From the NCBI GenBank assembly GCA_949285255.1, contig CASDXV010000006.1, positions 5,435-61,845 of the forward strand: DNA of 56,411 nucleotides, written 5' to 3'. The notes beneath the pieces were generated by a model. That model had not been told where the DNA came from, did no database searches, and worked only from the letters and a program-made list of their open reading frames with translations. This stretch comes from an uncultured bacterium (lineage in GTDB: Bacteria; Cyanobacteriota; Vampirovibrionia; Gastranaerophilales; Gastranaerophilaceae). Positions 1 to 56,411 of this stretch are shown piece after piece; position 1 is the stretch's first letter, and every line of letters begins with the position of its first letter. The translations under genes were made by a program, and so were the position numbers.

Positions 1-4
1 CAGA

Positions 5-1525
5 ATGAATCTGCGCGACCAGACAATTGAAACGGCAGCTTATTTTGTAGGAAGAGGCATTTTAACATCACAAAATCCTTTTGAAGACATTTCAGGAATT
101 GACTTTAAAGACACTTCTTCACCCGAGCTTATAAAAGAGGCACTGGAGAAAATTCCTCCGGAAACACAAGATGTTATAGCAACAGCACTGGGTACCATTA
201 AGGACTTTGGCGCAAGGGGCACAAGTTTCTTTGTAGTTAATTTTGTATCAAATTTATTCACATCAGACGACAATAGCATGAAAGCATTGAAAAAACGAGC
301 GTTTGAACTCTTTAAACAATCACTGATACAGGCAACAATCTATGAATTGTGCGACCAAACAGTTTCTGCAACCATATCAAAAGAAGCTCAGGAAACTATA
401 AAGGAAATGCAGGAAAATCTCGAAAAATATCCCGAAGTTTATAGGGTATTCATAGAAAAAGAACATGAGTTTTTTGAGCAAATAAATTTAAATACATTAG
501 ATAGCGAAGCTTTTACAAAACAATTCAAAAACAGGACATTTGTTTATAACCTGCAAAACTTTTCAATAAGCGCAGTTCAAGAATTTACACATGCCTGGGT
601 AAACAGAAAAAACTCTAAAGCTGCGGCAGAGGCTATTGCAATAAAAAAAGGCAAAGAAAAAGAAATAACAAAGAGTAAAGAAATTGACGACTGCGTAAGC
701 AAAGAAGAAAAAGAACAGATTTCTCAATTAATAAATGAAATGGATTCTTTAGTAACCGCAAAAAGCACTAAAGAAAATGAAAAAGAATTTGGCTACGGCA
801 GGATTGCAGGATATGAAGAGTTAAAAGACGAATTGACAGAAAAATTCATTATGCCTCTTGGCTTAGAAGCGGTCGGTTCATATACAACTCCGCCGCCTGC
901 TATTCTTTTTTACGGGCCTACAGGCGTTGGAAAAACTGCCATTATAAGAGCAATTTCAGAACAAGGCAAATGTTTGATGCCAAAATTTAGAGAACCTGAC
1001 AACATTGAAGAATTATCAGAAGAACTTAAAAGATTAAGAGAAGATGCCAAAAATTCATCCAGACACACCGTAGTTAAAATAGACGAATTCGACGATTTTG
1101 GCTCAGACAAAGAGGCGGCAAAAATTTTTGCCGACTTTATAAAAGATTGCGCAGAAGATAAAATAACTCTTATGCTAACTACAAACGAACCGTTAGACAT
1201 AGATGCTTCTATTTTAAGACAAACGATTAATATACCGATGTCACCACCAAAAAATGATGATTTAGAAAAGGTAATAAAATTTTATTTTGACAATTTTAGT
1301 GATGATGACTGTAAAAAAATAGCTCAAGCCATGGTAAAAAAAGCAAAAGACAATGCATATTCAAACTCACAAATAAGACAGATGTCTTATACTTTATCAG
1401 GCAGCAAAGATTCAAAAACTCCCGAAAACATGCTAGAATTAATTCAGTTAACACCTCCAGAGATTCTAAAATCAGATATTGAAAAATTTAAAAAAGAAGA
1501 ACAAAAGCTTGAGGGATTAAAGTGA
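5..1525 (+). CDS. AAA+ ATPase, cluster member A (possibly 5'-truncated by the window)
   Basis: An AAA+ ATPase of unknown role. A long helical N-terminal region (about residues 1-250) precedes one AAA+ module. The module opens with IAGYEELKDELTEKFI, then Walker A GPTGVGKT near 303-310, Walker B VVKIDEFDD near 357, sensor-1 Asn in TTNEP near 392, and a sensor-2-like NSQIRQM. The same order and wording (IAGYEE, TTN.PLDI, NSQI) occur in the ATPase at 3657-4973, so the two are paralogues. No signal peptide or clear membrane span is seen. The reading frame stays open to the window edge, so the real start may lie upstream. The next gene starts 1 bp after the stop, which suggests co-translation with a small membrane protein. 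Confidence 0.8.
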   Translation: MNLRDQTIETAAYFVGRGILTSQNPFEDISGIDFKDTSSPELIKEALEKIPPETQDVIATALGTIKDFGARGTSFFVVNFVSNLFTSDDNSMKALKKRAFELFKQSLIQATIYELCDQTVSATISKEAQETIKEMQENLEKYPEVYRVFIEKEHEFFEQINLNTLDSEAFTKQFKNRTFVYNLQNFSISAVQEFTHAWVNRKNSKAAAEAIAIKKGKEKEITKSKEIDDCVSKEEKEQISQLINEMDSLVTAKSTKENEKEFGYGRIAGYEELKDELTEKFIMPLGLEAVGSYTTPPPAILFYGPTGVGKTAIIRAISEQGKCLMPKFREPDNIEELSEELKRLREDAKNSSRHTVVKIDEFDDFGSDKEAAKIFADFIKDCAEDKITLMLTTNEPLDIDASILRQTINIPMSPPKNDDLEKVIKFYFDNFSDDDCKKIAQAMVKKAKDNAYSNSQIRQMSYTLSGSKDSKTPENMLELIQLTPPEILKSDIEKFKKEEQKLEGLK

Positions 1526-1526
1526 T

Positions 1527-1814
1527 ATGAAAATATCTCCGCTTACATCAAACAGTCCTGTAAAAAACATTAATTCTCAAAATTCTAAGGAAAAAAGAGG
1601 ATTTCAAATTGAGCCATGGGATAAGCAAATGTATTTCTTAAGTGCCCTTATAACATCAAGCGCAGGTGTAAAATTTGCAAAAAAGGGCTTTTCTGAGGCA
1701 ACACCGTTGGGCAAAACCGCAAGGGTTGCGGGCGGAGCATTTATAACTCTTGCTTTAGCTTCGGTACTTACTCTGCTTTGGAAAGTTCTTAAAAACATAA
1801 ACACGGATAAATAA
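1527..1814 (+). CDS. Small membrane protein with MKI-type leader
   Basis: An unrecognised 95-aa protein. It begins MKISPLTSNSPVKNIN, an Asn/Ser-rich start like those of neighbouring proteins. Two hydrophobic stretches follow (about 36-50 and 68-87, the latter FITLALASVLTLLW), so it is probably an integral membrane protein. It starts 1 bp after the stop of the AAA+ gene and so probably shares its mRNA. Its stop lies 3 bp from the convergent stop of the degenerate AAA+ gene on the other strand. It may be a membrane partner of the upstream ATPase (inference). Confidence 0.65.
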   Translation: MKISPLTSNSPVKNINSQNSKEKRGFQIEPWDKQMYFLSALITSSAGVKFAKKGFSEATPLGKTARVAGGAFITLALASVLTLLWKVLKNINTDK

Positions 1815-1817
1815 AGC

Positions 1818-3032
1818 TTATATTTTTTTCAAGTAATTATCTATATCACACCTGAGAAGATATGCATCTCGTTGTTTACCTTGCATCTCGCATATCATAG
1901 CGTTTATTTCCTTATAGCGTATAACATCACCATAGCGCCCTCTTTTAGCAGCATTATCCGCCATTTCACTAAGCCAGCATTTATGAATTTCAAGACGGTT
2001 TTGACTCATATTCTTAATATCATTGTCAAGATGTGCTCTCCAGCTTCTTTTTTGCCCGAGCATTAAATTATCAAGGTTCATTTTAAGAGGTATTCTCCTG
2101 TGATTGGACAAGAAAGCAGAATCAATACCCCATTGGTTGTCCGCACCAAAAACTATACTCATGGGTTCTTTGTTTTCCGACAAAGAAAATAAAAACGCCT
2201 TCATATCACCTATAGCAAAATTTGATACCCGAGCCGGATTTAAAATGTTGGAAAAATCATCTACAAACAGTATTGTCCTTTTGCCTGTCTTTTGATATTT
2301 TTCCTGAGCATACTGAAGCTCGGTATTTAATCTGTATAAAGCGTCATCCTCGTCTTTTGGAAGTTTAAATTTAACAACTCTTGCATCAAGTTCACCCTCC
2401 AGCCATTGTTCAATTTCTTTCCTTGTCTGAACATCAGAGCTTTCAAGCATTACAGCCGTTGGAATATCTTCTTGTCCGCAAGATATCGGCTCTATAAATT
2501 CACTAACAAGTACATCTTTGATTTTTGCACTTAATTCTTCTTTTTTTATTCTTTCATTATCAACTTTCTCGAGCTTTTTAAGGTCAGATTTAATTTTTCG
2601 TTCTTGTTCTTTTTTTTCTTGAATTTTTTCATTATTCATATCAAACATAAGAGCACGTATCTCTCTTATTTCAGGCTCAATAATCTTTCTAACCCTATTT
2701 TCTTTGGCAGGGTCTATAACAAGGCTCTCTATAACGGCAGGTGTCATAAGAAAAACTATCAAAGCCGCCTTGTAGAGATTTTCAACCATAGGCGAAGGCG
2801 GAGGGTAAATTTCTCTGTATCTTTCCTTAAAATACTCTTGCTCCCAGTTTTTTTTGCCCAGATATTTTTCCGCAATAGCTATTTGCTTATCACTGTAATA
2901 TCCGGATGGATAAGATTTTCCCCTAAAGCTTGTAAAAACATCACCCTTATTATCTTGTTTAAGATGATATCCGACATTACTCGTATTGGTTTTTAAAAAA
3001 GATTTATTAAGGAAAACCGGAGCTATTTTCAT
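1818..3032 (-). CDS. Degenerate AAA+ (pseudo-ATPase) with a membrane segment and FRG leader motif
   Basis: A 404-aa AAA+-like protein that appears unable to bind ATP normally. The leader MKIAPVFLNKSF runs to a TSFRGK motif (F36-R37-G38). One hydrophobic segment lies near 85-106, followed by a charged coiled-coil. The stretch KDVLVSEFIEPI aligns with KDELTEKFIMPL of the first ATPase. Where the P-loop should follow, it reads MLESSDVQTRK, with no GxxxxGK[ST]. A Walker-B-like ILFVDDFSN remains, with Asp in place of the catalytic Glu. The segment GADNQWGIDSAFLSNHRRIPL parallels TTNNPLDIPSALRSSKRMPL of the active paralogue. The gene overlaps the preceding one by 4 bp. A regulatory or structural subunit is likely. 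Confidence 0.75.
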   Translation of the reverse strand: MKIAPVFLNKSFLKTNTSNVGYHLKQDNKGDVFTSFRGKSYPSGYYSDKQIAIAEKYLGKKNWEQEYFKERYREIYPPPSPMVENLYKAALIVFLMTPAVIESLVIDPAKENRVRKIIEPEIREIRALMFDMNNEKIQEKKEQERKIKSDLKKLEKVDNERIKKEELSAKIKDVLVSEFIEPISCGQEDIPTAVMLESSDVQTRKEIEQWLEGELDARVVKFKLPKDEDDALYRLNTELQYAQEKYQKTGKRTILFVDDFSNILNPARVSNFAIGDMKAFLFSLSENKEPMSIVFGADNQWGIDSAFLSNHRRIPLKMNLDNLMLGQKRSWRAHLDNDIKNMSQNRLEIHKCWLSEMADNAAKRGRYGDVIRYKEINAMICEMQGKQRDAYLLRCDIDNYLKKI

Positions 3033-3664
3033 TTGTTTTCATCCTTTTTATTTTTATTCTTTTTATCAAATGCGATTATAGCAATACCAAGCGCAGCCCC
3101 GAGAGCAGCGAACGCAAGAATATAATTTCTCTTGCATTTTCTAAGTGCCTTACCCATATCTTGTCTTAGTTCGAAAATATGGGCATTGACGTGTTTTTCA
3201 TACAATTCATTATAATCTTTTGTAAGTCTTTCAAATGAACTTTTTGCCATAGCTACAGTTTCAGCTAAATTTTGTTCGCAATTTTTAAATTTCTCAAAAA
3301 AATGTCCTGATACTGATTCTTCCGCGAGCCGCCTTGCTTCTTCAATTCTTGGAGTATTTTCGTTTATTATATTTCTTGCAATTTGAATATTTTTCTTTAA
3401 CAACTGCACATAGGGCATTGAGTCAAAATTATCAGCCAATTCCTTTGCGGCGGATTCAATATATTCTTTATACAGTTTGCTTTTTGCCCTAACGGCAGGT
3501 ACCGACAACACTGTTCCCAGAGCAGTGCCCAAGAGAGTTGTACCGGTGAACATAAAAGGCTCTTTAGGAAGTTTTGTTTCTTTGATTTTTTCCTCATTAG
3601 ATACCTTACTTGAAGCATTTGGTATGTTAAACTGTTTAAAGGGGCTGTTTATATTATTAATCAT
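3029..3664 (-). CDS. Two-span membrane protein with central coiled-coil, AAA+ cluster
   Basis: An unrecognised protein of 211 aa. I chose ATG at 3664 (MINNINSPFKQFN) over the in-frame GTG nine bases upstream because GGGAGG lies about 7 bases before the ATG and overlaps that GTG. A hydrophobic Gly-rich segment FTGTTLLGTALGTVLSVPA comes first, then a helical coiled-coil-like stretch of about 120 residues, then a second span ILAFAALGAALGIAIIAF and a Lys-rich tail. Both ends probably anchor in the membrane with the coil on one face. It lies between the active and degenerate AAA+ genes, overlapping both by a few bases, so the three products probably work together. Confidence 0.65.
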   Translation of the reverse strand: MINNINSPFKQFNIPNASSKVSNEEKIKETKLPKEPFMFTGTTLLGTALGTVLSVPAVRAKSKLYKEYIESAAKELADNFDSMPYVQLLKKNIQIARNIINENTPRIEEARRLAEESVSGHFFEKFKNCEQNLAETVAMAKSSFERLTKDYNELYEKHVNAHIFELRQDMGKALRKCKRNYILAFAALGAALGIAIIAFDKKNKNKKDENK

Positions 3665-4973
3665 TCTGCGCACCTCCCACTATAAGCTCAACTTCGTTTT
3701 TATATTTTTTCAAACTTTCTCTGTCAATTTTTGGAAGTTCTTTTCTTATGCAGTACAACAAATCTTCCTGCGTCACATTATCACAGTGTTTTATACATTC
3801 TTTGCATATATCTTCAATTTGAGAATTATTATAAGCCCTATCCGGCAAAACAGAACAGATTTCTTTTGCAAGTTCGCATAAATCTATTTCATCCATATTT
3901 ACATTCGGGCAATCTTTCAGATAATGTTCAAAAACAAGTGCCGCATTTATTTCATTAGGAGGGTCAATTGCAACCTTTAGAGGCATTCTCTTTGAACTCC
4001 TTAATGCTGAAGGAATATCAAGAGGGTTATTTGTTGTAGCAAAAATTGTACAATGATAATCTTGTGAGCAATTCTCCAAAAATCTTTTTAGACCTTGTAC
4101 GACAGAAGATGCGCTATTCATAAACCTGTCTGCTTCATCAATCAAAATAATTGTCCTGACGCCATTTTCAAGAAAATTTTGCTGCGACATTTTAGCTATT
4201 GCCAAAAGGTTATCGTAAAATGTTTTTTCTTTGTCTTTTCTGCTTCTGGCCGTAGGACTCGGCTCTGCTTTTTTAAATTCACAATTTGCACTATGCGCAA
4301 AAGCTTTAGCAAAACTTGTTTTCCCATTGCCCGCAGGGCCAAAAAATAATATAGCGTTGGGCATTTCAACATCGTGTCCTGCCATTTCATAAGGGAGCAG
4401 ATTTATAAATCTTTCCGTCAAAAGAAATTTTTCTTCCTCATAACCCGCTATTGAATCAAAGCCTTTATGAGAATCCTTATTTTGAGACAAAATTTGCGTT
4501 TTTTGTCGTACTACTTTAGCCATAAGGAGGGCTTTTTTTACTTTCTGAAGTTCTTGTGCATCTATATTTTTTTGCTTTAACAGTTCATAATTCTCTTTTA
4601 AAAGTTCTAAATTTTCATCCTGTATTTCAAGAGCTATCTCTTGAGCCTTAAGAAATCCGCTTATTTTATAATCTTCATCTTGAAGTATTTGTCTTCTTTT
4701 TCTTGATTTAAAAAAACCGCCTACCTGAGAAAGCCTTTCTTTGCTTGCTTCTTTTATGCTTGCATAACCCTGTTCAAATCTGCTGACTAAACTATCTGAT
4801 GCCTTTTTATCATCTTCTCTTAAGAATACATCCTTTATAGCATTATAAGTTTTGTTATGCTGCTTTTTGTCATCATCTATCACTGCACAAAAAGAAACAG
4901 ACAAAGCCACACCTTTTTTTGCCAAATTATTTCTATTAACTACCTTATAACTGTTTGCAGAATATATTTTCAC
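3657..4973 (-). CDS. AAA+ ATPase, cluster member B (GTG start)
   Basis: An AAA+ ATPase of 438 aa. I chose GTG at 4973, which gives (M)KIYSANSYK like its neighbours and has GGGA 8 bases upstream. The longer reading from 5003 would need a TTG start. Helical region (about 30-170) then IAGYEEEKFLLTERFI, Walker A GPAGNGKT near 211, Walker B IILIDEADR near 272, sensor 1 TTNNP near 310, and NNSQIEDI in the lid. The Ser-Arg pair in SALRSSKRMP may supply the arginine finger. A short VSFCA at 26-30 sits where its neighbours carry F-R-G. It heads a three-gene operon with the coiled-coil membrane protein and the pseudo-ATPase. Confidence 0.8.
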   Translation of the reverse strand: MKIYSANSYKVVNRNNLAKKGVALSVSFCAVIDDDKKQHNKTYNAIKDVFLREDDKKASDSLVSRFEQGYASIKEASKERLSQVGGFFKSRKRRQILQDEDYKISGFLKAQEIALEIQDENLELLKENYELLKQKNIDAQELQKVKKALLMAKVVRQKTQILSQNKDSHKGFDSIAGYEEEKFLLTERFINLLPYEMAGHDVEMPNAILFFGPAGNGKTSFAKAFAHSANCEFKKAEPSPTARSRKDKEKTFYDNLLAIAKMSQQNFLENGVRTIILIDEADRFMNSASSVVQGLKRFLENCSQDYHCTIFATTNNPLDIPSALRSSKRMPLKVAIDPPNEINAALVFEHYLKDCPNVNMDEIDLCELAKEICSVLPDRAYNNSQIEDICKECIKHCDNVTQEDLLYCIRKELPKIDRESLKKYKNEVELIVGGAQND

Positions 4974-5059
4974 CGTCAATATCCCGTTAATATGGATATA
5001 CAAAACAAGTAAAGATATTTTTTTGTCAATACAGTTTATAAATAACTTTAAGTCGCCTA

Positions 5060-5338
5060 TTATTCATCACATAAGTTTAGTTCAATATTCTTTAGTAACT
5101 TAAGTGCAAGTTCATTTTCAAGCTTGTACCAGATTATATTACCCTCTCTGTAGCCCTTTATCACTCCACAATTTTTTAAGATATTAAGATGCTGAGAAAT
5201 AAGTGACTGAGAGACTTTTAGCCTCTCAACCATGGTATTCACGTTGCATTTTCCTTTGTGCATTAATCCGCAGGCAATTTTTAACCTGAGCGGATGGCTT
5301 AGTGCTTTAAAAATTTCAGAGTATTCTTGTGCGTTCAT
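5060..5338 (-). CDS. ArsR-family repressor, probable persulfide sensor (SqrR/BigR type)
   Basis: A 92-aa winged-helix repressor of the ArsR family; the recognition helix is around SQSLISQHLNIL. Two cysteines match the redox pair of SqrR/BigR proteins: Cys23 in RLKIACGL (helix 2) and Cys90 near the C-terminus (NLCDE). In that family they form a polysulfide bridge that releases DNA. C31 and the Cys of KNCGV are extra. It is divergent from a sulfane-sulfur enzyme gene, and the intergenic region carries a perfect inverted repeat covering both promoters. Autorepression plus control of the neighbour is likely. The family call is firm; the ligand is inferred. Confidence 0.85.
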   Translation of the reverse strand: MNAQEYSEIFKALSHPLRLKIACGLMHKGKCNVNTMVERLKVSQSLISQHLNILKNCGVIKGYREGNIIWYKLENELALKLLKNIELNLCDE

Positions 5339-5347
5339 ATTTACCTC

Positions 5348-5387
5348 TTGACAATATTAGTATATTATAATATTCTAATATTGTCAA
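5348..5387. promoter_or_regulatory. Palindromic operator with overlapping divergent promoters
   Basis: Two perfect 13-base arms, TTGACAATATTAG (5348-5360) and CTAATATTGTCAA (5375-5387), flank 14 AT bases. Each arm begins with a consensus -35 TTGACA. On the plus strand it is followed after 17 bases by TATTCT (5371-5376), on the minus strand after 17 bases by TATACT (5364-5359). The one palindrome therefore holds both promoters, so a repressor bound there would shut off both genes. The ArsR protein next to it is the obvious ligand. Confidence 0.8.
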
Positions 5388-5403
5388 CAATATGAGGTGA
5401 TTT

Positions 5404-7764
5404 ATGAAAACTGTTATAATAGGCGGCGGAGCAGCAGGTGCAAGTTGTGCGGCAAGATTAAGAAGATTGAATGAAAACTGCGAGATATTAATTTTAGAAA
5501 AAACAAATGAAATATCTATAGCAAACTGCGGTCTGCCTTATTATGTTTCAGGAGTTATAAACGAAAGGGAAAAAATTCTTGTTTCATCTGTCGAAAAATT
5601 TAAAAACTGGTTTAATATAGATGTCAAATTAAACACTGAAGTTGTATCAATAGATAGAGAAAATAAAACCGTACTGACGCAAAACGGAGAAAATATTTCA
5701 TACGACAAACTCGTTCTTGCGCAAGGCGCTTCACCTATTGTTCCAAACTTTGAAGGAATGGACTCAAGCAAAGTATTCAGTGTCAGAAACCTATCCGATG
5801 CGGATAAAATAAAAGATTATATAAAAAACAACAACTCAAAAAAAGCCGTTGTAATAGGCGGCGGGTTTATTGGAGTTGAAATGGCAGAAAACCTCTGTGA
5901 AATGGGGCTTGAAACAACTCTTGTAGAGCTTGCGGAGCAGATTTTAGCTCCTGTTGATAGTGAAGTTGCAACTTTTGCACAAAATACAATGAAAGAAAAC
6001 GGCGTTGAACTGGTACTATCTGATGGCGTAAAAGAATTTAGAGAAAATACAGTAATCCTAAATTCAGGCAAGGAAATAGCTTTTGACATTGTTATTATGG
6101 CAATAGGTGTAAAACCTGAAACAAAACTTGCAAAAGACTCGGGACTTGAAGTTCAAAGAGGCATTATCGTAAATGAATTTATGCAGACATCTGACAGCAG
6201 TATATACGCAGCAGGTGACAGTGTTGAGATATTAGACTTTGTAACAAATACAAATACCCTAATCCCGCTTGCAGGGCCTGCTAACAGACAGGGAAGAATT
6301 ATAGCGGATAATATATGCAACATAAAATCAACTTACAAAAAATCCCAAGGTACATCGGTAATAAAGGTTTTTGACCTAACTGTTGCAAGTGTCGGAAACA
6401 ATGAAAAACAACTGAAACAAAAACAAATCCCCTATTGGAAAACCTACACATTCTCAAGGTCGCATGCCGGCTATTACCCCAATTCAACCCAGATTTTATT
6501 TAAGCTCATTTTTGATAACTCAGGTAAAATCCTTGGCGCACAAGCCGTGGGAGATAGCGGAGTTGAAAAAAGAATAGATGTAATTAGCTCAATTATGCGT
6601 CTTAACGGCACGGTTCAAGATATGCTTGATAGCGAGCTATGCTACGCACCGCCTTATTCTTCGGCTAAAGACCCTGTTAATATTTTAGGTATGAACGCCG
6701 ATAATATATTAAGGGGCTTTGTAAAACCTGCCTATATGGAAGACTTAAATGACGCTCTTTTAATCGACGTCAGAGTTCCTGTTTCATATAAAACAAACAC
6801 AATTAACGGCGCTATAAATATACCCATAGATGAAATAAGAAAAAGAACGGATGAAATTCCAAAAGATAAAAAAGTGGTACTGTTCTGTAACACCGGTTAT
6901 ACAAGCTACTGTGCCTCAAGGATTTTAATTCAAAAAGGCTACAATAATGTCTACTCACTGTGCGGAGGCTTTGAATTATACAAAGAATTAACAAAAACCC
7001 TAAGTACTGTGCCAAAAACCGCACTATGTGCAAATGTTGCCTCAAATAGTCAAAAGACCATAATAGATGCAACGGGGCTACAGTGCCCCGGGCCCATTAT
7101 GAAAGTATCGGATGCAATTAATAAGGCAAAAGACGGTGAAGTATTTGAAATACGCTGCAATGACAAAGGCTTTAAATCTGACATCGGCGCTTGGTGCAGC
7201 AGTAGCGGAAACAGCCTTTTAGAGATGAAAAACGAGGGCAGAGAAATTGTAGCTACTATACAAAAAGGAACAGTTCAAAATAAGCAAAATAAGGATAAAA
7301 ACGCTCAAACCATAGTAGTTTTTTCAAATGATTTAGACAAAGTGCTTGCCTCATTTATCATTGCAAACGGAGCAAAGGCAAGCGGTAAGGATGTAGTTAT
7401 GTTCTTTACTTTCTGGGGTCTAAATGTCCTTAGAAAACCAAACAAAAAAGTTAAAAAAGGGTTTATAGACAAAATGTTTTCTCTTATGATGCCAAACGGA
7501 GCAGATAAACTTACATTGTCTAAAATGAATATGCTCGGCTTTGGCTCAAAACTAATGAAATGGGTAATGAAAAATAAAAACATATCAAATCTAAATGAGC
7601 TCATACAAACAGCACAAAAGAGCGGCATTAAGTTTATCGCTTGTAATATGTCTATGGATGTTATGGGTATTAAAGAAGAAGAACTCATCGAAGGCGTTGA
7701 AATAGCAGGTGTTGCAAAATACATAGCAGAAAGCAACGGCGCTAATTCAAACTTGTTTATATAG
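5404..7764 (+). CDS. CoA-disulfide reductase-rhodanese-TusA-DsrE fusion (sulfane sulfur handling)
   Basis: A 786-aa four-part sulfur enzyme. Residues 1-440 are a FAD/NAD(P)H disulfide reductase with GGGAAGASC, the CoA-disulfide/persulfide reductase Cys42 in IANCGLPYYV, and a second GGGFIGVEMAE nucleotide motif. A rhodanese domain (about 445-530) has its loop Cys in LFCNTGYTSYC. A TusA/SirA domain has the CPGP motif near 561. The rest (640-786) is a DsrE/F-like domain. Such fusions reduce CoA persulfides and pass sulfur between carriers. A GAGGTGA ribosome site precedes the ATG. The divergent ArsR gene and palindrome suggest induction by reactive sulfur. Cytoplasmic; confident on domains, less so on the physiological substrate. 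Confidence 0.9.
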   Translation: MKTVIIGGGAAGASCAARLRRLNENCEILILEKTNEISIANCGLPYYVSGVINEREKILVSSVEKFKNWFNIDVKLNTEVVSIDRENKTVLTQNGENISYDKLVLAQGASPIVPNFEGMDSSKVFSVRNLSDADKIKDYIKNNNSKKAVVIGGGFIGVEMAENLCEMGLETTLVELAEQILAPVDSEVATFAQNTMKENGVELVLSDGVKEFRENTVILNSGKEIAFDIVIMAIGVKPETKLAKDSGLEVQRGIIVNEFMQTSDSSIYAAGDSVEILDFVTNTNTLIPLAGPANRQGRIIADNICNIKSTYKKSQGTSVIKVFDLTVASVGNNEKQLKQKQIPYWKTYTFSRSHAGYYPNSTQILFKLIFDNSGKILGAQAVGDSGVEKRIDVISSIMRLNGTVQDMLDSELCYAPPYSSAKDPVNILGMNADNILRGFVKPAYMEDLNDALLIDVRVPVSYKTNTINGAINIPIDEIRKRTDEIPKDKKVVLFCNTGYTSYCASRILIQKGYNNVYSLCGGFELYKELTKTLSTVPKTALCANVASNSQKTIIDATGLQCPGPIMKVSDAINKAKDGEVFEIRCNDKGFKSDIGAWCSSSGNSLLEMKNEGREIVATIQKGTVQNKQNKDKNAQTIVVFSNDLDKVLASFIIANGAKASGKDVVMFFTFWGLNVLRKPNKKVKKGFIDKMFSLMMPNGADKLTLSKMNMLGFGSKLMKWVMKNKNISNLNELIQTAQKSGIKFIACNMSMDVMGIKEEELIEGVEIAGVAKYIAESNGANSNLFI

Positions 7765-7782
7765 TGTAAAAAGGAGAAAAGC

Positions 7783-8349
7783 ATGAAATCAATCACGACT
7801 TTTGACTTGCAGTATGCACACAGATTTTACGGATTTAAGGGCGAAGCCCAATACCTGCATGGACACACGGGGGTGTTGACTATTGAAGTTGAAGACACCA
7901 TAAACACCGGTGTAAATATGGTATTCCCTTGCAATGAAATTCAAAAAACCGCTTGGGAAGTATTGAAAAATTTTGACCATGCAACAATACTAAGAGAGGA
8001 CGACCCGCTATTACCTGCAATTTTAGAGGTTTATGAAAAACAAGGCATTAAAAACGGTGCACCGCAAAACACAATGAAAGGCGCAGCCTTTAAAACAGAC
8101 TTAGCAACAGCATACCCTGATTGCAGACTCGTTGTTACAAAAGAAACAATGACCGTCGAGGGGATGATTAAAATTGTATATGAACTTTTAAAGGACAAAT
8201 TAAATATTTCAAAAATTACATTTACAAGCGGAGTTAATGCGGCGAGTGAAACTTATGAAGTCAACAGGACGCTTGAGCGCTGCCCTCTGTGCGGTATAGC
8301 GCTAAATTCCGATGGGATTTGTCCAAAATGCGGCTATAAAAAACAATAA
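7783..8349 (+). CDS. QueD/PTPS-like protein with C-terminal zinc ribbon, catalytic Cys absent
   Basis: A 188-aa member of the 6-pyruvoyl-/6-carboxy-tetrahydropterin synthase fold. The zinc histidines are visible as His13 (YAHRF) and His26/His28 (LHGHTG). The usual NFDHATIL segment and a late Glu (AASETYEV) are present. In QueD a catalytic Cys lies four residues before the first His of LHGH; here that position is Ala22. A zinc ribbon CPLCG...CPKCG is added at the C-terminus, which ordinary QueD lacks. It begins 18 bp after the sulfur fusion gene, with AAGGAG in front. No queC, queE or queF is nearby. A PTPS paralogue of altered chemistry is more likely than standard QueD. Confidence 0.75.
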   Translation: MKSITTFDLQYAHRFYGFKGEAQYLHGHTGVLTIEVEDTINTGVNMVFPCNEIQKTAWEVLKNFDHATILREDDPLLPAILEVYEKQGIKNGAPQNTMKGAAFKTDLATAYPDCRLVVTKETMTVEGMIKIVYELLKDKLNISKITFTSGVNAASETYEVNRTLERCPLCGIALNSDGICPKCGYKKQ

Positions 8350-8354
8350 AATAC

Positions 8355-8390
8355 ATATGCCCCCGTTTTTTATCCCAAACGGGGGCATAT
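8355..8390 (+). terminator. Rho-independent-type hairpin after the QueD-like gene
   Basis: The arms ATATGCCCCCGTTT (8355-8368) and AAACGGGGGCATAT (8377-8390) pair perfectly around an 8-base loop, just after the stop. The following tract is AT-rich rather than pure T. It separates this operon from the SMR gene. Confidence 0.8.
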
Positions 8391-8407
8391 TAAATAAATT
8401 TATTACA

Positions 8408-8436
8408 TTGCAAAACTTATTCTTTTTTGCTAGACT
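8408..8436 (+). promoter_or_regulatory. Promoter of the SMR gene, start of transcription at or near ATG
   Basis: TTGCAA (8408-8413), 17 bases, TAGACT (8431-8436). The ATG follows after 8 bases, leaving an mRNA leader of about 0-2 nt and no ribosome site. Confidence 0.6.
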
Positions 8437-8444
8437 CCCATATC

Positions 8445-8762
8445 ATGAGTTGGATATATTTACTTATTGCAGCAACATTTGAGGTAGGTTGGCCTTTTGG
8501 ACTAAAAATGGCGTCACTTGGCCAAAACAAAGTCCTTTGGATAATTTTTGCAGTTGTTGCAATGACTTTAAGCGGGGTATTTTTGTTTATAGCACAAAAA
8601 AACATCCCTGTAGGAACAGCTTACGCGGTTTGGACAGGCATAGGTGCAGCTTGCACCTTTGCATTAGGTGTTATTGTGTTCCATGATACACTCACTCTAA
8701 TGCGTGCTTTTGGAGTCTTGCTTATAATAAGTGGTGTAATTTTACTAAAAATAGGACACTAA
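8445..8762 (+). CDS. gdx: SMR-family exporter, Gdx/SugE-like (guanidinium)
   Basis: A 105-aa, four-span small multidrug resistance protein. The start MSWIYLLIAATFEVGWPFGLK and the block PVGTAYAVWTGIGAA match SugE/Gdx guanidinium/H+ exporters closely; the Glu in FEVGW is the shared proton/substrate site. It would act as a dimer in the inner membrane. I chose ATG at 8445; the frame is open upstream only to a TTG. The gene seems to be transcribed from its own leaderless promoter, so a guanidine riboswitch is excluded. Its stop is 1 bp from the stop of the convergent nitroreductase. Confidence 0.85.
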   Translation: MSWIYLLIAATFEVGWPFGLKMASLGQNKVLWIIFAVVAMTLSGVFLFIAQKNIPVGTAYAVWTGIGAACTFALGVIVFHDTLTLMRAFGVLLIISGVILLKIGH

Positions 8763-8763
8763 C

Positions 8764-9630
8764 CTACCTCAAAAAATTCGTCACAAATCTTTTTACCTTA
8801 CAGAAAAAGCAAGAGTCTTTTTTATGAATTTCTTTAATTGATGTTATCTCATAAGGCTCAGGCTGCGGCGTTCTTTGATATTTTACCTTAGGTAAGCCTA
8901 AAAGCATTACATAAACAGGCTTATACCCGGATGGTATTTCAAGCATTTCGCACAACTGCGGGAAAAACTTTAAACATGCCTGCGCAAAACCGCACCAGCA
9001 AGTACCAAGACCCAAGTGCTGAGCGTAAAGCTCAATGTAACTAAGCGCTATTATCGGGTCAACATTAGCACAAGGTGCGCTAAGAGGGGATGAAACCACA
9101 ATCATATGAGGAGCGCCCCTAAAAATTACATCTTCTCCGTTTAAAAAAGCATCCTTATACCTTGAAAACTTATTCATAATAGGGGAAAGCGCCTTATATG
9201 ACATAGTTTTTACAAGTAAATCGTTAACTTTTTTTCTGATTACATCCATTGCAGATTTTTTCTCGACTATTGAAAAATGCAGCGAGTGGTTATTGCAACC
9301 TGTTGGAATGTACGGGAGCATATCTTTTAACTTTTTAAAGGTTTCTTCAGGTATCTCTTCGTCCAAATACTGCCTTACACTTCTTCTTGATTTTATAATA
9401 TCTAAAATGTCATTATACCCTACGGTACACGAGTCTTGAGGGTTTTTACCATTGAATGAAAGTGCGCCCGTCGGACATATTGAAAAACAATGTTGACAAG
9501 AAATACATCTTGTTTCATCATCGATTTTTGGAAAATTTTCACTGTCAAAACTTATGCAGCCGCTGACACAATCACTTACACAGAGCCCGCAGTGAGTGCA
9601 CTTGCTTTTGTCAATGGTAATAGTTTTCAT
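8764..9630 (-). CDS. Ferredoxin-nitroreductase fusion
   Basis: A 288-aa protein with an N-terminal 2x[4Fe-4S] ferredoxin module (CTHCGLCVSDC and CISCQHCFSICP, about residues 11-55). A nitroreductase-family FMN domain follows, with the SRRSVRQY phosphate-binding segment near 85 and a later GLGTCWCGF segment. Such fusions are common in anaerobes, where reduced ferredoxin supplies electrons to the flavin; the substrate is not predictable. AGGAGG lies 6 bases before ATG. A -10 box TATAAT is at 9659-9654 on the minus strand, right after the stop of the AAA+ gene upstream. Confidence 0.88.
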   Translation of the reverse strand: MKTITIDKSKCTHCGLCVSDCVSGCISFDSENFPKIDDETRCISCQHCFSICPTGALSFNGKNPQDSCTVGYNDILDIIKSRRSVRQYLDEEIPEETFKKLKDMLPYIPTGCNNHSLHFSIVEKKSAMDVIRKKVNDLLVKTMSYKALSPIMNKFSRYKDAFLNGEDVIFRGAPHMIVVSSPLSAPCANVDPIIALSYIELYAQHLGLGTCWCGFAQACLKFFPQLCEMLEIPSGYKPVYVMLLGLPKVKYQRTPQPEPYEITSIKEIHKKDSCFFCKVKRFVTNFLR

Positions 9631-9653
9631 ATTCGCCTCCTATTTACCACATC

Positions 9654-9659
9654 ATTATA
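9654..9659 (-). promoter_or_regulatory. -10 box of the ferredoxin-nitroreductase gene
   Basis: TATAAT on the minus strand, with TTGTCA 15 bases upstream as a possible -35 that overlaps the end of the AAA+ gene. The spacing is short, so the -35 is uncertain. Confidence 0.5.
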
Positions 9660-9669
9660 CATTATTTGT

Positions 9670-11154
9670 CTAACTGACAAAACCCATTCTTACTTCATCT
9701 TTTTTCTTTAGACAATCAAGCGCGCTGTCAAAATCTTCTTGAGTAAGAACAATTTTTTCTACATCTTTAATATCAAATGTACCTTGCTCCATCTTGGCAA
9801 ATATATCTTCCCTTTTGTATGCAAATTTTCTTGCTTCTTCAACAATAGCTACTATATCCGCCCCGCTTGCATTAACTTTTGAGAGTTTTTTTGCAAACTC
9901 TTGGGGTGAAAATTTTTCATCAATTTTTTTATTTTTAGTATAAATGTTAAATATCTCCAGACAACCCTTTTCATCAGGCAAAGGAACATTTATGGTCTTA
10001 CCGAATCTTCCCGAGCGCACAATAGCTTCATCCAAGAGTTCTTTCTTATTTGTTGCCGCCATAACAAAAATTCTGCAGCCGTCTTTTTCTATATCGCTCA
10101 TAAGGGTTAAAATCTGATTTACCACTTTATCATCATGTCGGGTAGAATTATCGCCCTCTCTTTTTCTTGCTACAGCGTCAAATTCATCTATAAATATCAC
10201 ACAGGGCTGATTTTCTCTTGCTTCCTCAAAAAGCTTACGCCAGTTAGCTGCAGATTCTCCAATCCACTTTGACTCAAGTTCAAGTCCGTTTAGTTTAATA
10301 AAATGCACGCCTGATTCATTTGCTGCAGCCTGTGCTATCATTGACTTTCCGGTACCGGGTTCACCCTCTAAAATAACCCCGTGGTTAACTATTTCAAAGG
10401 CTTCAGGGTATTTTATAGGGAAAATAACCGACTCTTTTATTTCTTTTATTGTTTTATCCAAGCCGCCAATGTCAGAAAATTTTATCTTCTCGGATTGTTT
10501 TCTTATGCTTTTTGTTCCCATTTTCTCAAGGTTGCTTCTGTTAATTTTATAAACAGCCTCCTGTTCAGAGCGAGAAAAATCATGAATTTGTGTTTTTGAT
10601 TTTATCAAGTCACCAATTGAAGCGTTTTCGTTTTTTACAACCCTAAAAGAAACTTCTTTGTCATCAAAAACAAAAGTAGATTCGGGAGTAATTTTAAGAG
10701 ATGCGCCTTTATTCATCCTGAGTCTTTTTTTACCCTCAAGCCGATAAATTGGGGTATCGGAAAGATTTTGCATGTAAAAATCACCAAAATGATTTCTTGC
10801 AATTGCAATATTACCGTCAAGATTTTCATCTTCCACAAAAAATATTCTGGATACTATTTCGGGATAAGTTTCAAGATTTTCCAGAAAATCTTTTTTTACA
10901 CCATCAATATCCTTGCCTACAAGCAAAACATCATCATCTTTCATAAAATTAAGAGCTGTTGAAACTTTATTTTCAAAAGAAAAATATCTGCTATCACAAG
11001 CGCCTCTAAAATTTATAAGAGAGCGATTATAATTTTTATCCACAAGTAAATCACTTTTAGTGCCCCTGTGCAAAGGATTTGAACTGTTAAAAGAATTGAT
11101 TTTACTTATAGGAGTAGTATACAGACTAACTGCTGACAATGATTTTATTTTCAA
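9670..11154 (-). CDS. AAA+ ATPase with possible N-terminal FHA domain and FRG leader motif
   Basis: A 494-aa classic-clade AAA+ ATPase. The leader MKIKSLSAVSLYTTPISKIN runs to LINFRGAC (F49-R50-G51). Residues about 110-175 look like an FHA domain: IAIARNHFGDFYMQNLSD, then GASLKI and a closing FVFDDKEVSFRV. The AAA+ core has FSDIGGLDKTIKEI, Walker A EGEPGTGKS near 263, Walker B VIFIDEFDAVAR near 318, and a full second region of homology ending VRSGRFGKTINVPLPDE. That is closer to Cdc48/FtsH-type modules than to the 1-5 kb ATPases. No protease domain or membrane span is present. The start is TTG at 11154, with GGAGG 5 bases upstream. Substrate unknown. Confidence 0.85.
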   Translation of the reverse strand: MKIKSLSAVSLYTTPISKINSFNSSNPLHRGTKSDLLVDKNYNRSLINFRGACDSRYFSFENKVSTALNFMKDDDVLLVGKDIDGVKKDFLENLETYPEIVSRIFFVEDENLDGNIAIARNHFGDFYMQNLSDTPIYRLEGKKRLRMNKGASLKITPESTFVFDDKEVSFRVVKNENASIGDLIKSKTQIHDFSRSEQEAVYKINRSNLEKMGTKSIRKQSEKIKFSDIGGLDKTIKEIKESVIFPIKYPEAFEIVNHGVILEGEPGTGKSMIAQAAANESGVHFIKLNGLELESKWIGESAANWRKLFEEARENQPCVIFIDEFDAVARKREGDNSTRHDDKVVNQILTLMSDIEKDGCRIFVMAATNKKELLDEAIVRSGRFGKTINVPLPDEKGCLEIFNIYTKNKKIDEKFSPQEFAKKLSKVNASGADIVAIVEEARKFAYKREDIFAKMEQGTFDIKDVEKIVLTQEDFDSALDCLKKKDEVRMGFVS

Positions 11155-11187
11155 ATTTGCCTCCGGCTGCGAATTAAATTATTTACA

Positions 11188-11215
11188 ATTGTAGTAAATA
11201 AGCCCCATAAGTCAA
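11188..11215 (-). promoter_or_regulatory. Promoter of the FHA-like/AAA+ gene
   Basis: On the minus strand: TTGACT (11215-11210), 16 bases, TACAAT (11193-11188). The leader to the TTG start is about 30 nt and contains GGAGG. Confidence 0.6.
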
Positions 11216-11256
11216 TGCTTTTTATCCCAAAACTTAATATTTATTTATACTTTTCT

Positions 11257-11265
11257 TGCTATAAT
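11257..11265 (+). promoter_or_regulatory. Extended -10 promoter giving a leaderless alkD-like mRNA
   Basis: TGC-TATAAT (extended -10) followed by six bases and then ATG at 11272. Transcription would begin at the start codon; no Shine-Dalgarno fits in between. No good -35 is seen. Confidence 0.65.
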
Positions 11266-11271
11266 TTTTCT

Positions 11272-11958
11272 ATGGGAGCAATTGAAGATTTAAAAAATTT
11301 AGAAAACAAAGAAAAAGCCCAACACCTTATGAAGTTTTTTAAAACTAAAGAGGGGCAATACGGCTATGGGGATATGTTTTTAGGTATATGCGTTCCCGAT
11401 AACAGAGTTATTGCAAAAAAATACTACAACAAAATAACTCTTGATTATCTGCAAAATATGCTAAATGACCCCTACCACGAAATTCGCCTCTGTGCGCTCT
11501 TGATGATGGTTTTGATATATGAAAAAACAGATAAGAAAAAAGAAATTTTAAACCTTTATGTAAAAAATACTCATCGTATAAACAACTGGGACTTGGTAGA
11601 TTTAAGTGCACCAAAGATTATCGGGGCAAATTATATTGAAACAAAAAACCCAAAAATAATAAATGAACTTGCAAAAAGCAACCACCTTTGGTCGCAGAGA
11701 ATAGCGGTTGTATCCCAGCAAAGCGTCATTAAAAGCGGGGATTTCAGTATAATACTTGAGCTTGCGCAAAAATTTCTTGAGCACAAACACGACCTTATGC
11801 AAAAAGCTCTGGGGTGGATGTTAAGAGAAGTGGGCAAAAAAGATGAAAAAACTCTTCTTGATTTCCTTGATAAATACCACAAAACTATGCCAAGGACTAT
11901 GCTAAGGTACTCTATTGAAAGGCTAACCCCGCAGCAAAGAAAGTATTACATGAGCTAA
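11272..11958 (+). CDS. AlkD-like DNA alkylation repair (HEAT-like) protein
   Basis: A 228-aa all-helical protein of the DNA alkylation repair (AlkC/AlkD) family: YGYGDMFLGICVPDNRVIAK near the start, HEIRLCALLMM, NNWDLVDLSAPKI, LWSQRIAVVS, LGWMLREVGKKD. AlkD-type enzymes excise bulky or cationic N-alkylated bases by gripping DNA with HEAT-like repeats. I chose ATG at 11272 because a TATAAT lies six bases upstream; the longer frame from 11215 would run through that promoter. It is divergent from the FHA-like/AAA+ gene and ends 4 bp into the convergent transporter gene. Confidence 0.88.
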   Translation: MGAIEDLKNLENKEKAQHLMKFFKTKEGQYGYGDMFLGICVPDNRVIAKKYYNKITLDYLQNMLNDPYHEIRLCALLMMVLIYEKTDKKKEILNLYVKNTHRINNWDLVDLSAPKIIGANYIETKNPKIINELAKSNHLWSQRIAVVSQQSVIKSGDFSIILELAQKFLEHKHDLMQKALGWMLREVGKKDEKTLLDFLDKYHKTMPRTMLRYSIERLTPQQRKYYMS

Positions 11959-12536
11959 ATTATATGGTTAATGTGAAGCAAAATCCCTGCTATTGCACCG
12001 TATGCAAGAAAAATAAGCGGGTCTTTTTTTATTTTTAAACTTATTAAAAACAAAATAAAAAGGAGTAAAAAACCTTTTAAATCAACATAGTTTTGAAGAT
12101 TCAGAAGATTTATACCCGAAAAGTCAGTGTTTCTTATAATGGCATCTTTAAACAATCTAAAGGCAACCGCCCCTAACATAGCAGCAGTTGCAGGTCTTAG
12201 AGCATACATTACAGAATCAAGATAGGGGCTGTCTTTAAATTTTTTAAGCATTTTTGAAATTATCACAACCATCAAAAAAGAAGGCAGCATAATTGACATA
12301 GTTGCAATTAAAGACCCAGTGATACCTGCTGTTTTAAACCCTGCAAAAGTAGCGACATTTAGCCCCACAGGCCCCGGTGTAATGCTTGAAATTGCAAGCA
12401 TTCTGGATAGTTCAAGCGGGCTGAACCACCCGTAAACTTCTGACATATGGTACAAAAACGGCAATGTCGCATACCCTCCGCCAAGAGAGAAAAAGCCTAT
12501 TTTTGCAAATTCCATACATAAAAGGACTAAAATCAT
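11955..12536 (-). CDS. Chromate transporter family, second half-size subunit
   Basis: A 193-aa half-length CHR family membrane protein with the FFSLGGGYATLPFL signature, GPVGLNVATFAGF and about six hydrophobic spans. In short-chain CHR transporters two such halves form a functional pair; export of chromate or another oxyanion is the family role, but the natural substrate is uncertain. It overlaps the upstream half by 4 bp, so the two are translated together. Confidence 0.85.
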   Translation of the reverse strand: MILVLLCMEFAKIGFFSLGGGYATLPFLYHMSEVYGWFSPLELSRMLAISSITPGPVGLNVATFAGFKTAGITGSLIATMSIMLPSFLMVVIISKMLKKFKDSPYLDSVMYALRPATAAMLGAVAFRLFKDAIIRNTDFSGINLLNLQNYVDLKGFLLLFILFLISLKIKKDPLIFLAYGAIAGILLHINHII

Positions 12537-13078
12537 TCTTTTATCCTCCTTATATAAAGAACTCTAAAAGCACCAAAAAGGGCCGAAAGAATGATTATAA
12601 TAACAGGCGAAACCCCCATTGCACAAGATATAAAGGCAAATAAAAATATAAGAAAAGTTGCTTTATCAACAATAGAGACTCCCCACACCTCTTTTACGGT
12701 TAAAAAAATCAGTATGATTATTGATATATTTACGCCCCAAAAAATATCATTCATAATGACTGATTTTGCTATTATCCCCAAAAAAGACGCAAGTAAAAGA
12801 ATTGATACAAAAGGAGCTAAAGTTAAGCCCAAAAGTGCGCACATAGCGCCGGTTTTACCTCTTAACTTGTAGCCCAAAAACATTATGGTATTTGGCGCTA
12901 TAATCCCCGGTACACACTGACCCATTGCATAAAAATCAACAACTTCTTCCTTTGTAAACCAGTTTCTTTTTTCACAAAACTCATTAATCAAAAGCGGCAC
13001 AATAACATACCCGCCGCCCAAAAGCAGCGCGCCTATTTTGACACATATTATAAAAAGCTCCGTTAGTCTTACTTTCAT
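12533..13078 (-). CDS. Chromate transporter family, first half-size subunit
   Basis: A 181-aa half-length CHR protein with GALLLGGGYVIVPLL and CVPGIIAPNTIMFLGY, and five to six hydrophobic segments. It pairs with the following gene, which overlaps its end. The start at 13078 has TAAAAT six bases upstream on the minus strand and no ribosome site, so the mRNA seems to be leaderless. It is divergent from the lexA/umuD-like gene with only 68 bp between the starts. Confidence 0.85.
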   Translation of the reverse strand: MKVRLTELFIICVKIGALLLGGGYVIVPLLINEFCEKRNWFTKEEVVDFYAMGQCVPGIIAPNTIMFLGYKLRGKTGAMCALLGLTLAPFVSILLLASFLGIIAKSVIMNDIFWGVNISIIILIFLTVKEVWGVSIVDKATFLIFLFAFISCAMGVSPVIIIILSALFGAFRVLYIRRIKE

Positions 13079-13084
13079 ATCTTA

Positions 13085-13090
13085 ATTTTA
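13085..13090 (-). promoter_or_regulatory. -10 box giving a leaderless chromate-transporter mRNA
   Basis: TAAAAT on the minus strand, six bases (taagat) before the ATG at 13078. No Shine-Dalgarno is present. Confidence 0.55.
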
Positions 13091-13112
13091 GCGCAAAAAT
13101 ATTTTATCGTGC

Positions 13113-13140
13113 TTGACTTTTATGTACAATCGTACATAAT
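13113..13140 (+). promoter_or_regulatory. lexA/umuD-like promoter, leaderless, with LexA box between -35 and -10
   Basis: TTGACT (13113-13118), 16 bases, CATAAT (13135-13140), then six bases and ATG at 13147. The spacer contains the inverted repeat TTATGTAC (13120-13127) aatc GTACATAA (13132-13139). GTAC-N4-GTAC fits the cyanobacterial SOS box consensus (RGTACNNNDGTWC-like). Binding there would block the polymerase, giving autoregulation and SOS control of the umuC operon. Confidence 0.8.
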
Positions 13141-13146
13141 TATATT

Positions 13147-13725
13147 ATGAAAAATTTAACCTTAAAACAACAAAACTTCTTTGAGCTTTTGACACAAACG
13201 TACGGAAAAGACGCACTGCCAAGTTTAGAGACCATAAGAGAAAACCTCGGCTACAAGTCAAAAAATTCAATCGCTCAGTACCTAAAAACCCTAAAAGGGC
13301 TGTCTTTGCTTAAAGAACGCTCGGGAAGATTATATATTAAAACCCCCGCAGGCGCTCCCCTGCTTGCTACAAAAGTACGCGCAGGCTTTGCCAATGCGCT
13401 TGATGATATTGTAGATAAAAGAATTTCTTTTGATGAAATATTGCAGCTTGATAATCCAAGTGTCTTTGTTTTCAAGGTTTCAGGAGATTCTATGGTAGAA
13501 CTTGGAATATTTGAGGGCGATTATGTAAGCATTAAAAAGACCTCCGATGCGCAGGACGGGGATATAGTGCTCGCTAGCATTGACGGCTCTTTTACGCTTA
13601 AAACCTATCGCAAAAAAGGTCAGAAAATCTGGCTTGAAGCGGCAAATCCTCAATACGGAAATATTTATCCCAAAAATTCTCTCACGATATTTGGCGTTGC
13701 AACAGGTATAACAAGGAGGTTCTAG
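13147..13725 (+). CDS. LexA/UmuD hybrid: winged-helix repressor fused to UmuD-like S24 peptidase
   Basis: A 192-aa self-cleaving S24 protein. Residues 1-65 resemble the LexA winged helix (LTLKQQNFFELL, NLGYKSKNSIAQYLKTL). The rest is closest to UmuD: cleavage pair Ala79-Gly80 in KVRAGFANA, nucleophile Ser115 in VSGDSM, general base Lys152 in SFTLKTY, and the UmuD-like SFDEILQLDNPSVFVFKVSG. UmuC follows, overlapping by one base. One protein may therefore serve both as repressor and, after RecA-stimulated cleavage, as the polymerase V subunit (inference). A LexA-type box lies in its promoter. Whether it is also the global LexA cannot be told from this window. Confidence 0.88.
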   Translation: MKNLTLKQQNFFELLTQTYGKDALPSLETIRENLGYKSKNSIAQYLKTLKGLSLLKERSGRLYIKTPAGAPLLATKVRAGFANALDDIVDKRISFDEILQLDNPSVFVFKVSGDSMVELGIFEGDYVSIKKTSDAQDGDIVLASIDGSFTLKTYRKKGQKIWLEAANPQYGNIYPKNSLTIFGVATGITRRF

Positions 13726-14915
13726 TGCCAAAATACAATGTAATAGCCCTTGTTGACTGCAATAACTTTTTTGCCTCCTGCGAAATTCTCTTTCGCCCCG
13801 AGCTTAAAGGCAAGCCCGTGTGCGTATTATCCAATAACGACGGCTGCATTGTCGCACGCTCAAATGAGGCAAAAGCGCTTGGTATAAAAATGGGTATGCC
13901 TTATTTTATGGCAAAAAAGCAATTTAAAAATGTCACTTACCTGTCAGGAAACCACGCGCGCTACAATGAAATTTCAAAAAGAGTGATGACAAAGCTTTAT
14001 AACTACACGCCAACGGTTGAAGTTTATTCAATTGATGAGGCTTTTCTTGACCTTGGCGGCACGCGAAGGCTGCATCGGTGCTCTTACGAAGAAATAATCG
14101 AAAAAATAAGAAAAGACATAAAAGAAGACATAGGAATAGATGTTTCTATAGGTTTATCTTACTCAAAAACTCTTGCAAAACTTGCCTGCGAAAAGGCAAA
14201 AGAATTGAACAAAAAAGACCCCTTGATAGGAACGTATAAAATAGGCTACAGAGAAATTAAAGAAGAGCTAAAAAACACTTCAATAGAAGATATCTGGGGC
14301 GTTGGCGCAAACACGGCAGCACTTTTAAGAAAGCACTACATCTCAAGCGCCTACAGTTTTACCTCACAAAATGACGCTTGGATTAAGCGTGTAATGGGCA
14401 AAGTCGGGCTGGATTTAAAATATGAACTCCTGGGCGAGTGCACAAGCCCTGTTAATCCAAACGAAACACTTCCAAAAAGCATACAAAAAACCGCTTCTTT
14501 TGCTAATTTTACATCGGATAAAAACTACATAATAAACGCCCTAAACTACCACTGCCACAGGGTTTGCAAGAAACTCAGATTTCACTCGCTTACATCAGGT
14601 GTAATAAGCATTATGCTAAGAACAAAAGATTTTTACATACTAAGTGCAAAAGTTTCTCTTGAAACGCCCACAAACTCCGAGTTTGAATTTAATTTAAAAA
14701 TAAAAGAAATGCTTGATGAAATATACAATCCAAATATCATCTACCGCTCCTGCGGTGTAACCGCACTAAAATTAAGCTCACAAGACTCCTGCCAGCTGTC
14801 TGTCTTTAACTCTCAAAGACTTGAAAAAAATCAGAAACTCTCCGATGTTTGGGATAAAATTGAGGAAAAATTCGGACGCTCAAAAATTCACCTTGGGACA
14901 AATGGGCTTGGTTAA
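13725..14915 (+). CDS. umuC: Y-family DNA polymerase V subunit UmuC
   Basis: A 396-aa translesion polymerase. The catalytic carboxylates are visible in LVDCNNFFASCE and in YSIDEAFLDL; the steric region VLSNNDGCIVARS and the helix-hairpin-helix segment DIWGVGANTA follow. The little-finger and tail region is typical of UmuC (DUF4113-like end KIHLGTNG). It starts with GTG that shares a base with the TAG stop of the hybrid lexA/umuD gene, and AGGAGG lies just upstream. Expected to be made only after DNA damage. Confidence 0.92.
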   Translation: MPKYNVIALVDCNNFFASCEILFRPELKGKPVCVLSNNDGCIVARSNEAKALGIKMGMPYFMAKKQFKNVTYLSGNHARYNEISKRVMTKLYNYTPTVEVYSIDEAFLDLGGTRRLHRCSYEEIIEKIRKDIKEDIGIDVSIGLSYSKTLAKLACEKAKELNKKDPLIGTYKIGYREIKEELKNTSIEDIWGVGANTAALLRKHYISSAYSFTSQNDAWIKRVMGKVGLDLKYELLGECTSPVNPNETLPKSIQKTASFANFTSDKNYIINALNYHCHRVCKKLRFHSLTSGVISIMLRTKDFYILSAKVSLETPTNSEFEFNLKIKEMLDEIYNPNIIYRSCGVTALKLSSQDSCQLSVFNSQRLEKNQKLSDVWDKIEEKFGRSKIHLGTNGLG

Positions 14916-14934
14916 CAAAATTTTACATTAAGTA

Positions 14935-14963
14935 TTGAAGTTATAACATGTTTTAGTTAATAT
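14935..14963 (+). promoter_or_regulatory. rpsO promoter
   Basis: TTGAAG (14935-14940), 17 bases, TAATAT (14958-14963). The leader of about 46 nt contains an AAGGA ribosome site and could hold the S15 autoregulatory site; I could not resolve a structure in it. Confidence 0.6.
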
Positions 14964-15015
14964 TGTTACACCACCGATATTTAACGTTAGATAGAAAAAG
15001 CCAAAAGGATTAAAA

Positions 15016-15285
15016 ATGACAATTAATTTAAAAAACAAGCAGGAATTAATTAAAAAATTCGGCGCAAACGAAAAAGACAGCGGAAGCGTTGAAGTACAAG
15101 TAGCAATGCTTTCTCAAAAGATTGCCGAATTAACAGAACACTTAAAAATAAACGCTAAAGACTTCCAAGCAAAACGCGGTCTTTTGATGATGGTAGGTAG
15201 AAGAAAAAGAATGCTTACTTACATTAAAAAATCTGATATCGAAAAATACAGAAAACTTATCAAAGAACTTAATATCAGAGGTTAA
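15016..15285 (+). CDS. rpsO: Ribosomal protein S15
   Basis: An 89-aa protein of exactly the usual S15 length, with the family blocks FGANEKDSGSVEVQVA, LTEHLK and RGLLMMVGRRKRMLTYIKK. It binds 16S rRNA early in 30S assembly. It has its own promoter and a strong terminator after it, so it is monocistronic here. Confidence 0.98.
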   Translation: MTINLKNKQELIKKFGANEKDSGSVEVQVAMLSQKIAELTEHLKINAKDFQAKRGLLMMVGRRKRMLTYIKKSDIEKYRKLIKELNIRG

Positions 15286-15306
15286 TCTTTTAAACCATAT
15301 TCAAAA

Positions 15307-15337
15307 ACAAGTCGCACCAAGCGGCTTGTTTTGTTTT
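15307..15337 (+). terminator. rpsO terminator
   Basis: ACAAGTCGC (15307-15315), a 5-base loop, GCGGCTTGT (15321-15329; one G-T pair), then a T-rich run. The next promoter's TATAAT begins five bases later. Confidence 0.85.
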
Positions 15338-15338
15338 A

Positions 15339-15347
15339 TGCTATAAT
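15339..15347 (+). promoter_or_regulatory. Extended -10 promoter giving a leaderless purD-like mRNA
   Basis: TGC-TATAAT, then six bases (ttccct) and ATG at 15354; no ribosome site. The same TGCTATAAT-N6-ATG arrangement occurs before the genes at 11272 and 27629. Confidence 0.65.
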
Positions 15348-15353
15348 TTCCCT

Positions 15354-16424
15354 ATGAGAATATTTTTAATCGGAAAATCAGCAGCAACTTACGCCCTTGC
15401 GGATTACTTCAGCGAAAATAAAGACAATATTGTGTTTTCTACCCTTGATGATACCTCAGCCGAGTTTGTTGATATTGCACCAATTAACACTCAAGAGCTT
15501 AAAGAATTTGCTCTGGCTAATGAAATGTCTCTTACGATTTTATGCGACAGTGAAACTATTACAAGCGATATTCAAAAAGAATTTACTCAATCGGGTCTAA
15601 GTGTCTTTGCGCCCGAGGGCGAGTGTTTAAAGTTTATTGAATCTAAAATCTGGGCAAAAAAATTCATCTACAGAAACAAAATCCCGACTCCAAGGTTTCA
15701 ATTTTTTGAAAAACCGCAGGCAGCAATTGATTATATAAGACAAAATAAATTCCCTGTTGTCATTAAGCCTGATTCTCACAGTATAATAGGCACAAGAATT
15801 TGTGAAACATTCAAAAGTGCAAAAGAAGCGGTTGAAGAGTTCTTTAACACAGGCTCAAAAAAAATATTAACGGAAGAATATATCTTTGGTCAGGAGTTTA
15901 GCGTTTATGTAATTTGTGACGGCTACAATCCTGTTTTAATAGGGGATTGTGAGACATATCAAAATTCTTTTGCAAAATTTGACTGCGATTTTATTGAAGA
16001 AAACGAAAAACAAGAGCTCTTTAAAAACACAATTGTCCCGCTTGTCGGAGCACTTTCAAAAGATATGGGCGAATACACGGGCATTATAGGGTTTGATTTT
16101 ATAAAGTCAAAAAATAAAATTTATCTTTTGGAGTGCAACTCGTTTTTCAAAGACTTAGACGCCAAAATGATGATTGAGGCAACGGATGAACCCTTGGAAA
16201 AGGTTTTTGAAAGTGCAATAGACGGTACTTTATGCAGCAATTTTAAAAAACTGAAAAATAAAGACAGGTATTTTTTAAGTGCACAATTTTATGAAAATTC
16301 TCAAAAAGTAAACATCTGTCATAGCGGAAGAACACTAAACGAGGCAAAAAAACACTTAATTGAAGATGGAGCGGATGAAAACGAGCTTATGGAGGCGTTT
16401 AAAATATGGAAATACTTGCAATAA
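15354..16424 (+). CDS. PurD-like ATP-grasp ligase
   Basis: A 356-aa ATP-grasp protein resembling phosphoribosylamine-glycine ligase: an N-terminal MRIFLIGKSAATYALA fold, then EGECLKFIESKIWAKKFI, the ATP-grasp block FPVVIKPDSHSIIGT, ILTEEYIFGQEFSVYV and the metal site IGFDFIKSKNKIYLLECN. It is shorter than true PurD (about 420 aa) and lies next to a CMP-sugar synthetase rather than purine genes. I read it as a purD paralogue that ligates an amine or amino acid in surface-sugar or cofactor metabolism; the substrate is not clear. Its 3' end overlaps the next gene by 19 bp. Confidence 0.75.
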   Translation: MRIFLIGKSAATYALADYFSENKDNIVFSTLDDTSAEFVDIAPINTQELKEFALANEMSLTILCDSETITSDIQKEFTQSGLSVFAPEGECLKFIESKIWAKKFIYRNKIPTPRFQFFEKPQAAIDYIRQNKFPVVIKPDSHSIIGTRICETFKSAKEAVEEFFNTGSKKILTEEYIFGQEFSVYVICDGYNPVLIGDCETYQNSFAKFDCDFIEENEKQELFKNTIVPLVGALSKDMGEYTGIIGFDFIKSKNKIYLLECNSFFKDLDAKMMIEATDEPLEKVFESAIDGTLCSNFKKLKNKDRYFLSAQFYENSQKVNICHSGRTLNEAKKHLIEDGADENELMEAFKIWKYLQ

Positions 16425-17101
16425 TCCCTGCCAGAGGCGGCTCTAAAGGTATAAAGAGAAAAAATCTTCGCCCTATTTGCTCAAAACCCCTTGTTGCCTA
16501 CTCTATTGAAGCGGGGCTAAATTCAAAATACATAACAAGAACTGTTGTATCAACAGAAGATGAAGAAATAGCAGAAGTTTCAAAACAATTTGGCGCACAA
16601 GTCATAAAGCGCCCGATGGAACTTGCACAAGATGAGACAAAAACCATCCCTGTAATGTTGCACGTTGCAGAGTATTTAAAAAACAGTGAAAACTACATAC
16701 CTGACTATGTGGTACTTCTTCAGCCCACATGCCCGCTTCGCGATGCAAAATACACAGATGACGCCTTTGATTTTTATTTTGAAAAACAAAAAGAGGGTTA
16801 CGACAGCTGCTTTAGCGCTTTTGACCTGGGAACAACACATGCTAAGTGGAAAATAGAACACGACGGCAGGGCAACAGGACTTTATGACTATCGAACACGC
16901 CCTCGCAGACAAGATACAAGCGAGCATTACAAAATGGTATGCGAAAACGGGGCATTTTATGCGCTTAAGTATGAAACAATGCTTGAAGTTAAAGATTTTA
17001 TAGGCTACAATCCCGCCGTTTATATAACAAAAAGGGTAGTAGATATTGATACGGAAGAGGATATTTTATGCATAGAAAAACAACTGACGGCAAAAAATTA
17101 A
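16406..17101 (+). CDS. CMP-sugar synthetase (acylneuraminate cytidylyltransferase family)
   Basis: A 231-aa cytidylyltransferase: [19 protein letters not shown] binds the nucleotide, followed by [20 protein letters not shown] and the closing VDIDTEEDI. Members activate sialic, legionaminic or pseudaminic acids with CTP; which one is used here is not visible, and no neuB/neuC homologue lies in the window. It overlaps the purD-like gene upstream and yidD downstream, so the three form an operon. Confidence 0.88.
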
Positions 17102-17313
17102 ACCTCGGGCAAATCATCTGCCTAAAGCTAATATCCCTCTACAGATTTTTTTCAAAATACACGCCATCAACGTGCAGATTTTACCCGACCTGCTCAAAAT
17201 ACACATACCTTGCCATTGAAAAATACGGAGTAATAAAAGGGATTTTCCTTGGCATAAAAAGAATTTTAAAATGTCACCCCTATCACCCCGGCGGATACGA
17301 CCCGCTGCCTTAG
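17068..17313 (+). CDS. yidD: Membrane protein insertion efficiency factor YidD
   Basis: An 81-aa protein with the YidD signature [19 protein letters not shown] followed by [14 protein letters not shown]. YidD assists YidC/Sec insertion of membrane proteins at the inner face of the membrane. It usually lies with rnpA and yidC; here it overlaps the end of the cytidylyltransferase gene by 34 bp, an unusual place. The stop overlaps the end of the convergent carbonic anhydrase by 4 bp. Confidence 0.92.
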
Positions 17314-17903
17314 TCAAGAATTTCTACTTCGCCGTTTTCAAGAGTAAAATAAGCTTTTACAATCTTTAGGCTGCCGTTTTCATAAGCTTCTTTTATAACT
17401 TTTGACTTTGCAAGCAGCCTGTGTTTTGCAAAGTCACAGTAGTATTTTGCAAGCTCATTAAAACAGTGCGTGCCCATTTGCATTTTAACGCACTGCGCAT
17501 GATGAATGAGATTTTCAAGCTCATCATTATATAAAGGTGCACCCATAGCGTACTTCATAACGCCGCAATCTTGGTGTCCAAGGATAACAAGAAGTTTGAT
17601 TTTTAGATGACTTACTCCGTACTCAAGCGTTTCAAGTACATTTGGCCCTATTGTACCGCCTGCACTTCTGGCTACAAAAAGCTCGCCTAAACCTGTATCA
17701 AAAATAATCTCCGGTGAAGTTCTTGAATCAGAGCAGCCTAAAACCATAGCATAGGGCTTTTGCCCCTCTGTCAGAGTTTTTTTCATTTCATTAAAGCAGT
17801 GATTTTTTACCCGAGGGGTGTTGTTTTTAAAACATCTGTTCCCCTCAAGTAAAATCTCTAAAAGCTCATCAGCGCTATAGTTTTCGCTATCAATTTTTTT
17901 CAT
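17310..17903 (-). CDS. Beta-class carbonic anhydrase
   Basis: A 197-aa beta-carbonic anhydrase. Zinc ligands and the catalytic dyad are visible: Cys-x-Asp-x-Arg in [10 protein letters not shown], then His and Cys in ILGHQDCGV. It interconverts CO2 and bicarbonate in the cytoplasm, probably supplying carboxylases. Its start overlaps the last base of serS, so it is co-transcribed with that gene. Confidence 0.92.
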
Positions 17904-19168
17904 TATATTTTGTCAAATCCTGTATATTTTCTAAGCACTTCAGGGATAATAATATCTCCCTCGGGTGTTTGGTAATTTTCTACTATAGCGGCAAAAGTTC
18001 TACCGACTGCAAGACCCGAGCCGTTAATAGTGTGGACAAATTGAACTTTTCCTGTTTCCTTGTCACGGTAGCGGATATTTGCTCTTCTTGCCTGATAATC
18101 ACCGTAGTTTGAGCAGCTTGAGATTTCTTTATATGTACCGTATGATGGCATCCAAACTTCTAAATCCCAGCATTTATTAGCAGAAAAACCAATATCAGCA
18201 CTGCAAAGCGCTTCTCTTCTGTAAGGAAGTTCAAGCAGCTGGAGCATTTTTTCTGCATCTTTTGTTAATTTATCGTGTTCTTCAGGGCTTGTCTGAGGAG
18301 TTGTAAGCTTAACAAGTTCAACTTTATTAAACTGGTGCACTCTTATAAGACCTCTTGTATCTTTACCGGCTGAACCCGCTTCACGCCTGAAACAAGGAGT
18401 GTACGCGCACATATACATAGGAAGCATATCTTCATTTAATATTTCGCCTGAGTAAATGTTAGTAACTGGAACTTCGGCAGTCGGGATGAGGTATAAGTCC
18501 TCATCTACACACTTGTACATATCCTGTTCAAATTTTGGAAGCTGGCCTGTTCCTGTCATTGTAGCGGCATTTGCCATAAACGGAGGCAAAATTTCCTCAT
18601 ATCCTTGTTCTTGCGTGTGTATATCAAGGAAAAAGTTTATTATAGCGCGCTCAAGCTTAGCGCCTTTACCTCTGTATAGGGTAAATCTGCTCTGAGAAAG
18701 CTTAACGCCGCGCTCAAAATCAACAATATTTTTTGCTTCGCACAAATCCCAGTGAGCCTTAAATTCAAAGTCAAATTTTCTGGGCTCGCCCCACTTGTAA
18801 ACTTCAACATTGTCATCTTCTGAAGTGCCGATTGGGGTTGTTTCATCGGGAATGTTCGGGATATTTAAAAGAAGATTTCTTTGTTTTTCATCAAGGCTTG
18901 ATTGTTTTTCTTCAAGTTCTTTTATTTCATCACCGATTTTTTTCACTTCGGCTTGAATTTCATCAGTATTTTGACCTGCTTTTTTCAGTTCGCCTATTTT
19001 TTGAGATTCATTTTTTCTTTTTGCTCTTAGTTCATCAAGTGCAAACTGCATTTTTCTTCTCTCTTCATCTACGGCAAGAACCGCATCAATTGAGAGTTCA
19101 GGGTTTCTTCTTTTTAAAAGTTCATTTATTTTTTCAGGATTTTCTCTTATCAGTTTAATATCCAGCAT
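17903..19168 (-). CDS. serS: Seryl-tRNA synthetase
   Basis: A 421-aa class II synthetase. The N-terminal coiled-coil arm (about 30-105) binds tRNA-Ser. Motif 2 is seen as [22 protein letters not shown], and motif 3 near the end as [19 protein letters not shown]. Charges tRNA-Ser and tRNA-Sec with serine. It is the third gene of a compact minus-strand run pheT-pseudouridine synthase-serS-carbonic anhydrase. Confidence 0.98.
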
Positions 19169-19899
19169 TAAATACCTTCTTTCTCCTTAATTTTATCCAA
19201 ATATGCTTTTAATTCTTTTATTTGCTTTGGTTTTATCGCCTTAAACTGTCCTTTTTTAAGACCGACCAAGTCAATTGTAGCATGTCTTATTCTCTTTAAG
19301 TGAATAACATTGTGCCCTAAAAACTCTATCATTCGCCTTATCTGGCGGTTCATACCCTGATATAGCGTTATTTCAAGCAGGGTTTCGTCTTTTTTTCTTT
19401 CAATAATCTCACAATCACAATATGCGATTTTTCCTTTTTCAAGTTCAATACCTGATGCCAGACACTCTAAATCTTCAACCTTTAAAAAAGCGTCAACCGT
19501 TACCCTGTAGACTTTTGCAACCTTAATGGAGGGGTGAGTAAGCTCATATACGAGATTTCCGTCATTAGTTAAAATCAAAAGTCCTGATGAGTCCTTATCC
19601 AGCCTGCCGACAGGGTTAAGGTGCAACATTTCATCAGGCAGGATATCATAAATTGTTTTTCTGCCTTTTTCATCACTGCTTGTTGTTATGTAACCCGTAG
19701 GTTTATAAAAACGATAATACTCAAGCTTCATAGTGCGAAGAGGTTTGTTGTCTATGCTAACTTTATCTTTTGTTCTTATTTCATAACCAAGGAGTTTGAC
19801 AACTTCACCGTTCACACGCACACGCCCAGCCTCAATAAGCTCATCTGCCTTACGGCGAGAGCAAAATCCGCTTGAAGCTATGTATTTATTTATTCTCAT
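19168..19899 (-). CDS. RsuA/RluB-family pseudouridine synthase
   Basis: A 243-aa rRNA pseudouridine synthase. An S4 domain ([20 protein letters not shown], about residues 1-60) precedes the catalytic domain with the Asp-containing [17 protein letters not shown] and the later [11 protein letters not shown]. RluB acts on 23S and RsuA on 16S rRNA; length and sequence fit RluB slightly better, but I leave the symbol open. It starts 3 bp after the end of pheT. Confidence 0.9.
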
Positions 19900-19902
19900 A
19901 AA

Positions 19903-22371
19903 CTACCTTAAGATGACGCCCGGGATATTTTTTGTCAGACCTTCTCTTATTTTTGACATTTCTTTGTCGATAATCTCATCGGTGAGGGTTTGATTTTCAT
20001 CTTGCAGAGTAATTCTGTACGCCATTGATTTTTTGCCTTTTTCAATGTGCTCACCCTGATAGATATCAAACACCTTAGCACCTTTGAAGATGTTTTTGTC
20101 CGCGACTTTTTTAATAACTTTTAAAATTGCCTCGTTTGTAACTTCTTCATCAAGCGCAAAAGCAATATCCCTTGTAACAGGCAAAAATACGGGAAGTTTT
20201 TTGTATTTAACGGTACTTGGCACAACGGCCTCTAAAATTGCCTCAAGATTAATTTCAAAAACATACAAGTCTTGATTGAATTTCATTTTGTCTTTCAAAA
20301 TAGGGTGAATTTTACCCACATAACCAAGGTTTGTAAAGTTTTTACCCATAAGAGAGATTTTTGCACTCTGAGCGGGGTGCATAAATTCATTTTTCTTTGC
20401 GTCATTTTCATCAAAAGCACTGTAGACAATTCTTTTTGTAAGATTTAGCTCTTCAAAAAGATTTTCTAAAACGCCTTTTAGCGTGTAGAAATCAACGGGT
20501 TTTTTATCATTCCACATTTCATTATTTATGCTGCCAAAAATAGCACCGCAGAGCTTTCTTTGTTCACTGACACCTGAATTATCTTCATCTGCTTGAGAAT
20601 TTACAAAGAAAGTTTTTCCTATTTCATAAAATCTAAAATTCTTCTGTCCGTTATCAAAGTTGCCTTTTATGATATTTAAAAGACTTGGCATAAGAGCTTG
20701 TCTTAGGGTTGTATGGTCTTCACTTTGAGGGTTTTTAACTTTAAGAGAAGTTTTATCGTCAAGCTCTTGGAAATATTCCCTATAAAGGTTATCGCCTACA
20801 AGAGAAGATGTGACAACTTCATCAAACCCTGAGCCTAAAAATACTTCATTTATCTTTTTAAGAGTTCTGCTCTCAAAGCTTATCTGAGCGCCTTCATCAA
20901 TTTGAGGAAGCGCAGGAGCGATTTTATCGTAACCGTCAATTCTTGAGACTTCTTCTATAAGGTCAATTTCACGGTAAACATCATTTACTCTGTGGCTTGG
21001 AACTCTAAACTTGGCTGCCGCTTCATTTTTACCCAACAACGTAAAACCAAGATTTTCAAGCACTTCTATTGAGCGCTCTTGCGGGATGTCTATTCCCAAA
21101 ATTCTCTTTATTTCACTGTTTCTAAGTGTGATATCAATCTCAGGCGCATTTGGTGTACCGACTTCAGCCATTGAATCAATTTTAGCGTCAGCGTATTTTT
21201 CCATAAGCTGTGCTGCTCTTAAAAGACCGCAGCGTACAAGCTCAGCATCCACTCCGCGCTCAAATCTGGCACTTGCCTCAGAGCGATAACCCACCGAGCG
21301 AGCGGATTTTCTGTTTGTATGAGATGTAAAGTTAGCTGCCTCAAGAGCAATATTTTTTGTATTGTCATCAATTTCAGAGTTTAGGCCACCAAAAACACCT
21401 GCTATACAAACAGGGGTATCTTTTGTTGATATAACAACACTTTGATTTGTAAGTTTTCTTTCTGTTTCATCAATAGTTACAATGCTTTCTCCCTCATGGG
21501 CATATCTTACGCAAAGGTAATTATCAAGTTTATCAAAATCAAAAGCATGCAAGGGTGTACCGTATTCAAGCAGAACATAGTTTGTAATGTCAACTACGTT
21601 GTTAATTGCTCTCATACCGCAGGCTTCAATTCTTCTTTGCATAAAAGCGGGCGAGGGCTTGATTTTAATATCTTTTAAAAGTGCGATTGAATAGTATTTG
21701 CAAGTTTCATCATCTTTTATTTCAATTTTAAAATCTTGAGTTTTCTTAGGCTCAACACAATCTTTTGGATTAAAGTTCATTTTTCTGTTGAATAAAGCAC
21801 TTACTTCGCGCGCTATACCTACAACAGACATCTGATCGCCCCTGTTTGCGGTAGGTGCAACGTGGAAAATAATTTCCTCTGACAGGTTCATTATCTTTTC
21901 TAAGGGCTCACCAAGAGGGATAGTGTCATAGACACGATTCAGGATAAATATACCGTCCTCTTCCTGCATACCGTCTAAGCCAAGTTCATCGCAAGAGCAG
22001 AGCATACCCTGAGATTCAACACCACGAATTACGGCAGGAGTGAGTTCAAAAAGCTCGCCTGTTTTTCTTGAAAAAACTTTTGAACCGACGCTTGCATAGG
22101 GAATTATTTGCCCCTCTTCAATATTTTGAGCGCCACAGACAACCTGTTTTGTAGCAAAGCCTGTATCAACAGTTACAAGGTGAAGCTTGTCCGCATTTGG
22201 ATGATTATCAATTTTTAGGATTTTTGCCGTGATTATGTTTGCAAATTTTGGTTTTTTATATTCAACCTCTTCTACCTCAAGACCGCTCATTGTAAGCTTA
22301 TGAGCAATTTGTTCGGGCTCAATTCCCGATAAATCTACAAATTCGTTTAACCACTCGTATGAAACCTGCAT
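19903..22371 (-). CDS. pheT: Phenylalanyl-tRNA synthetase beta subunit
   Basis: An 822-aa beta subunit of normal length. In order: an EMAP/tRNA-binding OB fold (ILKIDNHPNADKLHLVTVD), B3/B4 editing domain (GMRAINNVVDITNYVLLEYGTPLHAFD), B5 with SARFERGVD just before it, a B6/B7 region, and a C-terminal anticodon-binding FDX-ACB domain (PVTRDIAF). It pairs with PheS, which is not in the window. AGAGGA lies before ATG, with a leader of about 40 nt after a TAAAAT box. Confidence 0.97.
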   Translation of the reverse strand: MQVSYEWLNEFVDLSGIEPEQIAHKLTMSGLEVEEVEYKKPKFANIITAKILKIDNHPNADKLHLVTVDTGFATKQVVCGAQNIEEGQIIPYASVGSKVFSRKTGELFELTPAVIRGVESQGMLCSCDELGLDGMQEEDGIFILNRVYDTIPLGEPLEKIMNLSEEIIFHVAPTANRGDQMSVVGIAREVSALFNRKMNFNPKDCVEPKKTQDFKIEIKDDETCKYYSIALLKDIKIKPSPAFMQRRIEACGMRAINNVVDITNYVLLEYGTPLHAFDFDKLDNYLCVRYAHEGESIVTIDETERKLTNQSVVISTKDTPVCIAGVFGGLNSEIDDNTKNIALEAANFTSHTNRKSARSVGYRSEASARFERGVDAELVRCGLLRAAQLMEKYADAKIDSMAEVGTPNAPEIDITLRNSEIKRILGIDIPQERSIEVLENLGFTLLGKNEAAAKFRVPSHRVNDVYREIDLIEEVSRIDGYDKIAPALPQIDEGAQISFESRTLKKINEVFLGSGFDEVVTSSLVGDNLYREYFQELDDKTSLKVKNPQSEDHTTLRQALMPSLLNIIKGNFDNGQKNFRFYEIGKTFFVNSQADEDNSGVSEQRKLCGAIFGSINNEMWNDKKPVDFYTLKGVLENLFEELNLTKRIVYSAFDENDAKKNEFMHPAQSAKISLMGKNFTNLGYVGKIHPILKDKMKFNQDLYVFEINLEAILEAVVPSTVKYKKLPVFLPVTRDIAFALDEEVTNEAILKVIKKVADKNIFKGAKVFDIYQGEHIEKGKKSMAYRITLQDENQTLTDEIIDKEMSKIREGLTKNIPGVILR

Positions 22372-22440
22372 TTTAAATCCTCTTTTTTAACATTTTTACA
22401 GATTTATTTTAGTAAAAACAAAGTTAAAAATAAAGACGCT

Positions 22441-24021
22441 CTATATCACAATTTCTTTTTCGTTTTTGTATGTAACATACCCCAAAACCCCGCCGGGCGG
22501 TTTTTTTAAGTATTTTCTTTTTGTGTAAATAATTGATGCCTTGGTTGAATTTTTCATAGGGGAGTTATCTTTTACAAGTTTTGCCGCAAATTCAAGCACC
22601 TTTGGCGTTAAGCGCGGGGAGTCTTTTTTTATTTTTATTAAAACGTGAGATGAGGGGCAATTGTAAGCATGAAGCCATATATCCTCTGCTGAAGCCATTT
22701 TTGAAACCAAAAAGTCATTTTGTTTGTTATTTTTTCCCAAAAGAATTTCAAAACCCTCGCACTCATAACTTTTTAGTGAAATTTTTTCCTCTTTTTTAAC
22801 TTCTTCTTTAATTAATCCGCACATTGCAAGCTCTGAGCGGATTTCATCCAGCTCTTTATAAGTTGAAGAATTTTCTATGTTAAATAAAATCTCCTCATAA
22901 TAAGCACTTTTTTCCTTTGAATTTATATATTTTTCATACCCGTAGTTATAAGCGCCTTTTGCCTTGGCGTAGAGTTTATAGTAATTTTGAGCATTTTGAG
23001 AAGGGCTTAGCGTACTATCCAGAGGAATTTCTATGCCGTCGGGGGCAATAAACTTATCTTCGCCCTCTTTAATCATATAAATATAATTAAAAATACTATC
23101 GCCCAAAAGCTTGTAGTTGTTGGCTTTTTTCTCATCGGGGGGATTTTTTAAAATGTTAGAGAGTTTTTTTAATTCTGTTTTTAAAACCTTTTGAAGAGAT
23201 GACTTTTTCTGTGCAAAAATTTCATCAAACATAATCTTTGCAAAGTAATTATCAATAGCGCAATTAAACTCATCTTCGCCCCACAGTTCAAGCAGCGCGC
23301 TTGTGTCATTGAGGCTTATTGTTTCTTGCAGGTTTTTAAAAAGAATTTCAGGGTCGTTATTTTTTTCTAAAATAATCTCGCATAAGGGGTAAGAGAGAAG
23401 ATAATAGTGCTCGCAGAGAGTTTTTTTAATATCATCAGCGTTTTTTATAACCTCAAAAAAAGCCCCGTAGCTTGTTTTTAAGATATCTGTTTTATACTGT
23501 TTTGGGGGGTAAATATAGGGTATGCCGCCTCTAATTTCTCTGATTGAACTTTTTTGAGCAGAAATATTGTGTGCACTGCCAAGGATATTTTTTGAGCGAA
23601 AATCATATAGAATGATATTTGAATGTTTGCCCATAATTTCAATAGCAAGGACAATATTTGCAAGCTGGCCTATTTCATCATAAACCTCAAAGTGAAACTC
23701 AAGTATCCTTTCATACTCAGGGATTGTAATTTTTTTTATCCTTGCGCCGTCTATGTATTTTCTTAACTGCATACAAAACATAGGAGGGTTTTTTGGTATC
23801 TCAAGAGCGCGCATTTGATAAGTTTTTTCATTTAAAAAGCAAATATGAGGATACTTTGGGTTTATATTAATATACAATTTTCGACTCTCACCGCAAGAGC
23901 GCAAGTTCAGTATAATCTCACGTCTTGAGGGCTGTTGAACTTTCTGCACCGAAGAGTTAAGCAAAAAATCATAATTCAACCTTATAAAATTTTTCAAACT
24001 TAGAGAATCAAAATTGTACAT
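22441..24021 (-). CDS. rqcH: NFACT-family ribosome quality control protein RqcH
   Basis: A 526-aa NFACT protein: NFACT-N with VLAIEIMGKHSNIILYD, a middle helical part, and a C-terminal NFACT-R domain with AEDIWLHAYNCPSSHVLIKI. RqcH adds C-terminal alanine tails to peptides stalled on 50S subunits so that they are degraded; older names are FbpA or Rqc2-like. I chose ATG at 24021 (MYNFDSLSLKNF); the longer frame runs into nadD on the other strand and matches nothing. It is divergent from nadD, with 33 bp between the starts. Confidence 0.9.
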   Translation of the reverse strand: MYNFDSLSLKNFIRLNYDFLLNSSVQKVQQPSRREIILNLRSCGESRKLYININPKYPHICFLNEKTYQMRALEIPKNPPMFCMQLRKYIDGARIKKITIPEYERILEFHFEVYDEIGQLANIVLAIEIMGKHSNIILYDFRSKNILGSAHNISAQKSSIREIRGGIPYIYPPKQYKTDILKTSYGAFFEVIKNADDIKKTLCEHYYLLSYPLCEIILEKNNDPEILFKNLQETISLNDTSALLELWGEDEFNCAIDNYFAKIMFDEIFAQKKSSLQKVLKTELKKLSNILKNPPDEKKANNYKLLGDSIFNYIYMIKEGEDKFIAPDGIEIPLDSTLSPSQNAQNYYKLYAKAKGAYNYGYEKYINSKEKSAYYEEILFNIENSSTYKELDEIRSELAMCGLIKEEVKKEEKISLKSYECEGFEILLGKNNKQNDFLVSKMASAEDIWLHAYNCPSSHVLIKIKKDSPRLTPKVLEFAAKLVKDNSPMKNSTKASIIYTKRKYLKKPPGGVLGYVTYKNEKEIVI

Positions 24022-24054
24022 AACAGGAAATATTGTAATATAATTAAAAAGATT

Positions 24055-24663
24055 ATGAAATGCTATTTTTTTGGAACATTTAACCCCATACACAAAGGAC
24101 ACCTTGAAATTGCACGCAAGGTACGCGAGCAGTTTAATTTTGAAAGTGTCATTTTTGTTGTGGCATATGCCCCGCCGCATAAAGTTCCGGACACTACACC
24201 CTATGACAGATTAAAAATGGCGCAGCTTGCAGCAGGCAAAAGTAATGTAAGCGATATTGAGTTTTTTCTGCCCATACCAAGCTACAGTTACAACACAATT
24301 CTAGAGCTAAAAAAAAAGGATAAAACAAACAAGATAAATTTCATCATGGGTTATGATTCTTTCTTTAAAATTGAAAGCTGGAAAAATCCGCAAATTTTAA
24401 AAGAAAATGTTAATTTTATAATCACAAAAAGACACTGCGAGGGCGATTTAGAAAAACCGCTTAAACATTTAAAAGAGCACGGCTGGAATTTTAAAATTGC
24501 AGATATTGACTTTATTGATGTATCATCAAATATGATTAGAGAAAAACTCTACAACAACCAAAGCACAGACGGTTTAATAGAGCAAAGAACATGGGAGTAT
24601 ATTTATGAACATGGATTATATAGAAAACAGGCTCAAGGAGTGCCTGAGCGAAGAGAGATTTAA
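24055..24663 (+). CDS. nadD: Nicotinate-mononucleotide adenylyltransferase
   Basis: A 202-aa NadD with the nucleotidyltransferase signature FGTFNPIHKGHLEIA and the closing DVSSNMIREKL (ISSTxIR-like). It makes nicotinate adenine dinucleotide in NAD synthesis. A TATAAT at 24039-24044 lies 10 bases before the ATG, so the leader is only a few nucleotides and there is no ribosome site. The last 59 bases overlap the next gene. NadK is also in this window (45012-45815). Confidence 0.93.
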   Translation: MKCYFFGTFNPIHKGHLEIARKVREQFNFESVIFVVAYAPPHKVPDTTPYDRLKMAQLAAGKSNVSDIEFFLPIPSYSYNTILELKKKDKTNKINFIMGYDSFFKIESWKNPQILKENVNFIITKRHCEGDLEKPLKHLKEHGWNFKIADIDFIDVSSNMIREKLYNNQSTDGLIEQRTWEYIYEHGLYRKQAQGVPERREI

Positions 24664-25195
24664 ACATACCTTAGGCTGTGCTCACTGCGCTATAGAACTT
24701 GCCAAGATGTATGGTTTAGATGAACAAAAAGCTTTTCTTGCTGGACTTTTGCACGATTGTGCCAAGTGCAAACCTAGTGATGAACTTTTAAAAATTATAA
24801 AAAAAGAACTAAAAGACGTTGATGAGGGCGAACTTCAAAACTACAAAACCCTCCACGCTCCTGTAGGTGCTTATTTTGCAAAGACAATTTATGGCATAGA
24901 AGATAAAGAAATTATTGACGCCATCCGCTGCCATACGATAGGCAAGGTAAATATGAACCTATTTGAGAAAATAATTTTTCTTGCCGACAAGATAGAAAAC
25001 TACACAAGGGACAAAAATTACTCGGATGAAATTAAAAAAATCCTAACCGAAAACCCCGGAGAAAAAGGGCTTGATATGGCGCTTTTGAGGTGTTTTTCAG
25101 AAACAATACACTCACTTGTAAGAAGAGAGCTAAAAATCTGCAAAACAACAATTGATGTATACAATGAGCTTTTAGATAAAGTAAAGAATATATAA
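24605..25195 (+). CDS. yqeK: HD-domain hydrolase YqeK (Ap4A hydrolase)
   Basis: A 196-aa HD phosphohydrolase: HTLGCAHCAIELA, the HD pair in AGLLHDCAKC, RCHTIGKVNMNL and IIFLADKIE. YqeK cleaves diadenosine tetraphosphate symmetrically and is commonly found directly after nadD, as here. Long overlap with nadD (59 bp). ATG at 24605 is used; 24611 (MDYIEN) is an equally possible start. Confidence 0.88.
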   Translation: MNMDYIENRLKECLSEERFKHTLGCAHCAIELAKMYGLDEQKAFLAGLLHDCAKCKPSDELLKIIKKELKDVDEGELQNYKTLHAPVGAYFAKTIYGIEDKEIIDAIRCHTIGKVNMNLFEKIIFLADKIENYTRDKNYSDEIKKILTENPGEKGLDMALLRCFSETIHSLVRRELKICKTTIDVYNELLDKVKNI

Positions 25196-25269
25196 AGAGC
25201 ACAAAATTTTAAATTTTTGTATTACAATTGTAATCAGGCAATTTTTTCATTTTAATTCGGAGAGAAAAC

Positions 25270-26598
25270 TTGAAAAATTCAAGGCTCACAACCTTTATAT
25301 TTTCAGCGCTTTTTGCGGGCATACTTTTTGGCTGGCTTGCACCCGATTGGGCAGCAAAAATGCAGCCTCTGGCAGATGTTTTCTTAAAAATGGTTAAAAT
25401 GATTATCGCTCCGCTCATCTTTGCGACACTTGTTGTGGGTATTGCAGGTCATGGGGATGTAAAAAACCTAGGTAAAATAGGTTTAAAAACAATAATATAC
25501 TTTGAAATTGCAACAACCTTAGCGCTTATTATAGGGCTTGTTATGGCAAATGTCCTAAAACCCGGTGCAGGCTTTAACATAGATTTAAGTACGATTTCTA
25601 TGGGTGCAGTAAATGAAATGCAAACCATAAAAGTTGACCACTCATTTTCTCATATGCTCTTAGACCTTGTACCTACAAGTATTTTTAAAGCGCTTGCAGA
25701 GGGAAGTCTTTTGCAGATTGTTGTTTTTGCTATTTTCTTTTCTCTTGCAATTTGTGCAGTGGGTCAAAAAGCCCGCCCCGTGCTTGATTTTATGCAAAGT
25801 ACATGTGACATAATGTTTAAATTCACAGAATATGTTATGTACTTTGCGCCAATGGGTATTTTTGGAGCAATTTCAGCTACAATAGGCAAAAACGGCGTAG
25901 GCATACTTGTTAATTATGCAAAATTAATAGGGGTAACATACTTATCACTTATAGTTTTTGTACTAATAACCCTTGTTATTGTCTGCAAAATAATAAGAAT
26001 ACCCTTTAGCGGTATAATAAAAGCTATAAAAGACCCTGCGCTGCTTGCTTTTTCAACCGCAAGCTCGGAAGCTGCTCTGCCTAAAGCAATGGATGCAATG
26101 GAGAAATTCGGAGTTCCAAAAAACATTGTAAGCTTTGTAATGCCTACAGGATATACTTTTAACCTTGACGGGTCAACGCTTTATCTTACTCTTACAACAC
26201 TTTTTTGCGCACAGGTTGCAGGTATAGATTTAAGTTTTAACCAGCAGTTGTTGATAATGTTTACTCTAATGCTTACATCAAAAGGTATTGCAGGTGTGCC
26301 AAGGGTTTCTCTTGTAGTTTTAACAGGTACTTTGCATACTTTTGGGCTTCCTGTTGAAGGGGTTGCAATACTGCTTGGAATTGACCAAATTCTTGATATG
26401 GGAAGAACAACAGTAAACCTTGTAGGTAACTGTGTAGCGACAACTGTTGTTGCAAGGTGGGAAGATGAATTTGATTATAAAAAAATGAATAAATTCCTTG
26501 ACTCCTTAAAATTTAAAAAACCATCCCTTGTAAATGAAAAAATTCTAGCCGACAAGTCTATTCAGTCAGGTAATTTGGAGTATCAGGAAACTAAATAA
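25270..26598 (+). CDS. Dicarboxylate/amino acid:cation symporter (DAACS family)
   Basis: A 442-aa GltP/DctA-like secondary transporter with about eight spans plus hairpins. Family signatures: the Ser-rich hairpin STASSEAALPKAMDAME, the NLDGSTLYLT motif and the substrate-site segment DQILDMGRTTVNLVGN. Expected substrates are glutamate, aspartate or C4-dicarboxylates with Na+ or H+; the sequence does not decide. The start is TTG at 25270, with CGGAGAG 8 bases upstream. Its TAA stop forms part of the -10 box of the next gene. Confidence 0.92.
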   Translation: MKNSRLTTFIFSALFAGILFGWLAPDWAAKMQPLADVFLKMVKMIIAPLIFATLVVGIAGHGDVKNLGKIGLKTIIYFEIATTLALIIGLVMANVLKPGAGFNIDLSTISMGAVNEMQTIKVDHSFSHMLLDLVPTSIFKALAEGSLLQIVVFAIFFSLAICAVGQKARPVLDFMQSTCDIMFKFTEYVMYFAPMGIFGAISATIGKNGVGILVNYAKLIGVTYLSLIVFVLITLVIVCKIIRIPFSGIIKAIKDPALLAFSTASSEAALPKAMDAMEKFGVPKNIVSFVMPTGYTFNLDGSTLYLTLTTLFCAQVAGIDLSFNQQLLIMFTLMLTSKGIAGVPRVSLVVLTGTLHTFGLPVEGVAILLGIDQILDMGRTTVNLVGNCVATTVVARWEDEFDYKKMNKFLDSLKFKKPSLVNEKILADKSIQSGNLEYQETK

Positions 26599-26601
26599 AA
26601 T
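26596..26601 (+). promoter_or_regulatory. -10 box overlapping a stop codon; leaderless dehydrogenase mRNA
   Basis: TAAAAT begins with the TAA stop of the symporter gene (26596-26598). Six bases later is the ATG at 26608. No Shine-Dalgarno is present. Confidence 0.5.
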
Positions 26602-26607
26602 ACAGTT

Positions 26608-27621
26608 ATGAAAGCTGTATTTTTTGATGTTCAATCTTATGAAGAAAACTATCTTCATAACAATATTCCAAACAACTACTCTTATATTTTCGTAAAAGAG
26701 CCGCTAAACTCGCACTCTGCCTTGAGTGAAGAAATAAAAGACGCAGAAGTTTTAAGTGTCTTTATAAGTTCTGACTTAAATGAAAATGTGCTCAAAAACT
26801 TCCCTAAATTAAAATACATACTCACTCGAAGCGTAGGTTTCAGCCATATTTGCCTTGAATACTGCAAAAAGAATAATATTTATGTCTTTAATACGCCTCA
26901 TTACGGGGACAACACTGTTGCAGAGTACACTTTTGGCGCGCTTTTATACACCGTAAGACATCTCGGGCGTGCAATTAAAGATGTTAAAGAAGATAAAATC
27001 AATATGAACAGATACATAGGCACAGAGCTTTTCTCAAAAACATTAGGTGTAATAGGTGCAGGCTCAATAGGTAAAAACGTACTTGATATAGCACAAGGTT
27101 TTAAAATGAAAACACTTGCCTATGACCCCTACAGCAGTGACAACTACTACACATACACAACGCTAGATAATCTTCTTGCAAGTTCTGATGTGATATCAAT
27201 AAATTCGCCTCTTACAAAAGATAATTACCACCTTATAAACAAAGAAAATATTGCAAAAATGAAGCAGGGGGCAATTATTGTAAATGCTGCACGCGGTGAG
27301 ATAATTGACACGGAAGCATTATACGAAGCACTTCTTGAAGAAAAAATCTCCTATGTTGCACTTGATGTCATAGAATGTGAAGAAATATTATGCTCGGAAA
27401 ACAAAAAATGCCAAGGCTTAGAAAATTTAAAAGAAATCTGCCTTGAAAAATATTATCTTAATCAAAAACTTCTTAAACTCCCAAACGTAACTATAACGCC
27501 TCATATGGCTTACAACACAAAAGAGGCGGTCGAGAGAATACTTGCTATGACAATTGAAAATCTCATAAGCTGTTTAAATTTTAGCCCTGACTCTGGCGCA
27601 AAAAACCTTGTTTTGCTATAA
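26608..27621 (+). CDS. D-2-hydroxyacid dehydrogenase
   Basis: A 337-aa NAD-dependent D-isomer-specific 2-hydroxyacid dehydrogenase of the D-lactate dehydrogenase type. NAD motif LGVIGAGSIGKNV near 150; catalytic Arg in NAARGEIID, Glu in the ALDVIE-CEE region, and His in TPHMAYNT. A Cys-containing insert (CSENKKCQGLENL) precedes the final helix. The substrate could be pyruvate or a longer 2-oxoacid. Appears to be leaderless. Its own stop codon lies within the TATAAT of deoC. Confidence 0.88.
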   Translation: MKAVFFDVQSYEENYLHNNIPNNYSYIFVKEPLNSHSALSEEIKDAEVLSVFISSDLNENVLKNFPKLKYILTRSVGFSHICLEYCKKNNIYVFNTPHYGDNTVAEYTFGALLYTVRHLGRAIKDVKEDKINMNRYIGTELFSKTLGVIGAGSIGKNVLDIAQGFKMKTLAYDPYSSDNYYTYTTLDNLLASSDVISINSPLTKDNYHLINKENIAKMKQGAIIVNAARGEIIDTEALYEALLEEKISYVALDVIECEEILCSENKKCQGLENLKEICLEKYYLNQKLLKLPNVTITPHMAYNTKEAVERILAMTIENLISCLNFSPDSGAKNLVLL

Positions 27622-27622
27622 T
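27614..27622 (+). promoter_or_regulatory. Extended -10 overlapping a stop codon; leaderless deoC mRNA
   Basis: TGC-TATAAT; the TAA stop of the dehydrogenase (27619-27621) is inside it. Six bases (tttctt) follow before ATG at 27629. No ribosome site. Confidence 0.65.
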
Positions 27623-27628
27623 TTTCTT

Positions 27629-28285
27629 ATGGAATTAGCGAAATACATTGAACATACTCTGCTTAAACCGACAGCAACCGCTCAACAAATAACAAAACTT
27701 GTTGAAGAAGCGCTTGAATACGGTTTTTTGGGTGTATGCGTAAATCCCGTTTATGTTAAACACGCTAAAAATATAGCAAAAGGCGCAGATTTAAAAATCG
27801 TTACCGTTGTTAACTTTCCGCTGGGTTCAAACGCTCTTGATACAACACTTGTGCAGACTCATCAGGCACTATCTGACGGAGCGGATGAAATAGATACGGT
27901 AATTAACCTTGGCGCTCTTAAAGAAGGTAACTATAAAAAAGTTACAGATGATATCAGAGCTACAAAAAATATTTGCGAAAATCATAATCTGAAAGTGATA
28001 CTTGAAACGGATTTATTGACAAATGATGAAATAAAAAAAGCCTGCCTTGCTTGCATTAGCGCAGGTGCAGACTTTGTAAAAACATCAACGGGCTTTGTTA
28101 AAAACGGACTCGGCGCAAGGACGGATTTTGTAAGATTAATGGCGCAAACTGTTGAAAAACGCGGCCTTGGCGTCAAAGCAAGCGGCGGCATTACAACAAG
28201 ATTTCAGGCAAAAGAACTGATTGAAGCAGGCGCAACTCGTCTTGGAACATCAAGCGGCGTTGCGATAGTTTATCCTCAAAGATAA
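27629..28285 (+). CDS. deoC: Deoxyribose-phosphate aldolase
   Basis: A 218-aa class I aldolase: KYIEHTLLKP at the start, EIDTVINLGALKEG, the Schiff-base Lys in ADFVKTSTGF, and the final VKASGGITT. It splits 2-deoxyribose-5-phosphate into acetaldehyde and glyceraldehyde-3-phosphate in deoxynucleoside breakdown. I chose ATG at 27629 (MELAKYIEHT); the in-frame start at 27608 would lie in front of the -10 box. Probably co-transcribed with the three following genes. Confidence 0.96.
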   Translation: MELAKYIEHTLLKPTATAQQITKLVEEALEYGFLGVCVNPVYVKHAKNIAKGADLKIVTVVNFPLGSNALDTTLVQTHQALSDGADEIDTVINLGALKEGNYKKVTDDIRATKNICENHNLKVILETDLLTNDEIKKACLACISAGADFVKTSTGFVKNGLGARTDFVRLMAQTVEKRGLGVKASGGITTRFQAKELIEAGATRLGTSSGVAIVYPQR

Positions 28286-28300
28286 GGAAAGGTTATTAAA

Positions 28301-28486
28301 ATGGAAAAAATTACTATTCGCTCGGATAGAAAAACTGACTACACTTTTTTATACAAAGGTGAAGAAACAGTACTTAAGGCAGGAAGTGTAATAAGTATAT
28401 CTGACGGCTTAGAGCACGTTGTACTGCCTACCGTTGCGATGAAAATTATGAATAATCTTATTGTTATTAAGGAAGATGTAAAATGA
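28301..28486 (+). CDS. 61-aa protein of unknown function
   Basis: A small soluble protein (MEKITIRSDRKTDYTFLYKG...). No signal peptide or membrane span; predicted mainly beta. It has a good ribosome site (AGGAAAGG) 15 bp after deoC, and its TGA overlaps the ATG of the ACT-domain gene (ATGA). The tight coupling argues that it is a real gene working with the ACT/DUF711 pair. I do not recognise it. Confidence 0.65.
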   Translation: MEKITIRSDRKTDYTFLYKGEETVLKAGSVISISDGLEHVVLPTVAMKIMNNLIVIKEDVK

Positions 28487-28761
28487 GCAAAGATAAAATA
28501 TTAATAACCATATCAGGTTTAGATAAAGTGGGAATTGTTGCAGGAATTTCTCAAAGTCTTGCAAAACTTGGCGTGAATATTGAAGACATTAAACAGACAA
28601 TTATGCAAGACCACTTTGTAATGATGATGTTATGTGACATTTCAAAATCTCAAAACTCTTTTAAAACAATAAAAGAGGAACTCATTAAATCAGGCGAAGA
28701 GCTTGGTATGGAAGTATGGGTACAGAGAAAAGAAATTTTTGACAAAATGCATACAATTTAA
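28483..28761 (+). CDS. ACT-domain protein (UPF0237 family)
   Basis: A 92-aa single ACT domain protein: KILITISGLDKVGIVAGISQSLAKLGVNIEDIKQTI. This family always lies just before the DUF711/UPF0210 gene, as it does here (16 bp apart). ACT domains bind small ligands, often amino acids, and probably regulate the partner protein. Function of the pair is not established. Confidence 0.9.
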   Translation: MSKDKILITISGLDKVGIVAGISQSLAKLGVNIEDIKQTIMQDHFVMMMLCDISKSQNSFKTIKEELIKSGEELGMEVWVQRKEIFDKMHTI

Positions 28762-28776
28762 AAACAGGTAAAAAAA

Positions 28777-30144
28777 ATGGCTGATTTTAACGAAAAAGAT
28801 ATTATAGAAACAATTGAGATGATTAAGGTTCACCACCTTGACATCAGAACCACAACTCTTGCACTTTCTCTTCGCGACTGCATCAGCGAAGATATTAAAG
28901 TAGCGGGAGATAAAATTTACAACAAAATTACAAAGTATGCAAAAAACCTTAAAAAATACGCCGACGACCTTGAAAACGAGTTTTCCATACCTATTATAAA
29001 TAAAAGAATTGCAATTACACCTATCTCAATTATAGGTGAAGCCGCAAAAAACCCTGATTATGTATATCTTGCAAAAGTTCTCGACGCTGCGGCAAATGAA
29101 GTAGGGGTGGATTTTATAGGCGGATACTCCGCTCTGGTTGAAAAAGGTTGCACAAAAGGGGATGAGATATTTTTAGAATCAATACCTGAGGCGCTAAAGA
29201 GCACAAATAAACTCTGCTCAAGCGTTAATCTTGCAACATCAAAAGCAGGCATTAATATGAAAGGCGTGCTAAAAGTTGCAAATATCATTAAAAAAACGGC
29301 TGAATTAACTGCAGACTCTGACGGCCTTGGTGCGGCAAAGTTTGTATGTTTTTGTAACTCCGTATCGGATAACCCCTTTATGGCGGGCGCATATTGCGGC
29401 ATAAACGAACCTGAGTGTGCACTAAACATAGGTGTTAGCGGTCCGGGGGTTGTAAGGTGGGCAATAGAAAATATGCCAAAAGACGCACCCTTAGGCGATG
29501 TAGCCAATATGATTAAAAAAACGGCGTTTAAAATCACAACAACAGGAGAATTAATAGGCAGAGAGCTTGCCTCAAGACTCAATATACCATTTGGCGTTAT
29601 AGACTTATCACTTGCACCAACACCCGCTAAAGGTGACTCTGTTGCGGGAATTTTCCAAGCTATGGGGCTTGAACAAGCAGGCGCACACGGTACAACGGCA
29701 GCCCTTGCGATGTTAAACGACGCGGTTAAAAAAGGCGGCATTATGGCATCAAGCTATGTTGGCGGCTTATCGGGCGCGTTTATTCCCGTATCCGAAGATG
29801 CAGGCATGATAGAGGCCGCAAGACAGGGCGTACTTACGATAGATAAACTTGAAGCAATGACAAGTGTCTGCTCTGTTGGGCTTGATATGATAGCAATCCC
29901 GGGGGATACACCTGCAAGTACCATTGCAGGCATGATAGCGGATGAAATGGCAATAGGTATGATAAATAAGAAAACTACTGCCGTACGCGTTATTCCGGTA
30001 CCAAACAAAAAAGAGGGCGAATGGGTTGAATTCGGAGGGCTCTTGGGTGAAGCGCCAATCATGCCTGTAAGCAAACTGGATTCTTCAATCTTTGTAAACA
30101 GGAGCGGAAAAATTCCCGCCCCGATACACAGTCTTAATAACTAA
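28777..30144 (+). CDS. DUF711/UPF0210 (PFL family) protein
   Basis: A 455-aa member of the UPF0210/DUF711 family, of full length. Conserved stretches seen include [75 protein letters not shown] and IPGDTPA. The fold resembles glycyl-radical-associated (PFL-like) barrels, but no radical Gly motif is evident and its activity is unknown. Last gene of the deoC operon; a clear terminator follows. Confidence 0.92.
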
Positions 30145-30168
30145 AAACCCGCCAAGAGCGGGTTTTTT
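30144..30168 (+). terminator. Terminator after the DUF711 operon
   Basis: AAACCCGC (30145-30152), a 5-base loop, then GCGGGTTT and a T run. It stands between the convergent DUF711 and ctpA genes and could serve both, since the other strand gives AAAACCCGC...GCGGG followed by TTTTTAG. Confidence 0.85.
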
Positions 30169-30172
30169 AAAC

Positions 30173-31414
30173 TTATTTTATAATTACTTTTACCTTTTCT
30201 TTTTCGTCTTTATTAGCAACCGTTGAACCGTTTAAAAGTTCAATTGCTTTACTTAGCTGCGGGTCACGTTCTTTTTTAACGTCTTCTTCTGTTAAATCCA
30301 CCTCATAATCAGGCACAATACCTTTTTTATTTATATCTGTTCCGCTTGGTGTCAGATATTTTTGAATTGTAATGTGCATGGCTGAGCCGCCGGGGAGTCT
30401 GTTTATTTCTTGAACAAGACCCTTGCCGAAAGATTTTTTACCCACTATTGTCGCTCTTGAGTTATCCTTGAGTGCACCGCTTAAAATCTCGCTTGCAGAA
30501 GCTGAACCGCCGTTTATGATAACAACTATAGGCTGCTGAGTCAGTATCCTCTGTGTTGCTCTTGTTGTATCTTTATAGCCGTCACGGTCAACCGTTGAAA
30601 CTATTACCTTTGAATCAAGCAGCATATCGGCGATATAAATAGCATTTGTCAAAAGTCCGCCGGGGTTTGAGCGAAGGTCGATAATTAAACCGTCTTTATC
30701 ACAGTTTTGAATAAGTGCCTGCTCAAACTCGGAAGTTGCATTTTTGCTTATAAAAGAACTTAGTCTTATATAGCCTAAATTATCAGGTATTTTAACAAAC
30801 TCAGGAGCTTTTGTTGAAACTGATTTTATTTCAATTTTTTCTCTTGTAATTTTATAAGTCTTAGCAGGTTCTTTACCTCTTTTTACAAGAAGCGTTACCT
30901 GAGTACCCTCAGGCCCTCTTATCTGCTCTGCAGCAGCGTCAACGGTTATACCTTTTGTGCTTTTTCCGTTAATTTCAAGAATTTCATCCTCAGCCTTCAG
31001 ACCCGCGCGTTCACCGGGGGTGTCTTCAATTGGAGCAATAACAAGCAACTTGCCTTCACGAACACCTATTTGAACCCCTATGCCTTGCAGAGAACCTTGA
31101 ATAGACTCATTTTCTTCCTTAAAATCTTTAGGGTTTAAAAACTTTGTATAAACATCGTTTAAACTCTGAACCATGGTCTCTATTGCAATATAGGCATCTT
31201 CGTCATCTTTTATGTAATCATCATACTTATGACGCCACCTTGACCAGTCTTGCTCGTTGTTTGTCTGGTCAACAAATTTTGCATTAACAAGCTTCCAAGC
31301 TCTGTCGTACAATGACTGCGGAGTTTGTGCAAGGACAGGATTAAAAAACGCACTTACATAAAACAGACCAAACAGTAAAACAAATATAGAAGCTTTTTTA
31401 AATAAATCTTTCAT
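30173..31414 (-). CDS. ctpA: C-terminal processing peptidase (S41, CtpA-like)
   Basis: A 413-aa exported protease. An N-terminal signal segment (ASIFVLLFGLFYVSAFFNPVLAQ) is followed by a helical region, a PDZ domain (about 85-170, with EGKLLVIAPIEDTPGERAGLKAEDEILEI split around it) and the S41 domain. The catalytic Ser lies in GGSASASEILSGAL and the Lys in KKSFGKGLVQ. It trims or degrades envelope proteins from their C-termini. TATAAT lies about 20 bases before a GAGGAG ribosome site, a conventional leader. Confidence 0.92.
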   Translation of the reverse strand: MKDLFKKASIFVLLFGLFYVSAFFNPVLAQTPQSLYDRAWKLVNAKFVDQTNNEQDWSRWRHKYDDYIKDDEDAYIAIETMVQSLNDVYTKFLNPKDFKEENESIQGSLQGIGVQIGVREGKLLVIAPIEDTPGERAGLKAEDEILEINGKSTKGITVDAAAEQIRGPEGTQVTLLVKRGKEPAKTYKITREKIEIKSVSTKAPEFVKIPDNLGYIRLSSFISKNATSEFEQALIQNCDKDGLIIDLRSNPGGLLTNAIYIADMLLDSKVIVSTVDRDGYKDTTRATQRILTQQPIVVIINGGSASASEILSGALKDNSRATIVGKKSFGKGLVQEINRLPGGSAMHITIQKYLTPSGTDINKKGIVPDYEVDLTEEDVKKERDPQLSKAIELLNGSTVANKDEKEKVKVIIK

Positions 31415-31519
31415 ATTCTCTCCTCTTTACCTGATATTATAACAAACTATTAATTTATTTCCATAAAATAATTCATAATCCCCTATTAATTATGTATTTT
31501 ATTTTTAAATCATATAAAG

Positions 31520-31525
31520 TAGAAT
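31520..31525 (+). promoter_or_regulatory. -10 box giving a leaderless cyclase mRNA
   Basis: TAGAAT, six bases (taaact), then ATG at 31532. The stretch in between holds no ribosome site. Confidence 0.55.
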
Positions 31526-31531
31526 TAAACT

Positions 31532-33496
31532 ATGATGAATTCACAGAGAAAATCTTTATTTTTACTCACTTTTGCTTCGGTAATTATATTTTTCATTGTC
31601 TATATAATCGGCGTGTCTATTTTTGAGTTGAAATCTTACAATTTCCTTGTCAAAATGACTACTCAAAACGCCAAGGCATCAGATGACATTATGCTCATTG
31701 TAATAGATGACAAATCACTCCATGAGCTTGGACGCTGGCCTTGGAAAAGGTCAAGATACGAGCAGATTTTTAACTACATAACAAATCACACCCAAGCAAA
31801 ACAGATAGGCTATGACGCTATAATCGTTGCACCCGATACAGAGCACCCCGAGGTTGATAAAGAGTTTTTTAATAACATTAAAAATTATAAAAATCTAAGC
31901 GCAGGTGTGGGTTTTACTCATTCTCCATTTGAAAAAAATGTCTCAAAAGACACAGTTAAATGGTACGAAGACGAACTCTTTAAGAAAAATGGCATTGTAA
32001 TAGAAGACAAAAGAAGCAAAAAATTTAAGCAAGAAAGCAGCTACAAAAGCTTTAGCGCCTTTCAAAGAGATTATTTAAAAAACATTCAATCCTTGGGTTC
32101 TGTTAACACAAACCTTGATAATGACGGATACATAAGAAAAGTCGACCAGATAATAAACTACAAAGGTAAGCTCTACCCGTCTTTAGGGCTTGTTATGTAT
32201 TCTAAATACACAGGCATTAAGCACTTTGTACTTACAGATAAATATCTGCTTGCAAAAAATAATACCCACTCTCTTAAAATGCCCGTTACAAATAAATTTG
32301 GCATAGCATATTCTAATATTTATTTTTATAAAACCGATGACGGGTTATACTCGCACCAAAAAATCTCCGCATCAGACGTTATAAAATCCCTTGAAGCAAT
32401 AGAGAGGGGAGAAAAACCCTTACTTGACCCCGATATTTTTAAAGACAAGATAGTTTTTGTAGGTGCAAATGCTCAAGCTCAAGCGCTGCAAGATGTCAAA
32501 AGAACGCCTATATCAGATGCGTTTTCGGGCGTAGACATTCAGGCCACAAACCTTGATAATATGATAAATAATGAATTTTACAGAACATCAAGCGAATTAT
32601 ACAATCTGTTAAATGTCATTCTTATATTCATTTTAGCCTTTGTCATTGTCTGCACGCTGCCCATCCCTGTTGCAATTTTATCCTGTGCGTGTTTAATGTT
32701 TATGTACCTTATTTTCTCATTTTTCATGTTTACAAATAAGGTAGCCATAAACCTTGTTATGCCTGAGGTATTTATACTTTTTGCAATAGGTTGTGCGTAC
32801 TCATACAGATATCTTATTGAAGGCAGAAAAAAAGAAAAAATCCAGTCTGCTATGGGTAAATACCTCTCAAAAGACGTCATGAGAAATGTTGTAGATAACA
32901 TTGATTCAGTTAAACTTGGCGGAAAAAGGGCAAATGTTACCGTGCTTTTTGCAGACATTAGAGGTTTTACTTCAATAAGCGAAAAGCTAAGTGCTGAAGA
33001 AGTAACCAAAATTTTAAACGAATACTTTACTGCAATTGTTCCTATTATTGAAAATAATAACGGTATATTGAATAAATTTATGGGTGATGCGGTACTTGCA
33101 GTATTTGGAGAACCCATTAAAAACGAACACCACGCGCTTGATGCCATTAAATGCGCTGATGCTATGCTAAAGAAAGTTAAAACCCTTCAGGAAAAATGGC
33201 TTGAAGAGGGTAAGCCAAAAATAGAAATAGGCGTAGGCATATCAACGGGCGAAGCTTTTGTTGGTAACATCGGTTCTGAGGAGCGCCTTGAATACACGGT
33301 AATTGGTGATACCGTAAATACCGCATCAAGAATTGAAAACTACAACAAAGTATACAGGACAAAGTTTTTAATAAGCCAAGAAACCTTTGAACAGGTTCAA
33401 AAACACGTTGATGTTATTAAAATAAGAGAAGTATCCATAAGAGGTAAAGCAAAGAAAATTAACATTTATGAGGTTTTGCGCCTCCTTAATGTATAA
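31532..33496 (+). CDS. CHASE2-domain class III adenylate cyclase
   Basis: A 654-aa membrane signalling enzyme. One N-terminal span, a large extracytoplasmic CHASE2 sensor (about 40-340, with DKSLHELGRWPWKRS and DIFKDKIVFVGANAQ), three more spans (350-430), then a cyclase domain. The metal Asp residues are in VLFADIRGF and NKFMGDAVLAVFG; the Lys of LNKFMG and Asp of YTVIGDTVNTASR match ATP rather than GTP preference. Probably makes cAMP in response to an external cue. Common in Cyanobacteria. Appears leaderless; its TAA stop lies in the recG -10 box. Confidence 0.93.
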   Translation: MMNSQRKSLFLLTFASVIIFFIVYIIGVSIFELKSYNFLVKMTTQNAKASDDIMLIVIDDKSLHELGRWPWKRSRYEQIFNYITNHTQAKQIGYDAIIVAPDTEHPEVDKEFFNNIKNYKNLSAGVGFTHSPFEKNVSKDTVKWYEDELFKKNGIVIEDKRSKKFKQESSYKSFSAFQRDYLKNIQSLGSVNTNLDNDGYIRKVDQIINYKGKLYPSLGLVMYSKYTGIKHFVLTDKYLLAKNNTHSLKMPVTNKFGIAYSNIYFYKTDDGLYSHQKISASDVIKSLEAIERGEKPLLDPDIFKDKIVFVGANAQAQALQDVKRTPISDAFSGVDIQATNLDNMINNEFYRTSSELYNLLNVILIFILAFVIVCTLPIPVAILSCACLMFMYLIFSFFMFTNKVAINLVMPEVFILFAIGCAYSYRYLIEGRKKEKIQSAMGKYLSKDVMRNVVDNIDSVKLGGKRANVTVLFADIRGFTSISEKLSAEEVTKILNEYFTAIVPIIENNNGILNKFMGDAVLAVFGEPIKNEHHALDAIKCADAMLKKVKTLQEKWLEEGKPKIEIGVGISTGEAFVGNIGSEERLEYTVIGDTVNTASRIENYNKVYRTKFLISQETFEQVQKHVDVIKIREVSIRGKAKKINIYEVLRLLNV

Positions 33497-33497
33497 T
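33492..33497 (+). promoter_or_regulatory. -10 box overlapping a stop codon; leaderless recG mRNA
   Basis: TATAAT contains the TAA stop of the cyclase gene (33494-33496). Seven bases later is the ATG at 33505. No Shine-Dalgarno. Confidence 0.6.
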
Positions 33498-33504
33498 CTA
33501 AGAT

Positions 33505-35934
33505 ATGGAAAAGTATCTCAGCTTTGATGAAATACATAAAAAAATTATTGCCTCCTGTAAACTTGAAATAGAAAACAAATACATTGATACGGTAGGCAAA
33601 AAGACTACTTTTTCAAAATTTGTTTTAAGCACTCTTTATACGGTTTTAAAAAAAATAAATAAAACCGAGCGCCACAGGGTAGAAAAACTTATCACACATT
33701 TTGAGCAGTATCACATTGACTCACCTCACTCAAGAGCGCAGAGCATAGAGCTTTTAGCCGATACTTTTGCTTATTTTAAAAAATTAATAAAACCTCAACC
33801 TCGAATAAAGAAAAAAGAGGACATACCGGAGACAAAAAAACCCTACAGTGATGATATATCTCAAATTGAAGTTCAATTTGTAAAAGGTGTCGGGCCAAAA
33901 ACAGCGCTGTTATTTAACAAATTGAATATCTACACTGTAAAAGACCTCCTTGAATACTACCCCAAGCGCTATGTAGATTATCAGGGAAGAGTAAAAATAT
34001 CCAATCTTTCAATAGGCGAACAGGTGACTGTCTTTGCAACAATTAAAAAAGTCAGCGCCTATTTAACCCTTAAAAGGCTCACTGTGCTGAATTTAACTAT
34101 ATCAGACGGCACAGGCGAGATTACTCTTAGCTTCTTTTACAAATTAAAAAACAGAAAAATGCTTGAAAGATACAAAGCTCAATACCCTCAAGGCTCAAGT
34201 GTTATAGTTTTTGGAACGGTAAAGAGAGATTCTTACACAAATAAAATCACTATAGATAAGCCTGAAGTTCAGGTTATGACTTGTGATTTTTGTTATGAAG
34301 ATGATGAGCTTATAAGTTCAGGCAAAGTTGTGCCGATTTATCCGCTTACGGAAAACCTTAACTCAAAAACCCTCTCTAACGCCATAAAAAGCGCTGTTGA
34401 AAAGTACTGCCCAAAAATGCCCGACCCTCTGCCGCAGTTTATTAAAGAAAAATACTCACTTATTGACAAAAATGAAGCAGTAAGAAAAATTCACCTGCCA
34501 AAGACAAGACAAGAAGTGGAAGAGGCCAGATACAGGCTTGTTTTTGAAGAGTTGTTTACCCTGCAGATGAACTTAGCTCTTGTTAGAGAGGCAAACAGAA
34601 AAAATACTTCAATTCAACTGAAAATAAAGCAAGACGGGCTTGTGAGAAAATTCATAGAAAGTCTGCCTTTTGAACTTACAAATGCGCAGAAAAATGCGGT
34701 TGATGAAATTATAAATGACCTAAATTCAAAAGAACCGATGCAAAGGCTTCTGCAAGGTGATGTCGGCAGCGGGAAAACTGTTGTAGCCTGCATTATGCTA
34801 CTATGTGCCATAGAAAACGGCTATCAGGGAGCAATTATGGCGCCTACGGAAATCCTTGCAAGTCAGCACTACAAAAACTTTATCCAGTGGCTGACCCCGC
34901 TAAATCTAAGCGTTGGGCTATTTTTAGGTAAACACGGTACAAAAGTAAGAAATGATATGCTGACGTCTTTAAAAAACGGACAAATGCATATTGCAGTCGG
35001 CACTCACGCTCTTATTCAAGAGGGGATTGAGTTTTCAAACCTTGGTGCGGTTGTAATAGATGAGCAGCACCGCTTTGGTGTAAAGCAGCGCTCAAAACTT
35101 TTAACCAAAGGTGAATTTCCTCAAATGCTCACAATGACAGCTACTCCAATCCCAAGAACCCTTGCCCTTACTATGCATGGGGATTTAGACATTACAACAA
35201 TCGATGAACTTCCGAAAGGCAGACTGCCTGTAATAACAACTCTTGTCGGCGCTCAGGGCAGAAAAGAGGCTTACAACCTTATTAAAGAGCAGATTAAACT
35301 CGGACATCAGGCATACATTGTGTACCCTCTTATAGATGAAAGTGAAACAATAAGTGCTAAAAACGCCACTCAAGAGGCTCAAAAGCTGCAAACGGGCGAA
35401 TTTAAGGACTATAAAATAGGACTTTTGCATGGAAAATTAAACGCAAAAGAAAAAGAGCAGGTAATGCTTGATTTTAAAGAGAAAAAATATGACATACTTG
35501 TTTCTACAACAGTTGTTGAAGTAGGTGTTGATGTACCCAACTCAACGGTTATGATTATAGAAAACGCAGAGCGCTTCGGACTTTCTCAACTGCACCAATT
35601 AAGAGGGCGGGTAGGGCGTTCTGACAAACAATCTTACTGCATACTTGTCAGCACATCAGCATCAAAACAGGTAAGAAACAGACTAAAAATAATGACACAG
35701 ACAAACAACGGCTTTGTTGTAGCTCAAAAAGACCTTGAACTGAGAGGCCCGGGGGAATTTCTCGGCACAAGACAAAGCGGCATACCTGATTTTGGACTTG
35801 CTGATATTGTAGGGGACGTAGAAATCCTTGAAAAAGCAAGAGAGTGTGCGCTTGATTTTGTCAAAAACTATGATATTGACGACTTTAAAGGCTTGAGGGA
35901 AGAAATTTTAAAACACAACCTCTTTAGAGGCTGA
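33505..35934 (+). CDS. recG: ATP-dependent DNA helicase RecG
   Basis: An 809-aa branched-DNA helicase. It has an N-terminal extension of about 115 residues, as in cyanobacterial RecG, then the wedge OB domain (VKGVGPKTALLFNKLNI onward), Walker A GDVGSGKTVVA, DEQH box VIDEQHRFGV, the TMTATPIPRTLALT motif and motif VI QLRGRVGRSDKQSYC. It remodels stalled forks and Holliday junctions. Its 3' end overlaps the convergent DUF1822-like gene by 11 bp. Confidence 0.97.
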   Translation: MEKYLSFDEIHKKIIASCKLEIENKYIDTVGKKTTFSKFVLSTLYTVLKKINKTERHRVEKLITHFEQYHIDSPHSRAQSIELLADTFAYFKKLIKPQPRIKKKEDIPETKKPYSDDISQIEVQFVKGVGPKTALLFNKLNIYTVKDLLEYYPKRYVDYQGRVKISNLSIGEQVTVFATIKKVSAYLTLKRLTVLNLTISDGTGEITLSFFYKLKNRKMLERYKAQYPQGSSVIVFGTVKRDSYTNKITIDKPEVQVMTCDFCYEDDELISSGKVVPIYPLTENLNSKTLSNAIKSAVEKYCPKMPDPLPQFIKEKYSLIDKNEAVRKIHLPKTRQEVEEARYRLVFEELFTLQMNLALVREANRKNTSIQLKIKQDGLVRKFIESLPFELTNAQKNAVDEIINDLNSKEPMQRLLQGDVGSGKTVVACIMLLCAIENGYQGAIMAPTEILASQHYKNFIQWLTPLNLSVGLFLGKHGTKVRNDMLTSLKNGQMHIAVGTHALIQEGIEFSNLGAVVIDEQHRFGVKQRSKLLTKGEFPQMLTMTATPIPRTLALTMHGDLDITTIDELPKGRLPVITTLVGAQGRKEAYNLIKEQIKLGHQAYIVYPLIDESETISAKNATQEAQKLQTGEFKDYKIGLLHGKLNAKEKEQVMLDFKEKKYDILVSTTVVEVGVDVPNSTVMIIENAERFGLSQLHQLRGRVGRSDKQSYCILVSTSASKQVRNRLKIMTQTNNGFVVAQKDLELRGPGEFLGTRQSGIPDFGLADIVGDVEILEKARECALDFVKNYDIDDFKGLREEILKHNLFRG

Positions 35935-37405
35935 TTATTAAAATCACATCAACCGGTCTTGCGATAAACCCGTGTGACGGGGGTTTCATGTACATAAGAG
36001 TTTCTGAAACGCTTTTTTTGATTATATTATCAATAGGCTCAGAACCTGACCCCTGAAGGATTTTAATACCTATAACATCACCGTTGCTTGCTATTCTGAT
36101 ACTTAATTTTATAACATTATTTTTTGCAAAGTCACTTGATAAAAGCAGGTCATTTTGCAAATTGAGTTTAATATTTTTACCTACAAGCTGTAAAAATCTT
36201 GTGTAGTTACCTTTGTTTGCAATGTTTTCAGGCACTTCCCAAGATATTTTATTTATTGTTGCAACCAAAGGCTCGCCTGTTGTTTGGCTTGCTATTGAAT
36301 AATCGCTTCCGCTTGTAACCCCGTATACTTCTTGCGGCAGATTGTGGTCAGAGGCAAAATCAGCCTGAGATTGGATATCATAGTTAGATTCTTGAGTGTA
36401 TGAATCAGCGTCAGAAATAGAAGAGATATTTGAATTTGAGTTTTTAAAGGCAATAAAAATTGACAAAAAGAGAAATAATAAAATACAAAAAGTTGTAATT
36501 ATCATTTTCTTTTTTCTGCCTCCGATAATAGAAAATATTTTCGAAGGCTCGATTTTATTATTTTTTGCGAAAATGCCATCTATTATACTTTTATATTTTT
36601 CATCAGTATATTCACTGTAATCCTCGTCCAAAACCGAAGTATCATAGGTCTTTTTCCCTTTGTCATAATATTTTACAATACCTGAATCTTCATAAGAAGA
36701 AGGATAATTTTGGGCAATAGATGAAATATTTCTTACCCCCCTCATAGCACGGTTAAACTCAAGTACATCGGATAATTTCTTTGTACAGGCAGGACAGGTA
36801 ACTAAATGCTGCAAGAGAAGTTTTTTGTTGCTTGAAGCAAGTTCTTTATCAATAAACCTTAAAAATAAAGAAAGACAATCGAGGTGCTTACCTGATATCG
36901 GCTTTGGGGAAGCAGGTTTCTTCAAGTCTTTAATAAGTGTCGCAATGCTTTTTAAATATATTTCATCAACAAGGACAAAATCCCCTTTTGCCTTTAGGAA
37001 ATCGACATCAGACGCTCTAAAATAGCCTGTGATTTTAGCATCTTTTAATCTTTCGCTCAAATCAACCACTACGTAAAAATCAGGAGGGCAGGAATATTCT
37101 TTGTGCGTTTGGGGAATTTTTATCTTATCATCTTTAAATCTTGATATAACATCTATACGGTAGTTATTTATGTAAATATCACTTATTTTAAACTCTTCAA
37201 AAAGCTCAGGGATATTATACAAACCCCTTGTAGTGTTAACCTTAAAACCGCATTCGCTAAAATACCGAGCGGCACAACTAATTGCCAAAATATCAACAAG
37301 GGCTTTTTTTCGCACCATAGGAGAGGACATACGTGCACTAATCTTTCTTGCGCGATTTGCCAAATTGTCATTTATTTGTATGGTTGAACCACTATACTCT
37401 GACAT
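35924..37405 (-). CDS. Three-part membrane protein: DUF1822-like, zinc-finger, TonB-like C-terminus
   Basis: A 493-aa protein. Residues 1-150 resemble cyanobacterial DUF1822 (RKKALVDILAISCAARYF..., YINNYRIDVISRF, DFYVVVDL). About 170-220 is a His/Cys cluster like the zinc anti-sigma finger (HLDCLSLF, LLLQHLVTCPACTKKL). One membrane span lies near 300 (ITTFCILLFLFLSIFIAF), and the last 100 residues resemble a TonB C-terminal domain (VIKLSIRIASNGDVIGIKILQGSG). It would carry the finger in the cytoplasm and the TonB-like part outside. The domain reading is by eye; the role is unknown. GAGGAA precedes ATG. Confidence 0.6.
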   Translation of the reverse strand: MSEYSGSTIQINDNLANRARKISARMSSPMVRKKALVDILAISCAARYFSECGFKVNTTRGLYNIPELFEEFKISDIYINNYRIDVISRFKDDKIKIPQTHKEYSCPPDFYVVVDLSERLKDAKITGYFRASDVDFLKAKGDFVLVDEIYLKSIATLIKDLKKPASPKPISGKHLDCLSLFLRFIDKELASSNKKLLLQHLVTCPACTKKLSDVLEFNRAMRGVRNISSIAQNYPSSYEDSGIVKYYDKGKKTYDTSVLDEDYSEYTDEKYKSIIDGIFAKNNKIEPSKIFSIIGGRKKKMIITTFCILLFLFLSIFIAFKNSNSNISSISDADSYTQESNYDIQSQADFASDHNLPQEVYGVTSGSDYSIASQTTGEPLVATINKISWEVPENIANKGNYTRFLQLVGKNIKLNLQNDLLLSSDFAKNNVIKLSIRIASNGDVIGIKILQGSGSEPIDNIIKKSVSETLMYMKPPSHGFIARPVDVILIISL

Positions 37406-37434
37406 TAAACACTATTCCTCTTCCACTAATAAAA

Positions 37435-37493
37435 TGACACATAAATGTCAACATTTCAACATTTAAACATTAGCTAAACAAAAATTAACATTT
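37435..37493. repeat. Short inverted repeat and tandem CAACATTT repeats in a divergent promoter region
   Basis: TGACA-CATAAA-TGTCA (37435-37450) is followed directly by CAACATTT (37449-37456), CAACATTT (37457-37464) and AAACATTA (37465-37472), then TTAACATTT at 37485-37493. The region lies between the divergent DUF1822-like and glyS genes; a minus-strand TTGACA falls inside it. It could be an operator. Confidence 0.5.
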
Positions 37494-37512
37494 CTTAAAA
37501 ATGTATTCTCCC

Positions 37513-37542
37513 TTGCTTTTAAAACTCTTTTTGTAATAAAAT
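37513..37542 (+). promoter_or_regulatory. glyS promoter, leaderless
   Basis: TTGCTT (37513-37518), 18 bases, TAAAAT (37537-37542), seven bases, ATG at 37550. No ribosome site. Confidence 0.55.
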
Positions 37543-37549
37543 ATGTGCT

Positions 37550-39610
37550 ATGAGTGATTTTTTATTAGAAATATTAGTACAGGAACTTCCTTATAAGTTT
37601 ATACCCGATGCGCAAAAACAATTAAAAGACGCATTTGAAAAGCTTTTTAGCCAATACGGCATAGAATACAAAACCCTTGATGTTCAAGCGACGCCAAGAC
37701 GTCTTGCGGTTATGGTTTTTGACCTTACAGATAAACAAAAAGACATTGTAAAAGAAGCCAGAGGGCCTATTTTAAATATAGCTTTAGATAAAAATAAAAA
37801 CTTCACTCCGGCGGCACTTGGTTTTGCAAAGAAAAACGGTGCTCAGGAGTCTGACCTTTATATTAAAGACAACTACATCTGGGCAAAGGTTGAAATAAAA
37901 GGCAAAAGCACAAAAGAAATTTTAAGCGAAAATATTGAAGATATAATCTTTAAAATGCAAGGGGCGCACTTTATGCGCTGGGGTAGCCACGAACAAAAGT
38001 TCTCCCGCCCGATTGAAAATATTGTAGCGCTATACAACGGCGATATTTTGCCCCTTAAAGTTCTTGATAAAACATCTGCAAACACAACCTTAGGGCACAG
38101 ATTCAGCGCAAATAAAGTTGTAAAAATTACAAATGCAAAAACTTATGTTGATGATTTAAGAAAAGCAAATGTTATAGTTAATGTACAAGAGAGAAAAAAA
38201 GTTATTGTTGAAAGTGCTAAAAAATGCGCAGATACAATAAATACGGTTATTAACTTTGATAATCTTGATGATTTACTGGAAGAAGTTACATATATTACGG
38301 AATACCCGATACCCGTTCTTTGTGACTTTGACAAAAAATACCTTGAAATACCCGACATTGTGACAACAACTGTTATGTCAAAACACCAAAGGTATTTTCC
38401 TCTTTGGCAAAAAGACGGAAAATTATCCAATCACTTTATCACTATGGCAAATTTTGTCGGCACGGATAAAGAATCTATGGATAATATCAAGGCAGGTAAT
38501 CAAAGAGTAGTAAGTGCAAGACTTGAGGATGGTATTTTCTTTTATAAAGAAGATACAAAAACACCTCTTGTTGATAAGGTTGAGGCTCTAAAAGGTATGA
38601 CTTTCCAAAAAGGCTTAGGTACGCTTTTTGATAAAACTCAACGCATAATTGAACTCTCAAAACAAATCTGCAAACAGTTAAATGTTGAAGATAAAGACGT
38701 ATTAAGAAGTGCACTTTTAGCAAAAGCGGATTTAAGCACTCAGCTTGTGTTTGAATTTACCGAACTTCAAGGATATATCGGCGAAAACTACGCGCTTAAA
38801 TCGGGCGAAAAACAAAATGTAGCGCTTGCCGTAAAAGAACACTATTTCCCGCTCAACGCTTACAGTGAAACAGCCTCGGGCATTGAAGGGCAGATAGTTT
38901 CTATAGCAGATAAAATCGACACAATTTGCGCCTTATTTATCTCAACACAAGGCAAATTAAAGAAAAAACGTCCCACGGGCTCAAACGACCCTCTTGGCGC
39001 AAGACGTGCAGCTATAGGGATTTTAAGAACAGTTATCAATAATTCCTTAAAGCTTAATTTAAAAACTCTTTTTGATAATTCGCTAAATATACTATCAAAG
39101 GAATTTAATGTAGAGCTTGAGGCCGAAACCGCCTCTGATGTATACGAATTTGTACTAAACAGACTTTCTATAATGTATGAAAAAGAGTACTCTCAAGACT
39201 TAATGAAAGCATGCAGCGTGATTAATCCGCTTGAAAATCTTGATGATTATCTAAAAAGGCTTGATTTTCTCAAAAAAGAAAACGAAAAAGAAACCTTTAA
39301 AACACTTTGCGAAGCGGCAAAAAGAGTACTTAGAATTACAAAAGACGCTAAATATAGCGAAGTTAGCGAATCACTTTTTGTACTCGATGAAGAAAAAGAA
39401 CTCTACGCTTCAATTAAAAAACAAACTCAAAGCGCTGATGACCTTGCTAAATACACACTCTCGCTTTGTGAACTTGTTAAACCAATAAATAATTTCTTTG
39501 ATAAAGTTCTTGTAATGGACAAAGATGAAAAAATCAAAAACAACAGGATTGCTCTTTTAAACCTTTTAAAAGAAAAATTCTCACTTGTGTGCGATTTTCA
39601 ATATTTATAG
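37550..39610 (+). CDS. glyS: Glycyl-tRNA synthetase beta subunit
   Basis: A 686-aa beta subunit of the tetrameric bacterial enzyme: the start LLEILVQELPYKFIPDAQKQL, FMRWGSHEQKFSRPI, VMSKHQRYFPLW, the HD-like domain around AKADLSTQLVFEFTELQG and the closing anticodon-binding region. The alpha subunit gene glyQ is not adjacent. The glycosyltransferase gene begins immediately after the TAG stop. Confidence 0.97.
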   Translation: MSDFLLEILVQELPYKFIPDAQKQLKDAFEKLFSQYGIEYKTLDVQATPRRLAVMVFDLTDKQKDIVKEARGPILNIALDKNKNFTPAALGFAKKNGAQESDLYIKDNYIWAKVEIKGKSTKEILSENIEDIIFKMQGAHFMRWGSHEQKFSRPIENIVALYNGDILPLKVLDKTSANTTLGHRFSANKVVKITNAKTYVDDLRKANVIVNVQERKKVIVESAKKCADTINTVINFDNLDDLLEEVTYITEYPIPVLCDFDKKYLEIPDIVTTTVMSKHQRYFPLWQKDGKLSNHFITMANFVGTDKESMDNIKAGNQRVVSARLEDGIFFYKEDTKTPLVDKVEALKGMTFQKGLGTLFDKTQRIIELSKQICKQLNVEDKDVLRSALLAKADLSTQLVFEFTELQGYIGENYALKSGEKQNVALAVKEHYFPLNAYSETASGIEGQIVSIADKIDTICALFISTQGKLKKKRPTGSNDPLGARRAAIGILRTVINNSLKLNLKTLFDNSLNILSKEFNVELEAETASDVYEFVLNRLSIMYEKEYSQDLMKACSVINPLENLDDYLKRLDFLKKENEKETFKTLCEAAKRVLRITKDAKYSEVSESLFVLDEEKELYASIKKQTQSADDLAKYTLSLCELVKPINNFFDKVLVMDKDEKIKNNRIALLNLLKEKFSLVCDFQYL

Positions 39611-40696
39611 ATGAATATACTTTTTGTTACAGACTTATACCCGCTTGAGAGTAACCATAAGGGTATTCCAAAAACTATCGAAAACTTTGCCCTTGCACTA
39701 AAGGATTTGGGAAATAGTGTTTTTGTACTTAGAGCCGATTTAGTTTTTAACACTCTTTTAAGGGGCAGAAAAATATACCCCCAAGGAGAATATCTTCATA
39801 ACGGAATAAAAATCATCAACAAAAACTTTCTTTTACCTAACTATCGTGGTTTAGATTTTCTCAAAAAAGAAAAATTTGATGTAATAATTTCTCATATGCC
39901 ATCTGGCACACTTTGTGCCACTAAAATAAAAGAAAAATTTAGAAAACCCCACATTGCTATTCTGCACTCAAGCGACATTGAAGTACTTGAAAAATACAAA
40001 ATTTATTTTTCATCCGCCCTTAAAAAAACGCTAAATGAGGCAGATAGCGTTGGCGCACGCTCGCATTGGATAAAAGAAAAATTTAAAGATAAAGAAGCAT
40101 TTTTACTACCATCAGGAATAAAAAAAGAAGATGTAATTTCTAAAGATAAAGCAATAGAAAAATTTAAAAACACTAATCCTTTAAAAATAGCCTGCGTATC
40201 ATCTTTTATAAAAAGAAAAAATGTAGCGGTTTTAATTGACGCCATAAAAAACATAAAAGATATTGATATAGAGCTTAAAATATTTGGCACGGGTAGAGGA
40301 GAAAAAAAGCTAAAAAAACGGGCGAGCGGGGCAAAAATATACTTTATGGGGCAGATTGAAAAAAACGAAGTACTTAAAAACCTGAGGGATTCTCACGTTT
40401 TTATTCTGCCGTCAATAAAAGAAACCTTTGGTCTGAGTTATCTTGAAGCACTTGCAAGCGGCTGCATTACACTATGCAGCAAATCAAGCGGTATGGACGG
40501 CTGGATAAAAGACCAATATAGCGGATTTATTATAGAACCAAATGCAAAAAGTATAGAAGATGCAATAAGAAAAATATATTCACTAAATATAGACGAACTT
40601 ACCCAAATATCACAAAACGGGATAAATTTAGCACAAGAGCTTGAGTATTACAAATGCGCACAAATTTATCTTGAAAATATTAAAAAAAATCTGTAA
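39611..40696 (+). CDS. Family 4 glycosyltransferase
   Basis: A 361-aa GT-B fold glycosyltransferase: N-terminal MNILFVTDLYPLESNHKGIPK, a linker, then the GT4 core with PLKIACVSSFIKRKNV, LKIFGTGRGEKKLKK and the donor-binding ESFGLSYLEALASG-type motif written here as KETFGLSYLEALASGC. It probably transfers a sugar to a surface glycan or lipid; donor and acceptor cannot be told. Its ATG abuts the glyS stop with no ribosome site of its own, so translation may be coupled. Confidence 0.88.
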   Translation: MNILFVTDLYPLESNHKGIPKTIENFALALKDLGNSVFVLRADLVFNTLLRGRKIYPQGEYLHNGIKIINKNFLLPNYRGLDFLKKEKFDVIISHMPSGTLCATKIKEKFRKPHIAILHSSDIEVLEKYKIYFSSALKKTLNEADSVGARSHWIKEKFKDKEAFLLPSGIKKEDVISKDKAIEKFKNTNPLKIACVSSFIKRKNVAVLIDAIKNIKDIDIELKIFGTGRGEKKLKKRASGAKIYFMGQIEKNEVLKNLRDSHVFILPSIKETFGLSYLEALASGCITLCSKSSGMDGWIKDQYSGFIIEPNAKSIEDAIRKIYSLNIDELTQISQNGINLAQELEYYKCAQIYLENIKKNL

Positions 40697-40749
40697 ATTA
40701 AAAATTTTTCATCTATAATTAACTTAAAAGATAAAATAAGGAAACAAAC

Positions 40750-41403
40750 ATGCAAGCAAGACGAGCTTCAAGAGAATTGGCACTAATTTTATTTTCACAA
40801 CTTGAAAAAAATCTTGATATATACAAAGACGATGATTTTGAAAAAATCGTCCTAAAATCAGTAAGAACTCTTATAAGTTCTTCAAAAGAAGAACTGAACA
40901 TCGCTACAAGCGGGCTTTTAGAACTCAGTGAGTACATTGAAGAGTACGAAAACAATCACCCCGACAACCTTAAACGCCCGATTGACGCTAACAACATCCC
41001 TGTTCAAATTCCCCTTACAAGCGATATGGCAGGCAGAATAAAAACAGTTCTCGGCGTTTGTGATAAGGCACTAAACGCACTTGAAATTGCAGAGCTTAGC
41101 ACGCTGTCACAAAAAGCGGACGTAAAAGACTACATCAACAAAATTGCAATGACTTTCAAAGACAAAAAACAAGACATTGACAATATAATTAAAGAACTGG
41201 CTTTTGGCTGGGATATAGACAGATTGTTTAAAATAGATAAAGACATCCTTAGAATTTCAATCATAGAGCTTGTGTTTATGAAAGACGCACCGCACAAGGT
41301 TGTAATAGATGAAGCACTTGAACTTGCAAAAAAATACTCAACCGATGACTCACCGTCTTTTATAAACGGTATTCTTGCAAAAGTGGTCGAAAGATATGTT
41401 TAA
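40750..41403 (+). CDS. nusB: Transcription antitermination factor NusB
   Basis: A 217-aa NusB. The family start QARRASRELALILFSQLE and the C-terminal core (KDILRISIIELVFMKDAPHKVVIDEALELAKKYSTDDSPSF read in parts, ending FINGILAKV) are clear. A middle insert of about 75 residues makes it longer than the 140-aa E. coli protein, as in cyanobacterial NusB. It acts with NusE/S10 in rRNA antitermination. TATAAT lies some 30 bases before the ATG. It overlaps ftsY by 8 bp. Confidence 0.92.
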   Translation: MQARRASRELALILFSQLEKNLDIYKDDDFEKIVLKSVRTLISSSKEELNIATSGLLELSEYIEEYENNHPDNLKRPIDANNIPVQIPLTSDMAGRIKTVLGVCDKALNALEIAELSTLSQKADVKDYINKIAMTFKDKKQDIDNIIKELAFGWDIDRLFKIDKDILRISIIELVFMKDAPHKVVIDEALELAKKYSTDDSPSFINGILAKVVERYV

Positions 41404-42331
41404 TTTCTTTAAAAAAGATGACAAAAATATCATCTCAAGCGGTTTTGAAGCGCTTAAAAATGCGCTTTCAAAAACTTCAAAAACGCTTATTGATAATGTA
41501 GTTGAGGCGGCCTCAGGAAGTGAAGAGATAGATGAATTTACCCTTGATGACATTGAATCAATGCTTATAAAGGCTGATTTAGGGGTAGATTTAAGTATTG
41601 AGATAGTAAATAAAATAAAAGACAAAAGCCTAAAATCATCTCAGCTTAAAAACTTTTTGAAAGAGGAATTTGAAAACATTCTTGACGCTGCAGGCTCAAA
41701 TGAACTTAACTACAGGGAAAATTCTCTTAACATTTACTTTATAGTAGGCGTTAACGGCGCAGGCAAGACTACACTTATCGGCAAGCTTGCAAAAAAATTC
41801 AAAGACGAAGGCAAAAAAGTTCTCCTTGCAGCAGGCGACACTTTCCGAGCTGCAGCAGAGGAGCAGCTTGATATTTGGGCAAAAAGAGCAGATGTTGAAA
41901 TTGTAAGAAGAGATAAAGCCGACAGCGCAAGCGTTGTATATGAAGCAATTGATAAAGCTAAAAAAGAAAATTTTGACGTAATTATTGTAGATACCGCAGG
42001 CAGGTTGCAAAACAAATTTAACCTGATTGAAGAGTTAAAAAAGATAAAAAATGTAATCGATAAAAATGCGCCCGAAGCCCTTGCGGAGAGTATTTTGGTA
42101 CTTGATGCCAATCTTGGTCAAAACGGACTTTCTCAGGCCAAAGTTTTTAAAGAAGCGCTTAATTTAACTTCTGTAGCTATAACAAAGCTTGACGGCTCAG
42201 CTAAAGGCGGTATCATAATAGCAATTGCAAAAGAATTCTCTCTGCCCGCCAAACTGGTTGGTATAGGAGAGAGAACTCAAGATTTAAAAAACTTTGACCG
42301 CAAGGAATTTATAGAAGCGATATTTGACTAA
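41396..42331 (+). CDS. ftsY: Signal recognition particle receptor FtsY
   Basis: A 311-aa SRP receptor GTPase. I chose ATG at 41396 (MFNFFKKDDKN). The short N-terminal region lacks a long acidic A domain. The NG core shows GVNGAGKTTLIGKLA, GDTFRAAAEEQL, the DTAGR box in IIVDTAGRLQNK, and ITKLDGSAKGG. It delivers ribosome-SRP complexes to SecYEG. Convergent with the next gene, whose end abuts it with no gap. Confidence 0.96.
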   Translation: MFNFFKKDDKNIISSGFEALKNALSKTSKTLIDNVVEAASGSEEIDEFTLDDIESMLIKADLGVDLSIEIVNKIKDKSLKSSQLKNFLKEEFENILDAAGSNELNYRENSLNIYFIVGVNGAGKTTLIGKLAKKFKDEGKKVLLAAGDTFRAAAEEQLDIWAKRADVEIVRRDKADSASVVYEAIDKAKKENFDVIIVDTAGRLQNKFNLIEELKKIKNVIDKNAPEALAESILVLDANLGQNGLSQAKVFKEALNLTSVAITKLDGSAKGGIIIAIAKEFSLPAKLVGIGERTQDLKNFDRKEFIEAIFD

Positions 42332-43270
42332 TTATAGCCCGTGTTCATCAAACCATCTTTCCCAGTCGGTTCTTTTATCTGAAGGGCCGTCATCATCAAC
42401 GTATCTTACTTCCTCGGGTTCTTCTTTGTTATCAACAGTTACGCCAAAGAAAATCAGTTTATAGTCGTCAAAACGCGACCTTAGGCTCTTTGGAGGTCCG
42501 AAGAACTTATTTTTATGTTCTCTTAAATACCTTAAAATATCCGCAGAGTCGAACTCTTGTTCTAAAAGAGCATAATACGGGCTTTTAGGGCCAAGTTTCT
42601 GAACACTCTTAGATACAGAGGGTTTTATTGTCCTTGTTGTTTTATCATTGTATATTTTATATGCAAACTCTCTTGCCTCATCCTCATCTGTAATTGGTTT
42701 ACCATATCTTTCCAAAGACAGAAGATTCATAGCACGGCCTATATCGTCTTTTATGAGTGCTCTCATATATGGCATGCGTTGCGCTTCTCTCATTTGAGCT
42801 GTTTTTGGGTTAATGTAATCATCTTCATTAACTCCCTCAAGTTTTTTACTGTCATTCCAAAGTCCAGCTATAATTTCTTCAAATTCTTGACAGCTGGGAT
42901 AGCGAACAACTCCTTCCTTTTCTGGATAAGTTGAGGCTGCCGCACAGCAGAGATTAAAGTATTCTTTCATGCATCTGTCTAAATCCCAGCTTGTTGGCAT
43001 AGCGTGTCCTGCAGCGTAAGCAAAAGACCTGGAGTATATTGCAAGGTTGTGTACAATTCCTTCTTTACCCTTATTAATAACCTCCGGTCTAAAAATAACA
43101 ACCACTGGTTGTTTTCTTCTGCCAAAAGCAGGATTTGTTTTTACAAAAGTATCTTGGACATTATTTTTAAGAACGTTTGTACTTTGATAATTGTTAATGG
43201 GTGTAGCATAATTTGAACCGGCATAGATATTTTTTGCAGGGGAATATGCCGTCTTAAAATCAACTTTCAT
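42332..43270 (-). CDS. Hypothetical protein with MKV leader and AFGRR motif
   Basis: A 312-aa protein that I do not recognise. The leader is Asn/Tyr/Ser-rich (MKVDFKTAYSPAKNIY...) and ends in the motif NPAFGRRKQP (F49-G50-R51), like the FRG leaders of the AAA+ genes at 1.8 and 9.7 kb. The rest is soluble, rich in helices, with acidic tail EEPEEVRYVDDDGPSDKR. No membrane span or catalytic motif is seen. It has its own promoter (TTGTAT, 17 bases, TAGAAT on the minus strand) and an AAGGA ribosome site. Confidence 0.65.
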   Translation of the reverse strand: MKVDFKTAYSPAKNIYAGSNYATPINNYQSTNVLKNNVQDTFVKTNPAFGRRKQPVVVIFRPEVINKGKEGIVHNLAIYSRSFAYAAGHAMPTSWDLDRCMKEYFNLCCAAASTYPEKEGVVRYPSCQEFEEIIAGLWNDSKKLEGVNEDDYINPKTAQMREAQRMPYMRALIKDDIGRAMNLLSLERYGKPITDEDEAREFAYKIYNDKTTRTIKPSVSKSVQKLGPKSPYYALLEQEFDSADILRYLREHKNKFFGPPKSLRSRFDDYKLIFFGVTVDNKEEPEEVRYVDDDGPSDKRTDWERWFDEHGL

Positions 43271-43377
43271 CTTAAAATCCTTCTTATCTCTTTTTGGTGA
43301 TGTAAATTATGAGTAAATTCTAACAAAATTGAAAAAATCATACAATTATAATTGTCAAGATTTTAACAAAACTTTAT

Positions 43378-45012
43378 TTATGATTTTAAAAGTTCTTTTG
43401 CAAAAGAAACAGAAATACTGTTAACTTCGCCTGACGCCAAAGTTGCAAGTGCCTCAAGTCTTTTTTCTTGCGTATCAAGTTTTTCAACACATACCCTTGT
43501 CTTGTCATCCTGACTTTTTGACACCTTAAAGTGAGCGCTGGCGTGTGCCGCAATTATCGGCTGGTGAGTAATTGCAAAGACCTGTATGTCTTTTGATAAA
43601 TTTGAAATAGCTTCAGCTACAGCATTTGACGCCTTGCCTGAAATTCCCGTGTCAATTTCATCAAAAATTATTGTTGACAGTGAATCAACTTTTGCAAAAA
43701 CACATTTTATAGCAAGCATAACTCTTGAAATTTCACCACCTGAGGCTACTTTAGCTAAAGGCGCAAGAGAAGATGAAACATTTGTTGTAATTAAAAATTC
43801 AACATCATCAATCCCTTTAATATCAGCTTTTTTATCTTTTGTACTTATTTCAAATTCAGCTTTAGAAAGCTCTAATTTTCTAAGCTCTTGCACAATTAAC
43901 CCACTAAGCTCGCCTGCGTATTTTTTTCTTTTTAAAGATAGGGCGCAAGATAGCTCTTCAACTTTTTTTTCAAGCTCATTTTGCTTTGCTTCAAGTTCTT
44001 CGACTGATGAAAAATCGCCCTCGATTTCACTTAATTGTGCGGCAAATTTTTCTCTTGCTTCAAAAATATCACCATATTTTCTTTTTAATTTTAAAATAAG
44101 TGACATTCTCTCGTTTATCTCATCAAGCCTTTGAGGGTTATTTTCAAGATTTTGCGAGTATTCTCTTAAAAAATCCGAACAAAATTTAAGATTTTCATGT
44201 GCTTCAATAAAAGAGTTTTCTACTTCTCTTAATCTTTCATCACAATCACAAGAGCGCGAGAGGAGTCCTTTCATTTTAGCTAAAGCGTCAATTACACCAT
44301 CATCTGAGCCAAGAGAATAATAAATTCCCTCGGTTGCCTCTTTTAGAGATTGTACGTTAGAGAGCACTTCAAGCTCTCGCTCAAGTTGCTCTTCCTCGTC
44401 TACTCCGACATCCGCGCTATCAAGCTCATTTAGTTGAAACTTCAGAAAATCAATTTCTTGAAGATTTTTTGAATTATTTTCACGAAGTAAAGTCAGTTTT
44501 TTTGTTGTTTCTGTATAATCTTTAAAAGTGCTACCGTATAATGCCAGATTATTTGTAAATTCTTCATCAACACTTTTTATATAAGCATCTAAAAGCTCTA
44601 TATGATACTTTGGCAAAACATAGGTATAGCTTTGATTTTGAGAATGTATATCAACAAGGTGTTCTCTTAATTCCTTTATATATTCAAGGTTTACAAGTGC
44701 ACCGTTTAGTCTGCACTTTTGAGAAGTTTGTGTTATTTCCCTTGAAATAACAGTTTCCTCACACAGGTCAAAATCTCTTAGGGTTGATTCTTCTTTTTTT
44801 GAATGAGAAAAAGTTATTTCAATCAAAGCAGGTTTTGTTTTATCAAAAATAACATCCTTTTGCACTCTTGCACCAAGGACTGTATCAATCGCTTTTAAGA
44901 TAATACTTTTACCTGCACCTGTTTCACCCGTTAGGACATTAAAACCGTCTTCAAACTCCAAAAACAGTTCATCAATAAGTATAAAATTTTTAATCAATAC
45001 AGATTTAATCAT
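43378..45012 (-). CDS. recN: DNA repair protein RecN
   Basis: A 544-aa SMC-like repair ATPase: Walker A LTGETGAGKSIILKAID near 30, long coiled-coil arms (about 150-370), the signature VASGGEISRVMLAIK and Walker B TIIFDEIDTGISG. It acts at double-strand breaks with RecA. It overlaps the last base of nadK; no LexA-type box is seen before this operon. Confidence 0.96.
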   Translation of the reverse strand: MIKSVLIKNFILIDELFLEFEDGFNVLTGETGAGKSIILKAIDTVLGARVQKDVIFDKTKPALIEITFSHSKKEESTLRDFDLCEETVISREITQTSQKCRLNGALVNLEYIKELREHLVDIHSQNQSYTYVLPKYHIELLDAYIKSVDEEFTNNLALYGSTFKDYTETTKKLTLLRENNSKNLQEIDFLKFQLNELDSADVGVDEEEQLERELEVLSNVQSLKEATEGIYYSLGSDDGVIDALAKMKGLLSRSCDCDERLREVENSFIEAHENLKFCSDFLREYSQNLENNPQRLDEINERMSLILKLKRKYGDIFEAREKFAAQLSEIEGDFSSVEELEAKQNELEKKVEELSCALSLKRKKYAGELSGLIVQELRKLELSKAEFEISTKDKKADIKGIDDVEFLITTNVSSSLAPLAKVASGGEISRVMLAIKCVFAKVDSLSTIIFDEIDTGISGKASNAVAEAISNLSKDIQVFAITHQPIIAAHASAHFKVSKSQDDKTRVCVEKLDTQEKRLEALATLASGEVNSISVSFAKELLKS

Positions 45013-45815
45013 TATTTATTAGGTGCAATTCCCCAGTGGAGCTTCTCTCTTAAAATATCATAAAAATGGCAGCAGTCGTTGTTTAATAGTAACAGTTTAG
45101 AATATCTTGAGTGTTTTTCAATACATACTTCGTTTTTGACAATACAAGCGTCCTGACCGTCTGATGTCATTTGAAAATCCTTCGGCGCTTCAGAAGTTGT
45201 AATTTTAATATGTTCCGATGTAGGCACTACAATAGGTCTGGCGTTTAGCGTGTGAGGGCATATTGGAACTATTACAAAGCACTCAAGATTTGGAGATATA
45301 ATAGGCCCTCCTGCAGATAAGGCATAAGCCGTTGAACCTGTAGGTGTTGAGATAATTAACCCGTCAGCTAAATATGAGCATAGTTTAATGTCGTTAATAT
45401 AAAGGTTTAGAGTTGATGTACGAGAATATGTTGCACCCCTTATAACCATATCATTTAGCGCTATAGCGCCTGTTGTGGGGGATTTTAACATGGTTCTTTT
45501 TTCAATTCTAAAATCTCCGGATTTTATTTTGTTTACAACTTTTTCAATTTCATTTGGCATAGCCTGAGCCAAAAAACCAAGGCGTCCCATATTAAAACCA
45601 AATAAAACCGCATCTGTTTGAGAGTATTTTCTTGCACATTTTAAAAGCGTACCGTCTCCGCCCACAACTATCACAAAAGTTGCACTATGGGGCATTTCAT
45701 CCAGTGAAAAAGCACAAGAATTTTCAAAAGAGCAGCAAAGCTTTTGCGAGAGCTCTTTTGCGCCCTCAATTTCAGGGTTATAAACTATTATGGTTTTTTC
45801 TAAACTCAATTCCAT
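45012..45815 (-). CDS. nadK: NAD kinase
   Basis: A 267-aa NAD kinase with the GGDGT motif (VVVGGDGTLLKCAR), the NxGxLGF motif (FNMGRLGFLAQA) and the Gly/Ser-rich TPTGSTAYALSAGGPI. It phosphorylates NAD to NADP. It begins 1 bp after yajQ and overlaps recN by one base, so the three genes form an operon. Confidence 0.96.
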   Translation of the reverse strand: MELSLEKTIIVYNPEIEGAKELSQKLCCSFENSCAFSLDEMPHSATFVIVVGGDGTLLKCARKYSQTDAVLFGFNMGRLGFLAQAMPNEIEKVVNKIKSGDFRIEKRTMLKSPTTGAIALNDMVIRGATYSRTSTLNLYINDIKLCSYLADGLIISTPTGSTAYALSAGGPIISPNLECFVIVPICPHTLNARPIVVPTSEHIKITTSEAPKDFQMTSDGQDACIVKNEVCIEKHSRYSKLLLLNNDCCHFYDILREKLHWGIAPNK

Positions 45816-45816
45816 T

Positions 45817-46317
45817 TTATCTGTAGTTTACAAATTGCAAAGGTATATTAAAACTGTCCTCTTTTTCTTTTAAAAGCTTAATAACATCTTGCAAATCATC
45901 TTTGCTCTTACCGCTTACACGAACCTGCTCGCCTTGAATTGATGCTTGCACTTTTAGTTTTGAATCTTTAATTGCAGCAGTTATTTTTTTTGCAAGCTCC
46001 TGACTAAGACCTTTTTTAAGGTTGAAAACCTGTCTTACATTCCCGCCCAGTGCAGCCTCAGGGGTTTGAGCATCGAGAATTTTTATACTCAGATTTCTTT
46101 TAATCATTTTTGTTTGCAGAATATCTAAAATATTTCTCAACTTTAAATCATCACTTGTTGTAATAGTGATAGACTTATCCGCATCAAGAGTAATATCAGA
46201 ATTTGAACCTTTTAGGTCAAATCTTGAATTAAGTTCACGCTTAACCTGATCAACCGCGTTTACAAGCTCTTGCTTATCAAACTCTGACACAACATCAAAA
46301 CTGCAATCTTTTGCCAT
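45817..46317 (-). CDS. yajQ: YajQ/UPF0234 nucleotide-binding protein
   Basis: A 166-aa YajQ family protein of normal length: CSFDVVSEFDKQELVNAVDQ, NSRFDLKGSNSDI, KKGLSQELAKKI and the final KLLKEKEDSFNIPLQFVNYR. Homologues bind nucleotides, including cyclic-di-GMP in some species. First gene of the yajQ-nadK-recN operon, with GGGGTGA before ATG. Confidence 0.94.
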   Translation of the reverse strand: MAKDCSFDVVSEFDKQELVNAVDQVKRELNSRFDLKGSNSDITLDADKSITITTSDDLKLRNILDILQTKMIKRNLSIKILDAQTPEAALGGNVRQVFNLKKGLSQELAKKITAAIKDSKLKVQASIQGEQVRVSGKSKDDLQDVIKLLKEKEDSFNIPLQFVNYR

Positions 46318-46330
46318 TTTTCACCCCATC

Positions 46331-46360
46331 TTTTTAAAAAAGGGGATTTTCATCCCCTTT
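46331..46360 (-). terminator. rpsU terminator
   Basis: On the minus strand: AAAGGGGAT, a 4-base loop, ATCCCCTTT, then a run of T. It ends the rpsU mRNA just before yajQ. Confidence 0.85.
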
Positions 46361-46378
46361 ATATCCTTATACTAAAAT

Positions 46379-46552
46379 CTAAACTCTTCTCTTGCGAGCA
46401 GCTTCAGATTTGCGTTTTCTCTTAACAGAAGGTTTTTCATACCTTTCTCTGCGTTTGATTTCAGATAAAATTCCTGCTTTTTGAATTTTTTTCTTAAATC
46501 TTTTAAGAGCGCTTTCGATATTTTCGTTCTCGCGAACTCTTACTTCAGGCAT
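46379..46552 (-). CDS. rpsU: Ribosomal protein S21
   Basis: A 57-aa basic protein: [19 protein letters not shown], then [16 protein letters not shown] and a Lys/Arg-rich end [12 protein letters not shown]. This is standard S21 length and sequence; the protein helps start translation on mRNAs with ribosome sites. A perfect GGAGGTGA precedes ATG. It has its own promoter and terminator. It is easily missed because of its size. Confidence 0.97.
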
Positions 46553-46594
46553 ATTTTCACCTCCTTTGAAGACTTAAGTGTAACTTATGGCTTC

Positions 46595-46623
46595 AATATA
46601 ACACGCACCAATAGCTGCGTCAA
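46595..46623 (-). promoter_or_regulatory. rpsU promoter
   Basis: On the minus strand: TTGACG (46623-46618), 17 bases, TATATT (46600-46595). Leader of about 35 nt with a consensus ribosome site. Confidence 0.7.
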
Positions 46624-46638
46624 GTGATGAGGCTATAT

Positions 46639-48012
46639 TTAGAGCTGTTTTGTAACAAGGGCAAAAATGTCATTAAAGACAACATAAATCATAAGAAGAA
46701 TTAAAAGCGCAAAAAATACTCTTGAAATTCCCTCTACAATTTTTTCATCAAGCTCTCTGCCGCAGATTTTTTCTAACGCCAAGAACATAAGATGTCCGCC
46801 ATCAAGCGCAGGAATAGGCAGAAGGTTGATTATAGCAAGGTCAATACTAATAATAGCGCTTAAAAGCAGCCCTTTTAGCATACCCGAGTTTTCAATGATA
46901 TCGCCGCCTACTTTTGTTATTGCAACAATACCGTGCATATCACTAAGAGGAATTTTTCCGCTCACAAGCTGCCAAAGTCCAAGCAGCATAAGCCTTGTAT
47001 TGTCAACAAGATAATCCCAAGAGTGTGTAATAACATCAAGAGGAGTTTTAATAGGCAGGAAAATCTCGCTTACTTCAAGCTTTACACCCAAAAGCCCGTC
47101 CTTTGAGGTTTTTAAGTCGTTAAACACAAGCTCCTTGTCACCTCTTAAAACTTTTATTGAAAGAGGCTTGTAAGTATCTGAAATTGCACGGGCAATATCT
47201 TCAAGATTATATTCTTTATCTGCGACAAACTCGCTTTTTTGATAAAGCTTTTGGGTTAAGTCCTTTTGAGTCTTTGTAAGCTCGAGCTCGTCAGGTTTGT
47301 ACTTTTCAATCCCTATAAGAACATTCTGTGAAACCTTTAGTTCATCCTCAGGTGTTGATTTTGGAAGAATTATAGTTTCACCTGTTTTTACAACAGTAGA
47401 AATTTTAGGATTCAGCGCCTTAAGTTCGGATAATTTTTTCTCAACTGTTTTATCTGAAACATAGCCGTCAAAGAATTTGCTTTTTTGTACAAGAAAAATA
47501 AACTGATAAGAATTGGTTATAGGAATACCGTTAACACTTATAATTTTATCATTTGGCAAAATGCCTGAGTCTTTAACATTTGATTGAACTTCAGGTGCAA
47601 AGTCTTTTACAAAAACATCATACTTGCTGCTTGGAAGTTTATGATAAAAAGCAGCACAAAACATTACAAGAAACAGAGCAAATACAACATTTGCAAAAAC
47701 ACCGGCCGAGACTACAATTGCCTTTTGCCAAGGTTTTTTATTTTTAAAGCGTTTTGGTGAATCAAGGGGAAGATTTTTAGCATCTTCATTTTCCTCATCA
47801 TCATCGGGAAAAGAAACATACCCGCCTAATAAAAATGCATGCACAGTTATTTTTGTATCGCCACACTTTGTTTCATACAAAACAGGGCCGATAGGAAGCC
47901 CGAGACCAAAGTGAGAAACCTGAATACCAAAAGCTCTTGCAGCAAGGTAGTGCCCCAGTTCATGCACTAAAACCAACAGACTTATTAAGATGAGCATTAT
48001 AATGATATTCAT
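46639..48012 (-). CDS. rseP: Site-2 membrane metalloprotease RseP (M50)
   Basis: A 457-aa intramembrane protease. Zinc motif HExxH in LVHELGHYLAA in the first span, the GLGLPIGPVLYE segment, a PDZ domain (SGILPNDKIISVNGIPI), a further insert, and the third zinc ligand in NLLPIPALDGGHLMF. It cleaves membrane-bound regulators or leftover signal peptides. It starts 3 bp after the end of the coiled-coil gene upstream. Confidence 0.93.
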   Translation of the reverse strand: MNIIIMLILISLLVLVHELGHYLAARAFGIQVSHFGLGLPIGPVLYETKCGDTKITVHAFLLGGYVSFPDDDEENEDAKNLPLDSPKRFKNKKPWQKAIVVSAGVFANVVFALFLVMFCAAFYHKLPSSKYDVFVKDFAPEVQSNVKDSGILPNDKIISVNGIPITNSYQFIFLVQKSKFFDGYVSDKTVEKKLSELKALNPKISTVVKTGETIILPKSTPEDELKVSQNVLIGIEKYKPDELELTKTQKDLTQKLYQKSEFVADKEYNLEDIARAISDTYKPLSIKVLRGDKELVFNDLKTSKDGLLGVKLEVSEIFLPIKTPLDVITHSWDYLVDNTRLMLLGLWQLVSGKIPLSDMHGIVAITKVGGDIIENSGMLKGLLLSAIISIDLAIINLLPIPALDGGHLMFLALEKICGRELDEKIVEGISRVFFALLILLMIYVVFNDIFALVTKQL

Positions 48013-48015
48013 ATT

Positions 48016-49146
48016 TTATTTTCTTTTTTCCGGTTTTCTTTTGACAAATCTGTACAAGCCAAAGAAAGTCGGCTTGTATGAGTTAAGATTTTTATTTGAT
48101 TGAGCAAGAAGAAGTTTTAATTTTTTATTTTGCTCTTCAAGAGAGTTTACCTTTTGCTCAAGCATTTGTGATTTTTTCTCGGCTTGAATTAATTTTGTAT
48201 TGTTTTTTTGGTCAGTTGAGAGAACCATAGAAACTTGTTTTGCAATTTTTTTTGCTATGGCTCTTGCTATCATATTTAGAGTTTTTTCTGAAATATCAAA
48301 CTTAAAAGCGTTCTCAGGCTTTGGCGGAGTGACATCAATATTTCTTTTTGCAAGTTCATTTACAATGTATTTTTGAAACTTTTCCTGTGCTTGAATTGAA
48401 TCAGATAAAAGTCCGATATCGTCAAAATCTTCATCACCCTCATCAGGAGTAGACATAATCTGCTGTATTTCTTTTTTTGACTCTTCAAGAGCGGTATTTT
48501 GCGAACTTTCTACAGCATCATTTTGAGATTCACTGCCCCAATATTCATTCTGCGTTTCAGGCATTATTTGCTCAGCTTGAGGCTCTTGGGCCGACTGTTG
48601 CAATATGCCAGCATTTTCAGCTTCTTTATGATGCTTGAGTTCATCTATAAGAGAAATATCTTCATGTTGACTTTGTTTTTGTTCGTTATCAACTATAAAA
48701 TCATTATCTTGCTGCTTTTCATCCACAAGTTCAACAGATACATCATCCCACTTTTGCCATTTAATATTCTCCAAGGGAATTTTTTTATTAAGCGAGTCAC
48801 TTTCAGGAGTATCAGTATTTTCAACAATTGGAATCTCATCTTGAACTTCACTATGAGCATTTTGCTCTTGAGAATTAAAATCAGCAGCTATAGAGTCTTT
48901 TTGTACTTCAATTGGCGGCAGCGGAGTCTCTTGCTGCACAACATCTTGCCTTTTTCTTCCCAGAACTTTTTCTACAAGAATATCGTAGGCGCTTTTGTCA
49001 AAAAACTCATTGCCTTCATCATCTTCAAAAATTGCTTCGATTTTGTATTTTGCAAGAAAAGAGTCAAGCGTCAGGTAGTCGACAAAAAAGCCATCCTGAG
49101 CAAGTTTATTTAATATGTCATTTTTAGAGTAGACTTTAGACTCCAT
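48016..49146 (-). CDS. Acidic, Gln-rich coiled-coil protein of unknown function
   Basis: A 376-aa protein that I do not recognise. Residues 1-70 look like a small folded domain (SKNDILNKLAQDGFFVDYLTLD...FFDKSAYDILVEKVLG). A long low-complexity acidic and Gln-rich linker (about 70-250) follows, then a helical ISEKTLNMIARAIAKKIAKQ segment and a Leu-zipper coiled-coil (about 315-355), with a basic end. No signal peptide. Directly in front of rseP and probably co-transcribed. Promoter TTGTTT, 17 bases, TATAAT on the minus strand; the leader lacks a ribosome site. Confidence 0.7.
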   Translation of the reverse strand: MESKVYSKNDILNKLAQDGFFVDYLTLDSFLAKYKIEAIFEDDEGNEFFDKSAYDILVEKVLGRKRQDVVQQETPLPPIEVQKDSIAADFNSQEQNAHSEVQDEIPIVENTDTPESDSLNKKIPLENIKWQKWDDVSVELVDEKQQDNDFIVDNEQKQSQHEDISLIDELKHHKEAENAGILQQSAQEPQAEQIMPETQNEYWGSESQNDAVESSQNTALEESKKEIQQIMSTPDEGDEDFDDIGLLSDSIQAQEKFQKYIVNELAKRNIDVTPPKPENAFKFDISEKTLNMIARAIAKKIAKQVSMVLSTDQKNNTKLIQAEKKSQMLEQKVNSLEEQNKKLKLLLAQSNKNLNSYKPTFFGLYRFVKRKPEKRK

Positions 49147-49174
49147 CTTAATTACCGTAGTGCTAACTTTACTG

Positions 49175-49203
49175 ATTATATATTAAACTTCCTGCTGAAA
49201 CAA
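49175..49203 (-). promoter_or_regulatory. Promoter of the coiled-coil gene/rseP operon
   Basis: On the minus strand: TTGTTT (49203-49198), 17 bases, TATAAT (49180-49175). Leader about 28 nt. Confidence 0.6.
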
Positions 49204-49229
49204 CATAGACTCAAAGGAAGAGTGTTTTT

Positions 49230-49253
49230 AAGAAAATGCCTCTTTAGGAGGCT
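49230..49253 (-). terminator. Weak terminator after the AMIN-like gene
   Basis: On the minus strand: GCCTC, a 5-base loop, GAGGC, then ATTTTCTT. The stem is short (5 bp), so efficiency is uncertain. It separates the AMIN-like gene from the coiled-coil gene. Confidence 0.6.
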
Positions 49254-49278
49254 TATTGGTTGAGTATTATTTTACTGA

Positions 49279-50409
49279 TTAGACAGCTGTTTTTCTGTTG
49301 TTTATCCCTGCTCTTAACCCTTGAGCAAGGTCTTTTCTACCGCTTTGTTCATATATTTTTGTAACAGATTCAAGAAATTTTATATTTTCAATAGAAGCTT
49401 GTTGTTTTTGCATTTTTGGAGCTTCTTTTTGAACAGGTCTTGATGCAAATTGACTTGCCGGTTTTTGAACTCTTTTTTGATATGCAACTTGGCTTTGAGA
49501 ATTAACGGGTGTTGCATAAGGATTTTTTTGCGCGTTTTGATAGGCCCCAAGGGCATAATTTTGCTTTATAGCATTTCTTTGAGGCTGAAGCTGCCTTTGC
49601 GGTCTTTGATAAGAAGGCGCACTATACGTTGTCTTTGGCATAACACTCGGACGAGTTTGCGCTTGATAAACTCTTCTTGAAACAGGAGCTTCTTTATAAA
49701 CCGTATCAAGGGGATTTGCTTTTTCTTCTTCATTATTTTTTTGATAAGCAGAACTTAGACCAATAAGAGGTTCTTCTTGCAGCTTAACTTTGGCAAAAAC
49801 TTTCTTTGACACAACAACTGAAGCAACAAGGAGCACAAGACAAATTGCAAATGTCATATCGCCTCTGCCGTCAAATATTCCAAAAAACGAACCAAAAAGG
49901 TGTTCAGCATTAAAAGAATTGTCATTCCAGTCAATATCTTCTTGAGCTATTTCGTTAATGTCATTTGTCGGACGGTATTCTCTTATGGGTCTGTTTAATA
50001 CAAGCTCGTTTGTAGCTCCGCTGCCTGTTTGCTGTGATGTTTTAAAAGCAAGCTGAGTTGAGCTTGTGTTTATACCGTTTACATAAATTCTGACTTTAGA
50101 GTTTTCAAGCTGCTGAACTATAACAGCGTCAATTCCTGAAACATTATCATAAATTGTATCAACATTATCAACGGTTAGCGCATTTTTTAAATCAAAATAA
50201 ATACTGTCAGAGTTTTCTGCTTTTGCTTTGTACTCTACAGGCTTATCAGCTTTAATTGTAAGCTTATACGCACCGTTTAGCTCTTTTGATTTTGATATTT
50301 CAACCGATGTAATTAAACTCTCTTGAGCTAACGCTGCGCTGCACAACAAAAGAAATGCACCAAGTGCAATTAATATTTTCTTAAAACCGAACACAAATGT
50401 CCTTACCAT
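49279..50409 (-). CDS. Exported AMIN-like envelope protein
   Basis: A 376-aa protein with a cleavable-type signal (FKKILIALGAFLLLCSAALAQ). Residues about 30-140 look like an AMIN domain (ITSVEISKSKEL, YKLTIKADKPVEY, IYFDLKNAL, VRIYVNG), which in other proteins binds cell wall. A second span near 190 (FAICLVLLVASVVVSK) precedes a long Gln/Arg/Tyr-rich disordered region and a C-terminal helix. I chose ATG at 50409; the longer frame begins with TTG. GGGAGAG lies upstream, inside a 12-bp inverted repeat. The domain call is by eye. Confidence 0.65.
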   Translation of the reverse strand: MVRTFVFGFKKILIALGAFLLLCSAALAQESLITSVEISKSKELNGAYKLTIKADKPVEYKAKAENSDSIYFDLKNALTVDNVDTIYDNVSGIDAVIVQQLENSKVRIYVNGINTSSTQLAFKTSQQTGSGATNELVLNRPIREYRPTNDINEIAQEDIDWNDNSFNAEHLFGSFFGIFDGRGDMTFAICLVLLVASVVVSKKVFAKVKLQEEPLIGLSSAYQKNNEEEKANPLDTVYKEAPVSRRVYQAQTRPSVMPKTTYSAPSYQRPQRQLQPQRNAIKQNYALGAYQNAQKNPYATPVNSQSQVAYQKRVQKPASQFASRPVQKEAPKMQKQQASIENIKFLESVTKIYEQSGRKDLAQGLRAGINNRKTAV

Positions 50410-50418
50410 AATACTCAA

Positions 50419-50477
50419 ATACTCTCCCTAATCAAGTTTTGTTATAACTAAACAATAGCTTGTTTTAGGAAGAGTAT
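50419..50477 (-). repeat. 12-bp inverted repeat covering the ribosome site of the AMIN-like gene
   Basis: ATACTCTCCCTA (50419-50430) and TAGGAAGAGTAT (50466-50477) pair over 12 bp with one G-T pair in RNA. The near arm contains GGGAGAG, the Shine-Dalgarno. A smaller AAACAA/TTGTTT stem lies in the loop. If transcription starts beyond the far arm, translation could be masked; a TATAAC in the loop is a competing promoter that would leave the far arm untranscribed. Confidence 0.5.
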
Positions 50478-50524
50478 CATCAATCTCGGGGTTTAAAAAA
50501 TATCTCAATCTAAAGATTTATTTT

Positions 50525-50995
50525 TTAGTTTATATTGGCGATTAAATTAGCCATCTCAATAGCTGCTTTAGCAGCTTCAGAGCCTTTGTTACCGGCTTTT
50601 GTACCGGCACGCTCTATTGCCTGCTCGATATTATCTGTTGTGAGAACTCCAAATATTACAGGTAAGCCTTCAGATAGAGAAACCGAGGCTATTCCTTTTG
50701 ATAGTTCAGCACAAACATAGTCATAGTGAGAAGTTGAGCCTTTAATAATAGCGCCTAAGGTTACAATAGCACAGTATTTTTTTGTTTGAGCTGCTTTTTT
50801 TGCCATAAGAGGTATTTCAAAAGCGCCGGGGACCCAGATTATATCAATATTTTCTTCATCCACACCAAGACGTACAAAAGAATCTATAGCCCCTGATAGA
50901 AGTTTTGAGCCTATAAATTCGTTAAATCTTGAAACTATAATGCAAAATTTGTCTGTTTTATTTGCGTATAAATTTCCCTGAAAAGTGTTTGTCAT
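50525..50995 (-). CDS. ribH: 6,7-dimethyl-8-ribityllumazine synthase
   Basis: A 156-aa lumazine synthase of normal length: [48 protein letters not shown] and [19 protein letters not shown]. It makes the penultimate intermediate of riboflavin. No other rib gene is adjacent. The ribosome site AAAGGAT is held in a strong hairpin, and a separate terminator-like hairpin lies upstream, which suggests post-transcriptional control. Confidence 0.96.
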
Positions 50996-50999
50996 AGAT

Positions 51000-51027
51000 A
51001 TATCCTTTGTTGACTACAAAAGGATAT
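51000..51027 (-). promoter_or_regulatory. Hairpin masking the ribH ribosome site
   Basis: On the minus strand the RNA reads ATATCCTTTTGT, a 5-base loop, ACAAAGGATAT: 11 pairs with one bulged base. The second arm contains AAAGGAT, 7 bases before the ribH ATG. Translation would need the hairpin to open. It does not resemble an FMN riboswitch. Confidence 0.65.
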
Positions 51028-51054
51028 TAACACAAAAATAATTTTACATAAAGA

Positions 51055-51080
51055 AAAAGGCTTTTGATAATCAAAAGCCT
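51055..51080 (-). terminator. Minus-strand terminator upstream of ribH
   Basis: AGGCTTTTGA and TCAAAAGCCT pair over 10 bp; on the minus strand a TTTTTCTTT tract follows. No minus-strand gene precedes it, so it ends either a small RNA or an attenuated ribH leader. On the plus strand no T run follows. Confidence 0.75.
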
Positions 51081-51137
51081 CTCGGAATACTTGTTTAGTA
51101 ATTCCTCGTGTGTGAAGTGAAGGTTAGTGTGTGTTGG
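51055..51137 (-). ncRNA. Candidate small RNA or ribH leader attenuator
   Basis: A possible transcript of about 80 nt. A -10-like TATACT lies at 51149-51144 (no good -35). The 5' part is single-stranded and CA-rich (ACCAACACACACTAACC). A bulged 8-bp stem follows (GGAATTACT with AGTATTCC, 51105-51084), then the terminator. It matches no RNA family I know (not 6S, SRP, RNase P, tmRNA or FMN riboswitch). Evidence is structural only. Confidence 0.4.
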
Positions 51138-51375
51138 TTAGAAAGTATATCTTTTATGTTTTGTTATATCTTGTTTATCGCTTACATATATATAAAATAT
51201 TTCAGTTTTGAAAAATTGCGCACTTTATTGTTTTCGTTACATTAGTTTACAAATAGGGGTAAAAGTACTGTACGCTTGCGTTTTTAACCGCAGTTCCAAA
51301 CGTGGTATTAATATTAAGTAATGTTAAGAAAACGATTTTTATTTTATTTTTCTGTAATATTTGTTTACAAAAGGC

Positions 51376-51404
51376 TTGTTATTTTAAATGCGTAGTGATA
51401 TATT
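51376..51404 (+). promoter_or_regulatory. Promoter of the group 2 sigma factor gene
   Basis: TTGTTA (51376-51381), 17 bases, TATATT (51399-51404), with TG one base before the -10 (extended). Start of transcription near 51411 would give a leader of about 200 nt. Confidence 0.65.
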
Positions 51405-51427
51405 AAAGATATACGAAATATATCTTT
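51405..51427. repeat. Inverted repeat over the sigma-factor transcription start
   Basis: AAAGATATA (51405-51413), 5 bases, TATATCTTT (51419-51427), a perfect 9-bp palindrome just after the -10 box. The 10-mer AAAGATATAC also occurs on the minus strand at 51151-51142, over the -10 of the candidate small RNA. It may be an operator. Confidence 0.5.
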
Positions 51428-51610
51428 TCTCATACGGTCTTTGTTTTTAGGTTTTATTTAACTCACTTTTAAAAAATTCTTTTGTTGTATCTTTAAATTT
51501 TTATTCGCTTAAACTACCGCCAAAAAGGCGAAGCGCGGCTTGCAAATTTTTTGTGCGCCAAAATTACACTGGAAAAAATTATGGTTAGAAATATTTAGGA
51601 GATGTCTTTT

Positions 51611-52507
51611 ATGAAAAATTCGCTTAACACAAAAACAAAAAACTCAACTTTAGCTCTAAGCTATGATGAAAGCTTAAATGAATACGTAAAAAAAATATCT
51701 AAATACCCTATTTTAACCCCTCAAAAAGAAAAAGAACTTGCACGCTTAAGTTCTCAGGGCGATAAAAACGCAAAAAAAGAACTCATACAATCAAACTTAA
51801 GACTTGTATTTAATGTTGCAAAAAAATCTATTCACTCTACCTCGCTAAGCTTAAGCGACCTTATTCAAGAAGGCAATATGGGACTTATGGCGGCAGCAGA
51901 CAAATTTAACTGGAAACTGGGGTATAAATTTTCCACTTATGCTACCTGGTGGATAAAACAAGCAATGTTTAAAGCAATATCAGAGCAGTCTTATTCAATG
52001 AAAATCCCTGTTTATATTCAAGAAACACTATCAAAATATAAAAAAGTAAAATCCTCTCTTGAGCAAAAATACGGCTGCAGCGTTAAAAACTCAGAAATCG
52101 CAAAACACATTGGCTACAGTGAAGAAAAAATAGATTTATTTTTAAACTCATACACTAAAGCTCTCTCACTTGAAACAGGTTTTGAAGCGCAAAACGATTC
52201 TTCTTCAACTCGCGAAATGAGCCTTAGCGAGATTATTGAAGATGAAAAACAAAACGTAGAAAAATACGTACTTGATAAACAACTGAAACACGATATCGCA
52301 TGCGCTCTTGAATGCCTTAAATCAAGAGAAAAAGAGGTAATAACTCTTCGCTTCGGGCTAAATGAAAGCGCAAGAAAAACTTTAGAAGAAATAGGCAACA
52401 TCTATGGCGTTACAAAAGAATGTATAAGACAGATTGAAAAACGTGCCATACAAAAAATTAACTCGACAAAATCCGCTCGTCAAATGCTTTTAGGGTATAT
52501 TATTTAA
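51611..52507 (+). CDS. RNA polymerase sigma factor, group 2 sigma-70
   Basis: A 298-aa sigma factor of the RpoD/SigA group without the long region 1.1. Region 1.2 (DESLNEYVKKISKYPILTPQKE), region 2 (LRLVFNVAKKS, DLIQEGNMGLMAAADKF, GYKFSTYATWWIKQAM), region 3, and region 4 (LKSREKEVITLRFGL, LEEIGNIYGVTKECIRQIE) are complete. Length and cyanobacterial-lineage context fit a group 2 (stress/alternative) factor. I chose ATG at 51611 because AGGAG lies nine bases before it; the ATG at 51602 overlaps that ribosome site. Ends in convergent overlap (8 bp) with bioC. Confidence 0.9.
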   Translation: MKNSLNTKTKNSTLALSYDESLNEYVKKISKYPILTPQKEKELARLSSQGDKNAKKELIQSNLRLVFNVAKKSIHSTSLSLSDLIQEGNMGLMAAADKFNWKLGYKFSTYATWWIKQAMFKAISEQSYSMKIPVYIQETLSKYKKVKSSLEQKYGCSVKNSEIAKHIGYSEEKIDLFLNSYTKALSLETGFEAQNDSSSTREMSLSEIIEDEKQNVEKYVLDKQLKHDIACALECLKSREKEVITLRFGLNESARKTLEEIGNIYGVTKECIRQIEKRAIQKINSTKSARQMLLGYII

Positions 52508-53219
52508 CTTTTGCTATTACATAAAGTGGATTATAAGTAAGCTCAAATCCGTTATTGTCAAAAAACAACTCCTTATATTTTTTCTCAAATTCCCTATACC
52601 TTTGAGCTCCCCAAGACTTAGAGTCAGGAACCGAAGCGCCTGTTAATTTTATGTGATACAAAATATCTTTAACGCTTTTAAAATAAAGTGTTTGAATCTC
52701 CTGCTCAAATTCAACAACTTCATATCCGCAGCTGTTAAGTATCTTTTTATAATCACAATAATTAAGCCCTGTTTTTTCAATCATTTTAAACTGTTTACAG
52801 TTTTGTTCCCCAAAGCTTGAAAAAGCTAAAACTCCGTTGCCTTTCAGATTATTTTTAATTTTAAATAAAAAAGTATCAAAACTGCTAAACCACTGAAAGC
52901 AGGCATTTGAGATTATTAAGTCGTATTTATCAACAAAATCGACCTTGCAAGCGTCACCCTTAATGAACTCTAAATCACTAAAACCTGTAAAGTTATCGGT
53001 AATATCATTAAGGGTAAGTTTTGAATATTTTAAATTTTTTACTATATTTTCTGTTAAAAAACCCGTACCCGAGCCAATTTCAAGAATTTTTTCAAAATCT
53101 AAATTACAAAAATTGACAAGATGCCTGCACAAGCTATCTGCCATATGCTTTTGCACAATGGCATTTTGCCTGTATGTATCAGCCGCTTTTGAAAAATCAT
53201 TTGACTTATCTTTTTGCAT
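52500..53219 (-). CDS. bioC: Malonyl-ACP O-methyltransferase BioC
   Basis: A 239-aa SAM methyltransferase: KAADTYRQNAIVQKHMADSL at the start (BioC-like), SAM motif ILEIGSGTGFLTENI, LIISNACFQWF and the late HIKLTGA segment. BioC methylates malonyl-ACP to let fatty acid synthesis build pimeloyl-ACP for biotin. It follows bioG by 5 bp. Confidence 0.92.
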   Translation of the reverse strand: MQKDKSNDFSKAADTYRQNAIVQKHMADSLCRHLVNFCNLDFEKILEIGSGTGFLTENIVKNLKYSKLTLNDITDNFTGFSDLEFIKGDACKVDFVDKYDLIISNACFQWFSSFDTFLFKIKNNLKGNGVLAFSSFGEQNCKQFKMIEKTGLNYCDYKKILNSCGYEVVEFEQEIQTLYFKSVKDILYHIKLTGASVPDSKSWGAQRYREFEKKYKELFFDNNGFELTYNPLYVIAKVK

Positions 53220-53224
53220 AAAAA

Positions 53225-53908
53225 CTAAACCTCAAGAATTTCATAAAAATCCTTAAATTCAAAAAACGGAAAATGCCCGCATTCAAGTTCCAGCTTGTTT
53301 TTGTGCGCTGCCCAGAAATTTGCCTGCGAAGAGTAGGGAAAAATCCTGTCTTTTTTTGCAAGAACTACTCTGTCAAAATCAAAATTTTTCTTAAACCAGG
53401 TTTTTTTTGAAACCATTTTTATATTCAAAAGTTCATCGGCAAGATTCTCTATTCTTCTGTTTGCTCTTTTAATATTGAGGGGAGATGACGCACCAAGCGC
53501 CATTTTCTTTTCAAATTTTTCTATAGTGTCGTTATTTAGCGAATTTGCCATAAGGTCATATATTTTTTCATTGACGCCATAATCATTATCTACAGGGCAA
53601 AAAGTACCGCAGATAGCGCAGCTTGAATCTATTTGAGGCAATAAGTCCTGATTATATACATAATTTAGCGCCCAAACACCGTAAGAATAAGCTATAGCGT
53701 GAATTTCAGTGTATGGAAGAAAATCAAAATACTCAAGAGGATTATTTTCCATATCAGAATAGTCATAAACAAAAAGCAGGTCGCTTTTTGAATTATCAAA
53801 CTCTATAAAGCAGTTGGCGTCTGTATAAAACCCGCAGAAAAAAATTATCAGCGAATTTTTATTGTGGTTTATAAATTCAGTTTTCAAAACAAACCTCGCA
53901 AAATTCAC
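53225..53908 (-). CDS. bioG: Pimeloyl-ACP methyl ester esterase BioG (DUF452)
   Basis: A 227-aa alpha/beta hydrolase of the BioG type: LIIFFCGFYTDA, nucleophile Ser in AIAYSYGVWALN, Asp in LAKKDRIFPY, and His in CGHFPFF. It removes the methyl group added by BioC. Start codon GTG at 53908. The rest of the biotin pathway is not in the window. A TATTTT lies six bases before the GTG, possibly another leaderless start, but weaker than the others. Confidence 0.9.
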   Translation of the reverse strand: MNFARFVLKTEFINHNKNSLIIFFCGFYTDANCFIEFDNSKSDLLFVYDYSDMENNPLEYFDFLPYTEIHAIAYSYGVWALNYVYNQDLLPQIDSSCAICGTFCPVDNDYGVNEKIYDLMANSLNNDTIEKFEKKMALGASSPLNIKRANRRIENLADELLNIKMVSKKTWFKKNFDFDRVVLAKKDRIFPYSSQANFWAAHKNKLELECGHFPFFEFKDFYEILEV

Positions 53909-53971
53909 ACTCTTAAAATAAATAATACCAAAAACAACTCTTTAAGGGTATGAAAAAAACTCTTATTGTAT

Positions 53972-53977
53972 TATAAT
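53972..53977 (+). promoter_or_regulatory. -10 box of the TPR gene
   Basis: TATAAT, with about 24 nt of leader and an AAGGTTAAG site before ATG at 54008. No clear -35. Confidence 0.5.
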
Positions 53978-54007
53978 TTCATAACGCAAGAAAAAAAGGT
54001 TAAGCCA

Positions 54008-56164
54008 ATGAAAAAAAAGCTAATTGTAATATTTGCGGCATTTTTGTTTTTAACAAATATATCTTATGCCCAAAATACTCCGACTCAAGAAGAAATACAA
54101 AAGTATAATTTATACTACAACAACGGTATTTCTAATCTGAAAAACAAAAAATACTCTTCTGCAATAGTAGAGTTTAAAAAAGTTCTAAGGTTTCAACCAT
54201 ACGATGATACGGTAAGACAATCACTCTGCCTTGCTTATCTTGCACGCGCCGATTACTACGTAAGTGAGGAAAAAAATCCTAAAAAAGCAATTGCCGATTT
54301 AAAAAGCGCACTTTTTTATATGAAATACTGGAGTGATGCGCAGGATGAAAAAGAGCAAAATATGGAAAACTCAGCTCTCAGTAACCTTGCCTCACTTCAA
54401 AGAAGATATGAAGCAAATCTCACTCCCGCACAAAAATTCCAAAACGCTAAAACACTTCGTGCACAGGGAGAACTGCCTGCTGCTGCGTATGATTTCTTAA
54501 CTCTGAGGAATAACTCTCAATATGCAAAAACCGCAAATGAAAACGCCGGAGATATTTTTAAGGCATTAAATAATAGTTTAAAAGCAATTGACTGCTACAG
54601 ACAAGCTCTTAAAGCAGAGCCTGAGAATGCTAAATTGCACTTTAAATACGCTGTTATTTTAGATGAAGCCAACAACCAAGACGCTGCAGCAGAAGAGTAT
54701 AACCTTGCTCTTAAATACGGCGAAAAAAATCCCGAACTTCTTGATATTCTTGAAAACCTCTGGCGCTCAAGAACAATAAACAACCCAAATAACGCTCAGG
54801 CGTATATTAATATGGGTACTGTTTATCAAATGAGAGGGGACTTAGTTAGCGCAAAAGCTCAATACCAAAAGGCTCTTTCTCTTGCGCCAAACGATAAAAC
54901 CGCTCTTTTAAACCTTGCATCTCTTTATGCCGCACAAGGTGCAACGGCACAGGCAAATGCACTGTATGATAAGCTTCTTGCAAAAAATCCAAATGACCTT
55001 GACATTATAAGATACAAAGCTTCAACCTATGAGGCTCAAAAAGACTACAAAAATGCCCTTGCGCAATACAAGACAATTCTTGCAATTGCCCCAAATGATA
55101 ACGATGCAAAGAACGCTATAGCAGACATTGTAAACAATAAATTTACACCTGCGGATAAATATAACTATATGCTGCTTGAGGCAAATTCAAATCCCACAAA
55201 CTACGACTTGCAGTATGCATACGCTTATGAAATGCACAAACAGAAAAAATACGACGAAGCGCTTAAATATTACCTTAGAGCAATTGAACTTAACCCTAAA
55301 AAACAAGAGGGTTACATAAACGCGGCACAAATCTATACTCTTAAAAACGACTATACAAATGCTCTTAATATATTAAACAAAGGTATTGCTCAAATACCAT
55401 ACGGAGCTGAGCTTTTAGCGCAAAAAGACACCCTTGAGAAAAACCAAGCAGGGCAGCTCTATGAAAACGCTTCAAAACTCTATGAAACAAAAAATTACCA
55501 AGGTGCGCTTGAAAATTACTTAAAAATAAAAGAACAGACACCTGAGGTTTTATTTGCAATTGCGGGTTGTTATTTTGAACTGAAAGACTATAATAACGCT
55601 ATTTTATACTATCAAAAAGTCCTTCAAAAAGAGCCCCAAAACCAGCAAGCACTCTACTACAGTGCTATGTCATACTCTGAAATGGGCGAAAATGACAAAG
55701 CTTTAACACTGTTTAATAAAATAATTACAATTAACCCTCAAAACACTGACGCAAAAGAGGCAATTAATGCTATTAAAGAAGCTCAATTGGCTCAAGAGTT
55801 AGAAAATGCCATAGCAAAATATGAGCAAAAAGACTTTGTTGGTGCTATGCCTATTTTAAATAAAATACTTATGAAAGAGCCAAAAAACACATATGCCCTT
55901 TATTACAAAGGCTTAATCCTTGAAGAACAAAAAAATCAAAAAGAGGCTAACGAGTGCTTCAAGGCTGCAATTAATGCTGATAACAACTTTGCGCTTGCAT
56001 ACTACTCATACGCTCTTGGCTTAGATAACCTTGAAAAGTATCAGGAAGCCGTAACTAACTATGATAAATTCCTTGAACTTAAACTAAAAGAGGGAGAGGA
56101 TGAATACACAAAATTTGCACGCGACAGAGTAAGTGAATTAAGAAAATTTTTAAACAATAAATAA
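54008..56164 (+). CDS. Exported TPR-repeat protein
   Basis: A 718-aa protein with a signal peptide (KKLIVIFAAFLFLTNISYAQ) followed by tetratricopeptide repeats over almost its whole length, about fifteen, for example NAQAYINMGTVYQMRGDLVS, ALKYYLRAIELNPKKQ, AILYYQKVLQKEPQNQ. I chose ATG at 54008; the longer frame from 53966 runs through the -10 box. TPR proteins of this kind scaffold envelope complexes; partner unknown. The next gene shares one base with its stop. Confidence 0.9.
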   Translation: MKKKLIVIFAAFLFLTNISYAQNTPTQEEIQKYNLYYNNGISNLKNKKYSSAIVEFKKVLRFQPYDDTVRQSLCLAYLARADYYVSEEKNPKKAIADLKSALFYMKYWSDAQDEKEQNMENSALSNLASLQRRYEANLTPAQKFQNAKTLRAQGELPAAAYDFLTLRNNSQYAKTANENAGDIFKALNNSLKAIDCYRQALKAEPENAKLHFKYAVILDEANNQDAAAEEYNLALKYGEKNPELLDILENLWRSRTINNPNNAQAYINMGTVYQMRGDLVSAKAQYQKALSLAPNDKTALLNLASLYAAQGATAQANALYDKLLAKNPNDLDIIRYKASTYEAQKDYKNALAQYKTILAIAPNDNDAKNAIADIVNNKFTPADKYNYMLLEANSNPTNYDLQYAYAYEMHKQKKYDEALKYYLRAIELNPKKQEGYINAAQIYTLKNDYTNALNILNKGIAQIPYGAELLAQKDTLEKNQAGQLYENASKLYETKNYQGALENYLKIKEQTPEVLFAIAGCYFELKDYNNAILYYQKVLQKEPQNQQALYYSAMSYSEMGENDKALTLFNKIITINPQNTDAKEAINAIKEAQLAQELENAIAKYEQKDFVGAMPILNKILMKEPKNTYALYYKGLILEEQKNQKEANECFKAAINADNNFALAYYSYALGLDNLEKYQEAVTNYDKFLELKLKEGEDEYTKFARDRVSELRKFLNNK

Positions 56165-56411
56165 TGAAAGAATTACCAAAAAACATAAAAATAATACAAG
56201 CGCCTCTGGCGGGGATTTCTGATATAGTTTACAGAAAACTTGTCAGAGAATTCTCAAAAGAAACTCTTCTTACAACAGAAATGCTCTCCTCTGAAGCGCT
56301 TGTTAATAACCAAAAATCTCTTATTCTAAGCTATAATAAATGCGAATACCCGCTGTCTTTTCAGCTTAGCGGACATAAGCCCCACATTATGGCACGTGCT
56401 GCAAAAATCAT
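56164..56411 (+). CDS. dus: tRNA-dihydrouridine synthase, N-terminal part (cut by window end)
   Basis: At least 82 codons of a Dus family flavoenzyme: KIIQAPLAGISDIVYRKLVREF (FMN-binding start, compare APMAGVTD), TTEMLSSEALV and PLSFQLSGHKP. Dus reduces uridines in the tRNA D-loop using FMN and NADPH. The ATG overlaps the TAA of the TPR gene by one base. The catalytic Cys lies beyond the window. Confidence 0.85.
   Translation, partial: MKELPKNIKIIQAPLAGISDIVYRKLVREFSKETLLTTEMLSSEALVNNQKSLILSYNKCEYPLSFQLSGHKPHIMARAAKI

Follow-up and report, generated by a model that had tools for sequence, protein, structure and literature searches.

A mobile six-gene cassette of Gastranaerophilaceae combines active AAA ATPases with a conserved AAA protein that has lost its ATP motifs

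FtsH and its inactive FtsHi-type partners are membrane-linked AAA proteins with mixed subunits, and the active subunit of Torsin is not known to have an arginine finger of its own. The Torsin activator LAP1 is described in one report (PMC4358337) as a membrane-tied partner with an AAA fold, which has no nucleotide motifs, carries an arginine at the finger position and stands beside an active AAA protein. Here, we describe a bacterial cassette in which an AAA protein devoid of ATP motifs (E) is encoded beside two active ones (F and B), compare it with these systems and weigh what it may do.

The window, that is, the whole stretch of 56,411 nucleotides that was analysed, comes from an uncultured bacterium of the family Gastranaerophilaceae (GCA_949285255.1, contig CASDXV010000006.1, positions 5,435 to 61,845). 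Its left edge adjoins a run of N (G000:C6:5406-5434), so that the window begins at an assembly gap. A preliminary description had counted five genes, and all five reading frames are present in the sequence, but the full unit has six, the sixth (A, 446 aa) lying upstream and outside the window. In the complete cassette, A-B-C are on one strand and F-D-E on the opposite strand. The window holds the following features:

2..1525, plus strand: gene B, C-terminal part, second active AAA ATPase, with its start left of the window beyond the assembly gap (506 aa when read from ATG 5; Pfam AAA 3.5e-13)
914..937, plus strand: Walker A of B, GPTGVGKT, read from the sequence
1527..1814, plus strand: gene C, a protein of 95 aa with a single membrane segment predicted at residues 67-85
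1818..3032, minus strand: gene E, 404 aa, ATPase-dead AAA protein (hhalign to F 1.7e-16; model and Foldseek to Vps4 2.0e-6; dN/dS 0.085)
2097..2099, minus strand: arginine 312 of E, in the arginine-finger column of the aligned copies
2253..2267, minus strand: degenerate Walker B of E, FVDDF, residues 256-260
2418..2456, minus strand: stretch of E replacing the P-loop, residues 193-205
3029..3673, minus strand: gene D, encoding 214 aa if started at GTG (internal ATG at 3664), with a membrane segment predicted at the C terminus
3657..4973, minus strand: gene F, active AAA ATPase, 438 aa if started at GTG 4973 (448 aa if started at TTG 5003; Pfam AAA 4.6e-16; PDB matches p97/Cdc48, NSF and Vps4)
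4134..4145, minus strand: Walker B of F, LIDE
4317..4340, minus strand: Walker A of F, GPAGNGKT

Full-length B has 810-833 aa in four relatives, and the 506-aa frame of the window is its C-terminal part only. The 448-aa frame of F opens with TTG; the GTG ten codons in gives the 438-aa protein of the preliminary description, with a start (MKIYSANSY) that resembles those of its paralogues. Neighbouring genes had been said to overlap or to be separated by 1-8 bp, which holds for the B-C gap (1 bp), the C-E gap (3 bp) and the E-D overlap (4 bp), but D and F overlap by 17 bp (8 bp only from the internal ATG of D).

The proposed kinship of the three AAA proteins is borne out by profile-profile comparison, in which F matches B with a probability of 100 (E-value 7.9e-47), E matches F with 98.7 (1.7e-16) and E matches B with 96.5 (8.1e-10). 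F and B are classic AAA ATPases, each with a PF00004 domain that keeps Walker A and Walker B. For E, no PF00004 match was obtained at E <= 1, its only Pfam match being ATPase_2 at 0.28, and it has no ATP site of its own: as already noticed in the window, MLESSDVQTRK stands at the position of the P-loop of F and VDD at that of the D-E of its Walker B. The P-loop pattern is found in none of the 35 proteins that match E best, in 37 of 38 that match F best and in 17 of 17 that match B best, and the Walker B glutamate is missing in the aligned copies of E. E nevertheless has an AAA fold, with a predicted AAA core mostly at pLDDT 80-90 and archaeal Vps4 as the best Foldseek match (probability 1.00). 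The arginine-finger column is kept in 12 of 13 aligned E copies, the 13th having arginines on both sides; arginine 339 of F, which aligns with GRFDR of p97, shows no variation among 7 copies. Purifying selection acts on E, with a dN/dS of 0.085 in one pair and 0.124 in another, and the fused form described below has 0.154 in a third; the value for F is 0.104. The membrane segment attributed to E is present by hydropathy in the copies of the window and L033 but absent in L034, L036 and L037, and is thus not conserved, and a membrane domain in B had no support from hydropathy in two of three copies tested. The model of A was too poor for a structure search (mean pLDDT 46.4).

Neither of the two outcomes that the preliminary description had named as refuting it was observed: the structure prediction gives E an AAA fold, and the genes remain linked in relatives, with both operons co-occurring in 18 loci of 17 genomes. 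The convergent arrangement is found in 15 of these loci, but the operons are divergent in the other 3. E is retained at every one of the 18 loci, five of which show what looks like a fusion of D with E, and the distances of A, B, E and F across 14 cassettes correlate (r 0.81-0.975), in keeping with co-inheritance. Given these apparent fusions, a physical pairing of D with E is plausible.

The cassette is patchily spread (A in 31 of 288 family genomes). It is horizontally mobile, with recent transfer between genera, since the DNA of F is 94.5-99.8% identical between genera whose PheT-like genes share 60-72% and a sister genome has the site unoccupied, in the vicinity of BREX, HEC-02 and integrase genes. 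We could establish neither terminal repeats nor a target duplication that would mark where the mobile unit ends, and we discarded the idea of an autotransporter gene split by the G077 copy, as one query matches both flanks, which may be paralogues lying side by side. The settings of the cassette appear to be old prophages and phage-defence hotspots: Mu-like phage genes lie near it in 6 of 18 loci, and restriction, Ssp-like, PLD or HipA genes near 7 of 18. At the window's own copy no Mu-like genes were seen, and HipA lies in its left flank. At 1e-15, 102 PADLOC families were matched by 115 flank proteins, versus 9 by 115 random proteins. Both the mobility and these surroundings were beyond what the reader of the preliminary description, working from sequence only, could see.

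While the architecture of the cassette is well supported, its assembly and function are what we infer from it, including ring formation, the action of E in trans, the topology of the membrane proteins, a target and a role in conflict. Our preferred reading, in which we place about even confidence, is a membrane-tethered heteromeric AAA machine borne by prophages and defence islands, in which E would complete the active site of F in trans, in the way proposed for LAP1 with Torsin, most likely for phage exclusion or other conflict between mobile elements. F would be the working ATPase of a ring that the ATPase-dead E joins or caps, giving an arginine finger in trans, and D would anchor E at the membrane; B, the other working AAA protein, would bring its own large N-terminal region, with A as a partner protein and C as a small membrane protein. 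Conflict between mobile elements appears the most likely use because Mu-like prophages and defence islands appear to carry the cassette, which may serve to keep out superinfecting phage or act against phage in some other way. Several observations count against this reading. F retains its own arginine finger and so need not depend on E; 12 of 18 loci have no Mu-like genes within the flanking stretch examined; and part of the PADLOC matches of the flanks are phage-type methylases. Carriage by live phage found no support either, as searches of viral contigs gave no relatives of A, B or E (and those of phage records none of A), and F gave four weak AAA matches.

Among described systems, Torsin-LAP1/LULL1 of the eukaryotic ER and nuclear envelope, as far as that report describes it, resembles the cassette in that E has an AAA fold, no nucleotide motifs and a conserved arginine and, with a putative tie to the membrane, stands beside an active AAA protein. 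It differs in that F keeps its own finger (R339), E is nearest to Vps4 by fold, and the cassette is a mobile bacterial unit of several genes; the matches listed from the PDB profile search and Foldseek included no structure of LAP1 or Torsin. F matches p97/Cdc48, NSF and Vps4 over the AAA domain (1.9e-33 to p97) and E folds like Vps4, but F has one AAA domain, its own N-terminal region, a dead partner subunit and a cassette setting. With the multi-gene phage defence systems BREX and Ssp, the cassette shares a patchy, mobile distribution and the same islands. It is not a known defence system by PADLOC 2023 models, which gave only weak P-loop matches for B and F (best 4.1e-6) and none for A, C, D and E, a further point against our reading. 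No named system matching the cassette was found, nor was the cassette itself in literature on Gastranaerophilales or Melainabacteria combined with AAA+ ATPase, prophage, Mu-like or N-terminal motif, in a search that most subscription journals and bioRxiv fell outside.

The main cassette proteins share a short N-terminal leader, in which an MKI-like start is followed, inside the first 70 or so residues, by an I-S-F-x-G-like motif, preceded in A by D-x-F-x-K; it was picked after inspection of these proteins, and its members are mutually related, for which reason Fisher values were set aside. It is not common to all six, being rarer or absent in B (3/17), C (3/8) and D (2/11), nor is it a genome-wide signal: the simple F-x-G occurs in 24 of 361 N termini (361 proteins sampled from G000), barely more than the 4-6.5% per window further in, and in a second sample in 33 of 406 N termini versus 68 of 1299 internal windows. 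We tentatively entertain a more specific analogy, in which the cassette would be a mobile-element-borne bacterial counterpart of the Torsin-LAP1 principle, a new phage-exclusion machine in which a dead AAA subunit tethered to the membrane turns on a live one and the shared leader may be a common address or docking tag. The leader is also found on proteins outside the cassette, some of them chromosomal, which counts against our preferred reading and could fit a role for the host.

Such a role would amount to lysogenic conversion, with prophages and islands merely spreading an AAA machine that serves the host in its gut habitat (by remodelling the envelope, handling surface proteins or promoting attachment) and A as its calcium-binding partner. 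A has acidic repeats near its C terminus, with EF-hand matches in the L037 copy and D-x-D-G-D repeats in others, and the cassette is retained at loci with few or no phage genes left; yet the EF-hand is found in only one of three A copies scanned, and the patchy distribution and neighbours that include restriction, BREX, Ssp-like and HipA genes make this reading possible but unlikely in our view. It is improbable that the genes are late genes of a Mu-like phage, forming its own assembly, lysis or host-takeover module. In L036, L098, L112 and L084, a gpG-like gene in the same orientation does precede A at a distance of about 50-170 bp, but F-D-E run opposite to the phage genes at these same loci; moreover, in G077 and at G008-type sites phage genes are distant from the cassette or from its vacant site, the cassette persists where few phage genes were found, and A, B and E are all absent from the viral contigs searched.

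Given that F and B are classic AAA proteins, the cassette might also be a duplicated but otherwise ordinary AAA protease or chaperone, equipped with accessory subunits for FtsH-like quality control, and it shares with FtsH/FtsHi membrane-linked AAA proteins and mixed subunits; an FtsH hetero-hexamer is the subject of one paper (PMC3339871). The zinc-protease motif HExxH is, however, absent from B, E and F of 14 cassettes, the ground on which we rejected an FtsH-type protease, and the cassette is mobile and patchy; we regard the broader proposal as quite improbable. That E is a decaying, functionless pseudogene of F is barely credible: both ATP motifs are gone and the G156 copy has a stop in the matched stretch, but the low dN/dS values, the conserved arginine and the presence of E at every locus already contradict it.

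These genomes have further types of operon in which an AAA protein without a P-loop is encoded next to an active one, so that machines of this kind may form a class. If the preferred reading of a membrane-tethered, heteromeric machine is right, the cassette would offer a compact, transferable example in which a dead AAA subunit has been conserved together with live ones, making activation in trans testable in a simple bacterial system, and would represent a candidate phage-exclusion system of a little-studied gut lineage.

The cassette at the left end of the window comprises six genes in two operons, A, B and C on the forward strand and F, D and E on the reverse strand. F and B are AAA ATPases with ATP-binding motifs, E is an AAA-fold protein without a P-loop, and D and C are small predicted membrane proteins. 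The window holds five of the genes:

5-1525, + strand: part of gene B, AAA protein
1527-1814, + strand: gene C, 95 aa
1818-3032, - strand: gene E, 404 aa
3029-3673, - strand: gene D, 214 aa
3657-5003, - strand: gene F, AAA protein (438 aa from GTG at 4973)

All five reading frames that the preliminary description placed in positions 1-5003 are present, and the unit has a sixth member, gene A, upstream beyond the window. The window corresponds to C6:5435-61845 of G000, its genome; upstream of it, contig C6 carries A (446 aa) and the first part of B, which is interrupted by an N run at C6:5406-5434. B is a single frame of 810-833 aa in G013, G014, G007 and G002, and it is probably whole in the organism too, because both sides of the N run overlap by 15 bases when placed on G013 (BLAST).

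A profile of A finds matches in 31 of 288 family genomes and 12 of 41 genera. Sixteen of the 17 matches of at least 220 bits have B adjoining A, with genes F and E on the opposite strand; the remaining one (G003:C47) stops inside B at a contig end. The weaker matches in G107 and G222 also carry the set, so that, as anticipated, the genes stay together in related genomes, at 18 loci in 17 genomes; other weaker matches are located elsewhere, some close to other AAA operons. The operons, described as convergent, are so in 15 of the 18 loci and divergent in three (G156, G150, G222), with a tail-to-tail gap of -4 to 44 bp in the 13 convergent loci where it was measured (a further cassette-bearing sequence, FR900475, and 12 of the 18). 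Some copies are damaged or incomplete: G002 has broken A and F genes, A is split over two frames in G222, a stop lies within the matches to A and to E in G156, C was not seen in the G107 locus, and the G150 contig ends past B. In 5 of the 18 loci a single frame of 604-622 aa covers both D and E, the D part being recognized by profile in L098 and L100 and by placement and hydrophobic segments in L102, L103 and L104; L084 has such a frame as well. For every pair among A, B, E and F, the distances measured across 14 cassettes are correlated (r 0.81-0.975, a level that 0 of 999 permutations reached), as would be expected of co-inherited genes. Of 292 genomes sampled from the whole phylum, 38 have E-type matches, and every one of these belongs to the window's order (the share of the 292 outside that order is not given). 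Among named genomes, a scan found 14 loci: 12 under the title Gastranaerophilales or Galligastranaerophilus, and one each under Fusobacterium sp. CAG:439 and uncultured bacterium.

The kinship proposed for the three AAA proteins is borne out. F and B both match Pfam AAA and align with each other at an hhalign E-value of 7.9e-47, and the closest solved structures to F by sequence are p97/Cdc48, NSF and Vps4. The window copy of E has no PF00004 match in Pfam and the L034 copy reaches 0.02, below the cut-off; by profile alignment, E matches F (probability 98.7, E 1.7e-16) and, weakly, Vps4 in the PDB (4.1e-4 and 7.2e-4). An AlphaFold model of E, built from 13 sequences (mean pLDDT 69.1), has an AAA core mostly at pLDDT 80-90 and poor residues 1-39 and 75-105. 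Its top Foldseek hit is Metallosphaera Vps4 (E 2.0e-6, probability 1.00, TM-score 0.49 by target length), and the predicted structure thus gives this 404-aa protein the AAA fold suspected earlier.

The degeneracy ascribed to E recurs in the E copies compared. Where F has GPAGNGKT at the P-loop position, E has AVMLESSDVQTRK; the pattern GxxxxGK[ST] occurs in 0 of 35 proteins best matching E, 17 of 17 best matching B and 37 of 38 best matching F, a set that takes in three AAA proteins not encoded in these operons (L067, L092, L094). Thirteen aligned copies of E, some nearly identical to one another, have D, K or N but never E as the second Walker B acid. The arginine-finger column of E holds arginine in 12 of the 13, and the last (L079) has arginines on both sides. 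Arginine 339 of F aligns with the first arginine of p97 GRFDR, which we take to be p97's arginine finger. E has low dN/dS values: 0.085 between G000 and G013, where F has 0.104, A 0.061, the window part of B 0.128 and D 0.208, and 0.124 between G007:C59 and G002, with 0.137 for B, 0.453 for D and 0.334 for C. The fused D-E gives 0.154 between FR900475 and G235; D and C evolve faster than the other cassette genes. Judged from its sequence, E appears ATPase-dead yet kept. Other operons also place P-loop-less AAA proteins next to an active one (e.g. L038, L039, L041, L043, L046, L106); L038, L040, L042, L039, L041, L043 and L046 are other operon types, with one active AAA protein beside at least one AAA-related protein without a P-loop. 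A conserved protein of 615-691 aa lies close to several AAA operons (L037:14922-16769, L046:8924-10999, L106:5403-7475), its L037 copy matching no PHROG phage family or Pfam entry.

Many cassette proteins have an MKI-like start followed within 70 residues by an ISFKG-like motif. This motif, picked like its stricter form after reading these proteins, is found in the leaders of A (24/31), F (24/35) and E (20/36), in internal windows of the same families (6/131, 7/167 and 15/162), in B (3/17), C (3/8) and D (2/11), in 49 of 331 other flank proteins and in 33 of 406 sampled G000 proteins. The stricter form, with a preceding D-x-F-x-K, occurs 24 times in the first 110 residues and nowhere else in 854 proteins, its carriers being 21 A-type and 3 E-type proteins. 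Leaders also occur on proteins outside AAA operons (L119:2035-5322 and other loci), one of them presumably glycogen-synthase-like, and on a 312-aa protein at 42332-43270 (-) in the window (DTFVK...AFG), which has no Pfam match.

Sequence comparisons indicate that the cassette moves between genomes. Among G003, G245 and G077, from three genera, F has a DNA identity of 94.5-99.8%; in the same genomes a gene we take to be PheT-like is 60.3-71.7% identical and a second chromosomal gene (window 33505-35934) 59.7-70.6%. The listed contamination of G003 is 7%, on which the G245-G077 comparison does not depend. The stretch common to G003 and G077 covers ~7.5 kb, from ~100 bp before F to ~70 bp past the A start. 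In G000 and G013 the cassette occupies one place, with dS of 0.68-1.0 in five cassette genes versus 0.12-0.19 in two flanking genes, and identity climbs to 94-100% near the F start. Between FR900475 and G235 only F has diverged (dS 0.60 versus 0.04-0.09), so that single genes appear to be exchanged too. In G008 the flanks match at 93-94% identity and the cassette is absent, ~320 bp standing in place of ~7.9 kb. Within ~8 kb of this empty site lie brxA, brxB and brxC, the nearest of them at a distance of ~2.8 kb, together with a candidate HEC-02 pair and an integrase, named by likeness to an L032 protein that itself matches phrog_216. HipA is also near the empty site (L164, G008:C1:118000-137900), and its gap contains an acetyltransferase-like fragment.

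Several loci have phage or defence genes nearby. Genes matching phrog_310 (Mu-type transposase), phrog_296 (DNA transposition protein), phrog_286 and phrog_836 (late activator) precede the cassette in L037, and next to it in L036 are genes for a neck protein (phrog_26), a head protein (phrog_220) and a DNA methylase; the Mu names for these matches are our presumption. A phmmer survey found Mu-like genes in 6 of the 18 loci (L036, L037, L098, L100, L101, L112) and none in the stretch fetched for the other 12; L084, L089 and L091, outside the 18, also have them. Restriction, Ssp-like, PLD or HipA genes accompany seven of the 18 (L031, L032, L036, L098 as a fragment, L100, L104, L112). At 1e-15, 115 flank proteins matched 102 PADLOC defence families versus 9 for 115 random G000 proteins, these families overlapping, some being phage-type methylases, and the underlying protein number not being given. 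At 1e-10 the PHROG counts were 88 and 56, and most of the control matches shown were to single families of cellular type. Viral contigs yielded no relatives of A, B or E, and phage records none of A. In L101:9339-12077 (-) of G177, A and a Mu transposase-like N-terminal part share one 912-aa frame, and an 871-aa cassette neighbour at L036:3153-5768 matches an ADP-ribosyltransferase domain (PF03496, 8e-19). A further AAA protein (PF00004, 8.2e-40), with an MKI start and INFRG motif, lies 4.7 kb from the cassette at window 9670-11154 (-); G008 lacks this gene at the matching place.

The nearest understood principle for the E/F pair is LAP1-Torsin. LAP1 has an atypical AAA fold in which nucleotide motifs are lacking but the finger position holds a strictly conserved arginine, and it has been proposed as the activator of Torsin within a mixed ring (PMC4358337). 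E matches this description of the partner. F has its own arginine, which Torsin is not known to have, and the resemblance would thus be a likeness in working, not membership. E may join or cap a ring of F, D would keep E membrane-bound, and F (and B) might use ATP to remodel or remove a membrane-associated target. Because the cassette is mobile and patchily distributed and has restriction, BREX and prophage genes for company, its likeliest use would be exclusion of phage or other mobile elements; ranked ahead of functions in the host lifestyle, which come next, this is a role to which we would give roughly even chances.
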